Shown: positions 1 to 64,000 of the stretch, one piece after another
Layout of the letters: each line of letters opens with the position of its first letter
Position numbering within the stretch: the first letter of the stretch is position 1
Origin: an uncultured Flavobacteriaceae bacterium
GTDB taxonomy: Bacteria > Bacteroidota > Bacteroidia > Flavobacteriales > Flavobacteriaceae
Assembly: GCA_938092005.1 (NCBI GenBank)
Contig: CALKOU010000002.1
Location: 154,454-218,453, forward strand
DNA: 64,000 nucleotides
Reading direction: 5' to 3'
The notes under the pieces: model-generated
Databases searched by the model: none
Told to the model about the DNA's origin: nothing
Seen by the model: only the letters and a program-made list of their open reading frames with translations
Made by a program: the position numbers and the translations under genes

Positions 1-124
1 TAGAGAAAAACCCCATGTGGGTGTCAGTTTAGGAGTTACATTCTAGCTACTGCTAAACGAGTCAGTTGTATTAATTATGTTTTGTAAACATTAACAAGTG
101 CCACATATTATCTTTTCTGTCCCA

Positions 125-151
125 AAAACAAATCTAAAAATAGCGTTTGCA
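125..151. repeat. 27-bp direct repeat, copy A
   Basis: The 27 bases here are identical to those at 2906-2932. The pair brackets the secreted-protein gene at 243-2885. The copy at 2906-2932 carries the TTTG box of the rplM promoter, so this upstream copy looks like a duplicated piece of that promoter. The rest of 1-242 holds no gene I can support. Confidence 0.9.
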
Positions 152-242
152 ATGTTAAAATCAAATAGATTGATTTTAACATTTTAATTTTTGTAGTAGA
201 AGCTCCATTACATATATTTGAAATTCCTCAAATTTTTTATTT

Positions 243-2885
243 ATGAAATCTACGCTTCTTCAATCACATATATCTTTATTTCTTTTATTATCAAGTTTTT
301 GCATCGGGCAAACATTTACTAAAATAGGTTCAACTGCTTCGAACACTTACAGTATAAACATGAAGTTTGCAGTTGAATCTTATGACAACACTTTATATAA
401 ACTCACGACTACTATAAAAAATACTGGTGACAACGACATCGAAATGAATAAAGGCGTTTTTCGATATAATTCAGATATTAATCATTTTGCATTGTTTAAT
501 TACGTCCCAGGAAATTTAAGCTATCCTGACGATCAGAGTTTGCTTATTTCGATTGTTGATGATGAAGGCAAATATATTCACTCTGTAACACACGTGTTCC
601 CATCTGGCAGTTGGGTAAACAGTAAATTAAAAAAGAATGATTCTTTTACCATCGTAGCACATGTTAAAGCCTACACAACTTCTTTAAATGAATTAGCAAA
701 TAGTATGGAATTCTTTGTTGACGGAAATGTACCTCCTTTGTTTAATGATATAAAAATATATCTATCAGGAAATGATCATCATGAAACCCAAATCTATTAT
801 AGAGCACAAGGCAGTAGCGCTGCGAAAAACATAACCATTAGTGAAAATGATATGGTAGCCATGCGTATTGGAAAAGCATATAACGTATGGTCTGAAAATT
901 TTGTTGAAGGGACGTATCGGTACATAAGTGAAAGCACACTAGCTAGCCCATCAACTATCGTGTCAAACAGTGGTGCAAGTCTAACGTTGAGTTTCAATAA
1001 AGAGCGTGTTGAAACAGCCTTATATACAATCAATGTTAGTGGGCTCCCAAATGAAGCTTCTGTTCCAGCCACGCTGACAAGTACATCAGGGGAAGTAAAG
1101 TATGATTTAATTATTTCCAACGGAGAAAATCGGGTTCTACAAGTGTTACTATCCAATTATTTGTTAAAAATTGAAAATGTTACAGACTTAGAGGCAGAGG
1201 AAGTTTACACTCCAAGCCACGCTCCAATGGTTAGTGTTTCGAGTAATGGGTCAAACAGTATTAACGTTACTTTTTCAGCTACATCTATTTATCCATTTTC
1301 AGTCAAAGGTTATCCAAATTATTTAAGTCACGGTACTGTAACTAGCGCCTCTGCATCTATTGATTCAAACTTTGAAGACACTAAAATAGATGTCATTTTT
1401 AAATATTCTGGTAATGATGGTGCTGGCGATAGAGGTAAAATAGCGCCTACTTACGCAACCCAAAATACAATAGAACAAAGCCGACGACTAGAAGCTGAAA
1501 TGAATAGAAATGTAATGCCATTAATGATTCATTACACAGCTAACGCATCAGGCGGCGGAAGTAAAGAAGCAATAAAAGATTTAGAAGGAGACAATTTGTA
1601 TTTTCACTATAGAAGTCTGATTGAAGAAATCAACGTGATGCTTAACTTTAAAGACGATGAACACCCTTATCCCGCTTCTCTAATCGTAAGTCCAGATTTA
1701 CTTGGTGCTATTCAACAAGATGTAATAAACGGGCATGATGAAGGAATACTGACTAAGCATTTTGATGTAAATGCAAAAATTAAATTAGCCTTTGAGGATG
1801 CTAATATTGACGTATCCAATTTGCCAACATTTGAGAACAACTTTAAAGGGTATTTACAATCAATAAACTACACCATAACCTATGTTGGAGCGTGTAGCAT
1901 TCCATTTGGTTATCAACAGAACGTATGGTCTGCAGGTTCTGCTTTATGGGTTTTTAATGATGCTAATGAAGCTAGTGATCCTCAAACTATTGGGAATAAA
2001 GTTGCTGCTTTTATGAATGACCTTGGCGTATATAAAGGAGATTGGAAGCCTGACTTTGTTGCCTTTGATCGATATGAACGTGACTGTTTTGGACCCGACG
2101 GACGCTTGTTTTATGCTTGGACACCACAACACTGGAATAAATATTTAGATTATTGCAAGGTAATTGCGGCTGGTATTGGAAATCCACCTGTCATGTTGTG
2201 GCAAATTCCTGGAGGACACGTTCCTACTGATTCTGAAACTCTTGTTAATTTTGATCCAACTCGATTTTCTTCGGTAGCGCCACAATACTTGCTTGGCGAT
2301 AGCTCTTTGAATGCAGGCGCAGCAAACGCAGTAGATGTGGTAAAAAACATCTCTTTAAATGGAGGAAGTCATTATGGTTCATCATCAACAGTTAGCGAAC
2401 TTCTGATGAAGGACACACATGATTGGACTACAAATCAGCTCAAGCGATTGGCTGAAATGAATGTATTTAATATTTGTTGGGGTGGTGGTTCGACTTTAGG
2501 CACTGTTCCTATTGGAACAAATGGAGACGATGATGGCTGGTTGGCTAATAAGCTTGATGAATACTACCACGACGTTTATTTCAATACCAATAAAGATTTT
2601 GGCTATGCTGTGAGTGTGGCCTGTGGGCAAACACTTGGTTCAACAACGGATAATCCATACACAATTGTATATCCAAACCCAACAACAGAAGCAATAAATT
2701 TCAGTAGTTCTGTTAATGTTCAGAAGTTAATTTTGTACGATGCAAAGGGACGTGTTTGTCATCAAGTTGAGGGTCAAAATATTGTGCGTTTTTCTCTAAA
2801 AGGATTGAGAGCAGGATTGTATTTTGCTAAAATTCATCTTGACAACAACAAAGAAGTAACTATTAAGATAGTTAAAATCAATTAA
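243..2885 (+). CDS. Secreted type IX cargo protein, possible glycosidase-like domain
   Basis: This is an 880-residue secreted protein of unproven function. Residues 1-22 form a signal peptide. The last ~70 residues are a type IX secretion sorting domain beginning YPNPTTEAINFSS and ending in a basic KIVKIN tail, so it should be exported through the outer membrane and anchored or released. The central part (about 480-790) has segments such as FDRYERD near residue 607 and MLWQIPGGH near residue 653, which resemble beta-strand ends of a TIM-barrel hydrolase; that reading is inference. The residues before that look like beta-sandwich domains. Codon use looks more A/T-rich than in the ribosomal genes next door, and the gene sits between two copies of a 27-bp repeat, which suggests late arrival. 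Confidence 0.8.
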   Translation: MKSTLLQSHISLFLLLSSFCIGQTFTKIGSTASNTYSINMKFAVESYDNTLYKLTTTIKNTGDNDIEMNKGVFRYNSDINHFALFNYVPGNLSYPDDQSLLISIVDDEGKYIHSVTHVFPSGSWVNSKLKKNDSFTIVAHVKAYTTSLNELANSMEFFVDGNVPPLFNDIKIYLSGNDHHETQIYYRAQGSSAAKNITISENDMVAMRIGKAYNVWSENFVEGTYRYISESTLASPSTIVSNSGASLTLSFNKERVETALYTINVSGLPNEASVPATLTSTSGEVKYDLIISNGENRVLQVLLSNYLLKIENVTDLEAEEVYTPSHAPMVSVSSNGSNSINVTFSATSIYPFSVKGYPNYLSHGTVTSASASIDSNFEDTKIDVIFKYSGNDGAGDRGKIAPTYATQNTIEQSRRLEAEMNRNVMPLMIHYTANASGGGSKEAIKDLEGDNLYFHYRSLIEEINVMLNFKDDEHPYPASLIVSPDLLGAIQQDVINGHDEGILTKHFDVNAKIKLAFEDANIDVSNLPTFENNFKGYLQSINYTITYVGACSIPFGYQQNVWSAGSALWVFNDANEASDPQTIGNKVAAFMNDLGVYKGDWKPDFVAFDRYERDCFGPDGRLFYAWTPQHWNKYLDYCKVIAAGIGNPPVMLWQIPGGHVPTDSETLVNFDPTRFSSVAPQYLLGDSSLNAGAANAVDVVKNISLNGGSHYGSSSTVSELLMKDTHDWTTNQLKRLAEMNVFNICWGGGSTLGTVPIGTNGDDDGWLANKLDEYYHDVYFNTNKDFGYAVSVACGQTLGSTTDNPYTIVYPNPTTEAINFSSSVNVQKLILYDAKGRVCHQVEGQNIVRFSLKGLRAGLYFAKIHLDNNKEVTIKIVKIN

Positions 2886-2905
2886 CAAAGGCAATGGATT
2901 GCTTT

Positions 2906-2932
2906 AAAACAAATCTAAAAATAGCGTTTGCA
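2906..2932. repeat. 27-bp direct repeat, copy B
   Basis: This is identical to 125-151. It contains the TTTG (-33) box of the rplM promoter, so this copy is probably the original and the upstream one the duplicate. Confidence 0.9.
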
Positions 2933-2957
2933 TTATTGGGGATAGTTTGTACATTTG
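2927..2957 (+). promoter_or_regulatory. Bacteroidota-type promoter of rplM
   Basis: TTTG at 2927-2930 and TACATTTG at 2950-2957 match the known Bacteroidota consensus TTTG-N19-TAnnTTTG with exactly 19 bases between. It would start a transcript about 50 bases before the rplM start codon. Confidence 0.75.
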
Positions 2958-2962
2958 CAGCC

Positions 2963-2992
2963 CGCCAAACAGAGGTACATTTCTGTACGGCG
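2963..2992 (+). promoter_or_regulatory. Hairpin in the rplM mRNA leader
   Basis: CGCC (2963-2966) pairs with GGCG (2989-2992), and inside it GTACA (2975-2979) pairs with TGTAC (2984-2988) around a TTTC loop, leaving an 8-base bulge on the 5' side. It lies between promoter and start codon of a ribosomal protein operon, the usual place for autoregulatory leaders. A regulatory role is inferred only. Confidence 0.4.
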
Positions 2993-3014
2993 ATAACGAG
3001 CAAAAACGTATATA

Positions 3015-3470
3015 GTGGACTCATTAAGTTATAAAACCGTATCCATCAACAAGCAAAACGCTGATAAACAGTGGGTTGTAGTTGATGCCGCCGACCAAAT
3101 TCTAGGTCGCTTTTCTTCAAAAGTAGCCAAGCTATTGCGTGGCAAATACAAGCCAAGCTTTACGCCTCACGTAGACTGTGGCGACAATGTCATTGTAATC
3201 AATGCTGAAAAAATTAAACTAACAGGCAATAAGTGGACCGAAAAAACCTATATCCGACACACCGGATATCCAGGTGGTCAACGATCCCTTACCGCTACCG
3301 AAGTATTTGAAAAAGACCCAACACGTGTTGTTGAAAAAGCCGTAAAGGGTATGCTTCCAAAAAACAAATTAGGTGCTGAGTTGTTCCGAAACCTTTATGT
3401 TATTGAAGGTGCCGAGCACAATCACGGTGGACAACAGCCTAAAGAACTAAACATCAACGATTTAAATTAA
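3015..3470 (+). CDS. rplM: 50S ribosomal protein L13
   Basis: L13 is an early-assembly protein of the large ribosomal subunit. The 151-residue product has the family signature around RHTGYPGGQRS (about residues 76-86) and KGMLPKNKLG (about 115-124). The start is GTG; no in-frame ATG lies nearby and the N-terminus MDSLSYKT fits flavobacterial L13. It is cotranscribed with rpsI, which starts one base after its stop codon. The promoter lies 50-90 bases upstream, inside the downstream copy of a 27-bp repeat. Confidence 0.97.
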   Translation: MDSLSYKTVSINKQNADKQWVVVDAADQILGRFSSKVAKLLRGKYKPSFTPHVDCGDNVIVINAEKIKLTGNKWTEKTYIRHTGYPGGQRSLTATEVFEKDPTRVVEKAVKGMLPKNKLGAELFRNLYVIEGAEHNHGGQQPKELNINDLN

Positions 3471-3471
3471 T

Positions 3472-3858
3472 ATGGAAACCATCCACAAAATTGGTCGTCG
3501 CAAAACAGCCATTGCACGTGTATACCTATCTGAAGGAAAAGGTGAAATCACGGTAAACAAAAAACCATTGGACGTTTATTTTGCGCCAGCAACATTACAA
3601 TATAAAGTAAACCAGCCTTTCGCATTAACAGAAACAACTGGACAGTATAATCTATCTGCATCTGTTGTAGGTGGAGGACCAAACGGACAAGCTGAGGCGG
3701 TACGTCTTGCGATTTCAAGAGCATTATGTGCCATTGACGAAGAGCACCGTTTGGCGTTAAAGCCAGAAGGACTACTTACGCGTGACCCACGTATGGTGGA
3801 GCGTAAGAAATTTGGTCAGAAAAAGGCACGAAAAAAATTCCAATTCTCGAAACGTTAA
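3472..3858 (+). CDS. rpsI: 30S ribosomal protein S9
   Basis: S9 lies in the head of the small subunit, and its C-terminal tail reaches the P-site tRNA. The 128 residues start METIHKIGRRKTAIARV and end in the invariant basic tail FQFSKR. GGGPNGQAEA (about 67-76) is the family signature. It follows rplM by a single base, the usual rplM-rpsI unit. A 138-base spacer with a short hairpin separates it from rpsB. Confidence 0.97.
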   Translation: METIHKIGRRKTAIARVYLSEGKGEITVNKKPLDVYFAPATLQYKVNQPFALTETTGQYNLSASVVGGGPNGQAEAVRLAISRALCAIDEEHRLALKPEGLLTRDPRMVERKKFGQKKARKKFQFSKR

Positions 3859-3865
3859 CCTTACC

Positions 3866-3881
3866 GTTGCGCTTGCGCAAC
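3866..3881. other. Short perfect hairpin between rpsI and rpsB
   Basis: GTTGCGC and GCGCAAC are perfect inverted repeats with a TT loop, 8 bases after the rpsI stop. No T tract follows, so it does not look like an intrinsic terminator; it could stabilise or process the rpsI mRNA end. Confidence 0.4.
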
Positions 3882-3996
3882 ATCAAGTTCATTTAAATAC
3901 CATTAATTTGTTGCCATTAGTTTAGCATCTAAATGCTCAAGGCCGAGACATCGCCACTTAAGTATTGCTAATCAGGGAACGTAAACTATTACAACA

Positions 3997-4944
3997 ATGT
4001 CTAAAATAGAAGTCAAAGACCTACTCGATGCCGGTGTGCATTTTGGTCACCTTACCCGCAAATGGAACCCTAACATGGCCCCATATATCTATATGGAGCG
4101 CAACGGGATCCACATCATCAACCTTTACAAATCGGTTGCTAAAATCGAAGAAGCTAACGAAGCACTCAAGAAAATTGCTGCTTCGGGTCGTAAAATTTTG
4201 TTTGTTGCTACAAAAAAGCAAGCAAAAGATATCGTTTCTCAAAAAGTTGCAAACGTAAACATGCCATACATTACCGAGCGCTGGCCTGGGGGTATGCTTA
4301 CCAACTTTGTTACCATCCGCAAGGCGGTTAAAAAGATGGCAGCCATTGATAAAATGAAAGCTGATGGCACATTCAATACCCTTTCTAAAAAGGAAAAATT
4401 ACAAGTAGACCGTTTGCGTGCCAAACTAGAAAAGAACTTAGGTTCTATTTCAGATATGACACGTTTGCCTGGTGCATTGTTTATTGTGGATATCCGTCGC
4501 GAGCACATTGCCGTTAAGGAAGCACAAAAACTAAACATTCCCATCTTTGCAATGGTGGATACCAACGCTGACCCACGTGATGTGGATTACGTGATTCCTG
4601 CGAATGATGATGCATCAAAATCAATTGAAAAAATCATGACATTGGTGACAGCTGCTGTTGCTGAGGGAATGCAAGAACGTCAAAAAGAAAAATCAGACGC
4701 TGATGCTGCTGCATCGGAAGGTGAGGTTGTTGCACCAACTGCTGAAGAAGTTGTAGCAGAAGCTGTTACAGAAGCTCCAGCTGCGGAAGCTGCTCCTGTT
4801 GCTGAGGAAACTCCAACTGAAGAAGCTGCTGTTGTTGAAGCGGAAAAACCTGCCGATACTGAGCCTGCTGAAACGGCAACTGAGCCTGTCGAAACGGCAA
4901 CTGAGCCTGTCGAAGTTGACGAAAAAACCAAAGAAGAAAAATAA
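3997..4944 (+). CDS. rpsB: 30S ribosomal protein S2 with acidic C-terminal tail
   Basis: S2 joins the small subunit late and lies near the anti-Shine-Dalgarno region. The core (residues 1 to about 227) carries the typical GVHFGHLTRKWNP start, the GGMLTNF segment and RLPGALFIVDIRREH. After this come ~88 residues rich in Ala, Glu, Pro, Thr and Val. The usual length is about 240-260, so at 315 this copy has an unusually long acidic tail. The tail includes a 21-bp tandem repeat in the DNA, implying growth by slippage. tsf follows by 10 bases, the standard rpsB-tsf unit. Confidence 0.96.
   Translation: MSKIEVKDLLDAGVHFGHLTRKWNPNMAPYIYMERNGIHIINLYKSVAKIEEANEALKKIAASGRKILFVATKKQAKDIVSQKVANVNMPYITERWPGGMLTNFVTIRKAVKKMAAIDKMKADGTFNTLSKKEKLQVDRLRAKLEKNLGSISDMTRLPGALFIVDIRREHIAVKEAQKLNIPIFAMVDTNADPRDVDYVIPANDDASKSIEKIMTLVTAAVAEGMQERQKEKSDADAAASEGEVVAPTAEEVVAEAVTEAPAAEAAPVAEETPTEEAAVVEAEKPADTEPAETATEPVETATEPVEVDEKTKEEK
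4870..4911 (+). repeat. 21-bp tandem repeat inside rpsB
   Basis: Two perfect 21-bp copies (4870-4890 and 4891-4911) each encode ETATEPV. A degenerate partial copy lies just before. The repeat is in frame, so copy-number change would only lengthen or shorten the S2 tail. Confidence 0.9.
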
Positions 4945-4954
4945 AGAAAACATT

Positions 4955-5782
4955 ATGTCAAAAATTACTGCTGCTGAAGTAAACAAACTGCGCAAATCTA
5001 CGGGTGCAGGTATGATGGACTGTAAAAAAGCGCTTGTAGAAGCGGGTGGCGATTTTGAAGCCGCTATTGAATTGCTTCGTAAAAAAGGACAAAAAGTGGC
5101 TGCAAACCGCGCCGATAGAGATTCATCTGAAGGGGCTGTCATTGCACGTGTAAACGATGATGCATCTGTTGGTGTTGTGGTTTCGGTAAACTGTGAAACG
5201 GACTTTGTTGCAAAAAATGACAGTTATGTAGCACTTGCCAACAAACTTGCTGATATTGCATTAGCACACGATTCTAAAGAAGCTTTTTTAGCGGCTCCTT
5301 TTGAGGGTAGTATTTCGGTTGCTGATAAGCTTACCGAACAAACAGGTGTTATTGGTGAGAAAATCGAAATTGGTGGATTTGAACGTTTGGAAGCTCCTTT
5401 TATAGGTTCATACATCCACGCAGGAAACAAAATTGCAACGCTAGTAAGCCTTTCAGCTTCTGTTGAAGGTGCTGCTGAAGCGGCTAAAAACGTAGCCATG
5501 CAAGCTGCAGCCATGAACCCTATCGCATTAAACGAAGAAGGAGTTGATGCTGCTGTAATCGAAAAAGAAATTGAGATTGCCAAAGACCAATTGCGTCAAG
5601 AAGGTAAACCCGAAGCCATGCTTGATAATATTGCTAAAGGAAAAATCAAGCGTTTCTTTAAAGACAACACACTTGTACATCAAGCGTTTATTAAAGATAG
5701 CAAACAAAGTGTTTCTGCCTATGTAAAGTCGGTACATGCCGACCTTAACGTTACTGGATTTAAGCGTTTGGCACTGGGCTAA
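4955..5782 (+). CDS. tsf: Elongation factor Ts
   Basis: EF-Ts is the nucleotide exchange factor that regenerates EF-Tu-GTP. The 275-residue protein begins MSKITAAEVNKLRKSTGAGM, the conserved N-terminal UBA-like domain, followed by MDCKKAL and, near residue 75, the exchange motif around NCETDFVAKN. The frame is open 156 bases further upstream, but that part is read inside rpsB and lacks family similarity, so ATG at 4955 is chosen. It ends the rpsB-tsf operon, with an intrinsic terminator 28 bases after the stop. Confidence 0.97.
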   Translation: MSKITAAEVNKLRKSTGAGMMDCKKALVEAGGDFEAAIELLRKKGQKVAANRADRDSSEGAVIARVNDDASVGVVVSVNCETDFVAKNDSYVALANKLADIALAHDSKEAFLAAPFEGSISVADKLTEQTGVIGEKIEIGGFERLEAPFIGSYIHAGNKIATLVSLSASVEGAAEAAKNVAMQAAAMNPIALNEEGVDAAVIEKEIEIAKDQLRQEGKPEAMLDNIAKGKIKRFFKDNTLVHQAFIKDSKQSVSAYVKSVHADLNVTGFKRLALG

Positions 5783-5810
5783 GTCTTAATTCCGTATTAA
5801 ACTTTTCATA

Positions 5811-5839
5811 AAGACCTCCATTTGGGGGTCTTTTTTTTT
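5811..5839 (+). terminator. Intrinsic terminator after tsf
   Basis: AAGACCTCC and GGGGGTCTT form a stem (one G-T pair) around a short ATTT loop, followed by a run of nine T. It closes the rpsB-tsf transcript. Confidence 0.85.
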
Positions 5840-5869
5840 ATCTTGCTGCTATCCAAATCCAAATGCTTG

Positions 5870-7297
5870 ATGAAAAAGCTTCTTTACCTTATATGTTTCT
5901 TTAGTGTTGCAACCGCTTTTGCGCAACACATTATCGTCTTGGACAGCCTAACCCAAGAGCCCATACCTTTTGTTCATGTTTATGACGGTAACAAAGGCGT
6001 TATCGCAAGTGGTACAGGTGCGTTTTATTGGGGAAAAACCAAAGCTGTAGATTCCATAACATTATCTTGTATGGGGTATGCCCTCAAAAAAATAGGTGCT
6101 GACCAGCTTAAAGACAGCCTCTATTTAATGCCAAAAACAGTGCAGCTAAGTGCGGTGGTTGTATCCAACAGAACCCTAACGGCAGAAGAAATTATGGAGC
6201 GTGTGCGCAAGAATACCGCCCAAAATATGGACTTTGGTCTTTCTGCCAGTGAGGTGTATGTAGTTAAAAAAGATGTTGATGTAGTCCAAAAAATGACAAT
6301 TGAAATCAAGAAATCTACCATAAAAGAACTCGACCAATCTTTTGTAGATGAAATCTTGGAAAAAATTCCTGAGCGCGATAGCAGTACCCATTACATCAAA
6401 AGTAAATGGCTGCGGGACAACGGTAGCATAAAAGATCACAAATTGCAGGTAACGCAATCGGCGAACTTACAAGATTCCCTTTCAGAAAGCACCTATAACT
6501 CCATGCAAGAAACCATTCAAGACATTCTGAATAAAAGAGTAAAAAAAGACTCTTATTTTAAGGTAAAATCAGGGCCGCTAATTTCTGTAAAAGCAGACAA
6601 TAACATCGGGCAAGAAGTGGATTCAATAGTACAAGACAGTAACAACATAACGCCGGCAAAATATGCGGATATACAGCTCGGTAGGCTAAAACGATTGGTC
6701 AACACCATCCTTTTTAACGAGAAAAACTGGGCGCTGCCCTTTTTAGGTAAACCCAACAAATACGACTTGACAAATGAGGGGATTGTCTACGACCAACGAG
6801 TGCCTACCTATAAATTGCGTTTTTCATCTAAAAAGAAGAAAGATTATAGCGGATACCTACTTGTTGACATAGAAGATTTTGGCGTGCATAAAATAACGTA
6901 CCACAACAACAAACACGCATCAAGGATAAAGTTATTCGGGTTATTTTTTCAAAAACAGCTTAACGATAGAACCTATGTCTTTGTCAAAAATCAATTGGGA
7001 AAATACACCTTGTATCAAATAAAAGAAGAAGAAAACACAAAACTAGGACTTAAAAGACCGTTTAAAGTCATTGAAAAAAACAAAGTAGTAAAAGGGCGTA
7101 ACAGGCAAAATGTACTGTCTATGGACGTTAATTACAGCGGTGAAACCATCAGCAAAAAAACCATCTACTTTAATTCATTTCGTTCCATTTCCAAAACAGA
7201 GTTTGATGCGTTTAAGGCTATGCATACCGTTACGCCAACCAATTATTATTCCCTGGAATCCATTCGTAAGATTATGCCTGGGCTTCCCTCAGAATAA
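5870..7297 (+). CDS. Secreted protein with carboxypeptidase-like regulatory domain
   Basis: This is a 475-residue exported protein of unknown role. MKKLLYLICFFSVATAFAQ is a clear signal peptide, so ATG at 5870 is preferred over the start at 5822, which would lie in the tsf terminator. Residues ~20-95 form a small beta-sandwich of the CarboxypepD_reg-like type (LDSLTQEPIPFVHVYD ... LSCMGY), as seen at the N-terminus of many Bacteroidota outer-membrane proteins. The remainder is charged and has no TonB-dependent barrel, so it is probably a periplasmic or surface protein. It stands alone between tsf and pyrH. Confidence 0.75.
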   Translation: MKKLLYLICFFSVATAFAQHIIVLDSLTQEPIPFVHVYDGNKGVIASGTGAFYWGKTKAVDSITLSCMGYALKKIGADQLKDSLYLMPKTVQLSAVVVSNRTLTAEEIMERVRKNTAQNMDFGLSASEVYVVKKDVDVVQKMTIEIKKSTIKELDQSFVDEILEKIPERDSSTHYIKSKWLRDNGSIKDHKLQVTQSANLQDSLSESTYNSMQETIQDILNKRVKKDSYFKVKSGPLISVKADNNIGQEVDSIVQDSNNITPAKYADIQLGRLKRLVNTILFNEKNWALPFLGKPNKYDLTNEGIVYDQRVPTYKLRFSSKKKKDYSGYLLVDIEDFGVHKITYHNNKHASRIKLFGLFFQKQLNDRTYVFVKNQLGKYTLYQIKEEENTKLGLKRPFKVIEKNKVVKGRNRQNVLSMDVNYSGETISKKTIYFNSFRSISKTEFDAFKAMHTVTPTNYYSLESIRKIMPGLPSE

Positions 7298-7381
7298 GAA
7301 CATATTTAGCTTTTAAAACGTGATTGAACAACTTTCGTTTGCATACTGCCATAGATGGCTACAACTAAACCCCGAACTTCT

Positions 7382-7389
7382 TATATTTG
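7382..7389 (+). promoter_or_regulatory. -7 box (TAnnTTTG) upstream of pyrH
   Basis: TATATTTG lies 14 bases before the pyrH ATG and matches the Bacteroidota -7 consensus. I see no good TTTG box at the usual spacing, so the call rests on the -7 element only; the leader would be very short. Confidence 0.5.
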
Positions 7390-7403
7390 CATAAACATAC
7401 TCC

Positions 7404-8111
7404 ATGGCATATAAACGGATTCTTTTAAAACTAAGCGGCGAAGCACTTATGGGCGAACGTACTCACGGTATTGACCCCAAGCGTCTTAGCGAATATGCAC
7501 AAGACATCAAGGAAATTGTAGGCATGGGAGTAGAAGTTGCTGTTGTTATTGGGGGTGGAAACATCTTTAGGGGGGTTGCTGCAGCCTCAAATGGCATGGA
7601 TCGCGTGCAAGGTGACTATATGGGTATGTTGGCAACCTGTATCAACGGCATGGCACTCCAAAGTGCCCTTGAAGATGCGGAAGTGCCCACCCGACTACAA
7701 ACTGCCATTAAAATTGAAGCTGTTGCTGAACCGTATATCAAACGTCGCGCGGTGCGCCACCTTCAAAAAGGGCGTGTTGTGATTTTTGGTGCAGGAACAG
7801 GAAATCCGTTTTTTACAACAGACTCAGCAGCTGTGTTGCGTGCCATTGAGGTAGGTGCAGATGTAATTTTGAAAGGAACACGCGTAGACGGTATTTATTC
7901 CGCTGACCCTGAAAAGGATAAAACCGCAGAAAAATTTGAACATATTTCCTTTAAGGATGTATTAAGCAAAGGGCTAAAAGTCATGGACTCAACGGCCTTT
8001 ACGCTCAGTCAAGAAAACGAACTGCCCATCATCGTTTTTGACATGAACAAACCTGGAAACCTTAAAAAGGTAGTGAAGGGCGAATCTATTGGAACACTGG
8101 TAAACTTATAA
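7404..8111 (+). CDS. pyrH: UMP kinase
   Basis: UMP kinase phosphorylates UMP to UDP in pyrimidine nucleotide synthesis; in bacteria it is a hexamer of the amino-acid-kinase fold. The 235 residues show the N-terminal [11 protein letters not shown] phosphate-binding strand, the glycine-rich [10 protein letters not shown] loop, and [13 protein letters not shown] for nucleotide binding. The length is normal. It is followed after 3 bases by frr, a pairing conserved across bacteria. Confidence 0.97.
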
Positions 8112-8114
8112 ATT

Positions 8115-8666
8115 ATGGAAGAAATATCCTTTGTTATTGACACCGCAAAAGAGGCCATGGATAAGGCCTTAGACCACTTAGACAAATCTTTTGTGAACAT
8201 ACGAGCTGGCAAGGCAAACCCAGTCATGTTATCTACCGTAAAAGTAGACTATTACGGGTCGCAAACGCCGCTTAGCCAAGTTGCCAATGTCAACACCCCC
8301 GACGCGCAAACACTTTCGGTTCAGCCATGGGAAAAAAACTTAATTCCAGAAATTGAAAAAGCCATTATGGTTGCTAACCTGGGTTTTAACCCCATGAACA
8401 ATGGTGAATCCATTATAATTAGTATTCCTCCATTAACAGAAGAGCGTCGTCGTGAGTTGGTGAAGCAAGCCAAAGCAGAAGGCGAGCACGCAAAAGTGGG
8501 TATTCGCAATGCCCGTAAAGACGCTAACAACGAATTAAAAAAGTTGGATATTTCCGAAGACGAGCTGAAAAACGCTGAAGTTGATATTCAAGAAATAACC
8601 GATACCTATATTGCCTCGATAGACACAAAATATCAGGCAAAAGAAAAAGAAATCATGACTGTGTAA
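8115..8666 (+). CDS. frr: Ribosome recycling factor
   Basis: RRF, with EF-G, splits the post-termination ribosome. The 183-residue product has the conserved first helix, AMDKALDHLDKSFVNIRAGK, and the segment IPPLTEERRRELVKQAK near 105-121 typical of the three-helix bundle. It is cotranscribed with pyrH (3-base gap) and is followed after 24 bases by an RND-type exporter. Confidence 0.97.
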   Translation: MEEISFVIDTAKEAMDKALDHLDKSFVNIRAGKANPVMLSTVKVDYYGSQTPLSQVANVNTPDAQTLSVQPWEKNLIPEIEKAIMVANLGFNPMNNGESIIISIPPLTEERRRELVKQAKAEGEHAKVGIRNARKDANNELKKLDISEDELKNAEVDIQEITDTYIASIDTKYQAKEKEIMTV

Positions 8667-8690
8667 ACAGCTCGTGGACATTATATTGCT

Positions 8691-11075
8691 ATGATAAAAT
8701 GGATCAACACACGCTTTTGGGAAAGCGTGGCGCGGCTTATCCTCCGCAACCGTATTGTTTTTTTGTTGGCCATCCTAGCCACAACTTTCTTTTTGTCTAC
8801 ACAATGGGGCAACATCCGTTTTAGTTTTACGGAAGCAAACCTATTGCCCGACGACCATCCCTTTAACACCTTTTATGAGACCTTTTTAGATCGCTTTGGC
8901 GAAGAAGGAAACATGATTGTTATTGCCGTTGAAGACGACGCCTTTTTTAGCCCAGATAAATTGGCTGCTTGGGCAGCATTAGGAGATAGTTTGGCCCTGT
9001 CGTCAAGTGTTGAAAATGTGGTCGATATCAGTAGACTAACACAACTCAAACGCAACAAAAGGGAAAAAACATTTGAAGTAGCGCCTATTCCCTACCAACA
9101 ACCCAAAACAAAGGAAGACGCCGCCGCTTTAAAGCAATGGCTCTACAAACAACAACCCCTCTACAACGGTTTATTATTCAACCAAGAAACAAATGTTATT
9201 CAAACCGCCATTTACCTACACCCCGAAGTAGTCAACAGCGGCGCACGCCAGCAATTTGTTGATGAAAATTTAGCTGAAAAAGTCAATGCCTTTGAAGCAA
9301 ATACGGGGCTTGATATTCGGGTTTCCGGGATGCCCTATATCCGTACGATTAATGCTAAAATGATCCTTGACGAAATAGGCTTATTCGTTGTTATGGCAAC
9401 TTTGGTAACAACGCTTATTTTCTTCTTTTTCTTTCGTTCCTATCGCGCTACGTTTATTTCTATGTCTATTGTGGTCATTGGAGTGATGTGGGCATTTGGG
9501 ATCATCGGTTTATTGGGCTACGAAATTACCGTACTCACGGCGCTTATCCCGCCCATTATTATTGTGATTGGGGTGCCCAACTGCATTTTTCTGATCAATA
9601 AATACCAAAACGAAATCAAAAAACACGGCAATCAAGCCCGTTCACTACAGCGTGTTATTTCCAAAATTGGAAATGCTACACTGATGACTAACATGACAAC
9701 CGCTTGTGGGTTTGCCACCTTTACGCTTACAAATAGCAGCTTGTTACGAGAGTTTGGCATTGTAGCCTCGATTAACATCATGTTAATTTTCTTACTATCG
9801 CTGCTACTCATTCCCATCATTTACAGCTTTATGGCGTTGCCTAAAAAAAAGCATTTAGAACACCTCAACAGGCAATGGATGTCTGGTTTTGTGAAATGGA
9901 TGGAAAACATGGTAAAGCACCGCAGGGTTTCGGTTTACTTTATCTCCGTTTTTGCACTCATGCTAAGTATTGTTGGGATTTATGAAGTTCGGTTGTCAGG
10001 AACCATTATTGACGACATGCCCAAAAAAGCTGCTTTCTATCAAGACATTCGTTTTTTTGAAACCCATTTTAAGGGGGTGATGCCCATTGAAATCATGATT
10101 GACACCAAACGAAAAAATGGTGCCACACGCCTCAGCACCCTCAATCGTATGCATCGGTTGGAAAACGATTTGCGAGAAATTCCAGAACTTTCCAATCCTG
10201 TGTCGGCAGTAGCTGTAGCAAAGTATCTAAAGCAGTCGTTTTATAACGGTAGCCCGAAATATTTTCAGCTACCAACAAATCAAGAAAATAATTTTATTAG
10301 AGCGCATGCCAAAAACCTAAGCGGAGAAGCCAATTTTCTAACCCGACTGATAGACTCAACCGGACAGTATGCCCGAATGACAGTGATGCTGCAAGACGTT
10401 ACTACCGAACGCATGGAGGACATTGAAAAGCTTATTGAAAAAAGCATTGACAAGTATTTTGCGCCAGAGCAGTTTGAAGTTTCCATGACAGGAAAGGCGC
10501 TAGGCTACCTTAAGGGAACACGTTTTTTGGTGCGTAATTTGGTGGTTTCGTTAGGGCTGGCAATCCTGCTCATTGCGTTGTTTATGGCCTATATGTTCCG
10601 ATCCTTCCGCATGATTCTTATTTCATTACTGCCCAATGTAATTCCGCTTATTCTCACTGCTGGGATGATGGGCTTTTTAGGTATTGCAATCAAGCCATCA
10701 ACCATTTTGGTGTTTAGTGTAGCTTTTGGAATTTCGGTTGATGACACCATTCACTTCTTAGTAAAGTACCGTCAAGAGTTGCAAGCAACAAAATGGAACA
10801 TTAAAAAATCGGTTTACGCAGCCCTACGGGAAACAGGCGTGAGTATGTTCTATACCTCTATTGTATTATTTTTTGGCTTTTCGGTCTTTATGATTTCTAG
10901 CTATGGAGGAACCGTTGCCCTTGGGGGACTGGTTTCGGCAACCTTACTTTTTGCCATGTTAGCAAACTTAATTTTACTGCCGGCACTATTGCTTTCGCTC
11001 GAAAAGCAAATAGCAAATGATAAGATTTTAAAAGAGCCTAAATTTCAAATTTTGCCCGAGAACGAAGCAGAATAA
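8691..11075 (+). CDS. RND-superfamily (MMPL/patched-like) exporter
   Basis: This is a 794-residue inner-membrane protein with the duplicated RND layout. One membrane segment lies at ~20-40, a large periplasmic domain follows, then a five-helix cluster at ~230-390, a single helix at ~415-430, a second periplasmic domain, and a last cluster at ~630-775. The segment AFGISVDDTIHFLVKYR near residue 685 is the conserved GxxxDD of helix 4 thought to carry the proton path. Length and pattern fit the predicted-exporter branch (COG1033-like) rather than tripartite AcrB pumps. The substrate is unknown; lipids or hopanoid-like molecules are family precedents. It sits between frr and asnS on the same strand. 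Confidence 0.88.
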   Translation: MIKWINTRFWESVARLILRNRIVFLLAILATTFFLSTQWGNIRFSFTEANLLPDDHPFNTFYETFLDRFGEEGNMIVIAVEDDAFFSPDKLAAWAALGDSLALSSSVENVVDISRLTQLKRNKREKTFEVAPIPYQQPKTKEDAAALKQWLYKQQPLYNGLLFNQETNVIQTAIYLHPEVVNSGARQQFVDENLAEKVNAFEANTGLDIRVSGMPYIRTINAKMILDEIGLFVVMATLVTTLIFFFFFRSYRATFISMSIVVIGVMWAFGIIGLLGYEITVLTALIPPIIIVIGVPNCIFLINKYQNEIKKHGNQARSLQRVISKIGNATLMTNMTTACGFATFTLTNSSLLREFGIVASINIMLIFLLSLLLIPIIYSFMALPKKKHLEHLNRQWMSGFVKWMENMVKHRRVSVYFISVFALMLSIVGIYEVRLSGTIIDDMPKKAAFYQDIRFFETHFKGVMPIEIMIDTKRKNGATRLSTLNRMHRLENDLREIPELSNPVSAVAVAKYLKQSFYNGSPKYFQLPTNQENNFIRAHAKNLSGEANFLTRLIDSTGQYARMTVMLQDVTTERMEDIEKLIEKSIDKYFAPEQFEVSMTGKALGYLKGTRFLVRNLVVSLGLAILLIALFMAYMFRSFRMILISLLPNVIPLILTAGMMGFLGIAIKPSTILVFSVAFGISVDDTIHFLVKYRQELQATKWNIKKSVYAALRETGVSMFYTSIVLFFGFSVFMISSYGGTVALGGLVSATLLFAMLANLILLPALLLSLEKQIANDKILKEPKFQILPENEAE

Positions 11076-11081
11076 TTGCGC

Positions 11082-11089
11082 TATATTTG
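11082..11089 (+). promoter_or_regulatory. -7 box upstream of asnS
   Basis: TATATTTG matches the Bacteroidota -7 consensus 23 bases before the asnS ATG. No convincing TTTG is found at 19-21 bases upstream. Confidence 0.45.
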
Positions 11090-11112
11090 TTGTTGATTTT
11101 TAACTCATATCT

Positions 11113-12513
11113 ATGGATATCCGTCAGCTTTTTTCGGGAGAACAGCTCAATCAAACCGTAAGTGTTAGTGGTTGGGTACGCACCTTTCGCGCCAATCGGT
11201 TTATTGCCTTAAACGATGGCTCTTGTTTAGCCAATTTACAGTGTGTTGTTGATTTTGAACAAACACCAGAAGCGGTTCTTGCAGAAATCAATACGGGAGC
11301 AGCTCTTGAAATAACAGGCACACTAGTTGAAAGCCAAGGCAAAGGGCAAAGCGTTGAAATACAAGTAGACACCATTAGGGTTCTTGGCACTTCTGACCCA
11401 GATGAATACCCCATACAACCTAAAAAACACTCATTAGAGTTCTTGCGTGAAAAAGCACATTTACGTGTACGCACCAACACCTTTGCTGCCGTAATGCGTG
11501 TTCGTGCTGCCTTATCTTTTGCCGTACACCAATACTTTACAGAGAACGGTTTTTATCAGGTACATACCCCTATCATCACAGGAAGTGATGCGGAGGGTGC
11601 TGGTGAAATGTTTCGAGTAACAACACTAAATCCAGAAGAAAAAAACGATGAACCCGACTTTTTTGGCAAAGAAACCAACCTTACGGTGTCGGGACAGTTA
11701 GAGGCTGAAACTTACGCCATGGGACTTGGAAAAGTCTACACGTTTGGACCTACGTTTCGTGCCGAAAACTCCAATACGTCACGCCATTTGGCTGAGTTTT
11801 GGATGATTGAACCCGAGGTGGCTTTTAATGATTTGGATGACAACATGGATTTAGCAGAGGATTTTATCAAGTCGGTGTTGGCGTATGTATTAGAACACTG
11901 CAAGGAAGACCTAGGCTTTTTGGATCAACGCTTTGCGCAAGAGGAAGCAAAGAAACCACAATTGGAACGCAGTCCAATGGGGCTTTTGGAGCGCTTACAG
12001 TTTGTGACCCAAAACGAATTTAAGAGAGTCTCCTACACAGAGGCTATTGAAATCTTGCGAAACTCCAAGCCAAACAAAAAGAAAAAATTCAAATACCTTG
12101 TCGATGGTTGGGGTATTGACTTACAAAGCGAACACGAACGCTATTTGGTAGAAAAACACTTTACGAGTCCTGTTATTTTGTTTGATTATCCAGCAGAAAT
12201 AAAAGCCTTTTATATGCGGATGAACGACGACGGCAAAACCGTTCGTGCCATGGATGTGTTGTTTCCGGGCGTTGGTGAAATGGTGGGGGGCTCGCAACGT
12301 GAAGAACGTCTAGACAAGCTCCAAGAGCGTATGAAAGCTATGGATATAGACGAAGAAGAATTGTGGTGGTATACCGATTTACGTCGTTTTGGCTCAGCCG
12401 TTCATGCTGGTTTTGGGCTTGGTTTTGAGCGTTTGGTCCTCTACACCACTGGAATGGGTAACATTCGCGATGTAATTCCATATCCTAGAACACCACAAAA
12501 CGCATCGTTTTAG
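11113..12513 (+). CDS. asnS: Asparaginyl-tRNA synthetase
   Basis: This class IIb enzyme charges tRNA-Asn. The N-terminal OB-fold anticodon-binding domain includes [11 protein letters not shown] (about 18-28). Motif 2 is [20 protein letters not shown] (about 216-235), and motif 3 is [12 protein letters not shown] (about 434-445). The 466 residues equal the common bacterial length. Having AsnRS means Asn-tRNA can be made directly. rpoN follows after 47 bases. Confidence 0.96.
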
Positions 12514-12560
12514 GCAGTATGCGAGGGTTTTTTGTACCTTTAAATACCCAAACATAATAC

Positions 12561-14009
12561 ATGCTTAAACAACATCTTCAATTCAAGCTTTCACAAAAGC
12601 TTTCGCCACAGCAAATTCAGCTCATGAAGTTGATTCAGTTGCCCATACAATCGTTTGAGCAACAAATCCTTAGAGAGATTGAAGAAAATCCAGCCTTAGC
12701 CTCCGGTAAAGAAAACGATGAGCGCCAAGATGAATTTGACACCTCGGAGGAAGATCGCGGTGAGGTAATCGAAACCGATGATATTGATATTGATGCTTAT
12801 TTAAGCGACGACGAAATTCCAGAATACCGTTTACGAAGCCAGAACTACAGCGCAGACGATGAAGACAAACATGTACCCTATGCGGCAGGCGTTAGTTTTC
12901 ACCAGCAGTTGATGGCACAACTGGACACCTTTACCTTTAGTGAACAAGAATACCGCATTGCTGCTTTTTTGGTGGGAAGCATAGACACCAGTGGCTATAT
13001 TAGGCGCGAACTGCTGGATATTGTTGACGACTTGGCATTTACGGAAAACGTATACACCAACAAAGAGGAAGTCCAAAACGTATTAACTTACGTGCAACAG
13101 TTAGACCCAGCGGGTGTGGGGGCACTAGATTTACAAGACTGCCTGCTAATTCAGCTTAAACGAAAAACAAAAAGCACTGCCGTTGACCATGCTATACTAC
13201 TCGTTAGAGATTTGTTTGATGCCTTTAGCAAAAAGCATTACAGCAAAATAAAACAACGCCTAAACATAGACGATGAAGCCTTAAAAGCAGCCATGACTGA
13301 AGTTGAAAAATTAAACCCAAAACCAGGGGCTGCCTTTGGTGGAAATACCAAAATCAACGCTCAGATTGTACCCGACTTTAGCATACAGCTTATGGATGGG
13401 CAACTCAACCTAATGCTCAATGGACGAAACGCGCCAGAGTTACATGTTTCTGCCGAATATCGGAACATGCTTTCGGGCTATAAAGAAGCCAAACAAAAAA
13501 ACAAAGAGCAACAAAAAGCGGTGCAGTTTATCAAACAAAAACTCGATGCGGCGCGTTGGTTTATTGATGCCATAAAGCAACGCCAGCATACCCTTCACGA
13601 AACCATGAGAACCATCATGGATTTTCAAGAAGCCTATTTCCTTACTGGAGACGAACAAAAGCTAAAGCCCATGATCCTTAAAGATATTGCTGATCGCATT
13701 GGTATGGATATTTCTACCGTGTCTCGTGTTGCCAACAGCAAATATGTAGACACACCCTACGGCACTAAATTGGTGAAATGGTTTTTCTCAGAAGGGATTA
13801 CCAACGCTGCTGGTGAGGAAATCTCAACAATTGAAGTGAAAAAAGTGCTCGCTGACGTTATTGATGCAGAAGATAAATCCAGCCCACTAACAGACGAACA
13901 GCTTATGAAAATCATGAACGAAAAAGGCTATCCCATAGCCCGCCGTACCGTTGCCAAATACCGTGAAATGATTGGTGCTCCTGTAGCGCGATTGCGAAAA
14001 GAATTATGA
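12561..14009 (+). CDS. rpoN: RNA polymerase sigma-54 factor
   Basis: Sigma-54 directs RNA polymerase to -24/-12 promoters opened by AAA+ activators. The 482 residues contain all three regions: an N-terminal activator-interacting region (LKQHLQFKLSQKLSPQQIQL), an acidic linker at about 50-95, the core-binding domain, and the C-terminal DNA-binding part with the HTH near DISTVSRVANSKY and the RpoN box ARRTVAKYREMIG near residue 462. This placement after asnS recurs in Flavobacteriaceae. The TGA stop overlaps no plus-strand gene; a small minus-strand frame ends immediately upstream of it. Confidence 0.96.
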   Translation: MLKQHLQFKLSQKLSPQQIQLMKLIQLPIQSFEQQILREIEENPALASGKENDERQDEFDTSEEDRGEVIETDDIDIDAYLSDDEIPEYRLRSQNYSADDEDKHVPYAAGVSFHQQLMAQLDTFTFSEQEYRIAAFLVGSIDTSGYIRRELLDIVDDLAFTENVYTNKEEVQNVLTYVQQLDPAGVGALDLQDCLLIQLKRKTKSTAVDHAILLVRDLFDAFSKKHYSKIKQRLNIDDEALKAAMTEVEKLNPKPGAAFGGNTKINAQIVPDFSIQLMDGQLNLMLNGRNAPELHVSAEYRNMLSGYKEAKQKNKEQQKAVQFIKQKLDAARWFIDAIKQRQHTLHETMRTIMDFQEAYFLTGDEQKLKPMILKDIADRIGMDISTVSRVANSKYVDTPYGTKLVKWFFSEGITNAAGEEISTIEVKKVLADVIDAEDKSSPLTDEQLMKIMNEKGYPIARRTVAKYREMIGAPVARLRKEL

Positions 14010-14087
14010 TTTATTTCTTCGACGCTCCATCAAACTAACGAATGGAAAACCTATGCCAAGCATAAAAAAGCAACCCACTGCTAGCAT
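14004..14087 (-). CDS. Possible 27-residue membrane peptide
   Basis: This small frame codes for 27 residues: a hydrophobic stretch from MLAVGCFFMLGIGF to about residue 19, then the basic end MERRRNKS. That is the layout of a single-span membrane peptide with a cytoplasmic C-terminus. It starts 29 bases after the stop of the DUF4270 gene on the same strand and ends against the rpoN stop. No recognised family; the ribosome site is weak. It could be chance coding, so confidence is low. Confidence 0.35.
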   Translation of the reverse strand: MLAVGCFFMLGIGFPFVSLMERRRNKS

Positions 14088-14116
14088 TTGCCTGCAACTA
14101 TGAGCTGCTTCTCTCT

Positions 14117-15838
14117 TTATTGATTGGTCTCGGTATAGAAAATCTCCAGCTGTAATTTTAAGTCAGCCAGATCAAGGTTTGAAGGGTTTGGCCCCACAAA
14201 AACAGCCGACTTAGGTGCGGCAACGGTACCGGTAGGTACACTTCCAATTTCTGTGTTCTGAACAGCTGCCATGGGAACCAAGGTTTGGTTTGGCAATACG
14301 TTTGTTAATGCTACTTGAAGGGGTACGTTCGCAGCATCATTATTGATAATGTTTTGGAGATGATCCGTTATTCTAACTTTATAATACTGTCTATCGTTGT
14401 CTTCATCTTCAAGTAAGAATCCGCCATACAAAAGCTTTGCTAGGGTATTACTCGCTGTAGCATCTTGTGAAAAGTCAACAAGTGGCTCCGATGTGTTCGC
14501 ATTGTAAACATACAAACGCTCTGGAAGTGACAGGTCATAAGCGCGTACGGCTTCCTTATCTACATAGAAGGTAAGGTTTGCTTCGTTCAGTAGCCAAGAC
14601 TTGCCTTTAATAGCTTCTAACGTCTCGTTGTCTTCAAACAACTTTAGGGTAGCCACGCTACCCAACCCACCGCTTAAGGCAAGTTGCTCAGGCGCTGATG
14701 CTGTTACAATGCTGTTCAATGCAGCGTCGGCAGTAGTAGTTTTTGTGAGGGTATTGAATCGAATAGCACCTGCTGTGCTTATTAAAAACTCAGCCGCAAC
14801 ATCTTCAATTTCGACAGGAGTCGTATCCGCTTTTTTTCCTTTATACGTGTAGGCCATTCGAATGGCCATATTGTTGACGTCCAAGAGCATAAGCAGTGGA
14901 CTACTAAAGTTACTTGTTTCAATAGAAATAGCGCGGAAATAATCGCGCCAATCGCTCACACTAGAAAATGCCGTTGCACCTTCCTTATCTAAAATAAGTC
15001 GCTGAAAGGCTTCTTTACTAAGCGGCACACGCAGTCTGGGAGACAGGTTAGCAGCATCATCTCTAACAATCTCGTTGAAGTCAAGTGTTATGTTCTGATT
15101 TGCTAGTAATTCTTCTTTATAGGTAGCAATAGGAAAATCTGTAGTATAGGCTTGCCCTTGTTCAAAATTTTGATTGGGATCCAACTGACGCAAAAAATAA
15201 TTAAGTTTATTTACCTCAACATCAAATGAAGCACTGCGATCTCCAAAGAGCGAATCAATCTCATAAAGCATCCTGTCAGGATTCGGATGTACCGTTTCTG
15301 GATCTTCTCCATCTAAGATACCGTCACCATCTGTATCGGGATTTGTTGGGTCGGTACCATTATTTCGTTCAATACTATCACTTGCGCCATCGCCATCCGA
15401 ATCACTATTCGGATCGGTATCGTCAATGTCATATACATCAATCAAGCCATCACCGTCAGCATCTGTCTGGTTGGTAAAAAAAGGGATTTCAAGCCATACA
15501 TCTGTGACCGTTTCCTGCTCATCAAAACTATCGTCTATTTCTCCTTGAGCAGACAGGGCTCCAAAATTTGGAGATAGAGCACTCAAGCTTAGTTGTGAAA
15601 CAATAGCGGCAGACGTATTCCCGTATAATCTATCTTGACGCTCACCCAACTGCACTACAGGAGTGTTATTGGTTTGAACAACATCTAACAACGTTTGGCT
15701 TACGCCAACAGGGTAATACACCCTTTTTCCAACATAGGAATTTGGTGGAAGGACTTCAGCACCAACATCGTTAAATTTTTTGTCACAGGAAGCTATAAAT
15801 AGCATAATTGTGAAGAGTAGGATACATTTTTTTATCAT
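14117..15838 (-). CDS. DUF4270 lipoprotein with thrombospondin type 3-like insert
   Basis: This 573-residue lipoprotein belongs to the DUF4270 family, which is widespread in Bacteroidota and has no firm function. The signal peptide ends in a lipobox, LFIASC (Cys about residue 18), and the mature start DKKFNDVGAEVLPPNSY is typical of the family. Residues ~120-185 contain repeated DxDGDGxxD stretches (DADGDGLIDVYD, DSDGDGASDSIE, DTDGDGILDGED), which are thrombospondin type 3-like calcium-binding repeats. It lies 7 bases after the glycogen-synthase-like gene and is probably cotranscribed with it. Confidence 0.85.
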   Translation of the reverse strand: MIKKCILLFTIMLFIASCDKKFNDVGAEVLPPNSYVGKRVYYPVGVSQTLLDVVQTNNTPVVQLGERQDRLYGNTSAAIVSQLSLSALSPNFGALSAQGEIDDSFDEQETVTDVWLEIPFFTNQTDADGDGLIDVYDIDDTDPNSDSDGDGASDSIERNNGTDPTNPDTDGDGILDGEDPETVHPNPDRMLYEIDSLFGDRSASFDVEVNKLNYFLRQLDPNQNFEQGQAYTTDFPIATYKEELLANQNITLDFNEIVRDDAANLSPRLRVPLSKEAFQRLILDKEGATAFSSVSDWRDYFRAISIETSNFSSPLLMLLDVNNMAIRMAYTYKGKKADTTPVEIEDVAAEFLISTAGAIRFNTLTKTTTADAALNSIVTASAPEQLALSGGLGSVATLKLFEDNETLEAIKGKSWLLNEANLTFYVDKEAVRAYDLSLPERLYVYNANTSEPLVDFSQDATASNTLAKLLYGGFLLEDEDNDRQYYKVRITDHLQNIINNDAANVPLQVALTNVLPNQTLVPMAAVQNTEIGSVPTGTVAAPKSAVFVGPNPSNLDLADLKLQLEIFYTETNQ

Positions 15839-15845
15839 GGTGTGA

Positions 15846-16649
15846 TTAAAAATCAGTCTGGTAAAAGGTTTCGTGGGCAGTTAATACATCGGATTCGTTG
15901 CTAAGCTCCAAGATGGGTTTCGCACTCGCTTTTACGCTTTTCTTAACCGCAGCACTTACAGCATCACTAGCAAGAATAATACCATCCGAATGTTGGGCAG
16001 CGTTCGCAAACATATTGTCAAGCGTTGCGTCTTTTAACCCTTCAATGTGCTCGGTAGGAATGCCATCAAAAGCAATTTTTGAATGCAAATCGCCACTAAG
16101 TTTATCAGCAAACGGGGGTGCATATAAAGATGTTACAACTTTAGTATTGGCCAGTAAGGGTTCATCTTTGTAATAGTACTTACAATACAACGGAACCAAT
16201 GAAGCAATCCAGCCTTGTGCATGAATAATATCGGGTGACCAATTTAATTTTTTTACGGTTTCAATAACCCCTTTGGCAAAGAAAATAGCTCGTTCATCAT
16301 TGTCGGGGTACAAAGCACCACCTTCTTCAGAATGTAATGCACGTCCCTTAAAATAATCGTCGTTGTCTATGAAATATACCTGCATACGTTCCTTTGGAAT
16401 AGATGCAACCTTTATGATCAACGGCATATCAATATCATTTATGACAAGGTTCATTCCAGAAAGACGAATTACTTCGTGTAACTGATGACGACGCTCATTG
16501 ATAAGTCCGTACTTAGGGATAAAAATACGTGTATGACCGCCACGATCATTTACCATTTTTGGAACTTCGAATCCTAAGTTAGCTAATTCACTATGTGGCA
16601 AATACGGAACGACTTCTGATGATATGTATAATATCTTTTTGTCTTTCAT
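15846..16649 (-). CDS. Glycogen/starch synthase-like protein, N-terminal domain only
   Basis: The protein has 267 residues matching the N-terminal Rossmann half of GT5 glycogen synthase: KKILYISSEVVPYLPHSELA at the start, GGHTRIFIPKYG, and DIIHAQGWIASLVPLYCKYY. A full GlgA is about 480 residues with a second ADP-glucose-binding domain that is absent here. To my knowledge Bacteroidota commonly keep this short form, so it is probably a stand-alone protein rather than a broken gene, but catalysis is doubtful. It is transcribed away from panC; a CAAAATTA (minus-strand TAATTTTG) box at 16681-16688 could be its -7 element. Confidence 0.8.
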   Translation of the reverse strand: MKDKKILYISSEVVPYLPHSELANLGFEVPKMVNDRGGHTRIFIPKYGLINERRHQLHEVIRLSGMNLVINDIDMPLIIKVASIPKERMQVYFIDNDDYFKGRALHSEEGGALYPDNDERAIFFAKGVIETVKKLNWSPDIIHAQGWIASLVPLYCKYYYKDEPLLANTKVVTSLYAPPFADKLSGDLHSKIAFDGIPTEHIEGLKDATLDNMFANAAQHSDGIILASDAVSAAVKKSVKASAKPILELSNESDVLTAHETFYQTDF

Positions 16650-16734
16650 GTGAACGTAAGTCGTTTTATGAGTTAAATCACAAAATTACTAAAATTTAAC
16701 CGACTTTTGTGCCAATTCGTTAGGATATACCGAT

Positions 16735-17571
16735 ATGCCACTATACCACACGTTAAAAGCATTACATGCTGCTCGAGAAACCTATACAGGTAACGCACTT
16801 GGTGTTGTTCCTACTATGGGTGCATTGCATAAAGGGCATTTAGCACTCATCGCACAAGCACATCGTGAGAGTGAACATGTTTGGGTTACCATTTTTGTGA
16901 ACCCAACACAGTTTGACAAACAAGATGATCTAGAAAAATATCCCGTAAGCTTACAGGACGATGTAGCTTCCATATACGAAATTGACCCTAACATTAATAT
17001 TTTTGCACCTGCTGCTAACGAGATGTATCCCGAAGGTTTAACTGCACAAAACTACCCTTTAGACGGGCTAGATACTGTCATGGAAGGTGCCGACAGGCCA
17101 GGACATTTTAATGGTGTTATCACCATTGTTTCTAAACTTTTTAATGCACTAAAACCCAATCGGGCTTATTTTGGCGAAAAAGACTTTCAACAATTGCAAG
17201 TCATTCGGAATTGGGCAAAAAAATACCGCATTGAAACAGCAATTATCGGTTGCCCCATTGTACGTGAAGCAAACGGTCTTGCCATGAGCTCAAGAAATGA
17301 ACTCCTTTCAAAAGAAGCGCGATCAAATGCTGGTTTTATTTATCAAGTGCTGTCCGATTGTGCTGCAAATGCAACTTCACTGTCAGCAATAGAATCAAAA
17401 ATCAATACCGCATTTGCCAAACAACCTAATGTTACCTTGCACTACGCCCTTTGTGTTAACGAAAAAACACTGCAAGAGGTATCGGAACTCGATAACAAAC
17501 AAAACAAACGTCTCTTTGTTGCAGCGTCTGTTGAAGGTGTGCGCCTAATAGATAATATCGCATTAAAATAA
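16735..17571 (+). CDS. panC: Pantothenate synthetase (pantoate-beta-alanine ligase)
   Basis: PanC joins pantoate and beta-alanine with ATP to give pantothenate. The 278 residues show [15 protein letters not shown] (ATP-binding HIGH-like HKGH), [16 protein letters not shown] and the KMSKS-like SSRNELLS. The length is normal. panD, which makes its beta-alanine substrate, follows after 13 bases, so the two enzymes are made together. It is divergent from the glycogen-synthase-like gene across an 85-base gap. Confidence 0.97.
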
Positions 17572-17584
17572 GTACCTTTGCCAC

Positions 17585-17935
17585 ATGCAAATTGAGATTT
17601 TAAAATCTAAGATTCACCGAGTAACCGTAACAGGTGCCGAACTCGATTATATCGGGAGCATTACCATTGATCGTACGCTTATGGATGCCGCCAATATTAT
17701 TGCGGGTGAAAAAGTACAAATAGTAAACGTCAATAACGGGGAGCGTCTGGAAACCTACGTTATTGAGGGAGCTGCCAACTCTGGTGAAATTACTCTCAAC
17801 GGCCCTGCAGCTAGAAAGGTTCAAAAAGGAGATATCATCATCATAATTAGCTACGCAGCCATGCCGTTTGATGATGCAAAATCATTCAAACCAACGCTTA
17901 TTTTCCCTAATACAACGACCAATTTGTTAGACTAA
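17585..17935 (+). CDS. panD: Aspartate 1-decarboxylase
   Basis: This pyruvoyl enzyme converts aspartate to beta-alanine. The 116-residue proenzyme has the self-cleavage site YIGSITID with Gly24-Ser25; Ser25 would become the pyruvoyl group. The later YAAMP segment near residue 97 is also conserved. It lies between panC and a membrane protein with gaps of 13 and 4 bases, so it is part of one transcript. Confidence 0.97.
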
Positions 17936-17939
17936 ATCC

Positions 17940-18899
17940 ATGTCTGCATTTCTCAAACTGCTCAAAAAAATAGCCCCGTTAGCGCTGGGGGTGTACCTTA
18001 TTTATTTTTCGTTTGCAAATACCTCTACTGACGATCGGGAACAAATTTTTGACGCTATCAAACAAGCTGATTTAAGATTTGTTTTATTATCGCTGTTATT
18101 TGGTGCTTTGAGTCATTTATCTCGTGCATACCGATGGCATTATTTACTAGGTCCACTTGGGTATCAGCCTAGCTTTATGATGCGAACCTTGACCGTTATG
18201 ATTTCCTACTTTGCTAATCTCGGCATTCCTAGATCTGGTGAGGTGTTGCGGGCAACAGCCTTGGCAAGCTACGCCAAAGTGCCTTTTGAAAAGGGCTTTG
18301 GCACCATCGTAACAGAGCGCGTTGTAGACCTTATCATGCTTTTTTCATTTATTGGTGTTGGATTTGTGTTGCAACGTGATATCCTTTTCTCAATTATCGG
18401 TGAACCTTCATTTCATGTGCAACATCTGATCATTGCGCTGGTATTAATTGGTTTGTTTGTGCTTATCATCAAACAACTCAAACACTCCCAAAAAGCATGG
18501 GCACTAAAAGCAATGGCTTTTTTTAATGGCCTTTGGTCTGGGATGCTTTCCATACGCACCATGAAACACAAGTGGGCATTTATTGCGCACACCTTGTTTA
18601 TTTGGGCCATGTATTTGGCCATGTTTTGGGTGGTGACTTTTGCGTTGCCTCAAACTAGCAACCTGTCCTTATCTGCAATTCTTCCTGCTTTTATTGCAGG
18701 CGGATTTGCCATGTCGGCCACCAATGGTGGCATAGGTCTGTATCCACTGGCTGTGGCGGCAGTGCTTGAAGCCTTTGCTATACCTTACCCACAAGCGTTG
18801 GCATTTGGCTGGGTGATGTGGACGGGGCAAACCCTTATGGTTGTGGTGTTTGGTAGCTTATCTTTTTTGATGCTACCCATTATGTCCAAAAAATATTAA
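17940..18899 (+). CDS. LPG-synthase TM-region / flippase-like membrane protein
   Basis: This 319-residue protein has eight or so hydrophobic helices of the lysylphosphatidylglycerol synthase transmembrane family (UPF0104/AglD2-like). Diagnostic segments are LSHLSRAYRWHYLLGPLGY (about 59-77), NLGIPRSGEVLRA (about 94-106) and FGTIVTERVVDLIML. It lacks the cytosolic aminoacyl-transferase domain of MprF, so a lipid or isoprenoid-linked substrate movement role is more likely. It follows panD by 4 bases and precedes radA by 13 in a single operon, with no evident functional link. Confidence 0.85.
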   Translation: MSAFLKLLKKIAPLALGVYLIYFSFANTSTDDREQIFDAIKQADLRFVLLSLLFGALSHLSRAYRWHYLLGPLGYQPSFMMRTLTVMISYFANLGIPRSGEVLRATALASYAKVPFEKGFGTIVTERVVDLIMLFSFIGVGFVLQRDILFSIIGEPSFHVQHLIIALVLIGLFVLIIKQLKHSQKAWALKAMAFFNGLWSGMLSIRTMKHKWAFIAHTLFIWAMYLAMFWVVTFALPQTSNLSLSAILPAFIAGGFAMSATNGGIGLYPLAVAAVLEAFAIPYPQALAFGWVMWTGQTLMVVVFGSLSFLMLPIMSKKY

Positions 18900-18912
18900 T
18901 TAGCTTCGCCCT

Positions 18913-20262
18913 ATGGCAAAAGTCAAAAAAGCTTTTTTTTGTACCCATTGTGGCACACAACACGCCCAATGGCAAGGGCAATGTAGTTCGTGTAAGTCGT
19001 GGAATACCCTTCATGAGGAAGTATTGGAACAACCCAAGACAACAGCTTGGCAGTCTGAACAATCGGCGCCTGTTAAGGCTAGGCCTGTACGCATTCAAGA
19101 CGTAGCTGTTGACACCCTTAAACGTATGTCGTCTGGTGATCATGAACTTGATCGTGTACTCGGTGGTGGTATTGTTCCTGGTGCGATGGTGCTTGTGGGA
19201 GGCGAACCGGGAATTGGGAAGTCAACCTTATTGTTACAAGTAGCCATGTCGGTTGCTGGAAAAGTGGTCTATGTTTCGGGAGAAGAAAGCGAACAACAAA
19301 TCAAACTGCGAAGTGCACGCGTAACCCAAGAGTCTAGCGATTGTTATCTGCTAACCGAAACGCACACACAAGCACTGCTGCATCATTTAGGAACGCTTAA
19401 ACCCGCGCTTGTGATCATTGACTCGATTCAAACGCTTCATTCCGATGTAGTGGACAGCACCGCAGGAAGCGTATCGCAAATTCGTGCTTGTACCGCCGAG
19501 TTGATCCAATATGCTAAAAACACCCAAACCCCTATCTTCTTAGTGGGACATATTACCAAAGACGGAGCCATTGCTGGTCCAAAAATTTTAGAACACATGG
19601 TAGACACCGTGCTTCACTTTGAAGGGGATCGCAATCATGTTTATCGCATTTTACGAGCACACAAAAACCGCTTTGGGACTACTGCCGAACTGGGGATTTA
19701 TACCATGGCACAAGAGGGGTTATTAGGCGTTTCTAATCCTAGTGCTTTGCTTATATCTTCGGAGAGTGCAGGGCTTAGCGGACACGCCATAGGCGCAACC
19801 GTTGAAGGTATACGCCCCATGCTCATTGAAGTACAAGCCTTGGTTAGCTCTGCCGTTTATGGCACGCCCCAGCGCAGCAGTACTGGCTTTGACAACAAAC
19901 GGTTGAATATGCTGTTGGCGGTATTGGAAAAACGCGCTGGCTTTCAGCTAGGCGCAAAAGATGTTTTCTTAAACCTTGCTGGTGGTATCCGCTTAGACGA
20001 CCCCGGATTAGATTTGTCAGTAATGGTTGCCATTCTATCAAGTAGTTTAGACGTTGCCATTCCAAAAGGCTACACCTTTGCTGCTGAGGTAGGGCTCTCA
20101 GGCGAGTTGCGCAATGTCCCCAAAATGGAACAGCGTATGCAAGAGGCTGCCAAGCTCGGCTTTGAGCGAATGGTTGTTGCACAAGCCGTAAAAACCGTCC
20201 CAAAAGGACTGGAAGTCATTCGAATGGCTACCATTCAAGACTTGGTGGCGCATTTGTTTTAA
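18913..20262 (+). CDS. radA: DNA repair protein RadA (Sms)
   Basis: RadA is a RecA-like branch-migration helicase for recombination intermediates. All domains are present in 449 residues: a C4 zinc finger with Cys10, 13, 24 and 27; Walker A GGEPGIGKST near residue 97; the KNRFG motif near residue 255; and a C-terminal Lon-protease-like domain without the catalytic pair. It ends 4 bases inside the convergent aldo/keto reductase gene. Confidence 0.96.
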   Translation: MAKVKKAFFCTHCGTQHAQWQGQCSSCKSWNTLHEEVLEQPKTTAWQSEQSAPVKARPVRIQDVAVDTLKRMSSGDHELDRVLGGGIVPGAMVLVGGEPGIGKSTLLLQVAMSVAGKVVYVSGEESEQQIKLRSARVTQESSDCYLLTETHTQALLHHLGTLKPALVIIDSIQTLHSDVVDSTAGSVSQIRACTAELIQYAKNTQTPIFLVGHITKDGAIAGPKILEHMVDTVLHFEGDRNHVYRILRAHKNRFGTTAELGIYTMAQEGLLGVSNPSALLISSESAGLSGHAIGATVEGIRPMLIEVQALVSSAVYGTPQRSSTGFDNKRLNMLLAVLEKRAGFQLGAKDVFLNLAGGIRLDDPGLDLSVMVAILSSSLDVAIPKGYTFAAEVGLSGELRNVPKMEQRMQEAAKLGFERMVVAQAVKTVPKGLEVIRMATIQDLVAHLF

Positions 20263-21296
20263 GGCGCAGGGTTGGGCATACGGTCATGCACCGCATTAAT
20301 TTCATCTAAAATTTCTTGTGAAAGTGTGATTTCAGCAGATCCAATATTCTCTTTAAGCTGTGGCATGGTGGTCGCGCCAATGATATTGGAAGTCATAAAA
20401 GGTCGGTCGGTAACAAACGCCAACGATAGTTGTGCCAACGTCATGTTGTGCTTCTCGGCAATAGCAGCATAGGCATCCGTAGCTGCAAGTGATTGTTCGC
20501 TGTTGTAACGTGCCATTCTGGGGAATAATTTTAGTCGGCTTTTGTCTGGAAGTTGTCCGTTACGGTATTTCCCCGACAGAATCCCAAACGCCATAGGTGA
20601 ATATGCTAACAACCCCAATTGCTCTCGATGCGAAACCTCTGCATTTCCCACTTCAAAGGTTCGATTAAGTAATGAATACGGGTTTTGAATCGTTTTCATT
20701 CGGGGTAGATTTTTGTGTTCAGAAAGCGCTAAATACTTCATAGCACCCCAGGGGGTTTCGTTAGACAACCCAATATGTCTAATTTTTCCTTCTTTAATAA
20801 ACCCTTCAAGAGTTTCTAAAATTTGCTGGAAATCGTTTTCCCATTTTTCATTTGGATCTGGCGTATAGTCACGCTTCCCAAAAAAATTAGCATTGCGCTG
20901 CGGCCAATGCAATTGATACAAATCAATATAATCGGTCTTTAAACGTTTTAAACTACCCTCTAATGCTTCGCGGATGCTTTCTGGTGTAAAGCCTGAAGTA
21001 CGAATATGGGCAGTGTACGATCCGGGGCCCGCAATTTTGGTTGCCAACACCACCTTGTCTCGGTTATGGGTCTGTGCAAACCAATCGCCCATAATGCGCT
21101 CCGTATCCGCATAAGTATCCGCATTTGCAGGTACTGGATAAAGCTCTGCTGTATCAAAAAAATTAACGCCTTGGTCTAAGGCATAGTCCATTTGTTCAAA
21201 TCCCTCTTGTGGGGTGTTTTGGTTGCCCCATGTCATGGTGCCCAGGCAAATTTTACTTACCCGAATATCGGTGTGTGGGATGGTCGTGTATTTCAT
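20259..21296 (-). CDS. Aldo/keto reductase (Tas-like)
   Basis: This is a 345-residue NADPH-dependent oxidoreductase of the TIM-barrel aldo/keto family, closest in layout to Tas. The catalytic set is visible: Asp and Tyr in FFDTAELYPVP (about 46-56), Lys in VVLATKI (about 81-87) and His in DLYQLHWPQR (about 125-134). The insert DTERIMGDWF is also Tas-like. The substrate is unknown. It runs in the same direction as xth upstream (6-base gap) and converges on radA. Confidence 0.92.
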   Translation of the reverse strand: MKYTTIPHTDIRVSKICLGTMTWGNQNTPQEGFEQMDYALDQGVNFFDTAELYPVPANADTYADTERIMGDWFAQTHNRDKVVLATKIAGPGSYTAHIRTSGFTPESIREALEGSLKRLKTDYIDLYQLHWPQRNANFFGKRDYTPDPNEKWENDFQQILETLEGFIKEGKIRHIGLSNETPWGAMKYLALSEHKNLPRMKTIQNPYSLLNRTFEVGNAEVSHREQLGLLAYSPMAFGILSGKYRNGQLPDKSRLKLFPRMARYNSEQSLAATDAYAAIAEKHNMTLAQLSLAFVTDRPFMTSNIIGATTMPQLKENIGSAEITLSQEILDEINAVHDRMPNPAP

Positions 21297-21302
21297 TAAT
21301 CT

Positions 21303-22067
21303 TTATAAATCTAATGTTACGCCAACAGGACAGTGGTCAGAATGGACAGCTTTGGGGAGAATAAAGGCACGTTTGATGCGGTCTTTGAGCTGCTCGCTTA
21401 CCATGGCGTAATCAATACGCCAGCCTTTGTTGTTAGCACGAGCATTGGCGCGGTAACTCCACCAACTGTATTGGTGAGGTTCGTTGTTTAGCTGCCGAAA
21501 TGAATCCACAAAACCGCTTTGAATAAAACCGTCAAGCCAAGCACGTTCCTCGGGTAAAAAGCCCGAAACCTTAGCGTTGCGCACCGGGTCGTGAATGTCT
21601 ATGGCTTGATGACAAATATTATAATCCCCACAGATAACTAGGTTGGGGATTTCATTTTTAAGCGCATTTATATACGCTTGAAAATCGTCCATATACGTAA
21701 ACTTATAGTTCAAACGATTAGGGTTGGTGCCTGAGGGTAAGTACAAGCTCATCACAGAAACGTTTTCAAAGTCTACACGCAGATTGCGCCCTTCAAAATC
21801 CATGTAGTCAATGCCTGTGCCATATTCAATGTGCTTGGGTTTTTGTTTGCACAAAACCGCCACAGAACTGTAGCCTTTTTTTTGTGCTGAAAACCAATAG
21901 TGATAGGGGTATCCTGCTTGTTCAAAAACTGTTACGTCGAGTTGTTCGGGACGTGCCTTGGTTTCTTGTAAGCATAACACGTCAGGAGCTGCGGCTTGCA
22001 GCCAGTCTAAAAAGCCTTTGTTTAGGGCTGCGCGTATGCCGTTCACATTATAGGAGATGATATTCAC
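21303..22067 (-). CDS. xth: Exodeoxyribonuclease III
   Basis: This AP endonuclease and 3'-5' exonuclease of base-excision repair has 254 residues. Key motifs are NVNGIRAAL, CLQETKA (metal Glu), GDYNICH (catalytic Asp/Asn), RIDYAMVS and HSDHCPVG (catalytic His) at the C-terminus. The frame is open to 22136, but homology begins at NIISYN, so GTG at 22065-22067 is the chosen start; the extension would overlap the divergent gene. It is cotranscribed with the aldo/keto reductase. Confidence 0.93.
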   Translation of the reverse strand: MNIISYNVNGIRAALNKGFLDWLQAAAPDVLCLQETKARPEQLDVTVFEQAGYPYHYWFSAQKKGYSSVAVLCKQKPKHIEYGTGIDYMDFEGRNLRVDFENVSVMSLYLPSGTNPNRLNYKFTYMDDFQAYINALKNEIPNLVICGDYNICHQAIDIHDPVRNAKVSGFLPEERAWLDGFIQSGFVDSFRQLNNEPHQYSWWSYRANARANNKGWRIDYAMVSEQLKDRIKRAFILPKAVHSDHCPVGVTLDL

Positions 22068-22104
22068 AAATGCTAAAGTACAAACAAATCGCGCAAAATT
22101 TAGG

Positions 22105-22112
22105 TATATTTG
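22105..22112 (+). promoter_or_regulatory. -7 box upstream of the 191-residue exported protein gene
   Basis: TATATTTG lies 22 bases before the ATG at 22135 and matches the TAnnTTTG consensus. The intergenic stretch is only 67 bases, so this probably serves the plus-strand gene alone. Confidence 0.5.
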
Positions 22113-22134
22113 TGTTGAACTCAATCTTAAAATC

Positions 22135-22710
22135 ATGAAAAAACCGCTTTATTATGTCCTATTCCTTATCGGCTGCTTTGGGGCTTACGCCCAACAAGAC
22201 GATGATGGTATTACTAAAGTTGAAATTGTTAAAGATTCATCTGATGAATATGCGGATGCATTTGGAAGCCATGAAATCAGGCTTAATGCCCTTGATTTAG
22301 TCCTTTATCCTACTGTTCATTTGTATTATGAGCGTGTTCTAGATCAATCCAATGGTTATGGCATTTCTGCTCTAGCTAATTTTGGGGACAACGAAAATAC
22401 TTATCAAAATTTTGCGCTAACCCCTTATTATCGTTTCTATTTTTTAAATCGTAAAGACTTTGGTGCCAGTGGCTTATTTGTAGAGGTGTTTAGCTCTTTT
22501 GTGTCTGCTAACTTTCATAAATTCAAATCCAGCTCCCCAAACAAAGATGTATTTCAGTTTTCTATGGGGATTGCACTTGGGAAAAAGTGGGTAAACCGCA
22601 ATGGATTTTCGTTTGAAGCCTTTGTAGGTTTCGGTCGCTATTTAAACAAAATTGACAACGGAGCCGATGGTCATGGCCGGGTTGGTCTTGCCATTGGAAA
22701 GCGATTCTAA
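22135..22710 (+). CDS. Exported protein, outer-membrane beta-barrel-like (DUF3575-like)
   Basis: This is a 191-residue protein with the signal peptide MKKPLYYVLFLIGCFGAYAQ. The mature part has alternating hydrophobic/aromatic strands (LVLYPTVHLYYERVL, YQNFALTPYYRFYFL, GLFVEVFSSFVSANF, FSFEAFVGFGRYL) and ends VGLAIGKRF, with a terminal aromatic residue as in outer-membrane barrels. It resembles DUF3575-type small barrels; the exact family is not certain. It converges on glyS with a 4-base overlap. Confidence 0.75.
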   Translation: MKKPLYYVLFLIGCFGAYAQQDDDGITKVEIVKDSSDEYADAFGSHEIRLNALDLVLYPTVHLYYERVLDQSNGYGISALANFGDNENTYQNFALTPYYRFYFLNRKDFGASGLFVEVFSSFVSANFHKFKSSSPNKDVFQFSMGIALGKKWVNRNGFSFEAFVGFGRYLNKIDNGADGHGRVGLAIGKRF

Positions 22711-24245
22711 AGTTGTCCTAGCCAATTTTGAAATGATACTGCTTTGCTTATTTTAGCTTTTGCCTCGGTCATGGTCAAACGTTCTTGTGCCATGGTATCG
22801 CGATAGCGAATGGTAACCGTTTGGTCTTCCACCGTTTGATGATCAACCGTAATGCAAAACGGGGTTCCCAGCGCATCTTGACGTCTGTAACGACGACCAA
22901 CTGCATCTTTTTCGTCATAAGCAACCGTCATGTCCCATTTAAGTTCTTCGGTCAATGTCTTGGCTATAGCAGGAAGCCCATCTTTTTTGACCAAAGGCAA
23001 TACCGCTACTTTGGTAGGTGCCACCACAGCAGGCAAACGCAATACGGTACGAGAAGAACCGTCCTCTAAGGACTCCTCTTGCAGCGCATGAGAAAACACA
23101 GCTAAGAATAAACGATCTAAGCCAATAGAAGTTTCCAACACATAAGGCACATAGTTTTCTTGTCGCTCTGGATCAAAATATTGCAGTTTTTTTCCTGAAA
23201 ATTCCTCGTGGCTGCTCAAGTCAAAATCGGTGCGGGAATGAATGCCCTCCAACTCTTTAAATCCAAATGGAAATTTAAATTCAATGTCACAAGCGGCATC
23301 GGCGTAGTGTGCTAACTTTTCGTGGTCGTGAAAGCGGTAATTGTCCTCCCCCAAACCAAGTGAATGGTGCCACTTAAGGCGGGTTTCCTTCCAATGTGCA
23401 TACCATTCTTTTTGGGTTCCTGGCGGAATAAAGAATTGCATTTCCATTTGCTCAAATTCACGCATTCGAAAAATAAACTGACGTGCTACAATCTCATTGC
23501 GAAACGCCTTGCCCGTTTGGGCAATCCCAAAGGGAAGCTTCATCCGCCCTGTTTTTTGAACGTTTAAAAAGTTTACAAAAATTCCTTGTGCTGTTTCTGG
23601 TCGCAGATAGAGCTCTGTTGCGCTTTCAGCAGAAGCACCCAATTTGGTGCCAAACATCAAGTTAAATTGCTTGACCTCGGTCCAGTTTTTACTGCCCGAA
23701 ACAGGACAAACAATTTCCAATTCTTCAATGAGTGACTTTACGTCTGCCAAATCTTCATTTTCCAACGATTTCCCCAAACGCTTTAAAATAGCATCCCCTT
23801 TTTCTTTGTAGCCCAGCACTCGTGGGTTTGTAGCTAAAAACTGTTCTTTGTCAAAAGCATCGCCAAAACGCTTAGCCGCTTTTTTGACCTCTTTTTCAAT
23901 TTTTGTTTCCAGTTTACCCACATAATCCTCAACCAACACATCGGCGCGATAGCGTTTTTTAGAATCTTTATTGTCTATTAGTGGATCATTAAAGGCATCT
24001 ACGTGTCCAGAAGCTTTCCATGTGGTTGGATGCATTAAAATAGCCGCATCTAAGCCTACTATATTTTCATTGAGCTGCACCATGGCTTTCCACCAATAGT
24101 CTCGCAGGTTTTTTTTGAGGGCAACGCCTTGTTGTCCGTAGTCGTATACGGCACTTAAACCGTCGTAGATTTCACTGGATTGAAAAACAAACCCATACTC
24201 TTTGGCATGGGAAAGTACTTTTTTGAAGAGTTCTTGGTTTGCCAT
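22707..24245 (-). CDS. glyS: Glycyl-tRNA synthetase (alpha2 type)
   Basis: This class II synthetase charges tRNA-Gly. The single 512-residue chain is the dimeric, eukaryote-like form, not the two-subunit GlyQS. Visible are YGQQGVALKKNLRDYWW at the N-terminus, the motif 2 region QTGKAFRNEIVARQFIFRMR (about 240-259), FEQMEMQFF, and the catalytic-domain end VLETSIGLDRLFLAVF near 378. The C-terminal anticodon-binding domain carries GRRYRRQDALGTPFCITVD. It is divergent from comF across 61 bases. Confidence 0.96.
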   Translation of the reverse strand: MANQELFKKVLSHAKEYGFVFQSSEIYDGLSAVYDYGQQGVALKKNLRDYWWKAMVQLNENIVGLDAAILMHPTTWKASGHVDAFNDPLIDNKDSKKRYRADVLVEDYVGKLETKIEKEVKKAAKRFGDAFDKEQFLATNPRVLGYKEKGDAILKRLGKSLENEDLADVKSLIEELEIVCPVSGSKNWTEVKQFNLMFGTKLGASAESATELYLRPETAQGIFVNFLNVQKTGRMKLPFGIAQTGKAFRNEIVARQFIFRMREFEQMEMQFFIPPGTQKEWYAHWKETRLKWHHSLGLGEDNYRFHDHEKLAHYADAACDIEFKFPFGFKELEGIHSRTDFDLSSHEEFSGKKLQYFDPERQENYVPYVLETSIGLDRLFLAVFSHALQEESLEDGSSRTVLRLPAVVAPTKVAVLPLVKKDGLPAIAKTLTEELKWDMTVAYDEKDAVGRRYRRQDALGTPFCITVDHQTVEDQTVTIRYRDTMAQERLTMTEAKAKISKAVSFQNWLGQL

Positions 24246-24306
24246 GAGGCAAAAATAGGATAAGTTTTACTAATTTAACCCTTACCAAAATCAGAATCTT
24301 AAACCC

Positions 24307-24993
24307 ATGCTTGACGATTTACTTGCTGTATGGTTTCCAAAGTGCTGTTGGGGATGCAAGGCTGCATTGCCAAAAAAGCAGCAGTGGCTGTGTGTACGCT
24401 GTCAAGCACAGCTTCCAAAAACCTATTTTGAATGTGAAGAAAACAACCAGCTTAACGCATTGTTGCGGCAATACCTACCCTTAGAAAGTGCCTATGCTCC
24501 CTTTTATTTTAAACAGAAAACGCCCATTCAAGACCTGCTACATGCACTAAAGTATCAAGGCAAACCCAATATTGGTGTTTGGATGGCACAACAATGTTTC
24601 GCACGATTACCTAAAAAGCACCCCATGTTCTTTTGCGATGCTGTTGTTCCAGTTCCTTTACATCCAAAACGAGAACGCAAGCGCGGTTATAATCAGGTGG
24701 AGCGCTTTGGGCAATACTGGGCAAAACAACTTGGAGTACCCTACTTGAAGCAGGTGTTGCTACGAGAAGAACAAACCAAAACACTTGTTCACATGACGCG
24801 AAAAGAGCGCTGGGAAGAAGTCAAAAATGCCTTTAGCATACATCACACAAAAGAGTACAATCACTTACTTCTCGTTGATGATGTGATTACAACTGGAGCA
24901 ACACTAACGGCATGTGGAAATGCATTGCTTCAAGGCGTCACACAAAAAATTTCAATTCTGGGTATGGCCTATGCACAAAACATCCTTCCGTAA
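24307..24993 (+). CDS. comF: ComF-family phosphoribosyltransferase-like protein
   Basis: This 228-residue protein combines a short N-terminal zinc ribbon (CCWGCK ... CVRC, about residues 13-35) with a type I phosphoribosyltransferase fold. The PRPP loop is LLVDDVITTGATLT near residue 195, and VPVPLHPKRERKRGYNQVE near 118-136 is family-typical. ComF proteins support DNA uptake in competent bacteria, but the family is found in many that are not known to be competent. An Ig-like lipoprotein follows after 27 bases. Confidence 0.93.
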   Translation: MLDDLLAVWFPKCCWGCKAALPKKQQWLCVRCQAQLPKTYFECEENNQLNALLRQYLPLESAYAPFYFKQKTPIQDLLHALKYQGKPNIGVWMAQQCFARLPKKHPMFFCDAVVPVPLHPKRERKRGYNQVERFGQYWAKQLGVPYLKQVLLREEQTKTLVHMTRKERWEEVKNAFSIHHTKEYNHLLLVDDVITTGATLTACGNALLQGVTQKISILGMAYAQNILP

Positions 24994-25020
24994 GCGAGAA
25001 AATAGTCGTTATTTTGTAGC

Positions 25021-26616
25021 ATGCTAAAACGGCTCTTTTTAATATTCCTTATTTGTGCTGTGTTTGTTCAGTGTGCGCGTCGTGGTTCACCAACGGGTGG
25101 CCCAAAAGACGAAACCCCACCTGAAGTTCTTCGGGCGGAACCCAGTCAAAAAACAACGGCTTTTAAAGAAGATAAGGTCCGTATTTATTTTGATGAATAT
25201 ATCAAGTTAAACAAGCTTCGAGAACAGTTGGTAATCTCACCTCCACTCGACCAAAGTGCATATATCATTTCGCCACAAAGCGTAGCCGCTAAGTACATCG
25301 AAATTGAGTTTCTGGATACACTTGCACCCAACACCACCTACACATTTAATTTTGGCGAAAGTATTGTGGATAATAACGAAGGCAATCCGCTCTCCTTCTT
25401 TTCGTATGTATTCTCCACAGGAGAAACCATTGATTCGCTACAACTACGCGGAAGTATTTCAGACGCAATCGCCAGGACAGCTGAATCTTTTGTGTCGGTC
25501 ATGCTTTATGCCGTGGACAGCATCAATAACGACTCTGTTATTTTTAAAAACAAGCCGCTTTATTACACCAATACGCTTGACAGTCTAACCGATTTTACCT
25601 TGCCCAACCTAAAGGCAGGAAATTATGTGTTGGCAGCACTTAAAGATGTGTCTAAAAACTATGTTTTTGATCCATCAGTAGATAAAATCGATGCGCCCCA
25701 CACTATTATTACACTGCCAAATGACAGCCTTTTTAACTTGTCTTTATTTCAAGAAGAGCCTTCTTTTGCCTTTGGCAGGGCTTATCAAGCTGGAAAGAAT
25801 AGGATTGGATTTGGCTACACGGGGAATTCGGATATTGAAATCATATTGGACACAGAGGTGTCAGATAGCTTTACTTCTGTTGTTACACATGATCAAAAGA
25901 CCGATACCTTATATTATTGGTTCAACGGAATAGAGACTGATTCCCTATTGTTTACACTCCGCCACGACACCTTAACTAAAGCCTATTCGTACCGTACCCG
26001 TAAAGCAACCGCCGATTCGCTAACCATAACATTTGATCCTAAAGGAACCTTACAGCTTGCAGATACATTCAAAATTAGAACCAACACGCCCATTAGACGT
26101 TTTTTTCAGGATTCCATTTCGCTGCTGGATAAAGACTCTTTAGCCGTACCCTTTACGATTGTGCAAAAAAATAAACATGAACTCGTCATGCAGTTTGATG
26201 TTTTTCCAAGTGAAAAATATGATGTGACATTTTTACCCGGTGCTATTACCGACTTTTTTGGTGTAACAAACGATACACTTGCTGCTAAACTTGCTACTAA
26301 AAGCCGTGTAGATTATGGGAACCTTTCGTTGCGTTTAGCAAATGTACCTTCCTTTCCTATTTTTATTGACATCATAGACCAAAAAGAAGAAGTTGTCCGC
26401 TCCATGTATGTGACTGAGTTTAGAGGCACTTATCGGTTTGCGTATTTGTTACCCAACAAATACTACGTCCGTGTTCGCATTGATGAAAATGGCAATGGCA
26501 AATGGGACACAGGTAACTATCTCAACAAGCAAAAACCCGAAGCCGTATATCATTTCCCAACGCTACTAGATGTACGCGCAAATTGGGAATTGCAAGAGCA
26601 ATTTATTTTAGAATAA
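25021..26616 (+). CDS. Ig-like (SbsA-type) domain lipoprotein
   Basis: This 531-residue protein begins with a lipoprotein signal, FLICAVFVQC (Cys about residue 18), followed by ARRGSPTGGPKDETPPEV. PTGGPKDxxPP is a hallmark of a Bacteroidota family with an N-terminal Ig-like domain of the SbsA type (YFDEYIKLNKLREQLVISPP; TLAPNTTYTFNFGESIVD). The rest is beta-rich repeats. It is likely an outer-membrane-anchored periplasmic or surface protein of unknown function. Its last 14 bases overlap the end of the convergent amidase gene. Confidence 0.85.
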   Translation: MLKRLFLIFLICAVFVQCARRGSPTGGPKDETPPEVLRAEPSQKTTAFKEDKVRIYFDEYIKLNKLREQLVISPPLDQSAYIISPQSVAAKYIEIEFLDTLAPNTTYTFNFGESIVDNNEGNPLSFFSYVFSTGETIDSLQLRGSISDAIARTAESFVSVMLYAVDSINNDSVIFKNKPLYYTNTLDSLTDFTLPNLKAGNYVLAALKDVSKNYVFDPSVDKIDAPHTIITLPNDSLFNLSLFQEEPSFAFGRAYQAGKNRIGFGYTGNSDIEIILDTEVSDSFTSVVTHDQKTDTLYYWFNGIETDSLLFTLRHDTLTKAYSYRTRKATADSLTITFDPKGTLQLADTFKIRTNTPIRRFFQDSISLLDKDSLAVPFTIVQKNKHELVMQFDVFPSEKYDVTFLPGAITDFFGVTNDTLAAKLATKSRVDYGNLSLRLANVPSFPIFIDIIDQKEEVVRSMYVTEFRGTYRFAYLLPNKYYVRVRIDENGNGKWDTGNYLNKQKPEAVYHFPTLLDVRANWELQEQFILE

Positions 26617-27376
26617 AGGCATCTCGATCATCCAAAAAAGGAAGTTTTTCACGAACCGCATGCAATGCCTTCAGGTCTAGTGTTGCGGCTCCAGAAGTTG
26701 TTTTTTCACCCATGTAAAGAAGCGCATCTCCAAGTGCATTATACGCAGCCGACGCGCCTGGATAAGACAGGTGATAAGCATCCTTACCAATACGATTTAC
26801 ACCCACACAATAGGCCATGTTTTCAATAGCTCTTGCGCGCAACAGCGCATTCCATGCTTGGATACGTGTGGCTGGCCAATTGGCAACGCAAAGCAGCACA
26901 TCATACTGATTGGTGTTGCGTGCAAATACCGGAAAGCGTAAATCATAACACACCAACGGACGTATGCGAAAGCCCGCATATTCAATTAAAATAGATGCTT
27001 TTCCAGCACGATAAACCCGTGGCTCTCCTGAGGGGGTATACGGATGTGCTTTGTCATAAAAGTCTACGTTTCCGTTAGGGTGCACAAATAAAAATCGGTT
27101 GTAATAATGTGTTCCTTCTTTAATGGCAAGACTCCCGCAAATGGCGGTATTATGGGTTGTTGCCATGGTTTTCATCCATTGAAGGGAAACGCCGTCCATA
27201 GGTTCAGCTACTTTGTTAGGCGTCATAGTAAAGCCTGTAGCCCACATTTCGGGCAATACCACTAGGTTGGTTTCCGAAGCTAAGGCATCTATTTGTGCCG
27301 CTAATGCTTGTTGATTAGCAACGGGATCATGCCAAATGATATCGTGTTGAAGAACAGCAAGGTGGAGAAAATTCAT
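26603..27376 (-). CDS. Omega-amidase / nitrilase-family amidohydrolase (YafV-like)
   Basis: This 257-residue nitrilase-superfamily enzyme carries the full catalytic triad: Glu43 in LPEMWATGF, Lys109 in YDKAHPYTP and Cys143 in RPLVCYDLRFPV. The pattern and length match the YafV/NIT2 group, which hydrolyses alpha-ketoglutaramate-type side products of glutamine transamination (metabolite repair). It is divergent from a VOC-family gene across 53 bases. Confidence 0.92.
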   Translation of the reverse strand: MNFLHLAVLQHDIIWHDPVANQQALAAQIDALASETNLVVLPEMWATGFTMTPNKVAEPMDGVSLQWMKTMATTHNTAICGSLAIKEGTHYYNRFLFVHPNGNVDFYDKAHPYTPSGEPRVYRAGKASILIEYAGFRIRPLVCYDLRFPVFARNTNQYDVLLCVANWPATRIQAWNALLRARAIENMAYCVGVNRIGKDAYHLSYPGASAAYNALGDALLYMGEKTTSGAATLDLKALHAVREKLPFLDDRDAFILK

Positions 27377-27398
27377 GTTTTGAAGTTAGTATTTTTTG

Positions 27399-27406
27399 TA
27401 GATTTG
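27399..27406 (+). promoter_or_regulatory. -7 box upstream of the VOC-family gene
   Basis: TAGATTTG matches TAnnTTTG 23 bases before the ATG. A TTTG at 27379-27382 is only 16 bases away, closer than the usual 19-21, so the upstream box is uncertain. Confidence 0.45.
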
Positions 27407-27429
27407 AAGGAACCCTAAATTTAACTTTT

Positions 27430-27855
27430 ATGAAAACCCTAAGTATTTACCTCAATTTTGACGGCACCTGCAAAGAAGCATTTGAACACTATGCCAACGT
27501 TTTTAATACAAAAATTGAAGCCATGACCTATGCAGAGGCACCAGCCAATTCAGGAATGTCAGACGTAGGTAAGGCGCACCAAGACCGAATGATGCATTGT
27601 TCCCTTCCCATTAACGATACTGTAGCAATTATGGGAAGTGATGTGGCAGGCGATCATTGTCAGCAACATAAGCCTGGAAACAATTATTCCATCTCATTAG
27701 ATGTAGAAAACAAAAAAGAGGCAGACAGAGTATTTGCTGGATTATCAAATGGCGGACAAGCCATTATGCCCCCGTCAGAAACTTTTTGGAACTGCTATTG
27801 GGGTATGTGCGCTGATAAATTTGGTGTACAGTGGATGATTAGTGCACCGCTTTAA
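27430..27855 (+). CDS. VOC-family protein (PhnB/glyoxalase-like)
   Basis: This 141-residue protein has the paired beta-alpha-beta-beta-beta units of the vicinal-oxygen-chelate fold and matches the PhnB-like branch: [20 protein letters not shown] at the start, [17 protein letters not shown] in the middle, and the final [18 protein letters not shown]. Such proteins are small dimers often lacking a known substrate. It ends 4 bases inside the convergent sdhB gene. Confidence 0.9.
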
Positions 27856-28598
27856 CCTTTCACATTCGCTGAAAGAAACTCACGATTCATACGTGCGATA
27901 TTTTCTAACGAAATTCCTTTAGGACACTCCACTTCACAAGCACCGGTATTGGTACAGTTTCCAAAGCCTTCTTCATCCATTTGCTTGACCATATTAAGCA
28001 CACGGTCGGTAGCTTCCACTTGTCCTTGTGGCAATAGTGCATATTGCGATACTTTGGCAGAAACAAACAACATGGCTGAAGCGTTCTTACACGTTGCTAC
28101 ACAAGCACCACAACCAATACAAGTTGCCGCATCAAAAGCCTTATCTGCATCTGCTTTTTCAATAGGAATAGCATTGGCATCTTGTGTGTTTCCAGAAGTG
28201 TTTACCGAAATAAAACCACCCGCATGTTGTATGCGATCAAATGCAGTACGGTCAACAACCAAGTCTTTAATAACCGGGAAAGGTTTTGCTCTAAAAGGTT
28301 CAATATGGATGGTGTCGCCGTCTTTAAACTTGCGCATGTGAAGTTGACAGGTCGTAACAAGTCGGTCAGGGCCATGTGCTTCACCGTTGATGAACATGGA
28401 GCATGAACCACAAATCCCTTCACGGCAGTCGTGGTCAAAGGCTACAGGTTCAATCCCCTGTTCCATAAGTTGCTCATTGAGCACATCCATCATTTCTAAA
28501 AACGACATGTCGGGTGAAACACCGTCTAGAGAATAGGTCTGCATACTTCCTTTTGCGGTAGCGTTTTCTTGACGCCAAATTTTTAATGTCAGTTTCAT
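27852..28598 (-). CDS. sdhB: Succinate dehydrogenase/fumarate reductase iron-sulfur subunit
   Basis: SdhB passes electrons from the flavoprotein to the quinone site. In 248 residues it has the [2Fe-2S] ligands Cys58, 63, 66 and 84 (CREGICGSC ... C), then two C-terminal cluster sites, [11 protein letters not shown] and [14 protein letters not shown]. The latter has Thr-Gly before Cys as in type B enzymes. The chosen ATG at 28598 begins [10 protein letters not shown]; the longer frame to 28631 adds residues without family match. It is last in the operon sdhC-sdhA-sdhB, 60 bases after sdhA. Confidence 0.96.
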
Positions 28599-28658
28599 AA
28601 TTAAGTTTATTAGCCCTGAGGGAATAGGCAATAGTTATTTTTTATTGCTTACTACTCA

Positions 28659-30662
28659 CTACTTATATGATCGTGTTTTTAGTTCTATATTTTCGTACTT
28701 CAAGGCTTCTTTGTGAAGCTTTGCGTCGCTTGGTTCTCCTTTGTATTCCCATGCTGAAACAAAGGTGAAGTTTTTGTCATCTCTAAGGGCCTCACCTTCT
28801 GGTGATTGTGATTCCTCTCTAAAATGTCCTCCACAGGACTCTGTGCGTTCAAGTGCATCTTTAGCAAACAATTCGCCCAATTCTAAAAAGTCCGCAACAC
28901 GTAGTGCTTTGGCCAATGGCTCGTTAAACGAGTCTGCTGTTCCAGGAACAAACACATCCTTGTAAAACTCCTCTCGCAATGCTTTTACCTCCGCCATAGC
29001 TTCTTTTAAGCCTTTTTCGTTACGGGACATTCCACATTTATTCCAAATGATTTTACCAAGTTTCCGATGGAAGTAATCAACGGTTTTGGTTCCCTTATTG
29101 GTAAGAAAAGCATCTATTTGGGTACGTACAGATTGCTCAGCTGCCTCAAATTCTGGTGTGTCTGTAGAAATAGGCCCTGTACGAATGTCATCGGCCAGAT
29201 AGTCTCCAATCGTATAGGGTAATACAAAATACCCATCGGCCAGTCCTTGCATCAACGCAGAGGCTCCTAATCGGTTGGCACCGTGATCTGAGAAATTCGC
29301 TTCACCAATAGCAAAACATCCTGGTACAGTTGTCATAAGGTTGTAATCTACCCATACGCCGCCCATGGTGTAATGTACCGCAGGGTAAATCATCATCGGG
29401 GTTTCATAAGGGTTTTGATCTACAATTTTTTCGTACATCTGAAACAAGTTCCCGTATTTAGCTTTGATAATTGCTTTACCCAATTTTTGTACGAGTGTAG
29501 TATCGTTTTCGTCTAAGCCTTTAACGTGTGCTTCCTCTTTGCCGTAACGCTCAATGGCAGCAGCAAAGTCTAAGTAAACCGCTTCACCTGTCTTATTCAC
29601 ACCATAGCCTTCGTCACAACGTTCTTTGGCAGCACGTGAAGCAACATCTCGAGGCACTAAGTTTCCAAAGGCCGGATAACGACGCTCTAGGTAGTAATCT
29701 CTGTCTTCCTCTGCCAATTCGGTAGGCTTTAGTTTGCCCTCACGAATGGCGGCGGCATCTTCTTTTTTCTTAGGAACCCAAATGCGTCCGTCGTTACGCA
29801 ACGATTCTGACATTAGGGTTAGCTTAGACTGATGATCGCCAGAAACAGGAATACATGTGGGGTGTATTTGTGTAAAACACGGATTCGCAAAATAGGCGCC
29901 TTGTTTGTGAATTTTCCAAGATGCTGTTACGTTGCTTCCCATAGCGTTGGTTGACAAGAAAAACAAGTTGCCATATCCACCAGAAGCTACAACAACTGCA
30001 TGTGCTGCATGGCGTTCAATTTCGCCCGTTACCAAGTTACGTGTAATAATTCCACGCGCTTTTCCGTCCACTTTTACTAGGTCAAGCATTTCGTGACGGC
30101 TGTACATTTTGATTTTTCCACGGCCAATTTGACGATTCATCGCAGAGTATGCACCCAACAACAACTGCTGACCCGTTTGTCCTTTGGCGTAAAATGTTCT
30201 AGAAACCAACACCCCACCAAAAGATCGGTTGTCTAATAAACCCCCATAATCTCTGGCAAAAGGAACCCCTTGTGCCACACATTGATCGATGATGTTGGTA
30301 GAAACCTCAGCCAAACGGTGCACATTGGCTTCTCTAGAGCGGTAATCTCCACCCTTTACAGTATCATAAAAAAGACGATGAATGGAGTCACCGTCCCCTT
30401 GGTAGTTTTTAGCAGCGTTAATACCACCCTGAGCCGCAATGGAGTGCGCACGACGAGGCGAATCTTGAAAACAAAACGCTTTTACGTTATAACCTAGTTC
30501 GGCAAGAGAAGCAGCAGCTGAGCCGCCCGCAAGACCTGTTCCAACAACAATCACGTCAATAAGACGCTTGTTTGCAGGACTAACTAAATTGATATTGTTT
30601 TTGTGGTTGGTCCACTTTTCGGCTATTGGGCCTTCGGGAATTTTAGCATCAAGTTTGGCCAT
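28659..30662 (-). CDS. sdhA: Succinate dehydrogenase/fumarate reductase flavoprotein subunit
   Basis: SdhA oxidises succinate in the TCA cycle (or reduces fumarate). The 667-residue chain has the FAD-binding [15 protein letters not shown] (about 36-50), the covalent-FAD site [16 protein letters not shown] with His73, and the substrate loop region [14 protein letters not shown]. The length and the insertions ([13 protein letters not shown]) fit the epsilon/Bacteroidota type B enzymes, which are longer than the E. coli protein. It starts 1 base after the sdhC stop, so translation is probably coupled. Confidence 0.97.
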
Positions 30663-30663
30663 G

Positions 30664-31323
30664 TTAATGATTTAAAAAGTGAAAGATTGCAATAAACGCA
30701 AAGCCTAATGGAATACCGATAGCGTATAATTTGCCAAGCGACTTAAACGTTGGCGTGTATTTGTTGTTAACGCCCATAGATTGAAATGAAGATGCAAATC
30801 CGTGCGAAAGATGTAATGACAAAAAGAAAAACGAAATAACGTAAATAACAACACGTGTAAGGTCTTCAAATTTATGCACCAATTCTTCGTGGTAGCGATT
30901 TGGATCTTCGGGCAACACCTCAATGTATTTGTAATTGATTTCTGGCACCCAAAAATCATAAAAATGCAAGCCTAAAAAGGCCAGTATCGTTGCTCCAGAA
31001 ATAAGCATGTTACGCGACACCCAAGGCGCATTAGCACTTCCTTTATAAACAGCATAACGAGTACCGCGAGCTTTGCGGTTTTGGATATCAAGTACAAATC
31101 CCATCACAAAATGGAATATGACGCCTCCAATAAGCACCGGCTGTAGTGCAAACTGCACTAGGGCATTTGTTCCCATAAAATGGGAAAACTGGTTAAAAAT
31201 CGTAGCGCTAAACACCGAAGTAATGTTGATTACAAAGTGTTGTAGTAAGAAAACCATCAAAAAGATGCCCGACAGCGCCATGGCTACTTTTCGAAGTATG
31301 GTGGATGACAAGAGTGAACTCAT
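30664..31323 (-). CDS. sdhC: Succinate dehydrogenase cytochrome b subunit (type B)
   Basis: This is the single 219-residue di-heme membrane anchor of type B succinate:menaquinone oxidoreductase. Five hydrophobic helices are visible, with candidate heme-ligand His residues in FLLQHFVIN (about 27-35), [19 protein letters not shown] and LSLHLSHGF. There is no separate sdhD, as expected for this type. ATG at 31323 ([13 protein letters not shown]) is preferred over an upstream ATG 12 bases earlier because the promoter lies so close. First gene of sdhCAB. Confidence 0.95.
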
Positions 31324-31346
31324 GTGTATTGGCATTAGTTGCACTG

Positions 31347-31378
31347 CAAAATTAGGTGCTGAACAACTGATAACCAAA
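31347..31378 (-). promoter_or_regulatory. Bacteroidota-type promoter of sdhCAB
   Basis: On the minus strand TTTG (31375-31378) and TAATTTTG (31347-31354) match TTTG-N20-TAnnTTTG. The -7 box is 23 bases before the sdhC ATG, so the operon would have a short leader. Confidence 0.7.
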
Positions 31379-31466
31379 GGATTTGAGCTATTTAGTATAA
31401 TTCTAATATACTTGTGATTTTTTGTTTAAATATATGCTTAAAAACAAGTATAAACGTGAAACAAAA

Positions 31467-34286
31467 CTACTCCAATGTCAGGGTAGTTTGTGGCACGTCG
31501 TTCCAAAGTAGTGTATACGTGCCTTTGGGCAAATAAACACGACCATCGTCAGCAGGATTAAGGGAGGTTTTGTGTTTGCGACTAAATGCTTTAACAGCAC
31601 CAGCATCCAACACAAACGAATATGGAATTTCCTGAAGCCCTTTTGCTAAACGAACAGCTTGTTCAAACACTACCACCTTTTTTTCCGACTCCAAAGACCA
31701 AACACCATCGGTTGGTTCTTGCGCAAAAAATGTCCATGCAAAGGAAGGCGTAAACGCATCATACCACACGCGGCTTTTGCTTCCCCAACGCCTATTGTGT
31801 TGCTGTGCCTTTGGCTGTATCACTGCAAATGCTTTGCTTGAAAGCTTAGGTAACTGTTGAATGGCATCTAGTGCCACCATATAAATGGAACGCCCATGTG
31901 TGCCTACCAACAAATGATTTTCCTCGGCCTGAATAAACAAATCATGAACGGCTACACGAGGTATGTTTGCATCAAAAAGCTGCCAACTGGCGCCTTTATC
32001 AATGCTTACAAAGAGTCCGTTGTCTGTGCCTATGTAAAGGATATTTTCGTCGGTAACATCTTCACGAATAACATTTACAGGCGCATTGGGAAGGTTTGCA
32101 CGAATAGATTGTCAGGTTTCCCCCATATCATCCGAGACATAAGCATAGGGCATAAAATCATCCCAACGGTAGCCGTTTAAGGTGGCATAAATACGATTGG
32201 GGTAATGTTTTGAAAATTGAAGTCTACTTACCCATAGATTTTGCGGCAAGTCGTTGCTGATGCATGTCCAAGTAGCACCACTATCCTGCGATACATGAAT
32301 ACGCCCGTCGTCAGAGCCTACCACAAGCGTTCCGAAGGTATCGTGTGATTCGTCTAGGGTCGTTAGCGTACCATAGGGCACATTTCCTGTTTTGGGTCCA
32401 TTTGTAAGATCATCTGAAATCGTTTCCCAATCATCTCCTTTATTAAGCGAACGATGGAGCCTATTACTCCCTAAATAAAGAATATCATTATTGTGCGGTG
32501 ATAGTAAAATGGGCGTTTGCCAGTTGAATCGAAAGGGTGCCTCCCCCAATTGGTGTTTAGGTTGAATGTGGCTGCGTTTACCACTCTTGCGATCAATGCG
32601 AAAATAATTCCCAAACTGATAGCCTGTATACACCAAGTTGGGATTGCGTTTGTCTACTTGTATTTGCATACCATCGCCACCCATAATGCCTGTCCAAGCG
32701 TTATGACCGCTTTGATGCCAACCCACACTTTCTGTTGTGGTATGAACAGCTTCCCAAACGCCATTATCTTGCAAACCGCCATAGACGTGATAAGGTTTTT
32801 GCATATCTGCATAGATGGTGTAAAACTGACCTACGGGGGGTTGATTGGCTTTAATCCAGTTTTCACCTCCGTCATAGGAAATGTTTACCCCACCGTCGTT
32901 TCCATTAACAAGATGTTTGGGGTTTTGTGGGTTGATCCACAAGGCGTGATGATCGACGTGAACATTAGGTGCATCTAGGGTCTTAAACTGTTCTCCTCCA
33001 TCAGTAGATTCTAAAATGGGTACTCCGTAAATATAAATGTGATTTTTGTCGATTGGCGATACGTGAACCATTCCAAAATAGTAGCCATAGCTGTAATAAA
33101 TGTCGTCCAAAAAGCCTGCGTGTGTTTTACGCCACGTTGTGCCGCCATCATCACTTCTAAACACTTGTGCACCCACCACGGGGGTATCAAACAAATCGGC
33201 ATTTGCATTGCTAAGAAATAATGCAATATCCGCCGGCTTGAGTTTTCCATTGCGCACTTCTTCACGAATTCGATCTGCTGTGTATGCTTTAGGGAAACTA
33301 TTGTCTTTTAAAAATGCTGCTAGTACGTTTTTGTCAATCGCCATAAAGGCTTCTAGGGAAATTCCTTCAAAATCTTGCTTTCGAAGCTTGGTTGCGGTTT
33401 GTTCGTTTGCCGGCCTTCGATCTTGATTGTCCACTATGGCATAAACGGTATTAACATCAAATGCAGCTACACCAATGCGCCCTACTCCTGTTCCTTGTGG
33501 AAATCCGCTGTTTGGCGTACTAATACGAGTCCATGTTGCGCCTGCATCAATACTTTTATAGATTCCCGAAGCTGCACCACTTCCTTTAAAATCCCATGCT
33601 TTGCGGTCTTTTTCCCAAGCAGCAGCATATTGAATTTTATAGTTGCTGGGAACTACGCTTATCTCAATAATACCCGCTGGATCATCAAGAACAAGCGTTT
33701 GCGTCCACGATTGTCCGCCGTTATTTGTTTTGTAAATTCCACGTTTATCGCTTTTGGAGTATAACGGACCTGTAACACCTACCACTACCTCGTTGGGGTT
33801 GTTGGGGTTGATTTCAATTTTTCCAATGTGGTGTGCTTCCTCCAATCCAATGGATTGCCAACTGGCACCTTTATCTGTTAATTTTAAAATACCAATTCCA
33901 GCATAGGACGAGCGTGAAGCATTGTTTTCGCCAGTGCCTACATAAATGGTGTGCGAAGGCCAGTGTACCGCAATATCGCCTATGTTTTGAGTGGGACTAT
34001 TGTCCATAACAGCTGAGAAAGTAGTGCCGTTGTTTTGCGTATACCACAATCCACCCGAGGCGTAAGCCACATAAAACTCATGGGGAGCATTGGGATTTAC
34101 GTCCAAGTCGGTCACCCGACCACTCATAACGCTTGGGCCAATGTTGGTAAGGGGAACGTTGGCAACCCATGAAGAGGCCACAAGCGTATCCATTTGTGCT
34201 GCCACATGACGAATATTTTGAGGGGAGGTTGCGGCAGGCTGCGCCATTGCAAAACAGAAGAACAAACAAAAAAACAGGTTTTTCAT
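31467..34286 (-). pseudogene. BNR/sortilin-like secreted protein interrupted by one in-frame TGA
   Basis: The frame would encode a 939-residue exported protein with signal peptide MKNLFFCLFFCFAMAQ and many Asp-box repeats (S-x-D-x-G-x-T-W, for example KSIDAGATWTR and RSDDGGTTWRK), which build the beta-propeller of Vps10/sortilin and sialidase-like proteins. A single TGA at 32112-32114 ends it after residue 724. The same frame then continues without another stop for 57 codons (QSIRANLPNAPVNV ...) into the conserved tail. The TGA stands exactly where the conserved Trp of an Asp-box belongs (VSDDMGET*), so it is a TGG-to-TGA change. The tail (HLLVGTHGRSIYMVAL) is still open to 31467. It may be a recent pseudogene or a read error. 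Confidence 0.88.
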
Positions 34287-34327
34287 GGTGCTAAATTTAT
34301 GTGAAGATAATTTTTTTACTTTACGCT

Positions 34328-35611
34328 ATGAAATACACACGCCTACCATCTTCTGTTTTTACCAAACACCGCCAACGATTTATGGCGCAGCTCAAACCCA
34401 ATAGCATTGCTGTCTTTAACGCTAACGATATTTACCCCATTAGCGCCGATAGCACCTTGCCTTTTGAGCAACACCGGGATTTGTTTTACCTCACTGGTAT
34501 TGACCAAGAAGAAACCATTGTACTCCTCTATCCCGATGCCAAAGACCCCGCCCAACGTGAAATGGTTTTTGTTCGTGAAACCAACGCCCATATTGCCGTT
34601 TGGGAAGGACACAAACTCACCAAAAAAGAAACCACTGCAGTTTCTGGGATTAAAAACGTGCAGTGGACAACAGCCTTTGAAGCAGCCTTTTTGGAATTAG
34701 CCAAGGAAGCTGAGAATATTTACATCAATACTAACGAGCATTACCGTGCAAAAGTAGAAACCCAAACCCGCGAAGACCGTTTTATTGCATGGTGCAAAGA
34801 ACAGTTTCCAAAGCACACCTACGAAAAAAGCAATCCCATACTACAAGGATTACGATCGGTTAAAGACCCAGAAGAAATTGCACACATCCAACACGCTTGC
34901 AACATTACCGAAAAAGGCTTTAGACGTGTTCTACGTTTTGTAAAACCTGGTGTTTGGGAATATGAGATTGAAGCGGAATTTGCGCATGAGTTTTTGCGAA
35001 ACCGCTCCAAAGGCTTTGCCTATACCCCCATTATTGCATCGGGGACCAACAGCAACGTATTACACTATATAGAAAATAACCAACAATGCCAAGCGGGCGA
35101 TATGCTGCTTTTAGATGTAGGTGCGGAATACGGCAACTATGCTTCTGATATGACCCGTACCCTTCCCGTTTCGGGTCGCTTTAGCAAACGCCAACGCACC
35201 GTTTACGATGCCGTACTCAAGGTCAAAAATGAAGCCACCCAATTGTTGGTACCCGGTACACTTTGGAAGGAATACCACTTGGAAGTGGGCAAACTCATGA
35301 GCAGTGCTTTGGTAGACGTACAACTACTCACCAAAAAAGAAGTTTCGGAAAACGCAGAAGCCTATAAAAAATACTTTATGCACGGCACCTCACACCATTT
35401 GGGATTGGACACACACGATTACGGACTTTTGGACGAACCCATGCAAGCCAATATGGTGTTTACCGTTGAGCCTGGAATTTATATTCCCAACGAGGACTTT
35501 GGTATCCGATTGGAAGATGACGTGGTGGTGCAAGAAACGGGAGCCCCCATTAATTTAATGGCCAATATTCCCCTTGACCCCGATGAAATTGAGGCGTTGA
35601 TGAATGCTTAA
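34328..35611 (+). CDS. pepP: Xaa-Pro aminopeptidase (aminopeptidase P)
   Basis: This dinuclear-metal peptidase removes N-terminal residues preceding proline. The 427-residue protein has the creatinase-like N-domain and the pita-bread catalytic domain with all five metal ligands in order: Asp in LLLDVGAEYGNYASD, the second Asp in the same segment (DMTRTLP), His in GTSHHLGLDTHD, Glu in FTVEPGIYIP and Glu in IRLEDDVVV. Start MKYTRLPSSVFTKHR at 34328 is chosen over an upstream start that reads across the divergent promoter. Its stop overlaps the end of thiL by 4 bases. Confidence 0.95.
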   Translation: MKYTRLPSSVFTKHRQRFMAQLKPNSIAVFNANDIYPISADSTLPFEQHRDLFYLTGIDQEETIVLLYPDAKDPAQREMVFVRETNAHIAVWEGHKLTKKETTAVSGIKNVQWTTAFEAAFLELAKEAENIYINTNEHYRAKVETQTREDRFIAWCKEQFPKHTYEKSNPILQGLRSVKDPEEIAHIQHACNITEKGFRRVLRFVKPGVWEYEIEAEFAHEFLRNRSKGFAYTPIIASGTNSNVLHYIENNQQCQAGDMLLLDVGAEYGNYASDMTRTLPVSGRFSKRQRTVYDAVLKVKNEATQLLVPGTLWKEYHLEVGKLMSSALVDVQLLTKKEVSENAEAYKKYFMHGTSHHLGLDTHDYGLLDEPMQANMVFTVEPGIYIPNEDFGIRLEDDVVVQETGAPINLMANIPLDPDEIEALMNA

Positions 35612-36645
35612 AACGCCTTCCAGCCTTGGGCTTTTAGTGGAATCACCTCATCGCCACGGGTAACCAAATGGGCGCCGTCGCCTTTGGTGGTCATGTGTCC
35701 AATAACACTAAGGTTGGGGTTGCCTTTAATCTTGTCAAAATCTTCTTGTTTGACGGTAAAAAGCAATTCATAATCCTCACCACCGCTAAGTGCTAGTGTA
35801 GTACTGTCTACATTAAACTCTTCACAGACCGAAATAAACTGTGGGTCTAAGGGAATTTTATCTTCATAAAGACGGCACCCCACCTCGCTTTTTTGACATA
35901 AATGCAAAATTTCAGAAGACAGTCCATCGCTAATATCAATCATGGCTGTAGGGATTACTTCTAAGGCCTCCAACAAACCGACAATATCTTTTCGCGCTTC
36001 GGGCTTAAGTTGACGTTCCACCAAATAAGTGTAGGGTTCTAAATCGGGTTTATGGTTGGGGTTTACTTTAAACACCTCGTTTTCTCGTGCCAATACTTGC
36101 AAGCCCATATAGGCCGCTCCCAAATCACCTGACACGACCAATAAATCATTGTCGTTGGCACCACTACGCAGTACAGCTCCTGTTTTGGGTGCTTTTCCTA
36201 AAGCCGTTACCGATAGTTGAAGCCCCTGTTTGGACGAGGTCGTATCGCCACCTACCAAGTCCACACCATAGGTTTTACATGCCAAATGAATACCGGCGTA
36301 GAGCTCCTCAATGGCTTCTAGCGTAAAGCGATTGGACACCGCTATTGAAACCAATATTTGAGTGGCTTGTGCGCCCATGGCATAAATATCTGACAGGTTT
36401 ACCACCACTGCCTTATACCCCAAATGCTTAAGGGGCATATAGCCCAAATCAAAGTGTACGCCTTCAATAAGCATATCGGTGCTAACAACGGTTTCTCCGT
36501 CGTGGTTAAGCACTGCGGCATCGTCACCAATACCGTGAACCGTTGATGGCATCGCCGTTGTGGCCGCTTTGGTAAGCTGATCAATAAGGGCAAATTCGCC
36601 CAATTCTTCAAGTGATGTTTTGGAAGGTTTTTTTTCTTCTAGCAT
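35608..36645 (-). CDS. thiL: Thiamine-monophosphate kinase
   Basis: ThiL phosphorylates thiamine monophosphate to thiamine diphosphate, the cofactor needed by the ThDP enzyme at 52458-54404 in this window. The 345 residues include GELALID-like GEFALIDQL, HGIGDDAAV (metal and ATP site), STDMLIEGVHF, LVGGDTTSSKQG and SGGEDYELLF. MLEEKKPSKTS at 36645 is the natural start; the frame to 36687 adds unrelated residues. It converges on pepP. Confidence 0.95.
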   Translation of the reverse strand: MLEEKKPSKTSLEELGEFALIDQLTKAATTAMPSTVHGIGDDAAVLNHDGETVVSTDMLIEGVHFDLGYMPLKHLGYKAVVVNLSDIYAMGAQATQILVSIAVSNRFTLEAIEELYAGIHLACKTYGVDLVGGDTTSSKQGLQLSVTALGKAPKTGAVLRSGANDNDLLVVSGDLGAAYMGLQVLARENEVFKVNPNHKPDLEPYTYLVERQLKPEARKDIVGLLEALEVIPTAMIDISDGLSSEILHLCQKSEVGCRLYEDKIPLDPQFISVCEEFNVDSTTLALSGGEDYELLFTVKQEDFDKIKGNPNLSVIGHMTTKGDGAHLVTRGDEVIPLKAQGWKAF

Positions 36646-36755
36646 GGCGCAAATGTAGCGTATTTTACGCGCACACAATACTTCCATACTTCGACAATTT
36701 TAAGAAGTATTAAGAACTTGATAAATGAAGCATCCGCAACGTTTCTTAAGCAATA

Positions 36756-37088
36756 CTATGCTACTTCAAATGATTCGTTGAGTTCTACACTAAACCGAAT
36801 ATTTGCTTGCAATGCATGAAAAACACTTAAAATTGTGCCTACCGTTATGTTTTTGGTATTGCGCTCCAGTTTGGAAATTTGAGATTTTTGAACGCCTAGT
36901 AATGCTCCTAATTGTTCTTGTGTTAGGTTACGCTCTTTTCGGACTTTCTTAATCATACTTCCTAATAATGCCACCCGTAAATCAAATTCATAAGCATTGC
37001 GTTCTGGGGTTCCAACCTTACCAAGATCACGATCCTTCATTTGGTCCAGTGTCATCATGTTGCTATTATTCTTCTTCTTTGTTTTCAT
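36756..37088 (-). CDS. higA: HigA-type antitoxin, XRE-family regulator
   Basis: This 110-residue DNA-binding protein has an XRE helix-turn-helix at about 55-95 (LTQEQLGALLGVQKSQISKL). It follows the RelE/HigB-like gene by 11 bases in the toxin-first order typical of HigBA, so it should neutralise that toxin and repress the pair. The N-terminal ~40 residues are charged and likely flexible. The assignment to higA rests on order and domain and is an inference. Confidence 0.8.
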   Translation of the reverse strand: MKTKKKNNSNMMTLDQMKDRDLGKVGTPERNAYEFDLRVALLGSMIKKVRKERNLTQEQLGALLGVQKSQISKLERNTKNITVGTILSVFHALQANIRFSVELNESFEVA

Positions 37089-37099
37089 AATGCCATAAC

Positions 37100-37432
37100 T
37101 TAAGTTTCAAAATATACAGCTCTACTAACTAAGGCTTTTTGGATTTCTGTCTTTGGAACAGCTCCTACTTTTTTGACCATACCGTGTGATACAATTACAA
37201 GGGTGTTGGTTGTGTCGGTCTTATCCCAAAAAGCAAACATTCTGTATTGAGTTCTTTTGTAAAGTACTCTAAACTCCCATATGTGATGTGTTAATTTTTT
37301 AAACAATTTTGGATTATTTTCAAATCTGGCTCTGTCCAAATTAAAGTATATTTTCTTTCTAGTTTTCAAGTCTAACCTAGACATGAAATGTATGGCTTCT
37401 TTAAGAAAAACAATTTCAAATTTTGGATTCAT
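37100..37432 (-). CDS. higB: HigB/RelE-like toxin (Gp49-like)
   Basis: This 110-residue protein matches the phage-derived Gp49/HigB type: KFEIVFLKEAIHFMSRLD at the start, HHIWEFRVLYKRTQYRMFAF in the middle, and VIVSHGMVKKVGAVPKTEI at the end. Members cleave mRNA on the ribosome. ATG at 37432 (MNPKFEIVF) is preferred over the TTG at 37459. It is upstream of and almost touching the antitoxin gene. Confidence 0.8.
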   Translation of the reverse strand: MNPKFEIVFLKEAIHFMSRLDLKTRKKIYFNLDRARFENNPKLFKKLTHHIWEFRVLYKRTQYRMFAFWDKTDTTNTLVIVSHGMVKKVGAVPKTEIQKALVSRAVYFET

Positions 37433-37552
37433 ACCATCATTTGCTCTGTTTGTAAACAAAAATATAAAAAGTTTCCATATATGTCAACTCTTTTGTTTTA
37501 CAACACTTCACCTGTCGGTTTATGTTTTATAAACTTACGTTTTAATAGTCCT

Positions 37553-40500
37553 TTATTCCTTAACAAACTTCATATATACACTTCCCTTATCATGCGTGAT
37601 TTGCAACATATAAATTCCCGTTGGCAGTACTGAAACATCCAACGATGGGTTTGTTCCTTCCAGCGATACAGGTGCCAAAACTTGCGCGCCCGTTAGGCTA
37701 TACACCGTTGCTTGCGGTTCGGGAGCCTCGCCGACCGATTCTAATGGTATTTGGGTATCTATATGCAAGATGTTGGTGGTAGGGTTAGGATAAACCGTTA
37801 AGGCTTCTATTTCTATTTCCGAAGTGCTTAGTGGCGTATGCTCCCAAGCACATACCTCAAATACATTTCGGTTTCCACCAGAACCCCAAACACGAATGTA
37901 AAGGGTAGCTCCTGCCGTTTGACCTGTTAGTTCGAGTTTGGAGAGTGTGCCCACTCCGCCATCATCATCACAGCCAATTTCCATGTAATTTCCTAACCCG
38001 TCTTTAGTGTAAGCCGAAATCACAGATCTAAAGAAGCCTCCAGCGTTATAGGTTTCCACAGTAATATTTCCGGTGGCAGGCACCACAGCGGTATACCATA
38101 CATCATTGCTTAAGCCTGTTCCGCAACTAGGTGCTGCAACTCCTGAATTACTAGCAACTGTAGTAGACCCAGGGGCTTTACTGCTACAGGACTCCACTCC
38201 TATGGTTAAGGCAACAGCAGCAGCAGGATTATTATTGGCAGGGATTGCAATAGGCTCCCATGCGCATACCGCAAACGATCCCCTGTGGTGGTTGTTTCCT
38301 GAAACGCGAATGTAAAGCGTACTGCCAGGAGTTTGACCTATTAAGATAAGTTTGGATAGACTTCCTAAACCGTTATCATTATCACAAGCCACTTCCGTAA
38401 AAACATTGGAGCTATCTTTTGTATAAGCTGTGAGTACTGTGTCAAAAGTGAAACCTGAAGTAACACTAGAGGTTTCTACAAAAAGGTTCCCTGAAGCGGG
38501 CACTACGGCCGTATACCAAACATCCGAAACAATATCTTCTCCACAACTAGGAGCTGTAACACCAGAATTGTTGGCATTAACCGTGGAGCCTGAAACCTTA
38601 TCGTAACATGCTCCCGAGCCTATTGTTAGCGCAACAGCATCGTCGGGGTTGTTGTTGGCAGCAATGGTTGCAGGTTCCCATGCACAAACTTCAAAAGATC
38701 CGCGAGACCGGTTGTTACCACCAACCCGAATATAAAGCATACTGCCTGGGGTTTGCTCCGGCAGTATTAGTTTGGTTTCGTCTCCGCTGTTAACTACACA
38801 TCCCACCTCGGTGTAATTCCCCAAGCCATCATCGGTATAAGCACTAAGAATAGCACTAAAAGAACTTTCTGCAGCTTCTACACCAATGTTCCCCGAAGCA
38901 GGCACGGTAACCGAATACCATACGTCACTGGTTATGTTTGTCCCGCAACTAGGCGCTGCAACACCAGAATTGCTGGCGTCATCCGTAGCACCTGCTGTTT
39001 TATCGCCGCATGCACCCGATCCTACAGATAAGACAGTAGCCGTGGTGGGGTAATCATTTACGGGAATTGCAGTAGGTTCCCAAGCGCAAAGCTCAAAAGA
39101 TCTGCGTTCATGGTTATTGCCCCAAACACGAATATAAAGCATGTTACCGGGCGTTAGGTCTGTTAATAGTAGTTTGGATAGGCTTCCACTTTCTCCGTCA
39201 TCATCACAGCCAACTTCCGTATAGACATCCGAACTGTCTTTGGTGTAAATGGTAAGCACCGTGTCAAAGAAAGCATCTCCAACATTAAAGGTTTCAAAAT
39301 GCAGATTCCCTGAAGCAGGCACTAATGCGGTGTACCACACATCGCTGCCTAGATCAATTCCACAACTTGATGCTACAACACCAGAGTTGCTAGCATCGAG
39401 GGTTGATCCTGAAGCTTTAGCACTACATGAGCCCAATCCTATGGTTAAGGCTGTAGCAGTGGCAGGCGTATTATTGACCGCAACTGCAGCAGGATCCCAA
39501 GCGCAGATTTCAAAAGAGCCTCTGTATCTTTCATAACCCCATACTCTAAAATACAGCGTATCGCCAGGGGTTTGACCTGTTAGTAAGAATTTGGCGTGAC
39601 CATCTTCGCCTCCTTCATCATCACATCCTATTTCGGTGTAATTGCCCAAGCCATCAGTTGTGTAAACAGTAAGCACAGCGTCTAAATAATCGCCAACATC
39701 ATAGGTTTCGACTATAAGATTTCCCGAAGCAGGAACTACGGCACTATACCATACGTCTGTATCAATTTCATCTCCACAGCTAGGAGCTGCAATACCAGAA
39801 GCACTAGCATCATTGGTTGACCCTTGAGTCTTTGCACTACATGATCCCGACCCTACAGTTAGGGCAGTGGCTGTGGCAGGAGTGTCATTAGCTGGAACTG
39901 CTGAAGGTTCCCAAGCACAAATCTCAAAAGAACCGCGATTTCCGCCATAACCCCAAGCACGAACATAAAGGGTAGCTCCAGCGGTTTGACCTGTTACTAC
40001 AAGTTTGCCGCCAAATTCTTCATTATGGCAACCAACCTGCGCGTAGTTGTCCGAAGCATCTTTAGAATAAACCGTCAACGCCGGATTAAAGTAGTCAATA
40101 TGATAGGTTGTTAAAGCAATATTTCCTGAAGCTGGAACTACAACCGTATACCACACATCGCTATTTAAACCCGTTCCGCAACTAGGAGCCCCACCAATCC
40201 CAGAATCACTTGCGTCAATTGTGGAACCTTCAACTTTATTCTCACAAGAACCTGTACTCAAGGTTAAGGCAGTAGCGTTGGCAGGAGTATCGTTGCTGGT
40301 AGCAGTGGTTTGTTCCCAAGCACACACTTCAAAAGACCCACGTTTTCCGTCGTAACCCCAAACACGAATGTAAAGGGTAGCATCTGCGGTTTGACCCGAC
40401 AGTATAAGTCTCGAGTAACTATCTTCGCCGCCCTCGTCATCACATCCTATTTCGGTATAATTCCCCATACCATCCGAAGTGTAAGCCGTAATCACTGTGT

Positions 40501-43500
40501 CCAAAAAGTCACCAGTATCAGAGGTCTCTATGGTAAGGTTTCCAGATGTAGGGACTTTGGCGGTATACCACACGTCCGAGGTTAAGCCTTCTCCGCAACT
40601 AGGTGCTGCAATTCCAGAAGCACTCGCATCAACAGTGGAGCCTGGGGCTTTATCGCTACATGAGCCCAAACCTACGATTAGTGCCGTAGCCGTAGCAGGA
40701 GTGTCGTTTGTTGCAATTGAAGCTGGTTCATACGTACATATCTTAAAATCTCCGCGACTGTATTCGTTGCCCCAAACGCGAACGTAAATCATACTGCCAG
40801 GCGTTTGGCCCTTAAGTACAAGTTTGGAATATCTTTCTATTTCTCCTTCAACGCAGTCCATATCATCCTCTGCACAAATAATTTCTCTTTGTTCTCCGTC
40901 ATTATCGCACGCAATTTCCGTGTAATTATTTGAACCGTCTTTGGTATATGCGGTAAGCACCGTGTCCAAAAAATCGCCAGTATCAAATCCCTCTACGTTA
41001 AGATTCCCTGAACTAGGCACTTCTACCGCATACCATACATCTGAAACAAGACCTTTTCCGCAACTAGGTGCTGCAATGCCAGAGTCCGTAGCTTCGGATG
41101 TGGAGCCCTGAGTGTTGCTAGTACACGACCCCATACTTGCGCTAAGCGGAGTGGCATTATCAGGGTTATTATTGGTGGGAATTGTAGCATTCCAAGCGCA
41201 TACCCCAAAAGAACCGCGAGCTTGATTATACCCCCAAATACGTACATAAAGGATATCACCAGCCGTTTGATTCATTACGGTAACTTTGGAAAGACTACCG
41301 CTGCCTCCGTTATCATCGCATTCAATTTCTGTATAGTTGCCCATGCCATCTGAAGTATAAACCGTAAGTACCGAATCAAAAGAGGTGTAGCCATCATCAA
41401 AGGTTTCTATGGTAAGATTTCCAGAAGCAGGTACTTCTGCCGTATACCATATATCCACAACAGCACCTGCTCCACAACTGGGAGCTGCAATGCCAGAAGC
41501 ACTAGCATCAACCGTACTACCCGTTGTTCTATTGAAGCTAAAGCAAGCTTGACCTCGAACGTTTAGGGCAATAGCGCCATCCGGTTTGTTGTTGGGAAGA
41601 CTCGCAACAGGCTCCCAAGTACAAATGTTAAAAGAGCCGCGAGACTGGGTACCAACACGAAAATAAAGCGTTTCGTTAGGAGTTTGGTTTGTGAGTATAA
41701 GTGTACTGTCGCATCCTATTTCTGTATAATTATTTGAACTGTCTTTGGTGTAGGCTGCTAGCACATCCCCAGAAGTTTCAACTTTAAGATTTCCCGAGGC
41801 AGGGACCACGGCGGTATACCATACATCACTGGTGATACCTGTGTCACAACTGGGTGCTGCCACAGCAGACAAGGTGGCAGCAGTGGTGGCGCCTGCCATT
41901 TGATCACTACAAGAACCCGAACCTACGGTTAGTGCCGTGGCAGCTGTGGGGTCGTTATTAGCAACAAATCCTGTTGGCTCCCATGCACATACTTTAAAAG
42001 AGCCATGAGCTTCACCATTCCCCCAAATGCGAAGGTAAAGGGTGGTCCCCACAGCCTGACCAGTTAAGAACAGCTCTCCGCTTGTATTACACGCAATTTC
42101 CGTGTAATTACCTGAACCGTCTTTGGTGTAAACAGTAGACACCCTGGAGGATTCGATATTAAGATTCCCCGAGCTGGGTACTACAGCCGTATACCACACA
42201 TCTCGGGTTAGACCTGTGCCACAATTGGGATTTTCAACGGCAGACTTACCAGCAGTAGCGGTGGTGCCAGAAGTGTTGCTGCACGCACCTGTACCAACGG
42301 TTAGGGCAATAGCAGCGTCAGGGGTATCATTGGCAGCAACTGTTGTTGGCTCCCAAGCACAAAGCTCAAAACGACCCGTAGGGCGACTTGCATTCTGGTT
42401 GAAAGCCCAGGTGCGAATGTAGCATATGCTCCCCGGCGTTTGACCCGTTACTGTAAGTGCGGCACCTGAGCTTGTTAACGCTCCTCTATTTGCGCAGCCA
42501 ATCTCGGTATAGGTTGCGCCTGCTTTGGTATAAACAGCAAGCGACGGATCATTTGTTTCGAGAGCATTATTATCAAAGCGCTCGTCGTCGGGAGCTGCTA
42601 TATTGGACGTTTCTACCACAAAGCTTCCTGAAGCAGGCACTACAACCGCATACCACGCATCCAAAACAGAGGTGTCTTCTACACAACTAGGTAGCTCAAT
42701 ACCAGAATCGTGCGCATTTTCGGTGTCAACGACTACCTTACTTCCACAAGAACCCGAGCCTATGTTTAAAGCAAAAGGATTTTTAGGCGTGTCATTAGAG
42801 ATAACGGTTGCGGGCTCCCATGCGCATAGTTCAAAAGGTCCTCGCGCTTGGTCGTTGCCCCACACACGTATGTATAAGGTATTTCCTGCGGTTAGTCCTG
42901 CTAATTTAAGTCTGGAAAGATCTGCGCGCGCCCCATTATCATCGCATGCAATTTCCGTGTAGTTTCCTGCGCCATCTTTGGTATATGCCGTAAGCACTGT
43001 GTCAAAAAGATAACCTAAACGATTATAGGTTTCAATGATAAGTCTTCCAGAACCCGGTACCACAACCGTATACCATAAATCGCTACTAAGACCTGATCCA
43101 CAACTGGGGGCCGTTATTTTAGAATTTGTGGCAGCAACGCTAGAACCCGATACTCTAGTGCTGCATGAAACTGAACCTACGGGTAGTGCCGTAGCCGTAT
43201 CAGGACTGTCGTTACCAGCAACTGCAGTAGGCTCCCAAGCACAAACTTCAAAGGGTTGTTGCACTTGGTTTTTGCCCCAAACGCGAATGTAAAGCGTAGC
43301 GCTAGCTATTTGATCGGTTAGTACAAGATTGGAAAAATTGTCTTTGCCGCCATCGTCATCGCATCCTACCTCAGTGTAGTTATCAGAAGCGTCTTTGGAG
43401 TAAACCGTAAGAACCGTATTAATGGATGTATTCCCCGCCTTATAGGTTTCTATGACAAGGTTTCCCGAAGCAGGCACCACGGCAGTGTACCACACATCTG

Positions 43501-43708
43501 AGCCAATACCTTCGCCACAACTGGGCGTTGCAATACCGGAGTTGGTTGCGTCTACCAACGTACCTGTGGTATTTCCACTGCACACACCCGCGCCAACAGT
43601 TAAGGCAGTAGCATCATTGGGGTTGTTGTTTGTTGGTGGTGTTTGTGAAAAAGAGGTTGTGTAAACAAAAAGACACAGAAAAATATGAAGTAGTAATGCA
43701 GGTTTCAT
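37553..43708 (-). CDS. Giant secreted repeat protein with type IX sorting domain
   Basis: This 2051-residue secreted protein has signal peptide MKPALLLHIFLCLFVYTTSFSQ. It has 14 tandem repeats of about 135-145 residues, each containing a GSCS-type start, PSCG, the segment SDVWYTAVVPASGNL, a YTEIGCDDDG acidic loop and a closing CAWEP. Each full repeat has four Cys, so two disulfides per repeat are likely. The fold resembles pre-peptidase C-terminal (PPC) beta-sandwiches, with an acidic loop that could bind calcium. The last ~85 residues form a type IX sorting domain (VYPNPTTNILHID ... MKFVKE). It is probably a surface adhesin; no enzyme domain is seen. Confidence 0.88.
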   Translation of the reverse strand: MKPALLLHIFLCLFVYTTSFSQTPPTNNNPNDATALTVGAGVCSGNTTGTLVDATNSGIATPSCGEGIGSDVWYTAVVPASGNLVIETYKAGNTSINTVLTVYSKDASDNYTEVGCDDDGGKDNFSNLVLTDQIASATLYIRVWGKNQVQQPFEVCAWEPTAVAGNDSPDTATALPVGSVSCSTRVSGSSVAATNSKITAPSCGSGLSSDLWYTVVVPGSGRLIIETYNRLGYLFDTVLTAYTKDGAGNYTEIACDDNGARADLSRLKLAGLTAGNTLYIRVWGNDQARGPFELCAWEPATVISNDTPKNPFALNIGSGSCGSKVVVDTENAHDSGIELPSCVEDTSVLDAWYAVVVPASGSFVVETSNIAAPDDERFDNNALETNDPSLAVYTKAGATYTEIGCANRGALTSSGAALTVTGQTPGSICYIRTWAFNQNASRPTGRFELCAWEPTTVAANDTPDAAIALTVGTGACSNTSGTTATAGKSAVENPNCGTGLTRDVWYTAVVPSSGNLNIESSRVSTVYTKDGSGNYTEIACNTSGELFLTGQAVGTTLYLRIWGNGEAHGSFKVCAWEPTGFVANNDPTAATALTVGSGSCSDQMAGATTAATLSAVAAPSCDTGITSDVWYTAVVPASGNLKVETSGDVLAAYTKDSSNNYTEIGCDSTLILTNQTPNETLYFRVGTQSRGSFNICTWEPVASLPNNKPDGAIALNVRGQACFSFNRTTGSTVDASASGIAAPSCGAGAVVDIWYTAEVPASGNLTIETFDDGYTSFDSVLTVYTSDGMGNYTEIECDDNGGSGSLSKVTVMNQTAGDILYVRIWGYNQARGSFGVCAWNATIPTNNNPDNATPLSASMGSCTSNTQGSTSEATDSGIAAPSCGKGLVSDVWYAVEVPSSGNLNVEGFDTGDFLDTVLTAYTKDGSNNYTEIACDNDGEQREIICAEDDMDCVEGEIERYSKLVLKGQTPGSMIYVRVWGNEYSRGDFKICTYEPASIATNDTPATATALIVGLGSCSDKAPGSTVDASASGIAAPSCGEGLTSDVWYTAKVPTSGNLTIETSDTGDFLDTVITAYTSDGMGNYTEIGCDDEGGEDSYSRLILSGQTADATLYIRVWGYDGKRGSFEVCAWEQTTATSNDTPANATALTLSTGSCENKVEGSTIDASDSGIGGAPSCGTGLNSDVWYTVVVPASGNIALTTYHIDYFNPALTVYSKDASDNYAQVGCHNEEFGGKLVVTGQTAGATLYVRAWGYGGNRGSFEICAWEPSAVPANDTPATATALTVGSGSCSAKTQGSTNDASASGIAAPSCGDEIDTDVWYSAVVPASGNLIVETYDVGDYLDAVLTVYTTDGLGNYTEIGCDDEGGEDGHAKFLLTGQTPGDTLYFRVWGYERYRGSFEICAWDPAAVAVNNTPATATALTIGLGSCSAKASGSTLDASNSGVVASSCGIDLGSDVWYTALVPASGNLHFETFNVGDAFFDTVLTIYTKDSSDVYTEVGCDDDGESGSLSKLLLTDLTPGNMLYIRVWGNNHERRSFELCAWEPTAIPVNDYPTTATVLSVGSGACGDKTAGATDDASNSGVAAPSCGTNITSDVWYSVTVPASGNIGVEAAESSFSAILSAYTDDGLGNYTEVGCVVNSGDETKLILPEQTPGSMLYIRVGGNNRSRGSFEVCAWEPATIAANNNPDDAVALTIGSGACYDKVSGSTVNANNSGVTAPSCGEDIVSDVWYTAVVPASGNLFVETSSVTSGFTFDTVLTAYTKDSSNVFTEVACDNDNGLGSLSKLILIGQTPGSTLYIRVSGNNHHRGSFAVCAWEPIAIPANNNPAAAVALTIGVESCSSKAPGSTTVASNSGVAAPSCGTGLSNDVWYTAVVPATGNITVETYNAGGFFRSVISAYTKDGLGNYMEIGCDDDGGVGTLSKLELTGQTAGATLYIRVWGSGGNRNVFEVCAWEHTPLSTSEIEIEALTVYPNPTTNILHIDTQIPLESVGEAPEPQATVYSLTGAQVLAPVSLEGTNPSLDVSVLPTGIYMLQITHDKGSVYMKFVKE

Positions 43709-43818
43709 GAGGCAATAAAAATTTGGACTTGCAAGATACTAAAAAAATGAATATAACAATAAAGAGGAGGGTTGCGTGTTTGCCACATTATTTAGTATGT
43801 CAACAACCTAAAATGTGA

Positions 43819-43826
43819 TATATTTG
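43819..43826 (+). promoter_or_regulatory. -7 box upstream of the suf operon
   Basis: TATATTTG matches TAnnTTTG 27 bases before the sufA ATG. No good TTTG lies at the normal spacing upstream. I do not recognise an Fur- or IscR-like operator. Confidence 0.5.
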
Positions 43827-43853
43827 CACTTTGGAATGAATCCAAATAAGGCT

Positions 43854-44183
43854 ATGATAAAAGTTTCTTCACAGGCACGAGACAAAGTTGCACAAATGAT
43901 GCAAGACGATGGCGTGGATACTCATTCGCATTTTGTACGCGTAGGCGTAAAAAGCGGTGGTTGTTCAGGCTTGTCCTATGAGCTTAAATTTGATGCATCG
44001 TTAACCGATGACGATAAGGTTTTTGAAGACAACAATGTGCGCATTGTCGTGGACAAAAAAAGCTTTTTGTATCTTGTGGGTACCACACTTGAATATTCGG
44101 GTGGTTTAAATGGTAAAGGGTTTGTATTTAACAACCCCAACGCAAACCGAACTTGTGGTTGTGGTGAAAGTTTTTCGCTTTAA
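43854..44183 (+). CDS. sufA: Iron-sulfur assembly A-type carrier (SufA/IscA-like)
   Basis: This A-type carrier delivers clusters to target proteins. In 109 residues it has the three conserved Cys: one in SGGCSGLSY and two in the final CGCGESFSL. Two other starts exist upstream (43815, 43836), but ATG at 43854 is preceded by AAATAAGGCT, the same leader as found before sufB, which favours it. First gene of the suf cluster. Confidence 0.93.
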   Translation: MIKVSSQARDKVAQMMQDDGVDTHSHFVRVGVKSGGCSGLSYELKFDASLTDDDKVFEDNNVRIVVDKKSFLYLVGTTLEYSGGLNGKGFVFNNPNANRTCGCGESFSL

Positions 44184-44192
44184 AATAAGGCT

Positions 44193-45638
44193 ATGGCATA
44201 TACCGAAGAAGAATTAAAAAAAGAGCTCGAAACGCAAGAGTACGCCTATGGGTTTTACACCGATATTGAATCGGATACTTTTCCTGTTGGGCTTAATGAA
44301 GCGGTGGTTCGTGCCATTTCACAGCGCAAAAACGAGCCTGCTTGGATGCTCAAGTGGCGTTTAGAGGCCTATGAAAAGTTCTTGGAAATGGACGAACCCG
44401 AATGGGCAAACGTAACTTACGAAAAACCCAATCTTCAGGAAATCGCATACTATTCGGCACCCAAAGGAAAAGTGCAATACGACAGCCTTGACGAAGTAGA
44501 TCCCGAGCTACTCAAAACCTTTGAAAAACTGGGGATTTCACTTGACGAACAAAAAAAATTAGCGGGTGTTGCCGTTGACATTGTCATGGACTCGGTATCG
44601 GTAGCCACTACCTTCAAAGAAACCCTAGCAGAAAAGGGCATTATTTTCTGTTCCATTTCAGAAGCCATTAAAGAGCATCCCGAATTGGTAAAAAAATACA
44701 TCGGTAGCGTTATTCCACGTACCGACAACTATTACGCAGCACTCAACTCAGCGGTATTTTCCGATGGTTCGTTTTGCTACATTCCCAAAGGGGTTCGTTG
44801 TCCCATGGAATTATCAACTTATTTCCGCATTAATCAAGCGGGAACAGGGCAGTTTGAACGTACACTTGTCATTGCTGATGAAGGCAGTTATGTAAGTTAT
44901 TTAGAGGGCTGTACGGCACCTGCCCGCGACGAAAATCAATTACACGCAGCGGTAGTAGAACTTGTTGCGTTGGATGATGCAGAAATCAAATATTCCACCG
45001 TACAGAACTGGTTCCCTGGTGATAAAGACGGTAAGGGAGGTGTGTTTAACTTTGTGACCAAACGCGGTATTTGCCAAGAGCGCGCTAAAATTTCATGGAC
45101 GCAAGTCGAAACAGGCTCTGCCGTGACTTGGAAATATCCATCATGTATTTTGAAAGGGAACGATAGCATTGGCGAGTTTTATTCTATTGCCGTAACCAAC
45201 AATCATCAACAAGCCGACACGGGCACCAAAATGATTCATTTAGGCAAGCGCACCAAAAGCACCATTATTTCCAAAGGGATTTCTGCTGGGCAATCGCACA
45301 ACAGTTATCGGGGTTTGGTTAAAGTAGGTGCGAATGCTAAAAATGCACGTAACTTTTCGCAATGCGACTCATTGTTGATGGGCAATAAATGTGGCGCGCA
45401 CACCTTTCCGTATATCGAAGCAAAAAGTAAAACCGCTAAAATAGAACACGAGGCCACGACCAGTAAAATTGGTGAAGACCAAATTTTTTATTGTAACCAA
45501 CGTGGTATTGACACCGAAAAAGCCATTGCTCTAATAGTGAATGGTTTTAGCAAAGAAGTTTTAAATAAACTTCCAATGGAGTTTGCTGTTGAAGCACAAA
45601 AACTACTTGAAATTTCATTAGAAGGCTCTGTTGGATAA
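44193..45638 (+). CDS. sufB: Fe-S cluster scaffold subunit SufB
   Basis: SufB forms the SufBC2D scaffold where clusters are built. The 481-residue protein has the N-terminal helical region and the beta-helix core, including [37 protein letters not shown] with a conserved Cys, and the C-terminal FIEAKS-like [20 protein letters not shown]. It starts 9 bases after sufA. Confidence 0.97.
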
Positions 45639-45648
45639 ATCCTAAATC

Positions 45649-45999
45649 ATGAAAAAATATAGTATTCTTTTCCTGTTAGCGTTTGTTGCAGCCTGCACCC
45701 AAACGCCTAAAAAATCAGATGTAAACCCACAATTTTACGGGGAGTTTTTATACTTTGCTGATGCTGCCGTTCTCAATACAGGTACTGAAATTTACGGTGT
45801 TCTTATTGATGATAATATGCATGCCCTGCACGAGTTGTGTGTGCCCCTTAAGCGCGACCAATATGACATGATTCCTGTTTACGTTAAAGGAGTTGTTCAA
45901 GACAATACTGCCGAAGAAGGCTGGGAACAAATCATTAAAATAACATCGATAGATTCGCTCGTGAATCCTGCCGATAAATCTATTATCAAACCCAATTAA
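45649..45999 (+). CDS. Small lipoprotein inside the suf operon
   Basis: This is a 116-residue lipoprotein: MKKYSILFLLAFVAAC gives a lipobox Cys at residue 16. The mature part (YGEFLYFADAAVLNTGTEIY ... WEQIIKITSI) looks like a compact beta-fold. It is placed between sufB and sufC with gaps of 10 and 3 bases, so it is cotranscribed with the assembly genes. I do not recognise a Pfam-level family. A role at the membrane related to iron or sulfur handling is possible but unproven. Confidence 0.8.
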   Translation: MKKYSILFLLAFVAACTQTPKKSDVNPQFYGEFLYFADAAVLNTGTEIYGVLIDDNMHALHELCVPLKRDQYDMIPVYVKGVVQDNTAEEGWEQIIKITSIDSLVNPADKSIIKPN

Positions 46000-46002
46000 C
46001 AT

Positions 46003-46749
46003 ATGCTAAGCATAGACAATTTACATGCCGGTTGCGAAGGCAAAACCATTCTTCAAGGAATTAACCTAGACGTAAAACCTGGAGAAGTACATGCCATAAT
46101 GGGACCTAACGGTTCTGGGAAAAGCACGCTTTCAACCGTGATTGCAGGTCATGAAGACTATGAAGTTTCGCAAGGGTCTATCTTGTTTGACGGCGAAGAC
46201 ATTGCTGAGCTAAGCGCAGATGAACGTGCGCACAAAGGTATCTTTTTGTCGTTTCAATATCCCGTTGAAATTCCAGGTATAACGGTAACCAACTTTATCA
46301 AAACGGCGATCAATCAAAACCGAAAAGCAAAAGGGTTGGAGGACATGCCTGCCAACGAAATGCTAAAGAAGATTCGTGAAAAAGCAGCACTTTTGGAAAT
46401 TGATTCCCGCTTTTTATCTCGTTCCCTAAACGAAGGTTTTTCGGGTGGTGAGAAAAAACGAAACGAGATTTTTCAAATGGCCATGCTCGAACCCAAACTC
46501 GCCATTTTGGACGAAACAGACTCTGGACTGGACATTGATGCACTTCGCATCGTGGCCAACGGGGTCAATAAACTTAAAGGAAGTAACAATGCCATTGTGG
46601 TCATTACGCACTACCAACGTTTGCTGGATTACATTGTTCCTGACTTTGTACACGTACTGCATGAAGGAAAAATTGTGAAATCAGGCACCAAAGAATTGGC
46701 ATTAGCACTTGAAGAAAAAGGCTACGACTGGATAAAACAAGGCGCTTAA
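46003..46749 (+). CDS. sufC: Fe-S assembly ATPase SufC
   Basis: SufC is the ABC-type ATPase of the SufBC2D scaffold and is cytosolic, not a transporter. The 248 residues show Walker A GPNGSGKSTLS (about 35-45), the signature FSGGEKKRNEI (about 147-157), Walker B LAILDETDSGLDIDAL and the H-loop VVITHYQRLL. sufD begins immediately after its stop codon. Confidence 0.97.
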   Translation: MLSIDNLHAGCEGKTILQGINLDVKPGEVHAIMGPNGSGKSTLSTVIAGHEDYEVSQGSILFDGEDIAELSADERAHKGIFLSFQYPVEIPGITVTNFIKTAINQNRKAKGLEDMPANEMLKKIREKAALLEIDSRFLSRSLNEGFSGGEKKRNEIFQMAMLEPKLAILDETDSGLDIDALRIVANGVNKLKGSNNAIVVITHYQRLLDYIVPDFVHVLHEGKIVKSGTKELALALEEKGYDWIKQGA

Positions 46750-48066
46750 ATGGATTTACAAGAAACCTTACTGTCTTCTTACTTGGCATTTGATGCACAA
46801 GACGGCCCACAACGCACATTGCAAGATGAGCGCGCCGCCGCCATTGAGGTATTTGAACAACAAGGGTTTCCAACCAAAAAAGAAGAGGACTGGAAATACA
46901 CTTCGTTGCGAAATCTGACCAAAACAAACTTTTCGGTCTTTCCTAAAGAAGACGCAAGCCTAAAACTGGAAGATGTCAAGCCATACATTTTACAGGACGT
47001 AGACACCTATAAAATTGTTTTTGTAGACGGCGTTTATAATGCCTATTTGTCGGAAACCACACACGAGGGTGCTGATATTTGCTTGCTATCGGCAGCACTT
47101 ACAAAAAAGAAATACGCAGCTGTTGTCAAAAAGTATTTTAACACCATTGCAGAAAAAGAAGAATCGCTAACGGCATTGAATACAGCCTTTACCAAAGAAG
47201 GAGCATATATTTATGTGCCCGAAGGAAAAGTGGTTGAAAAACCCGTGCAAATCATTCATTTTTCTACCGCTAAAAATCCAAAACTATTGGTGCAGCCGCG
47301 CAACCTGATTGTATTGGAAAAAAATGCTGAGATACAAATTGTAGAACGACACCAGAGCTTGTCAGAAAATGCCACTTTTACCAATGTGGTTACCGAAGTT
47401 TTCACAGCACAAAACGCACAGTTGGATTACTATAAAATCCAAAATGATCACACAGAAGCCTCGTTGATTGACAGCACATATATTTCGCAACAAAAACACA
47501 GTCACGCCAAGGTGCATACCTTTTCGTTTGGCGGGAAGTTAACGCGAAACAATCTTAACTTTTATCACAAGGATGCTGAAATCAATTCTACGATGAAAGG
47601 TATTACTTTGATTGAAGGCACACAGTTTGTGGATCATCACACACTTGTGCATCATGCCCAACCCAATAGCGAAAGTCATCAAGATTATAAAGGGATTTTT
47701 GCTGAAAAAGCAACAGGTGTGTTTAATGGAAAAATCATCGTGGAAAAAGAAGCACAAAAAACCAACGCCTTCCAACAAAACAACAATATTTTGATGGACG
47801 ATAAGGCAAGTATCAACACCAAGCCGCAGTTGGAAATTTTTGCCGACGACGTAAAGTGTAGCCATGGCTGTACCATTGGTCAGTTGGATGAAGATGCATT
47901 GTTTTACCTGCAATCACGAGGAATTCCCAAAAAAGAAGCGCGTGGGCTATTGACATATGCCTTTGCCAACAACGTGCTGCAAAGTGTTCAAATAGACTCT
48001 GTAAAAAAACGCATCAACAAACTGATCGCAAACAAACTGGGTGTAAACATTGGGTTTGATGTATAA
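46750..48066 (+). CDS. sufD: Fe-S cluster scaffold subunit SufD
   Basis: SufD pairs with SufB in the scaffold. The 438-residue product has the N-terminal helical domain (QGFPTKKEEDWKYTSLRN, about 36-53) and the beta-helix with conserved DDVKCSHGCTIGQLDEDALF and YLQSRGIPKKEARGLL. Its last 8 bases overlap the start of sufS, coupling the two genes. Confidence 0.96.
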   Translation: MDLQETLLSSYLAFDAQDGPQRTLQDERAAAIEVFEQQGFPTKKEEDWKYTSLRNLTKTNFSVFPKEDASLKLEDVKPYILQDVDTYKIVFVDGVYNAYLSETTHEGADICLLSAALTKKKYAAVVKKYFNTIAEKEESLTALNTAFTKEGAYIYVPEGKVVEKPVQIIHFSTAKNPKLLVQPRNLIVLEKNAEIQIVERHQSLSENATFTNVVTEVFTAQNAQLDYYKIQNDHTEASLIDSTYISQQKHSHAKVHTFSFGGKLTRNNLNFYHKDAEINSTMKGITLIEGTQFVDHHTLVHHAQPNSESHQDYKGIFAEKATGVFNGKIIVEKEAQKTNAFQQNNNILMDDKASINTKPQLEIFADDVKCSHGCTIGQLDEDALFYLQSRGIPKKEARGLLTYAFANNVLQSVQIDSVKKRINKLIANKLGVNIGFDV

Positions 48067-49285
48067 TACCACGCTTGATTTAACGAAAATTAGAGCGGAT
48101 TTTCCCATCCTACATCGTCAGGTTAACGGGCAACCTTTGGTGTATTTAGACAATGCTGCTACTTCACAAACGCCGCTCCCCGTTATTGATGCCATTAGCG
48201 ACTATTACAAGCATACCAACGCCAACATCCACCGTGGTGTACATGCCTTAAGTCAAGAGGCAACCGATCAGTTTGAAGCTGCTCGTCAAAAAATACAAGC
48301 GCATTTTAACGCTGCATTAGCACATGAAATCATTTTAACATCTGGGACAACACATGCCATTAATATGGTTGCCAATGGCTTTGCATCCTTGTTGCAAAAA
48401 GACGATGAGCTAATTGTTTCTGAACTGGAACACCACGCCAACATCGTGCCTTGGCAAATGCTATGTGAACGCACAGGTGCGCAGCTAAAGGTCATTCCCA
48501 TAACCGAAAACGGCACACTAGACATGGGTGTCTATGAAGCGCTGTTGAGTTCTCGTACAAAAGTGGTATTTGTCAACCATGTATCCAACGCTTTGGGGAT
48601 TATCAACCCTATTGAAGAAATCATTGAAAAAGCACATGCTGTGGGTGCTGCCGTACTTATTGATGGAGCGCAAGCTACACCACACATGGTGCCTGACGTG
48701 CAAGCGCTTAATGCAGATTTTTATACTACGTCTGCACATAAAATCTGCGGCCCAACAGGAATTGGGATGTTGTATGGAAAAGAAGCATGGTTGCGCAAGC
48801 TTCCTCCCTATCAAGGAGGTGGCGAGATGATAGACCAAGTAACGTTTGAGAAAACAACCTATGCAGATTTGCCGCATAAATTTGAAGCGGGTACGCCCAA
48901 CATTGCAGGAGGTGTAGGCTTTGGCGCAGCGATAGACTACATGAGTGGTATTGGCTTTGATGCCATTGCCGCACATGAATATGACTTGATGCGTCATGCT
49001 ACTGAAAAACTAAAGCAAATCGATGGGTTGCGTATCTATGGAGATGTAGAAAACAAAGTTGCTGTTATTTCTTTTAATGTAGACGGGTTGCACCCCTACG
49101 ACATTGGAACACTTTTGGATAAAATGGGAATTGCCGTGCGAACAGGACATCATTGTTGCCAACCTATTATGGATCACTATCAAATTCCAGGAACGGTTCG
49201 TGCTTCGTTTGCCTTCTACAACACACACGAAGAAGTAGAACGTTTTGTGGCTGGCGTTGAAAAAGCAGTCGCTATGTTGCGTTAA
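48059..49285 (+). CDS. sufS: Cysteine desulfurase SufS
   Basis: SufS is a PLP enzyme that takes sulfur from cysteine for cluster assembly. The 408-residue protein has the PLP Lys in TTSAHKICGPTGIG near residue 228 and the persulfide Cys in RTGHHCCQPIMDH near residue 364, which is the group II (SufS) pattern. ATG at 48059 gives MYNTTLDLTKIRADFP; the frame extends 9 bases further but the extension is unsupported. It starts 8 bases before the sufD stop. Confidence 0.96.
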   Translation: MYNTTLDLTKIRADFPILHRQVNGQPLVYLDNAATSQTPLPVIDAISDYYKHTNANIHRGVHALSQEATDQFEAARQKIQAHFNAALAHEIILTSGTTHAINMVANGFASLLQKDDELIVSELEHHANIVPWQMLCERTGAQLKVIPITENGTLDMGVYEALLSSRTKVVFVNHVSNALGIINPIEEIIEKAHAVGAAVLIDGAQATPHMVPDVQALNADFYTTSAHKICGPTGIGMLYGKEAWLRKLPPYQGGGEMIDQVTFEKTTYADLPHKFEAGTPNIAGGVGFGAAIDYMSGIGFDAIAAHEYDLMRHATEKLKQIDGLRIYGDVENKVAVISFNVDGLHPYDIGTLLDKMGIAVRTGHHCCQPIMDHYQIPGTVRASFAFYNTHEEVERFVAGVEKAVAMLR

Positions 49286-49301
49286 TCCGTATCTTTATCC
49301 T

Positions 49302-49724
49302 ATGAGTATAGCCACAAAACAAGCTGATATTGTAGAAGAGTTTTCCATGTTTGATGATTGGATGCAACGCTACGAATACATGATTGATCTTGGTAAGTCG
49401 TTACCGCTTATTGCAGACGAATACAAAACAGACGATAATATCATTAAAGGGTGTCAAAGTAAGGTTTGGGTACATGCTGAATTGGAGGGGGATAAGGTTG
49501 TTTTCACCGCCGATAGCGACGCCATTATTACAAAGGGAATCATTGCCATTTTGATTCGTGCTTTTTCAAAGCAACATCCCAAAGATATCTTAGCAGCCGA
49601 CACCTCATTTATTGACGACATTGGGCTCAAAGAACATTTGTCACCAACACGTGCCAACGGATTGGTTTCCATGATAAAACAACTTAAAATGTACGCACTG
49701 GCGTATCAAACACAACTCTCTTAA
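49302..49724 (+). CDS. sufE: Sulfur acceptor SufE
   Basis: SufE accepts persulfide sulfur from SufS and passes it to SufB. The 140-residue protein carries the acceptor Cys in NIIKGCQSKVW near residue 51, and the typical RYEYMIDLGKSLP. The chosen start MSIATKQADIVEEF at 49302 leaves 16 bases after sufS; the longer frame overlaps sufS and lacks similarity. Confidence 0.96.
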   Translation: MSIATKQADIVEEFSMFDDWMQRYEYMIDLGKSLPLIADEYKTDDNIIKGCQSKVWVHAELEGDKVVFTADSDAIITKGIIAILIRAFSKQHPKDILAADTSFIDDIGLKEHLSPTRANGLVSMIKQLKMYALAYQTQLS

Positions 49725-49726
49725 TT

Positions 49727-50044
49727 ATGGCTATGGATACAGAAGCACTTGGTGAAAAAATTGTTCGGGTACTTAAAACAATCTATGATCCCGAAATTCC
49801 TGTTGATATTTATGAGCTTGGACTTATCTATGACGTTTTTGTAAACGAAGATAACGACGTGAAAATTCTCATGACCCTGACCACACCAAACTGCCCAGTG
49901 GCAGAAAGTTTGCCACAAGAAGTTAAAGAAAAAGTTCGGGAATTGGACGAAGTCAATGAAGTTGAGCTTGAACTCACCTTTGACCCACCATGGACACGTG
50001 ACTTGATTAGTGAAGAAGCAAAACTAGAACTCGGGTTTTTGTAA
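49727..50044 (+). CDS. MIP18/DUF59 Fe-S assembly factor (SufT-like)
   Basis: This 105-residue DUF59/MIP18-family protein is the SUF-associated type. The diagnostic stretch is DPEIPVDIYELGLIYDV (about 22-38), followed by TTPNCPVAESLP with the conserved Cys and FDPPWTRDLIS. Relatives (SufT, Cia2, PaaD) help mature Fe-S proteins. It is 2 bases after sufE, and its TAA overlaps the next ATG by one base. Confidence 0.92.
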   Translation: MAMDTEALGEKIVRVLKTIYDPEIPVDIYELGLIYDVFVNEDNDVKILMTLTTPNCPVAESLPQEVKEKVRELDEVNEVELELTFDPPWTRDLISEEAKLELGFL

Positions 50045-50550
50045 TGGGAGATCAAATTGTCAATCGAGTGGCAAATAGTGCGCTACAGGTCATTGATTTA
50101 GAAACGCTATATCAAGAAGGCACACGTACCCTACTTTCCATCACAGACTTTTTGGATGAAGGCGTAGTATTACGCGAGCAGTCTTTTCGAGAACGACTTA
50201 AATCCCACAATTGGCAAGCGTATCAAAACCATTTGGTTGCCGTGTATTGTCCGCAAGACGTACTTGTGCCGCAATGGGCAACACTACTCCTGGTAACGTA
50301 TTTGCAGCCCGTAACGCAATTTGTATTGGTAGGAAACCTCAACGATTTGGAGCAGCAACTGTTTAGCGAGAAATTGGCACAAATAGACTTCGCTGCCTAT
50401 CAAGATGGTATGGTGATGATTAAAGGCTGTTCTAATAAGCCCGTACCGCAACAGGCCTTAGGATTATTAGCTGCAAAACTTACCCCCATTGTGAAAAAAT
50501 TATCCTACGGAGAAGCCTGTTCTTCTGTACCTTTGTATAAGAAACCCTAA
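50044..50550 (+). CDS. DUF2480 family protein
   Basis: This 168-residue protein belongs to DUF2480, a family I know as occurring beside suf genes in Bacteroidota. The recognisable parts are IVNRVANSALQVIDLE at the start and IKGCSNKPVPQQAL near 139-152. No signal peptide or membrane segment. The start overlaps the preceding stop (TAATG). The function is unknown; the position suggests a link to cluster assembly or sulfur metabolism. Confidence 0.85.
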   Translation: MGDQIVNRVANSALQVIDLETLYQEGTRTLLSITDFLDEGVVLREQSFRERLKSHNWQAYQNHLVAVYCPQDVLVPQWATLLLVTYLQPVTQFVLVGNLNDLEQQLFSEKLAQIDFAAYQDGMVMIKGCSNKPVPQQALGLLAAKLTPIVKKLSYGEACSSVPLYKKP

Positions 50551-50562
50551 ATTTGATTACTT

Positions 50563-51441
50563 ATGATTCGATTCATCATATTCGCTTTAATCTGTTCACA
50601 ACTATTACTAGCGCAAGACCCCACACCCGAACAAAATGAAGAGTGGAAAAAAGGTGGAAAAGCAACCTTACTTTTTAACCAATCCGCGTTTAGCGAGTGG
50701 GCTTCTGGTGGACAAAACAGCGTATCGCTTAGTTTTCATACAGATTATGATCTAAGTTATAAGAAAAACGGCTGGAACTGGGACACCAAATTTTTAGGTG
50801 ATTTTGGATTAACAAAACTAAGCGGCACCAAGTTTTTGCGCAAAACTAATGACCGCTTTGACTTGCAGTCTTTTTTGGGAAAAAAGTTCAGTAAGGAATG
50901 GAGCTACTCGACCGTTTTTGCTATAAAAACACAGTTTGCACGAGGATACACCTTTGGTAAAGATGATGAAGGAAATGAAACACGAAATTTACGGACGCAT
51001 TTTTTCTCTCCCGTTTATGTTCAATTAGGGGTTGGACTTTATTGGAAAAAATCTAAAAACCTTTGGGTAAACGTGGCGCCGTTTACACAACGACTTACGC
51101 TGGTAAGCAGAAAATTTACGATGGATTTAGCAGAAGGAAAAGAATATTTTGGGGTGCGTAAAGGTGATAATCACCGCTTTGAATTGGGTGCCTCCGTAAA
51201 TGCTTTTTATAAATTCTCCCCTTTAGAAAACATAACTTTAGAACAACGCTTGGGGCTCTATTCCGATTACTTAGATAAAGCTAAAAATGTGGATTTAGAC
51301 TACCAAGTAAGTGCCGAAATGAGGGTTAATGAATACATCACCACTAACCTTATCATGCAGTTTGTGTATGACGATAATGCGGTTCAACGTTTACAAGTAC
51401 GTGAAGTCTTTGGCGTTGGAGTTCGCATGGATTTGAAGTAA
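50563..51441 (+). CDS. DUF3078 outer-membrane protein, first of a tandem pair
   Basis: This 292-residue exported protein has signal peptide MIRFIIFALICSQLLLAQ. DUF3078 proteins look like outer-membrane barrels: WKKGGKATLLFNQSAFSEW and SLSFHTDYDLSYKKNGWNWD are family hallmarks, and the end FGVGVRMDLK is beta-strand-like. It follows DUF2480 by 12 bases. Its neighbour at 51515 is a clear paralog. Confidence 0.87.
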   Translation: MIRFIIFALICSQLLLAQDPTPEQNEEWKKGGKATLLFNQSAFSEWASGGQNSVSLSFHTDYDLSYKKNGWNWDTKFLGDFGLTKLSGTKFLRKTNDRFDLQSFLGKKFSKEWSYSTVFAIKTQFARGYTFGKDDEGNETRNLRTHFFSPVYVQLGVGLYWKKSKNLWVNVAPFTQRLTLVSRKFTMDLAEGKEYFGVRKGDNHRFELGASVNAFYKFSPLENITLEQRLGLYSDYLDKAKNVDLDYQVSAEMRVNEYITTNLIMQFVYDDNAVQRLQVREVFGVGVRMDLK

Positions 51442-51481
51442 CAAATCTTCCGTTATTGGGAGCTATTTCTGTTTTCTTTTT

Positions 51482-51489
51482 TATTTTTG
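51482..51489 (+). promoter_or_regulatory. -7 box upstream of the second DUF3078 gene
   Basis: TATTTTTG matches TAnnTTTG 25 bases before the ATG at 51515. It suggests the second paralog can be transcribed on its own; no clear TTTG box. Confidence 0.4.
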
Positions 51490-51514
51490 TACTTCGAACC
51501 TGAATCAAATTATT

Positions 51515-52384
51515 ATGAAAAACTACTTATGGATGCTCCTTTTCTGTGGCATTTTATCTTTTGCACAAGAACCCCTAGAGACTTCAAACTGGAAAAAAAG
51601 CGGCAACGCTTCGTTATTGTTTAATCAAGCTACCTTTAGCAATTGGGTCTTAGGTGGAGAAAATAATGTTTCGCTTAATTTCTTAGCTGATTATACCCTA
51701 AACTATAAAAAAGACACCTGGACATGGGACACTACCTTTTTACTGGATTACGGACTTGCCAAAACAAGTGGTAGTTCGTTTTATAAAAAAACAAGTGACC
51801 GGTTTGAAATACAATCCTTACTCGGCAAACAATTTGCCAAGCTATGGAGTTATTCAGCGTTTTTAGGATTTAAAACGCCTTTCAGCAAAGGGTATGACTA
51901 TAGCACTGATACGAACGGAAAGGAGATCCGCATTGAAAAATCAAGCTTCTTATCACCTGCATACTTGCAGTTGGGATTTGGTCTTAGCTGGAAAGAACAC
52001 GATAATCTTTGGGTAAATTTTGCACCTATAAGTCCCCGTTTTACTTTTGTCAGCAAAACGTTTACCCAAAACTTAGCTCCCGACACCACTTATTTTGGAG
52101 TAGAAAAAGGAAAAAGCTCGCGTCTTGAGTTTGGAGGAGCCATAAATGCTTTTTGGCTTACTGAATTGCTTAAAAACGTCCGTTTTGAGCAACGCCTTGG
52201 GTTGTTTAGCAATTATCTTGACAAGCCCAAAAATGTAGATTTGGATTATCAAGCTACGCTGAATATGGAAGTCAACAAAAACCTTTCTGCCAATATTATC
52301 GTACAGCTCGTTTATGACGACAATGCGGTTCAAGAGTTACAGGTACGTGAAGTCTTTGGAATTGGAATACAAATGGCATTGTAG
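51515..52384 (+). CDS. DUF3078 outer-membrane protein, second of a tandem pair
   Basis: This 289-residue paralog of the preceding gene keeps the same order of motifs (WKKSGNASLLFNQATFSNW, DTWTWDTTFLLDYGL, LEFGGAINAFW, VREVFGIGIQMAL) after signal peptide MKNYLWMLLFCGILSFAQ. The two differ throughout, so the duplication is old. It has its own probable promoter box, which could allow separate expression. Function unknown. Confidence 0.87.
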   Translation: MKNYLWMLLFCGILSFAQEPLETSNWKKSGNASLLFNQATFSNWVLGGENNVSLNFLADYTLNYKKDTWTWDTTFLLDYGLAKTSGSSFYKKTSDRFEIQSLLGKQFAKLWSYSAFLGFKTPFSKGYDYSTDTNGKEIRIEKSSFLSPAYLQLGFGLSWKEHDNLWVNFAPISPRFTFVSKTFTQNLAPDTTYFGVEKGKSSRLEFGGAINAFWLTELLKNVRFEQRLGLFSNYLDKPKNVDLDYQATLNMEVNKNLSANIIVQLVYDDNAVQELQVREVFGIGIQMAL

Positions 52385-52415
52385 AAATCCGATGGTACCA
52401 CATCGTATCCTTGTG

Positions 52416-52432
52416 CGGCTATGCCGTTTTTT
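52416..52432 (+). terminator. Weak intrinsic terminator after the DUF3078 pair
   Basis: CGGC-TAT-GCCG followed by six T lies 32 bases after the stop codon. The 4-bp stem is short, and a second small hairpin (CGATG/CATCG, 52390-52405) precedes it. Confidence 0.35.
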
Positions 52433-52457
52433 AAGTTTTGTAATATTTTATCTAGTG

Positions 52458-54404
52458 CTATATTAAATTTACATCTGTGATCACTTCCAATAAAGCCGGA
52501 CCATCACAAGCTTTTAGTTTTTCCATTGCAGGAATTAAATCTTCTAATTTTTCTACTCGAATTCCTAATGCACCACAGTTTTGAGCATACTTTGCAAAGC
52601 TTGGATTAGAAAGGGTCGTTTGCCAAACGTCAACTTCTGCTGCTCGTTGTTCTTTGGAAATTTTTCCTAATTCTGAATTGTTTAACACAATGTGCTTAAT
52701 GTTCATGTTGTATTTAACCAACGTATTTATCTCGGCTAGATATTGACCTAATCCCCCATCTCCTGAAACCGACCAAATAGGTCTTTGATGCCCCTGGGCT
52801 GCCCATGCTCCCATGGCTGCTGGCAATGCAAAGCCTATAGAACCTAAGTAACCTGACATTAAAATGGCTTGATGTTTTGGTTCAAAATAACGTCCAAAAG
52901 AGTAGGTATTATTGCCTACATCAACAGCAATAACTGCATTTTCTGGGATTACTTTATTCATGGCATCAAAAACGGCAATGGAACTCAACCCATTTCCGCA
53001 ATCCTTTAGTCGGCTCTCTTTTTCTTCTTTCCAAAGACTCCATCGGTTATCAATTTCAGCTCTTTGATTTGTGGTGTTGGTCTTTCCTTGTGTTTGAGAT
53101 TTTAATAGCTGTACCGTTTCCGAAATTTCGCCCCATAGCGCAACGTCCACTTTATGGAATTTACTTAACGCCATAGGGTCAACATCAACTTGAATGATGG
53201 GTTTTTTGGGTGTTATTCCCGTATGGTTAGAAAACGATGCCCCAAAAACCATAAGCAAATCACTCTCGTTCATAAACCAAGAAGCTATGGGCGTTCCGCT
53301 TCGTCCTAACACCCCGCAGCCTAGCGGATGATTATCCGCTATCAGTCCTTTCCCCTTAAATGTTGTGATAACGGGGCAGTCTAAACTTTCGGCATACGAA
53401 ATGATGGCCTCCATCTCAAAACGTGCACCATGACCAACAATGATAACAGGTCTTTTCGCCTTTTTTATCAAGTTCGTAGCTTCTTCAAGCATTTCTTTCG
53501 GAGGCGAGATATTAAATGGCGTAATTCTATTTTTTGGTGTTTGCGATTTGGCATTATCTGGTTTTTCTTTAAATGCAACTTCGTCAGGAAATGTTAGGTG
53601 AACTACATCTCGTTTAATTAAGGCTGTTTTTACAGCCAACGACATCAGCTCGCTATGATTTGAGTTGAGGTGGACAGCGTGATTAAACTGAGACACGCTA
53701 TCAAATGCCTTTACTAAATCTACTTCTTGAAAAGCACCAGTGCCAACAACTTGTGTGTTCACTTGACCTGAAAGTGCCAGAAGTGGTGCTCTATCTACTT
53801 TGGCATCCCACATACCTGTGAACATATTGGTAGCTCCTGGGCCGGCAATGCCAAAACAAGCAGCAGGTTTGCCCGTTAGCTTGGCATATCCCGACGCAGC
53901 GAAAGCTGCAGCACCCTCGTGTCTAACTCCAAAATAGTGAAGGTTACCTTTTTTCTCTTGCCGTCGCATAGCATCAGCGACACCCAAATTGCTATGGCCT
54001 ACCATACCAAAAACGGTATTAACTCCCCAATTGACCATAGTCTCAACCATGACATCAGAGATGGTGTCTTTGTGGGGTTCTTCTTCGGGGATGGCTACAT
54101 AAATTGAATTATCTTCTTCTTTAACTTCAAACGTATTAACACCATCGTCAAAACCACCTGGAGGGATACCCGTGCAGGGGTCAAAATCCCAACCGTGCCA
54201 TGGACAACGTAGCATGCCGTTTTCAATAGACCCTTCTCCCAGCGGTCCGCCTTGGTGTGGACATCTGTTGTCTAAAGCAGAAAATTTACCATTGTAATGC
54301 GTCAAGCAAATTCCCTGATGACCAGCAGTTACTGTTTTAACCCTTCCTTCAGGTAATATTTTTTTATGGGTTAGTACTTTGTGCCAAATGCTATTTTTAC
54401 TCAT
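52458..54404 (-). CDS. Rieske [2Fe-2S] domain fused to ThDP-dependent oxidase-like enzyme
   Basis: This 648-residue fusion has two parts. Residues 1-108 are a Rieske domain with ligands Cys48, His50, Cys67 and His70 (CPHQGG, CPWHGW). Residues ~112-648 are a full ThDP enzyme of the acetolactate synthase/pyruvate oxidase family. The cofactor-activating Glu163 lies in RHEGAAAFAASGYAKL, a Rossmann-like middle domain follows, and the ThDP-Mg motif starts at GDG (548-550) and ends at NN (575-576), 27 residues on. Like PoxB it has the GHSNLGVADAMRR and FGIAGPGATNM segments. No signal peptide. The fused cluster suggests electrons from the keto-acid decarboxylation leave through the Rieske centre rather than to oxygen. 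It is the last gene of a five-gene operon and overlaps the previous one by 4 bases. Confidence 0.88.
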   Translation of the reverse strand: MSKNSIWHKVLTHKKILPEGRVKTVTAGHQGICLTHYNGKFSALDNRCPHQGGPLGEGSIENGMLRCPWHGWDFDPCTGIPPGGFDDGVNTFEVKEEDNSIYVAIPEEEPHKDTISDVMVETMVNWGVNTVFGMVGHSNLGVADAMRRQEKKGNLHYFGVRHEGAAAFAASGYAKLTGKPAACFGIAGPGATNMFTGMWDAKVDRAPLLALSGQVNTQVVGTGAFQEVDLVKAFDSVSQFNHAVHLNSNHSELMSLAVKTALIKRDVVHLTFPDEVAFKEKPDNAKSQTPKNRITPFNISPPKEMLEEATNLIKKAKRPVIIVGHGARFEMEAIISYAESLDCPVITTFKGKGLIADNHPLGCGVLGRSGTPIASWFMNESDLLMVFGASFSNHTGITPKKPIIQVDVDPMALSKFHKVDVALWGEISETVQLLKSQTQGKTNTTNQRAEIDNRWSLWKEEKESRLKDCGNGLSSIAVFDAMNKVIPENAVIAVDVGNNTYSFGRYFEPKHQAILMSGYLGSIGFALPAAMGAWAAQGHQRPIWSVSGDGGLGQYLAEINTLVKYNMNIKHIVLNNSELGKISKEQRAAEVDVWQTTLSNPSFAKYAQNCGALGIRVEKLEDLIPAMEKLKACDGPALLEVITDVNLI

Positions 54405-54775
54405 AATGAAAGGTTTTGTTGTCTGATTTTGATGGCCTTAAACGAATAAACAATTAGTAAAAAAATAGATGCGCCAATACTCAATCCGCCAAGGACTAAA
54501 ACGCACTTTGATAGCAGACTAAACTGAGGCGCTAATGCGGCTATAATTCCTGAAAAGAGGAACTTAAAAAGCCCTGCATATTGTAGTGCTGCTGCCCAAC
54601 TGAGTTTTTTAAGTTGATGGAGTTTCAGTTCAATTATCCGCTTATACTTTTTTTCTTTTGTTGTTTTAAGACTGGTAATTTCTGCGTTCAGGCTCAATAA
54701 GATATTAGACGTTGACAAAATAATTAAGCCAACCCCTGGAATAATTGTAAAAGGGATATACCATTCCATACCCAT
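54401..54775 (-). CDS. Small membrane protein (DUF2721-like) in the Rieske-ThDP operon
   Basis: This 124-residue protein has three or so hydrophobic segments: YIPFTIIPGVGLIILSTSNI (6-25), a middle stretch around YAGLFKFLFSGIIAAL (about 66-81), and CVLVLGGLSIGASIFLLIVY near 91-110. Between the first two lies a charged helix (KTTKEKKYKRIIELKLHQLK). The layout resembles DUF2721 proteins, though I am not certain. Its last 4 bases overlap the Rieske-ThDP gene and its first base is shared with the stop of the DUF1622 gene. Confidence 0.75.
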   Translation of the reverse strand: MGMEWYIPFTIIPGVGLIILSTSNILLSLNAEITSLKTTKEKKYKRIIELKLHQLKKLSWAAALQYAGLFKFLFSGIIAALAPQFSLLSKCVLVLGGLSIGASIFLLIVYSFKAIKIRQQNLSL

Positions 54776-55125
54776 TAATCTTCCTTTTCTGAGTGAATCT
54801 CTTTCATCTCATTACCTAAAAAGTATCCTATTCCTGTTCGCAAAACAATCATTACAGACAACTCAATAAGCTTTTCTGTGTTTATATCCATTATGGTGTG
54901 AATGATGTCAGAGGCGATCAAAAAGTCTAATGCCAAAAGAATATAAATCCCCAATTGACAGCGCAGCAATTGTAGTTTTTGAATGGGAACATTAAACCAA
55001 TTCTTTACAAGTTCTTGGCGTAAAAACTTAATTAGGAGTTTTGCAAAACCATAGACCAAAATGGAAACACCTATTATATCTATTCCTTCAGAAATAGCTA
55101 CAAAAAAGGATTTAATTGCATTCAT
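54775..55125 (-). CDS. DUF1622 membrane protein in the Rieske-ThDP operon
   Basis: This 116-residue membrane protein fits DUF1622: IDIIGVSILVYGFAKLLIKF near the start, LRCQLGIYILLALDFLIASD in the middle (LxLALxFLIAxDII is the family mark), and VMIVLRTGIGYFLGNEMKEI near the end. Three spans are predicted. Function unknown. The gene overlaps its upstream neighbour by 4 bases (ATGA). Confidence 0.82.
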   Translation of the reverse strand: MNAIKSFFVAISEGIDIIGVSILVYGFAKLLIKFLRQELVKNWFNVPIQKLQLLRCQLGIYILLALDFLIASDIIHTIMDINTEKLIELSVMIVLRTGIGYFLGNEMKEIHSEKED

Positions 55126-55406
55126 AGGTTTGAATATTTTGTTTTACACGTAGGACACTCAAAGCTGTTATTGCCTTTTTTCAATCTGATTCCATCTAGG
55201 TGCGTTATTACAAAGTCTTGAATAAATGCATGTTTTGCCTGGTGATTATTTACATCTATCTGCTGATCTTTGTACATTGTCCTAATTTGGTTATCATATT
55301 TCTGATTCCCCCAACAATTAGGACAATATCCTACTGGAGGTTTCCTTTTGTTTTTTTTACTTGAGTTAGACAACAGTGTTCCTATGTAACTAAGCACAAG
55401 CATCAT
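55122..55406 (-). CDS. Zinc-ribbon-like protein in the Rieske-ThDP operon
   Basis: This 94-residue protein has a CPNC pair (in VGYCPNCWGNQ) and a second CPTC pair close to the C-terminus (FECPTCKTKY), together a likely four-Cys zinc or iron site. The first ~15 residues are hydrophobic. The frame is open to 55478, but ATG at 55406 comes one base after the stop of the reductase gene and has AAAAGG before it, so I chose it; the longer form would overlap the upstream gene by 71 bases. Family not recognised. Confidence 0.72.
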   Translation of the reverse strand: MMLVLSYIGTLLSNSSKKNKRKPPVGYCPNCWGNQKYDNQIRTMYKDQQIDVNNHQAKHAFIQDFVITHLDGIRLKKGNNSFECPTCKTKYSNL

Positions 55407-55407
55407 A

Positions 55408-56166
55408 TTACCTTTTATGCTCTGGGCTGCTAAATCCTGCTTGGCAACCGGCTTGCCATTGATCGGGTAAGTTTCCATAAGCAGGCACTCCGCCTTGGTC
55501 TTTTAGCATGCGTGCTAAGTGCAAGCAATTCCACACCAAAAAGCTTGTGTTGCGGTTTGTAAAGTCATTTTCAGGTCCACCCGAACCTTGATCTCTATAT
55601 GATGGCCCTGGGCCTGCCTCACCCATCCAGCCGGCATCTGCTTGAGGTGGCACCGTATAGCCAATATGTGACAGTGAAAACAAAATGTTCATGGCACAAT
55701 GCTTTACACCATCTTCATTTCCTGTGATAAGCGTTGCGCCAACTTTTCCATAATCACGGTATTGTCCTTTGTCATTGAATTGGTGTGTATAGCCATACAT
55801 CCGTTCTAACGTTCTGTTACAAACAGAAGATTTTTCACCCAGCCATACAGACGTACACAAAATTAATATGTCGCAAGCATCCACCTCGCGCTGAATGATG
55901 GGCCAATCGTCTTTATCCCACTCGGCTGTTTCTGACATGTCTAGCCCCAAGCCTGCAGGAATGTCATAGTCCACCGGCCTGATTACTTTTGTAGAAGCCC
56001 CAACAGACTCAAATACCATTTGGGCTTTTTCAATTAATCCTTCTGTGTGTGAAAGCACAGGGGTTCGGTTTAAGGTACAATTAAGAAACAACACCTTTAA
56101 GTCGTCATAACGAGCTGGTGGGTTTTCACAGTGTTTCTTGGTTAAGTCTTGAAGTTGTTTACTCAT
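55408..56166 (-). CDS. Flavodoxin-family / NADPH-dependent FMN reductase-like protein
   Basis: This 252-residue protein has a flavodoxin-like fold: LKVLFLNCTLNRTPVLSHTE provides the first strand and phosphate loop, then ILILCTSVWLGEKSSVC, VGATLITGNEDGVKHCAMNI and PQADAGWMGEAGPGPSY. These match a conserved bacterial flavodoxin/NADPH-dependent oxidoreductase group. It is the first gene of the operon that ends in the Rieske-ThDP enzyme, so it could shuttle electrons to or from it. A GC-rich palindrome lies 19 bases upstream. Confidence 0.88.
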   Translation of the reverse strand: MSKQLQDLTKKHCENPPARYDDLKVLFLNCTLNRTPVLSHTEGLIEKAQMVFESVGASTKVIRPVDYDIPAGLGLDMSETAEWDKDDWPIIQREVDACDILILCTSVWLGEKSSVCNRTLERMYGYTHQFNDKGQYRDYGKVGATLITGNEDGVKHCAMNILFSLSHIGYTVPPQADAGWMGEAGPGPSYRDQGSGGPENDFTNRNTSFLVWNCLHLARMLKDQGGVPAYGNLPDQWQAGCQAGFSSPEHKR

Positions 56167-56184
56167 GGTTTTTACGTTTTAAAG

Positions 56185-56198
56185 TTGGGGTGCCCCAA
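56185..56198. promoter_or_regulatory. GC-rich palindrome upstream of the Rieske-ThDP operon
   Basis: TTGGGG-TG-CCCCAA is a perfect inverted repeat 19 bases before the first start codon of the minus-strand operon. It could be an operator or an mRNA leader hairpin. No Bacteroidota -7 box was found in the 183-base gap to hflX. Confidence 0.4.
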
Positions 56199-56349
56199 AC
56201 GTTCATTATCAATTTATTAATGCGCAACTACGCTGAACAGCAATATGCCGTTCATGGCAAATCCCAAAAAGTCTTAAAAAAAGCTAGAAAAATCTTAGTT
56301 TGAAGAACAGATTTGGGGTTTGTTCACTGCTAATATAACAAAAAATATT

Positions 56350-57564
56350 TTACTCTTCTTCTACTTCAATCTCTGGATAGAGAAAGTGGTTGTAGGGAAA
56401 TCGCGTGATGTGTTGCTCTCGTACTTTTTGATATACACGGTTTCGGAAGTGTTCCATGTTTGTTTTTTTAGCAGCCGAAATAAATACTGCATCGCCTTGC
56501 GTCTTGGCCATCCACGTTTCTTTCCACTCGTCTAGGCTGTAGTGTTCACTACTGCGCTCAATCATCAAATCGGTTTCGTCAAATGCCTCGGGGGTATAGG
56601 CGTCAATTTTATTAAACACCATCAGCGTAGGTTTGTCTTGTACCTTAAGCTCAGCCAATAGTTCATTTACAGACGCAATATGCGATTCAAACTGCGGGTG
56701 TGCAATATCAACCACATGTAATAGCAAATCGGCCTCGTGCACTTCGTCAAGGGTACTTTTAAAGCTTTCTACCAACTGAGTAGGCAGTTTCCGAATAAAG
56801 CCAACAGTATCAGACAACAAAAAAGGCAGGTTGCCAACGACTACCTTTCGCACAGTCGTGTCGAGCGTAGCAAAGAGCTTGTTTTCTGCAAACACATCGC
56901 TTTTACTAAGCACATTCATTAGCGTAGACTTTCCCACATTGGTATAACCGACAAGTGCTACACGAATGAGGGCACCCCGATTACCACGTTGGGTAGCCAT
57001 TTGTCTATCAATGGTTTTTAATTTCTTTTTAAGTAGTGATATTTTGTCACGTACAATACGGCGGTCTGTTTCAATTTCGGTTTCTCCAGGTCCACGCATC
57101 CCGATACCTCCACGCTGACGCTCCAAGTGCGTCCATAACCCTTTGAGTCGGGGCAACAAGTACTGATATTGTGCCAATTCCACTTGTGTGCGGGCATAAC
57201 TGGTTTTGGCACGCTGCGCAAAAATGTCTAAAATAAGCCCCGTGCGATCTAAAATCTTACATTTTAATAGCTCTTCAATATTGCTTTGTTGGGCGGGTGT
57301 AAGTTCATCATCAAAAACCACAGTGCTGATATCGTGTGTTTTCACATAGGCTTGAACATCTTCCATTTTCCCACTTCCAATAAAGGTTTTGGGATGTGGC
57401 GTTTCTAATTTTTGAGTAAAGCGTTTGAGTACTTTTCCACCTGCAGTTAGGGTTAAAAAAGCAAGCTCGTCCATATAGTCGCTTAGCTGTTGTGCGCTTT
57501 GCTCTTGGTTTATAATTCCAACCAATACGGCGTATTCGTACTGATGCTTTTTTTGTTCAATCAT
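56350..57564 (-). CDS. hflX: GTPase HflX
   Basis: HflX is a ribosome-binding GTPase that splits stalled ribosomes. The 404-residue protein has the N-terminal HflX domain (GKVLKRFTQK, GSGKMEDVQAYV), the linker GGIGMRGPGETEIETDRR and the G domain: G1 GYTNVGKSTLMN (about 206-217), G3 DTVGFIRKLP, G4 NKID, G5 ISAAK. Length is normal. It overlaps the end of the LpxH-like gene by 8 bases. Confidence 0.95.
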   Translation of the reverse strand: MIEQKKHQYEYAVLVGIINQEQSAQQLSDYMDELAFLTLTAGGKVLKRFTQKLETPHPKTFIGSGKMEDVQAYVKTHDISTVVFDDELTPAQQSNIEELLKCKILDRTGLILDIFAQRAKTSYARTQVELAQYQYLLPRLKGLWTHLERQRGGIGMRGPGETEIETDRRIVRDKISLLKKKLKTIDRQMATQRGNRGALIRVALVGYTNVGKSTLMNVLSKSDVFAENKLFATLDTTVRKVVVGNLPFLLSDTVGFIRKLPTQLVESFKSTLDEVHEADLLLHVVDIAHPQFESHIASVNELLAELKVQDKPTLMVFNKIDAYTPEAFDETDLMIERSSEHYSLDEWKETWMAKTQGDAVFISAAKKTNMEHFRNRVYQKVREQHITRFPYNHFLYPEIEVEEE

Positions 57565-58315
57565 TCCAAGAAGTCAAAGTCATTTTTTCGCCATCGAAAA
57601 CAGCGTAAGTGTTGTATTCTAGCCAATCGCCCAAATTGACATAAGTCGCATTTTTAGGCAACTCAATTTCAAGAGGAAGATGCCGGTGACCAAAAATAAA
57701 GTAATCAATGTTTTCGGTCTCTAATTTTTTTCGGCAATAGTGCACCAACCATTCTCCATCGGGGCCGTTGTAAATTTTGTCATCATCACCAGAAAGTAGT
57801 CGGTTTTTTAAGGAAAGGTGTTGGGCAATACGCAATCCAATATCAGGGTGAATCCAGCGGTATAAAAATTGAATAAGACGGTTACTAAACACCTTTTTCA
57901 TGCGCTTGTAACCCTTGTCACCAGGACCTAATCCGTCGCCATGACCAATAAAAAATGTCTTATCGTTAAGCGTAAGCTGTTGGGGGTGATAAAAAACGGG
58001 AATTCCCAATTCATCCTCAAAATACCCCTTCATCCACATGTCGTGGTTCCCCACAAAAAAGTAAATTGGAATGCCACTATCAGCGATTTCGGCAAGTTTA
58101 CCCAGTACACGAACAAATCCTTTGGGGACCACACGTTTGTATTCAATCCAAACATCAAACAAATCACCCATCAAATAAATGGCGGCAGCGTCTTTTTTTA
58201 CGGTATCTAACCAAGCTATAAATTGTTTCTCACGCAGCCTGCTTTTTTCGGCGTTCGGTGCACCGAGATGGTTATCAGAAGCGAAGTAAACGTTTTTCCC
58301 TTTGGGTATGTTCAT
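57557..58315 (-). CDS. UDP-2,3-diacylglucosamine diphosphatase-like metallophosphoesterase
   Basis: This 252-residue calcineurin-like phosphoesterase has the metal ligands SDNHLGAP, MGDLFDVW, GNHDMW, GHGDG and GHRHLP in order, as in LpxH, which makes lipid X in lipid A synthesis. The open frame continues to 58444, but ATG at 58315 (MNIPKGKNVYFASDNH) starts just before the fold and leaves 16 bases to queD. A minus-strand TATTTTTG at 58320-58327 might be a -7 box, but it would be nearly leaderless. Confidence 0.9.
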   Translation of the reverse strand: MNIPKGKNVYFASDNHLGAPNAEKSRLREKQFIAWLDTVKKDAAAIYLMGDLFDVWIEYKRVVPKGFVRVLGKLAEIADSGIPIYFFVGNHDMWMKGYFEDELGIPVFYHPQQLTLNDKTFFIGHGDGLGPGDKGYKRMKKVFSNRLIQFLYRWIHPDIGLRIAQHLSLKNRLLSGDDDKIYNGPDGEWLVHYCRKKLETENIDYFIFGHRHLPLEIELPKNATYVNLGDWLEYNTYAVFDGEKMTLTSWND

Positions 58316-58331
58316 GGTGCAAAAATACAAA

Positions 58332-58781
58332 TTACTGGTCGGCAGCGTACCACTCGGCATAGGAGCTAGCGGTTTCCTGTAAACGTAAGTGGTGTAAGGC
58401 GATTCCTTTGGGAAGTCTGGCGTTAATTTTAGCGGCAAAGTCAATAATCATTTCCTCACTAGTAGGCTGATAATCAACCAATAGAACTTTATGACCGCTA
58501 GCTTCCAAAGTTTTAGCTAATTCAACATGAGGTGTGTTTTGGTTGAATACCGTAGCATGGTCAAAAACATCTACAATTTCACCCTTTACAATCTTTTTTA
58601 AGTCTTTAAAGTCAATAACCATCCCATATTTAACATGCGTGCTGTCCTGTATGGGTGTGCCAATTACCGTCACATCGAGCTTGTAGCTGTGTCCGTGTAC
58701 ATTTTTGCAAAGGCCATCGTACCCATACAGGGCATGACCGGTTTCAAAAGTGAAGCTTTTGGTTATTCGTATGGTACTCAT
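58332..58781 (-). CDS. queD: 6-carboxytetrahydropterin synthase
   Basis: QueD is the second enzyme of queuosine/7-deazaguanine synthesis. The 149-residue protein shows the zinc and catalytic site: His in FETGHALYGYD, Cys in GLCKNVHGHSY with the two His ligands, and Glu in RLQETASS near the end. The open frame to 59042 reads through the upstream gene without similarity, so ATG at 58781 is used. Its start overlaps the stop of the enoyl-CoA hydratase gene by 4 bases. Confidence 0.94.
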   Translation of the reverse strand: MSTIRITKSFTFETGHALYGYDGLCKNVHGHSYKLDVTVIGTPIQDSTHVKYGMVIDFKDLKKIVKGEIVDVFDHATVFNQNTPHVELAKTLEASGHKVLLVDYQPTSEEMIIDFAAKINARLPKGIALHHLRLQETASSYAEWYAADQ

Positions 58782-59551
58782 GCGTTGGATTTTAGTTGTT
58801 GCAAGGTGTGTTGTGTTTCGGGCAATAACAATAGGTGCCCAGAAATTTCTGCGTTTTTGGGGAGCAGTTCCGTCCAGTGATCGGTATTTGCCCACAAGGT
58901 GTTTTTTAATGCTGCTACAGCTTCTGGCGCATAGGTGGCTAGCTGTTGTGCCAATGCTACGGCAGCAGTAGTAGCCGTTTCTGTATCTGCATAAACCTCT
59001 GAAAAGAGTCCATGTTGTAGTGCCCATTGGGCGTTTTTCCATTGCTTGGGTTGCAGTGCCAGTGCACCAAGGGCAGCTTCGCCAATTTTTCGTGCAACGG
59101 CAGGCGCAATAACAAAAGGGCCTATGCCAATAGCTAATTCTGATAGTCGTACATCGGCGTTTTCTGTGGCAATAGCATAATCACAAGCCGCCACAATACC
59201 TACGCCACCACCAATGGCCTTGCCATGAATCCGTCCAACAATAGGCTTGGAACACGTCCGAATGGCGTTAATAAGGTTTGCAAATCCCATGAAAAACGTT
59301 TTTCCCTGCTCGGGAGTTTTTACGGCAAGAAGCTCATCAAAAGAGGCGCCTGCACAAAAGGCTTTTGAAGGATCGCTTTGTAGCAAAATAACTCGAACAG
59401 AAGCATCTTTATCACAAGTGTTGATTGCGGTTGTAAGCGCAGTTAGCTGCGCTTGTGGAAAACAATTGTGTTTGGGGTGCGCAAACGTAATGGTTGCCAC
59501 AGCGCGCTCATTATGAACGTGTACGCCTTCCGATATCTTTTGATTCCCCAT
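58778..59551 (-). CDS. Enoyl-CoA hydratase/isomerase family protein
   Basis: This 257-residue crotonase-fold protein has the oxyanion-hole strands AFCAGASFDEL (about 63-73) and IHGKAIGGGVGIVAACDYAI (about 106-125), and an acidic SELAIGIGPF near 136. The exact acyl-CoA substrate cannot be told. ATG at 59551 (MGNQKISEG) avoids a longer form that would reach into the divergent promoter. It is first in a run that continues with queD and the LpxH-like gene. Confidence 0.9.
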   Translation of the reverse strand: MGNQKISEGVHVHNERAVATITFAHPKHNCFPQAQLTALTTAINTCDKDASVRVILLQSDPSKAFCAGASFDELLAVKTPEQGKTFFMGFANLINAIRTCSKPIVGRIHGKAIGGGVGIVAACDYAIATENADVRLSELAIGIGPFVIAPAVARKIGEAALGALALQPKQWKNAQWALQHGLFSEVYADTETATTAAVALAQQLATYAPEAVAALKNTLWANTDHWTELLPKNAEISGHLLLLPETQHTLQQLKSNA

Positions 59552-59574
59552 ATCTTTGTTGTTATGCAACAAGG

Positions 59575-59582
59575 CAAAAATA
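59575..59582 (-). promoter_or_regulatory. -7 box upstream of the enoyl-CoA hydratase gene
   Basis: On the minus strand TATTTTTG matches TAnnTTTG 23 bases before the ATG at 59551. No TTTG box is seen at the normal distance. Confidence 0.4.
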
Positions 59583-59604
59583 CGGAATAAACGATTCATA
59601 GGTT

Positions 59605-60381
59605 ATGAAACCGATTAAAGGAATATTGTTTGATTTAGATGGCGTGTTTTACGTAGGGAAGCAATTGCTTCCTGGAGGAAACGAAACCCTTGCATGGTTG
59701 CGTGAACAAGGGATTAGGTACCAGTTTTTGACCAATAACACCACTAGCTCACGAAATGCACTTGTCGCAAAACTCCAGGGCTTAGGGCTCGACATTCATG
59801 AAAATGAACTGCTAAGTGCTAATTATGCTGGGGTGCTAAAGCTTCAAAAAATGGGTTTGCAACGCTGCCGATTGATCCTCGCAGAAGCCGCACAGGCAGA
59901 TTATCCTCCGTCAACAAATGATGATCCGCAAGCCATTGTGGTGGGTGATATTGGTAATGCTTGGGACTATGATTTGCTAAACGAACTTATGACGCAACTG
60001 CTTGACGGTGCCGAACTCATTGCCCTCCACAAAGGACGTTATTTTCAAACCGAAGCAGGACTGCAATTGGACAGTGGTGCATTTGTAGCGGCGCTGGAAC
60101 ACGCAACCAGCAAAAAGGCACATGTAGTAGGGAAACCCACAGCAGCTTTTTTTGAGATGGGAAGCACACTCTTAAACATAGCAACGGATGAGTTGCTGAT
60201 GGTAGGCGATGATTTGGTTAACGACATTAAAGGTGCCCAAGCCGTTGGCTGTCATGCAGTACTGGTACAAACAGGAAAGTACCGTAAAAACTTGGTTGAT
60301 AAAAGTGCAATTGTCCCAGACGGGATAATTCCTTCAGTGGCAGCGTTACCTAAGTATTTAACAACGTTGACCCCAACTTAG
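59605..60381 (+). CDS. HAD-IIA family sugar/lysine-phosphatase-like hydrolase
   Basis: This is a 258-residue HAD hydrolase with the type IIA cap. Motif I is ILFDLDGVFYVG (about 7-18), motif II TNNTTSS, motif III Lys in VVGKPTAAFF (about 174-183) and motif IV MVGDDLVNDIKGAQAVG (about 199-215). The TIGR01458/LHPP-like group is the closest by pattern. It diverges from the enoyl-CoA hydratase gene with 53 bases between. Confidence 0.9.
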   Translation: MKPIKGILFDLDGVFYVGKQLLPGGNETLAWLREQGIRYQFLTNNTTSSRNALVAKLQGLGLDIHENELLSANYAGVLKLQKMGLQRCRLILAEAAQADYPPSTNDDPQAIVVGDIGNAWDYDLLNELMTQLLDGAELIALHKGRYFQTEAGLQLDSGAFVAALEHATSKKAHVVGKPTAAFFEMGSTLLNIATDELLMVGDDLVNDIKGAQAVGCHAVLVQTGKYRKNLVDKSAIVPDGIIPSVAALPKYLTTLTPT

Positions 60382-60406
60382 AACAAAAAATGATTTATTT
60401 TTGTCT

Positions 60407-60519
60407 TGGCGTGTAATACACACAGAAACATACGCTACGCAAGTAGTGGCTCGAGAAAGAGAAAAATACTTGAAAACAGCGGCTGGACGCCGTTGGCGAA
60501 AAAAACATTTGGGGATGTA
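60407..60519 (+). pseudogene. Duplicated GIY-YIG 3' end plus first 9 bases of tRNA-Ala
   Basis: This 113-bp block is 108/113 identical to 60745-60857, that is, to the 3' half of the GIY-YIG gene plus the first nine bases of the tRNA. The 5' half of the gene, with the GIY and YIG strands, is missing. The frame then runs on through unrelated DNA (60520 onward) because the TAG formed by the tRNA is broken. It is a remnant, not a working gene. TATTTTTG at 60396-60403 just before it looks like a stranded -7 box. Confidence 0.85.
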
Positions 60520-60590
60520 CCAGCCCGACAGGTCATTCTGGCGGGGCTCAGTTGGCTACCCGCCCGAACGTAGCGTTCGGTACGGGCGGG
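60520..60590. repeat. GC-rich palindromes splitting a tRNA fragment
   Basis: Between two pieces of a tRNA-Ala 5' end (60511-60519 and 60546-60558) lie 26 bases, CCAGCCCGACAGG... ending GGCGGG. A second GC-rich hairpin follows at 60559-60590: CCGAACG-TAG-CGTTCGG inside CCCGCC and GGGCGGG arms. GGCGGG (60540-60545) can also pair with CCCGCC (60559-60564) around the tRNA D-arm piece. The GC-rich sequence contrasts with the AT-rich surroundings and looks like an inserted palindromic repeat. Confidence 0.75.
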
Positions 60591-60615
60591 GAGTGCTCAT
60601 TGAAATAGTGATAAA

Positions 60616-60858
60616 ATGTATTTTGTTTATATCTTGTACAGCGAAAAAGGTGCTTGCTATTATGTTGGCATGTCAAAGAATGTATCACAACGCCTCAAAA
60701 CACATAATAAAGGTCAGGTACGCTCAACAAAACCGTATGTGCCCTGGCGTGTAATACACACAGAAACATACGCTACGCAAGCAACAGCTCGAGAAAGAGA
60801 AAAATACTTGAAATCAGCGGCTGGACGCCGTTGGCGAAAAAAACATTTGGGGATGTAG
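60616..60858 (+). CDS. GIY-YIG nuclease-superfamily protein overlapping tRNA-Ala
   Basis: This 80-residue UPF0213/YhbQ-like protein has YFVYILYSEKGACYYVGMS (2-20; GIY-YIG strands as YVYI and YYVG), RLKTHNKG, and the C-terminal KYLKSAAGRRWRKKHLGM. The GIY-YIG Arg and Glu are within AREREKYLK. The stop TAG is at 60856-60858, inside the tRNA gene, so the last codons are shared with the tRNA acceptor stem. Overlap of such genes with tRNA genes recurs in Flavobacteriaceae as far as I know. Confidence 0.85.
   Translation: MYFVYILYSEKGACYYVGMSKNVSQRLKTHNKGQVRSTKPYVPWRVIHTETYATQATAREREKYLKSAAGRRWRKKHLGM
60745..60857 (+). repeat. 113-bp repeat, intact copy
   Basis: This is the parent copy of 60407-60519, lying 338 bases downstream with five mismatches. 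Four of the mismatches fall in a run of seven bases (60782-60788 region), and two of the affected codons change the protein (Val-Val against Ala-Thr). Confidence 0.85.
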
Positions 60859-60922
60859 CTCAGTTGGCTAGAGCGCTTGACTGGCAGTCAAGAGGTCGAG
60901 GGTTCGAATCCCTTCTTCTCCA
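60849..60922 (+). tRNA. tRNA-Ala(GGC)
   Basis: A complete cloverleaf of 74 bases: acceptor GGGGATG with CTTCTCC, D-stem GCTC/GAGC, anticodon stem CTTGA/TCAAG with loop CTGGCAG (anticodon GGC at 60883-60885), variable AGGTC, T-stem GAGGG/CCCTT with TTCGAAT loop, and discriminator A. The G3-T70 wobble pair is the alanine identity mark. Acceptor position 6-67 is a T-T mismatch. No CCA is encoded. The first ten bases overlap the end of the GIY-YIG gene. Confidence 0.92.
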
Positions 60923-60950
60923 CTTTAGAGCACAGCAAAGCTGTGGATAA

Positions 60951-60996
60951 AAGCATAAAAAGCCTTACAAATACATTTGTAAGGCTTTTTATGCTT
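60951..60996 (+). terminator. Strong 22-bp stem terminator after tRNA-Ala
   Basis: AAGCATAAAAAGCCTTACAA... and its exact reverse complement form a perfect 22-bp stem with a two-base loop, including a T run on the 3' arm. A small CACAGC-AAA-GCTGTG hairpin (60931-60945) precedes it. It would stop transcription from either side. Confidence 0.8.
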
Positions 60997-61066
60997 TAGA
61001 TGCCTGGACTGAAAGGACAGTTTGCTGTATTTCCTAAAAGGGATTCATGGGAACAAACGATGATTT

Positions 61067-61080
61067 ATCCCTTCTTCTCC
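61067..61080. repeat. Duplicated tRNA-Ala 3' end (possible att scar)
   Basis: ATCCCTTCTTCTCC repeats the last 14 paired bases of the tRNA gene (60908-60921) 159 bases downstream. tRNA-integrating elements leave exactly such a copy of the tRNA 3' end. An integrase tail lies 30 bases further on. Confidence 0.6.
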
Positions 61081-61109
61081 TTAGTCGAGCCTAGACCAAA
61101 TAAATTTAA

Positions 61110-61247
61110 ATTTTAAGCTCCTTAGGGCGAACAGCATCAAAAACGACCCTTCAAAAGGCTATGGGACATTCAAGTTTAAATGTAAGTTTAACCTATCTAA
61201 GAGGTTTAGAAGTAGCAAAAAAAAGAAAAGGATATGTCTATGAATTA
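61110..61247 (+). pseudogene. C-terminal remnant of a tyrosine recombinase
   Basis: The open frame reads TTLQKAMGHSSLNVSLTYLR and GLEVA. This matches the end of a tyrosine recombinase: the L/MGHSS box with its His and the catalytic Tyr in SLTYLRGLE. In-frame stops at 61101 and 61107 cut off everything upstream, so at most 40 residues remain. The rest of 60923-61247 holds the terminator and the duplicated tRNA end and no gene. Confidence 0.65.
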
Positions 61248-61790
61248 TTAATTATTCATAGTTTCAAAGCTGCCTGCCATCCAATAATCTCCTACATTAA
61301 TAATCATATTCAGACCTCCTCCACCTTGGAAGATACCTGTTATCGATTGACCAGACCAGGCTTGATTTCCAGCACGGTCTTGTATCACAAGGTTGTTAGA
61401 CTTTAAAGTAGTGGGGCGAGCAGAGTTCGCATTACGCATAACATAAATATAGATCGCATCCCCAAAACAACAGTTTTCCGGGTTGTCTGGCAAAACAAGT
61501 GTTGTGTTATCTGCATTTAGAAAGACAAATGAATTTGGTGTTAAGTTTATAGTGGTATTGTCATTCCAAACTTGATAATTATCCCAGCCATTGAAATTTA
61601 TTAATCCTTGGCTTGCTACAATGGCATCTGCATATGATTTAGTTGCAGCATCTTGAGCCTCTGTAGGATCTGCCACATTTTTAATCTGATTGCTTTCGGC
61701 ACTGACAGTTCCGCTTAGCTTGATGTCCTTAGCATTAAGTAATGGAACTACAAATAGAGAAGTGAGTATTGTTAGCAGTAAATGCTTCAT
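61248..61790 (-). CDS. Exported protein with phage-tail-like NVADP motif
   Basis: This 180-residue exported protein has signal peptide MKHLLLTILTSLFVVPLLNA. Soon after comes IKNVADPTEAQDAATKSYAD (about 36-55), a motif typical of tail-fibre-like and Bacteroidota surface proteins where it precedes a trimeric or coiled segment. The remainder (LTPNSFVFLNADNTTLVLPD ... GGGGLNMIINVGDYW) looks beta-rich with a pair of adjacent Cys (NCCFGD). No sorting domain. Its start overlaps the stop of the preceding gene by 4 bases. Confidence 0.78.
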   Translation of the reverse strand: MKHLLLTILTSLFVVPLLNAKDIKLSGTVSAESNQIKNVADPTEAQDAATKSYADAIVASQGLINFNGWDNYQVWNDNTTINLTPNSFVFLNADNTTLVLPDNPENCCFGDAIYIYVMRNANSARPTTLKSNNLVIQDRAGNQAWSGQSITGIFQGGGGLNMIINVGDYWMAGSFETMNN

Positions 61791-62086
61791 TGTTTGATGA
61801 ATTTAAATGATTGTGTATTGTGGTTCTCGGTAGTAACTTGAAGGACAAACGAGCCGTTATTTAAGCAACCTAAATGCATTTGATCTTGGTTTGTTTCCAT
61901 TACTTTTCTGCCCATAAGGTCAAAAAGTTCCGCTTTTAAAATATTGTCTGCTTGTATAAATACCCTGTCAGCTGTAGGGTTGGGATAAACAAAGATGCTG
62001 TTTGCAGCAGGATTTATGTCTTCAATGGTTAGTCTAGCCCCTGCCGCACTTGCCGTTAGGCGCTGACATATAAGAAAGGACCGCAC
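61787..62086 (-). pseudogene. Truncated type IX sorting-domain gene
   Basis: The frame encodes little more than a type IX sorting domain: SIFVYPNPTADRVFIQADNI, then a beta-rich stretch, ending NTQSFKFIKQ. The start is a GTG with no signal peptide; an in-frame TAG lies 13 bases before it. A sorting domain without a signal peptide cannot be exported, so this is most likely the surviving 3' end of a larger secreted protein. Its stop overlaps the ATG of the next gene (ATGA), the same junction as at 63959-63962. Confidence 0.7.
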
Positions 62087-62183
62087 AATGGAGACCCTCT
62101 AAAATTAAAAATTTTATCACAATTAAGCATATTTAATTTGTTGTTGACAAATAGGTTATTAGGTATCATTAATAAAATGGCAA

Positions 62184-63962
62184 CTACGGTTTTTCTCTTC
62201 CAAAAACACTAAATGCTCTTCCGTATTTTGTGTATGCCGAATCTGTTCCATCTAATGAATTATAAGGTCCAGTGCCTGAAAAAAACACATTGCCACTGAC
62301 AGCATAAAAATAAACCCGATATTCAACATCTCCAGAAAGTACAGTCTGCGTATTAGAGAGATCAACCGACGTAAGGTTATAACTAGATCCTCCCGGAGTA
62401 AAATCTCCAAGTGAAGAGCTAAAATTGTCAACACTCCATCTTAATTGTAATCTAATACCATTAGTGGTTGGTGCTGCCCCATGTATTACAAAACGATCAA
62501 AATCTACTCTTGATGATAATGATAAATTGTATGATAAGAACGGACTTGAGTTAATATCAACTTCTGGTGAATTGCTAGTTGTTGTCCATACATTTCTATT
62601 GTCTGCATATGGATTTAACCCTGAATAGTTTTGTGATGCAGCTGTTAAATAATCAACATGAATATTTGCATTTTGAGGATACTGAGTAGTACTTGTGTTA
62701 ACTCCAAACCATGAAGCCATTTCTTCTCCTATTAGTCCTTCATCCACTTGACCATCACAGTCATTGTCTACACCATCAGAAACTTCTTCAGCTCCTGGAT
62801 ATATGGATGCATCAGTGTCATCACAGTCTCCACTAATAGATACATAGCCATCAGGTTGTGAACAAGATTGCAAAGTAATTGAACCTCCATATCCATCACT
62901 ATCTGTATCGGCATACCAAGTGTTTCCTACTCCTTCATCCACTTCACCATCACAATCATTATCAATTCCATCACAAAGCTCTGTGGCTTCTGGGTTGATT
63001 AAAGCATTCGTGTCATCACAATCGCCATTATTTTCGTTATAACCGTCGCCGTCATTATCAATTTGATTGCCGAGTTCGTTTCTTAAGTCATTAATTAATT
63101 CATTAACCTGGGATTGGGTAAAAGAATAGTTGTCTACATAATTTTTTGTGGCTGCATCTTGAGCATAAACAGGGTCAGCTACATTTTTTATTGAATTATT
63201 TTCAACACTAACATCGCCACTCAATAATATATCTGCTGGAAGTGTTGGTCCATTTCCGGCTACAAATGTTGGGGATGAACTACTTCCATTCACGTTGATT
63301 GTGTTAGAATAATCACTTTCGTCAGTGAATGCAGCATCTTCATTTTTAATGTTCATCAATAAAATGGTTTCATTAGTTTTTTCCCATCTTAATTGCGGGG
63401 TAAAATCCGCTGAATACAAAGCAGTCCCAACAACATATCTCATTCCACCAATGTATCCATCTAGATAGCTGGTGTTCCAAAAGATTGCACCAATATTAAT
63501 AGTATCGGCATTTATCATCCAAACTCCTTTGACAGAACCATCTTCTTGAGCACATTCAGTAGTCCCTAAAAGTGTTCCATCGAGGTATAGGCTAACAACA
63601 CTTCCGGATCTAACATAAGCGATATGATACCATGTGTTTGTTTCAATTGTACTTGTATTTCCAAACGTTCTATCACCACTACAAACGCCGTTTGAGTTTA
63701 AACGCATCCCTATTCTGTCATCTAACAATGCTGCATAGTCGTGTTGTTGCCCGCCAAAAAAGGGAGCTAACCTCTGTCCATTAAACCTCTTGGAAGTGAA
63801 TTTAACCCATACCTCATAGGTAAAATCGGCAGTTGCATTAAATCTGTCATCCGCATTTAAAATGGTAAGGTACTGTTGATCTGATGCATCAAAAAGAATA
63901 CTGTTTTGAGCATAGGTTAAAGATGTAATTGAGACTAAAAAAATTATAAAAATATTTTTCAT
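62184..63962 (-). CDS. Exported LamG / MopE-repeat protein with NVADP motif
   Basis: This 592-residue exported protein has signal peptide MKNIFIIFLVSITSLTYAQ. Residues ~20-225 form a LamG/concanavalin-like lectin domain (FTYEVWVKFTSKRF, NTWYHIAYVRSGSVVSLYLD, YLDGYIGGMRYV). At about 257-275 lies NVADPVYAQDAATKNYVD. Residues ~300-407 hold acidic Cys-paired repeats, GDCDDTNALINPEATELCDG and DNDCDGEVDEG, which recur twice and match the MopE-like metal-binding motif. The final ~180 residues are beta-rich and lack a sorting domain. Start overlaps the preceding stop by 4 bases. Confidence 0.83.
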   Translation of the reverse strand: MKNIFIIFLVSITSLTYAQNSILFDASDQQYLTILNADDRFNATADFTYEVWVKFTSKRFNGQRLAPFFGGQQHDYAALLDDRIGMRLNSNGVCSGDRTFGNTSTIETNTWYHIAYVRSGSVVSLYLDGTLLGTTECAQEDGSVKGVWMINADTINIGAIFWNTSYLDGYIGGMRYVVGTALYSADFTPQLRWEKTNETILLMNIKNEDAAFTDESDYSNTINVNGSSSSPTFVAGNGPTLPADILLSGDVSVENNSIKNVADPVYAQDAATKNYVDNYSFTQSQVNELINDLRNELGNQIDNDGDGYNENNGDCDDTNALINPEATELCDGIDNDCDGEVDEGVGNTWYADTDSDGYGGSITLQSCSQPDGYVSISGDCDDTDASIYPGAEEVSDGVDNDCDGQVDEGLIGEEMASWFGVNTSTTQYPQNANIHVDYLTAASQNYSGLNPYADNRNVWTTTSNSPEVDINSSPFLSYNLSLSSRVDFDRFVIHGAAPTTNGIRLQLRWSVDNFSSSLGDFTPGGSSYNLTSVDLSNTQTVLSGDVEYRVYFYAVSGNVFFSGTGPYNSLDGTDSAYTKYGRAFSVFGREKP

Positions 63963-64000
63963 TGCTTGATGATTTTAAATGACTGTGTGCTGTTTGTTTC
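63959..64000 (-). CDS. 3' end of a type IX-secreted protein gene (partial)
   Basis: The last 13 codons of a gene that runs off the window read ETNSTQSFKIIKQ, the basic end of a type IX sorting domain closely like that at 61787. Its TGA overlaps the ATG of the LamG/MopE gene. Only the tail can be seen. Confidence 0.7.
   Translation of the reverse strand, partial: ETNSTQSFKIIKQ

Follow-up and report, generated by a model that had tools for sequence, protein, structure and literature searches.

A pyruvate-oxidase-like ThDP enzyme with a fused Rieske domain, from an operon of an uncultured Flavobacteriaceae bacterium, and its alternative flavin-family partners

The operon described here lies in a window of 64,000 nucleotides (the whole stretch of DNA that was analysed, from contig CALKOU010000002.1 of an uncultured Flavobacteriaceae bacterium) and consists of five minus-strand genes, which are transcribed in the order FLD, four-Cys, DUF1622, DUF2721-like and RT:

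55408..56166, minus strand: FLD, flavodoxin-like / NADPH-dependent FMN reductase family protein, 252 aa (PF03358, E 5e-7; best PDB match 5mji/5mld)
55122..55406, minus strand: four-Cys (CPNC...CPTC) protein, 94 aa, a recurrent companion of FLD or RG (see below)
54775..55125, minus strand: DUF1622 small membrane protein, 116 aa (PF07784, E 1.9e-17)
54401..54775, minus strand: DUF2721-like small membrane protein, 124 aa (PF11026, E 2.3e-4, sub-threshold)
52458..54404, minus strand: RT, Rieske [2Fe-2S] domain plus pyruvate-oxidase-like ThDP enzyme, 648 aa (Pfam, phmmer against the PDB, tree, AF2 and Foldseek)

From FLD to RT, the junctions are a 1-base gap, a 4-base overlap, a 1-base overlap and a 4-base overlap. 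These genes and junctions, as given in an earlier sequence-only reading, are confirmed exactly in the open reading frames, and a Pfam search finds the domain make-up that it described. The start of the four-Cys protein was taken at 55406, the list of reading frames starting it earlier, inside the FLD gene. An Rfam search of the operon returned nothing reaching the gathering score, promoter-like matches showed no excess (8 vs 10.1 in shuffles), and an inverted repeat 5' of FLD is absent from G409, a genome of the same genus.

RT is built of two parts, both recognized by Pfam: a Rieske domain at residues 8-79 (PF00355, E 5e-16, 58.8 bits vs a cut-off of 20.3) and a ThDP part spanning residues of about 112-648 (PF02776, PF00205 and PF02775, E 1e-34, 1e-33 and 1e-30, respectively). 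The AF2 model of the protein has a pLDDT of 87.4 and a pTM of 0.85. The Rieske part has its best PDB match in the CarAc Rieske-type ferredoxin 1vck (E 1e-11), although such dioxygenase ferredoxins serve an oxygenase, whereas the domain of RT is fused to a ThDP enzyme. The earlier statement that all cofactor residues are present holds for the Rieske ligands C48, H50, C67 and H70 (CxH...CxxH), which are invariant across 48 aligned fusions, and for the catalytic ThDP Glu163 and the GDG and NN motifs, all of which are found in the window copy; GDG or NN is altered in one Winogradskyella, in haloarchaeal and in Mycobacteroides rows of the alignment. It does not hold for the pyruvate-oxidase Phe: RT carries Lys581 at the place of F479 of Lactobacillus plantarum POX (LpPOX), the Phe of the active-site segment, and this Lys is invariant in the 48 fusions. 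The Glu of that segment, E483 in LpPOX, is kept after the NN motif as Glu585, which also aligns with the Glu of E. coli PoxB (EcPoxB) and is likewise invariant in the 48 fusions. FAD binding by RT is predicted from homology, the homologous region being present.

When the ThDP part is compared with known enzymes, E. coli PoxB, L. plantarum POX and C. glutamicum PQO share its fold and residues and are nearest in sequence, tree and Foldseek. The best PDB match of RT is EcPoxB (phmmer, 1.8e-64), the top 12 Foldseek matches of its model are all pyruvate oxidases, and in a tree of ThDP parts the RT clade (support 100) lies beside pyruvate oxidase/PoxB (SH-aLRT 81). The best NCBIfam model is pyruvate-oxidase PRK08611 (407 bits, below its cut-off of 742), PRK09124 scoring 303 bits (cut-off 792) and acetolactate-synthase TIGR00118 scoring 308 bits (cut-off 538), again below their cut-offs. 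Acetolactate (acetohydroxyacid) synthase has the superfamily and fold in common with RT, and some database entries so name the fusion; however, RT lies on another branch, and the GMVxQWQ segment of acetolactate synthases does not occur in it in the active-site alignment. A plain acetolactate synthase is thus ruled out by active-site segment, model scores and tree, in agreement with the sequence-only reading, and the assignment of the ThDP part as pyruvate-oxidase-like is supported. RT nevertheless differs from pyruvate oxidases in its N-terminal Rieske domain, in Lys581, in the missed NCBIfam cut-offs, in being tied to RG or FLD, and in lacking the C-terminal membrane tail of PoxB, as the RT rows stop where E. 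coli PoxB runs 40 residues longer.

RT represents a genuine family of wide distribution, with members in Bacteroidota, Shewanella, an acidobacterial MAG, four haloarchaeal plasmids and one Mycobacteroides plasmid. Of 395 genomes of the phylum, 11 have it, counting the genome studied here, with identities of 58-100%, and the matches that follow are unfused and at most 34% identical; a plasmid search found full-length RT on 5 plasmids, and the next among the best 15 of 530 matches was an unfused protein at 36%. The patchy spread of the operon suggests horizontal transfer. Across 80 fusion loci, FLD and the four-Cys gene are each near 8, DUF1622 is near none, and DUF2721 is near 31, lying directly upstream of RT in 25. 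For the exact set, this is the outcome that the sequence-only reading had itself named as refuting, RT mostly occurring without these neighbours; the view of the five genes as one conserved pathway is not borne out, and the exact five-gene set is local. G409 retains the other four genes of the operon, its DUF1622 copy being 96% identical, and has RT deleted. Other neighbours at these loci include a Na+/H+ exchanger (46/80), a Crp/Fnr-type regulator (24/80), a glutaredoxin-disulfide-reductase fusion (5/80) and an OsmC-like protein (3/80), which together suggest a redox- or ion-stress setting. FRR, a protein with a Ferric_reduct domain and a Rieske domain and a likely membrane redox partner, is encoded at 28 of the 80 loci; it was not found in this genome, which is 83.6% complete, and its partner U264 has no Pfam or PDB match.

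RT has a near-constant companion in either FLD or RG, the latter being a Rieske-glutamate-synthase-like protein of the relatives that was not found in this genome. FLD scores 29.8 bits against PF03358 FMN_red (cut-off 24), and its nearest solved relative is 5mji/5mld (E 2.5e-37, 'BRAMP domain protein'), the protein RosB. RosB makes an amino-flavin from FMN. FLD resembles both RosB and flavodoxin-like FMN reductases, but it is linked to RT and, being just 36% identical to an annotated RosB, was not accepted as RosB itself. RG, in turn, resembles the FMN domain of glutamate synthase, one representative matching PF01645 Glu_synthase at E 1.5e-86, and differs by its N-terminal Rieske domain and by the lack of a glutaminase domain match in that representative. 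It keeps C451-x5-C457-x4-C462, that is, CX5CX4C, the 3Fe-4S spacing of glutamate synthase, so that RG is also predicted to be a redox protein.

These two proteins exclude each other. Among 48 fusion genomes, RG is present in 39, FLD in 7 and both in none (Fisher 4.9e-7); in a family sample of 299 genomes, RT is found in 28, of which 27 have RG (20) or FLD (7) (Fisher 1.3e-24), and the two occur together in none of the 299. They also take the same slot: locus L051 reads CRP-c11-RG-c13-U250-DUF2721-RT and L048 reads CRP-c11-FLD-c13-U250-DUF2721-RT, while RG-NHE-RT-U71 at L082 corresponds to FLD-NHE-RT-U71 at L089 and L094. Seven RG/FLD switches are placed on the tree, three of them forced, and of 47 genomes with RT, 6 have an FLD ortholog of 86-89% identity at the RT locus. 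The pairing extends to plasmids: full-length RG accompanies RT on 3 of the 4 haloarchaeal plasmids, no other of the 72,556 plasmid records matching RG over its full length at E 1e-50, and the Mycobacteroides plasmid has an FLD of 54.5% near RT. Two genomes encode an FLD paralog (49-51%) next to an enzyme of the PoxB type. Because FLD takes the slot of RG, a predicted FMN protein, and each excludes the other, the flavodoxin-like partner proposed earlier stands as a specific companion of RT.

The remaining three proteins are taken as accessory. In the four-Cys protein, C28, C31, C84 and C87 are invariant in 9 sequences, and no Pfam family scores above its cut-off; a rubredoxin-like carrier was considered and not adopted, and the AF2 model proved poor (pLDDT 57, pTM 0.38). 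In G578, its gene adjoins FLD and RT is absent. The DUF1622 protein (63.4 bits vs a cut-off of 24) has two TM-like stretches, and the DUF2721-like protein has three; the latter scores 21.5 bits in the window copy, under the cut-off of 28.3, while the L045 homolog in the same position exceeds it (35.4 bits, E 1e-8). No His or Cys is conserved at 90% among 32 DUF2721 sequences, which makes it unlikely that either small membrane protein carries electrons, and the membrane electron module once proposed for them, examined here on the DUF2721 side, is weak.

Electrons from 2-keto-acid oxidation can go to quinone (PoxB) or to ferredoxin (PFOR). The reading preferred here, held with about even confidence, is that RT is a 2-keto-acid oxidase whose Rieske centre wires it to an FMN-family partner that can be exchanged. 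As RG or FLD is present in 27 of the 28 RT genomes of the family sample, RT likely oxidises a 2-keto acid and would pass electrons to that partner. The substrate may be pyruvate or a close relative, to which a malic-enzyme gene near the fusion at 6 of the 80 loci would point. The ThDP intermediate would reduce the FAD that RT is predicted to bind; electrons would then leave singly by way of the Rieske centre, an exit suggested by the missing PoxB-type tail, and would be taken up by the predicted FMN-binding partner, which is FLD in the present operon but RG in most relatives. What lets the two partners replace each other may be that each supplies an FMN redox site.

It is unlikely, though worth serious weight, that RT is instead a non-redox ThDP carboligase or decarboxylase with a structural flavin, as in acetolactate synthase, in which the Rieske domain senses redox and switches the enzyme. 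This would suit Lys581, the 308-bit match to TIGR00118, and a VIA-align list for residues 109-648 of RT only, in which rows of acetolactate synthases, lyases and pyruvate oxidase are tied; the best model, PDB and Foldseek matches, the conserved Glu, the absent GMVxQWQ and the tree argue against it, as do the flavin families to which the constant partners belong. Those same partners could also be read through a different chemistry, namely glutamate/2-oxoglutarate amine transfer at FMN, with RT supplying or consuming the keto acid and the module producing an amino compound or a modified cofactor instead of moving electrons. The Glu_synthase domain of RG and the 5mji match of FLD are consistent with this, but it is rendered improbable by the distance of FLD from annotated RosB, by the RG representative lacking a glutaminase match, and by the annotated neighbourhoods, in which no further roseoflavin-pathway gene is named. 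Very improbable, finally, is the original model of one dedicated five-gene pathway whose small membrane proteins pass electrons onward: despite the tight overlaps, the frequent position of DUF2721 directly upstream of RT and the presence of all five genes together before the G409 deletion, it conflicts with the counts for DUF1622 and FLD, with the lack of conserved His or Cys in DUF2721, and with the persistence of four genes without RT in G409.

Returning to the wired oxidase, no description of the Rieske-ThDP fusion or of this gene set was found in the open-licence PMC literature; the passages of PMC6037941 on pyruvate oxidase and on Rieske complexes treat the two separately. A fused Rieske domain recurs in three protein kinds of the cluster, the ThDP oxidase-like, the glutamate-synthase-like FMN-type and the haem-type membrane protein, and one of these, RG, can give way to an unrelated flavoprotein. 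If electrons run as proposed, Rieske centres would serve bacteria and archaea alike as plug-in connectors that join the oxidation of central carbon compounds to flavoproteins of exchangeable kind. Proteins at present annotated as 'thiamine pyrophosphate-binding' or 'acetolactate synthase-like' also gain a testable function. More tentatively, RT with RG or FLD might constitute a mobile two-part system of bacteria and haloarchaea, a further electron route from 2-keto acids with an optional Rieske-haem membrane protein, powering stress-linked reduction.

The five minus-strand genes are real, with the junctions that the sequence-only reading had described, and Pfam finds both a Rieske domain and three ThDP-enzyme domains in the 648-aa product of the last gene, hereafter RT. 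The first product (FLD) is, according to Pfam, an FMN-reductase-type flavodoxin-like protein, and the DUF1622 identity is likewise backed; the DUF2721-like protein scores under its family cut-off and the four-Cys protein has no firm match to any Pfam family. The assembly that contains the window measures 1.62 Mb and is 83.6% complete.

50563-51441: outer-membrane-type gene, presumably DUF3078
51515-52384: related tandem gene, presumably also DUF3078 (about 50% identical, judging from cross-hits)
52458-56166, minus strand: operon, in the order FLD, four-Cys protein, DUF1622, DUF2721-like protein, RT
52458-54404, minus strand: RT
56185-56198: TTGGGG-CA-CCCCAA, an inverted repeat about 20 bases upstream of the start codon of FLD that the same-genus genome G409 does not keep

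The ThDP part of RT is pyruvate-oxidase-like, as had been proposed. Among NCBIfam models, pyruvate oxidase scores best, with 407 bits against a cut-off of 742, and acetolactate synthase lower, with 308 bits against 538; a sequence search of the PDB gives EcPoxB and LpPOX as the closest relatives. A good AF2 model (pLDDT 87.4, pTM 0.85) retrieves pyruvate oxidases in the top 12 Foldseek rows, followed by acetohydroxyacid synthase at a similar E-value, and many ThDP enzymes tie in VIA-align. In a quick tree of 27 rows, to be read with a long-branch warning, RT forms a single clade (100) beside the pyruvate oxidases (81) and away from the acetolactate synthases. RT was aligned with four E. coli enzymes (PoxB, IlvI, Gcl and Oxc), nine other ThDP enzymes from Bacteroidota and two proteins annotated as pyruvate oxidase. 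In this alignment it retains the ThDP Glu as well as the Glu located after the NN motif in pyruvate oxidases, but carries Lys581 at the position of the PoxB Phe (LpPOX F479) and lacks the PoxB C-terminal tail. A GHSN loop is peculiar to RT, and GDG or NN is altered in some RT rows.

The RT fusion is a family. Full-length fusions occur in 11 of 395 Bacteroidota genomes, own included (58-100% identity), beyond which the next matches are unfused and at most 34% identical; in a large protein set, all of the best 120 of 8000 scored proteins contain both domains. From at least 557 relatives in GTDB genomes, 80 fusion loci were retained, which by title belong to Bacteroidota apart from Shewanella hanedai and one Pyrinomonadaceae MAG.

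Neighbours were counted up to 10 kb around these 80 genes, and the counts are lower bounds because many contigs are shorter than the flanks. Of the partners expected from the operon, DUF2721 recurs at 31 loci (directly upstream of RT, as in the window, at 25) and FLD and the four-Cys protein at eight each; DUF1622 appears at none of the 80 within these flanks. The most frequent neighbours are RG, a Rieske-glutamate-synthase-like protein (57), a Na+/H+ exchanger (46) and U250, a 250-aa protein (45), followed by FRR (28), which joins a Ferric_reduct haem-type membrane domain with conserved His to a Rieske domain, and a Crp/Fnr-type regulator (24). Less common are a K+-channel-type protein (15), a Pycsar-effector-type TM protein (PF18967; 12), repeatedly downstream of the exchanger (e.g., L057 13212-13850), YjeF_N (7), malic enzyme (6), a glutaredoxin-disulfide-reductase fusion (5) and an OsmC-like protein (3); OsmC-, TauE- and DegP-like are names that we assume from consensus. 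A four-gene module, U71-U135-FRR-U264, was also seen (L046 12162-13600, L064 13620-14414), in which U264 has a conserved motif, DPKCYFGvMKPG...SCA..C, and no match in Pfam or PDB.

FLD and RG fill the same position in gene orders that otherwise match, and never occur together at the 80 loci. Whole-genome searches for 50 chosen loci covered 48 of them in 47 genomes: window-type FLD (86-89%) is found in six, always at the fusion locus, a paralog (48-52%) in ten, and RG at 71% or more in 39, none of which has window-type FLD. With the own genome, 48 fusion genomes thus divide into 39 with RG, seven with FLD and none with both (Fisher 4.9e-7, a value that overstates independence because genomes share history); the remaining two are Shewanella, whose RG is without the Rieske part, and Joostella, with neither. 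A survey of 299 family genomes (E cut-offs: FLD 1e-120, fusion and RG 1e-150) yielded 28 with the fusion, 34 with full RG and 13 with FLD, the Rieske-less RG alone occurring in two more, and again none with both. RG accompanies the fusion in 20, FLD in seven and neither in one, and since RG and FLD are also found without it (in 14 and six genomes, respectively), the near-requirement is one-way: RT nearly requires RG or FLD, which do not require RT. Presence in the genome is not always adjacency, as FLD in G695 and RG in G457 lie on a different contig from RT. Mapped on the RT tree, the choice between RG and FLD requires seven changes, three of them forced by well supported branches. Its clustering is only weak: shuffled labels average 8.6-8.7 changes, and 18-20 of 500 shuffles need no more than the observed number.

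RT is also found on five plasmids, one from Mycobacteroides (52.5%) and four from haloarchaea (57-59%), with coverage of 99-100%. Full-length RG is present on three of 72,556 plasmid records (E 1e-50), all among the four haloarchaeal RT plasmids, 1-18 kb from RT; the fourth, from Haloferax larsenii, yielded no match to RG, and none to FLD within the best 25 of 174. On the Mycobacteroides plasmid, FLD (54.5%) and a cation:proton antiporter lie near RT. The repeated label changes and these plasmid data carry more weight than the Fisher values.

In the reading favoured here, RT would, by homology, oxidize a keto acid with ThDP and reduce its predicted FAD. The fusion and the missing PoxB tail suggest that electrons may then pass to the Rieske centre, and the RG/FLD exclusion points to a predicted FMN partner as the next acceptor, FLD here and RG elsewhere; FRR would form a membrane branch at loci that have it. 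The main doubts about this putative path are Lys581 and the existence of RG and FLD without RT.

Elsewhere, in two genomes of Maribacter (L195 5919-8871, L196 4682-7634), an FLD paralog (49-51%) immediately precedes a PoxB-type enzyme and follows a 138-aa membrane-type protein. In two other genomes (L197, L198) the paralog lies beside DUF427 and an OsmC-like protein, and further neighbours there are presumably EgtB and EgtD. On three plasmid records, FLD relatives lie next to genes annotated as peroxiredoxin, OsmC or EgtB/EgtD; on some other records they have no such neighbours. These neighbours link the FLD family loosely with redox stress and, in at least one further case, with pyruvate oxidase. 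Ergothioneine-synthesis-type (EgtB/EgtD) genes accompany FLD-family proteins at L197, L198 and L211.

Among 17 genomes of the genus, RT is present only in the own. At 10 of 14 loci, own included, hflX and a DUF3078-type gene, whole or in part, are immediate neighbours; this gap is a variable insertion site, holding five genes here (52384-56350), the first four in G409, two unrelated genes in G407 and, in G404, what we take by sequence to be one CBS-type and two PPK2-like proteins. The four G409 genes are 90-96% identical to those of the window, and there (L153, C74, 8150-8240) the first 26 bases of the RT gene join the sequence that in the window comes after RT; GCACAA repeats bound the missing stretch. 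This remnant indicates that, once the operon had arrived, G409 lost RT by deletion (or the assembly dropped it). Several relatives have only one DUF3078-type gene beside hflX, whereas the window has the tandem pair.
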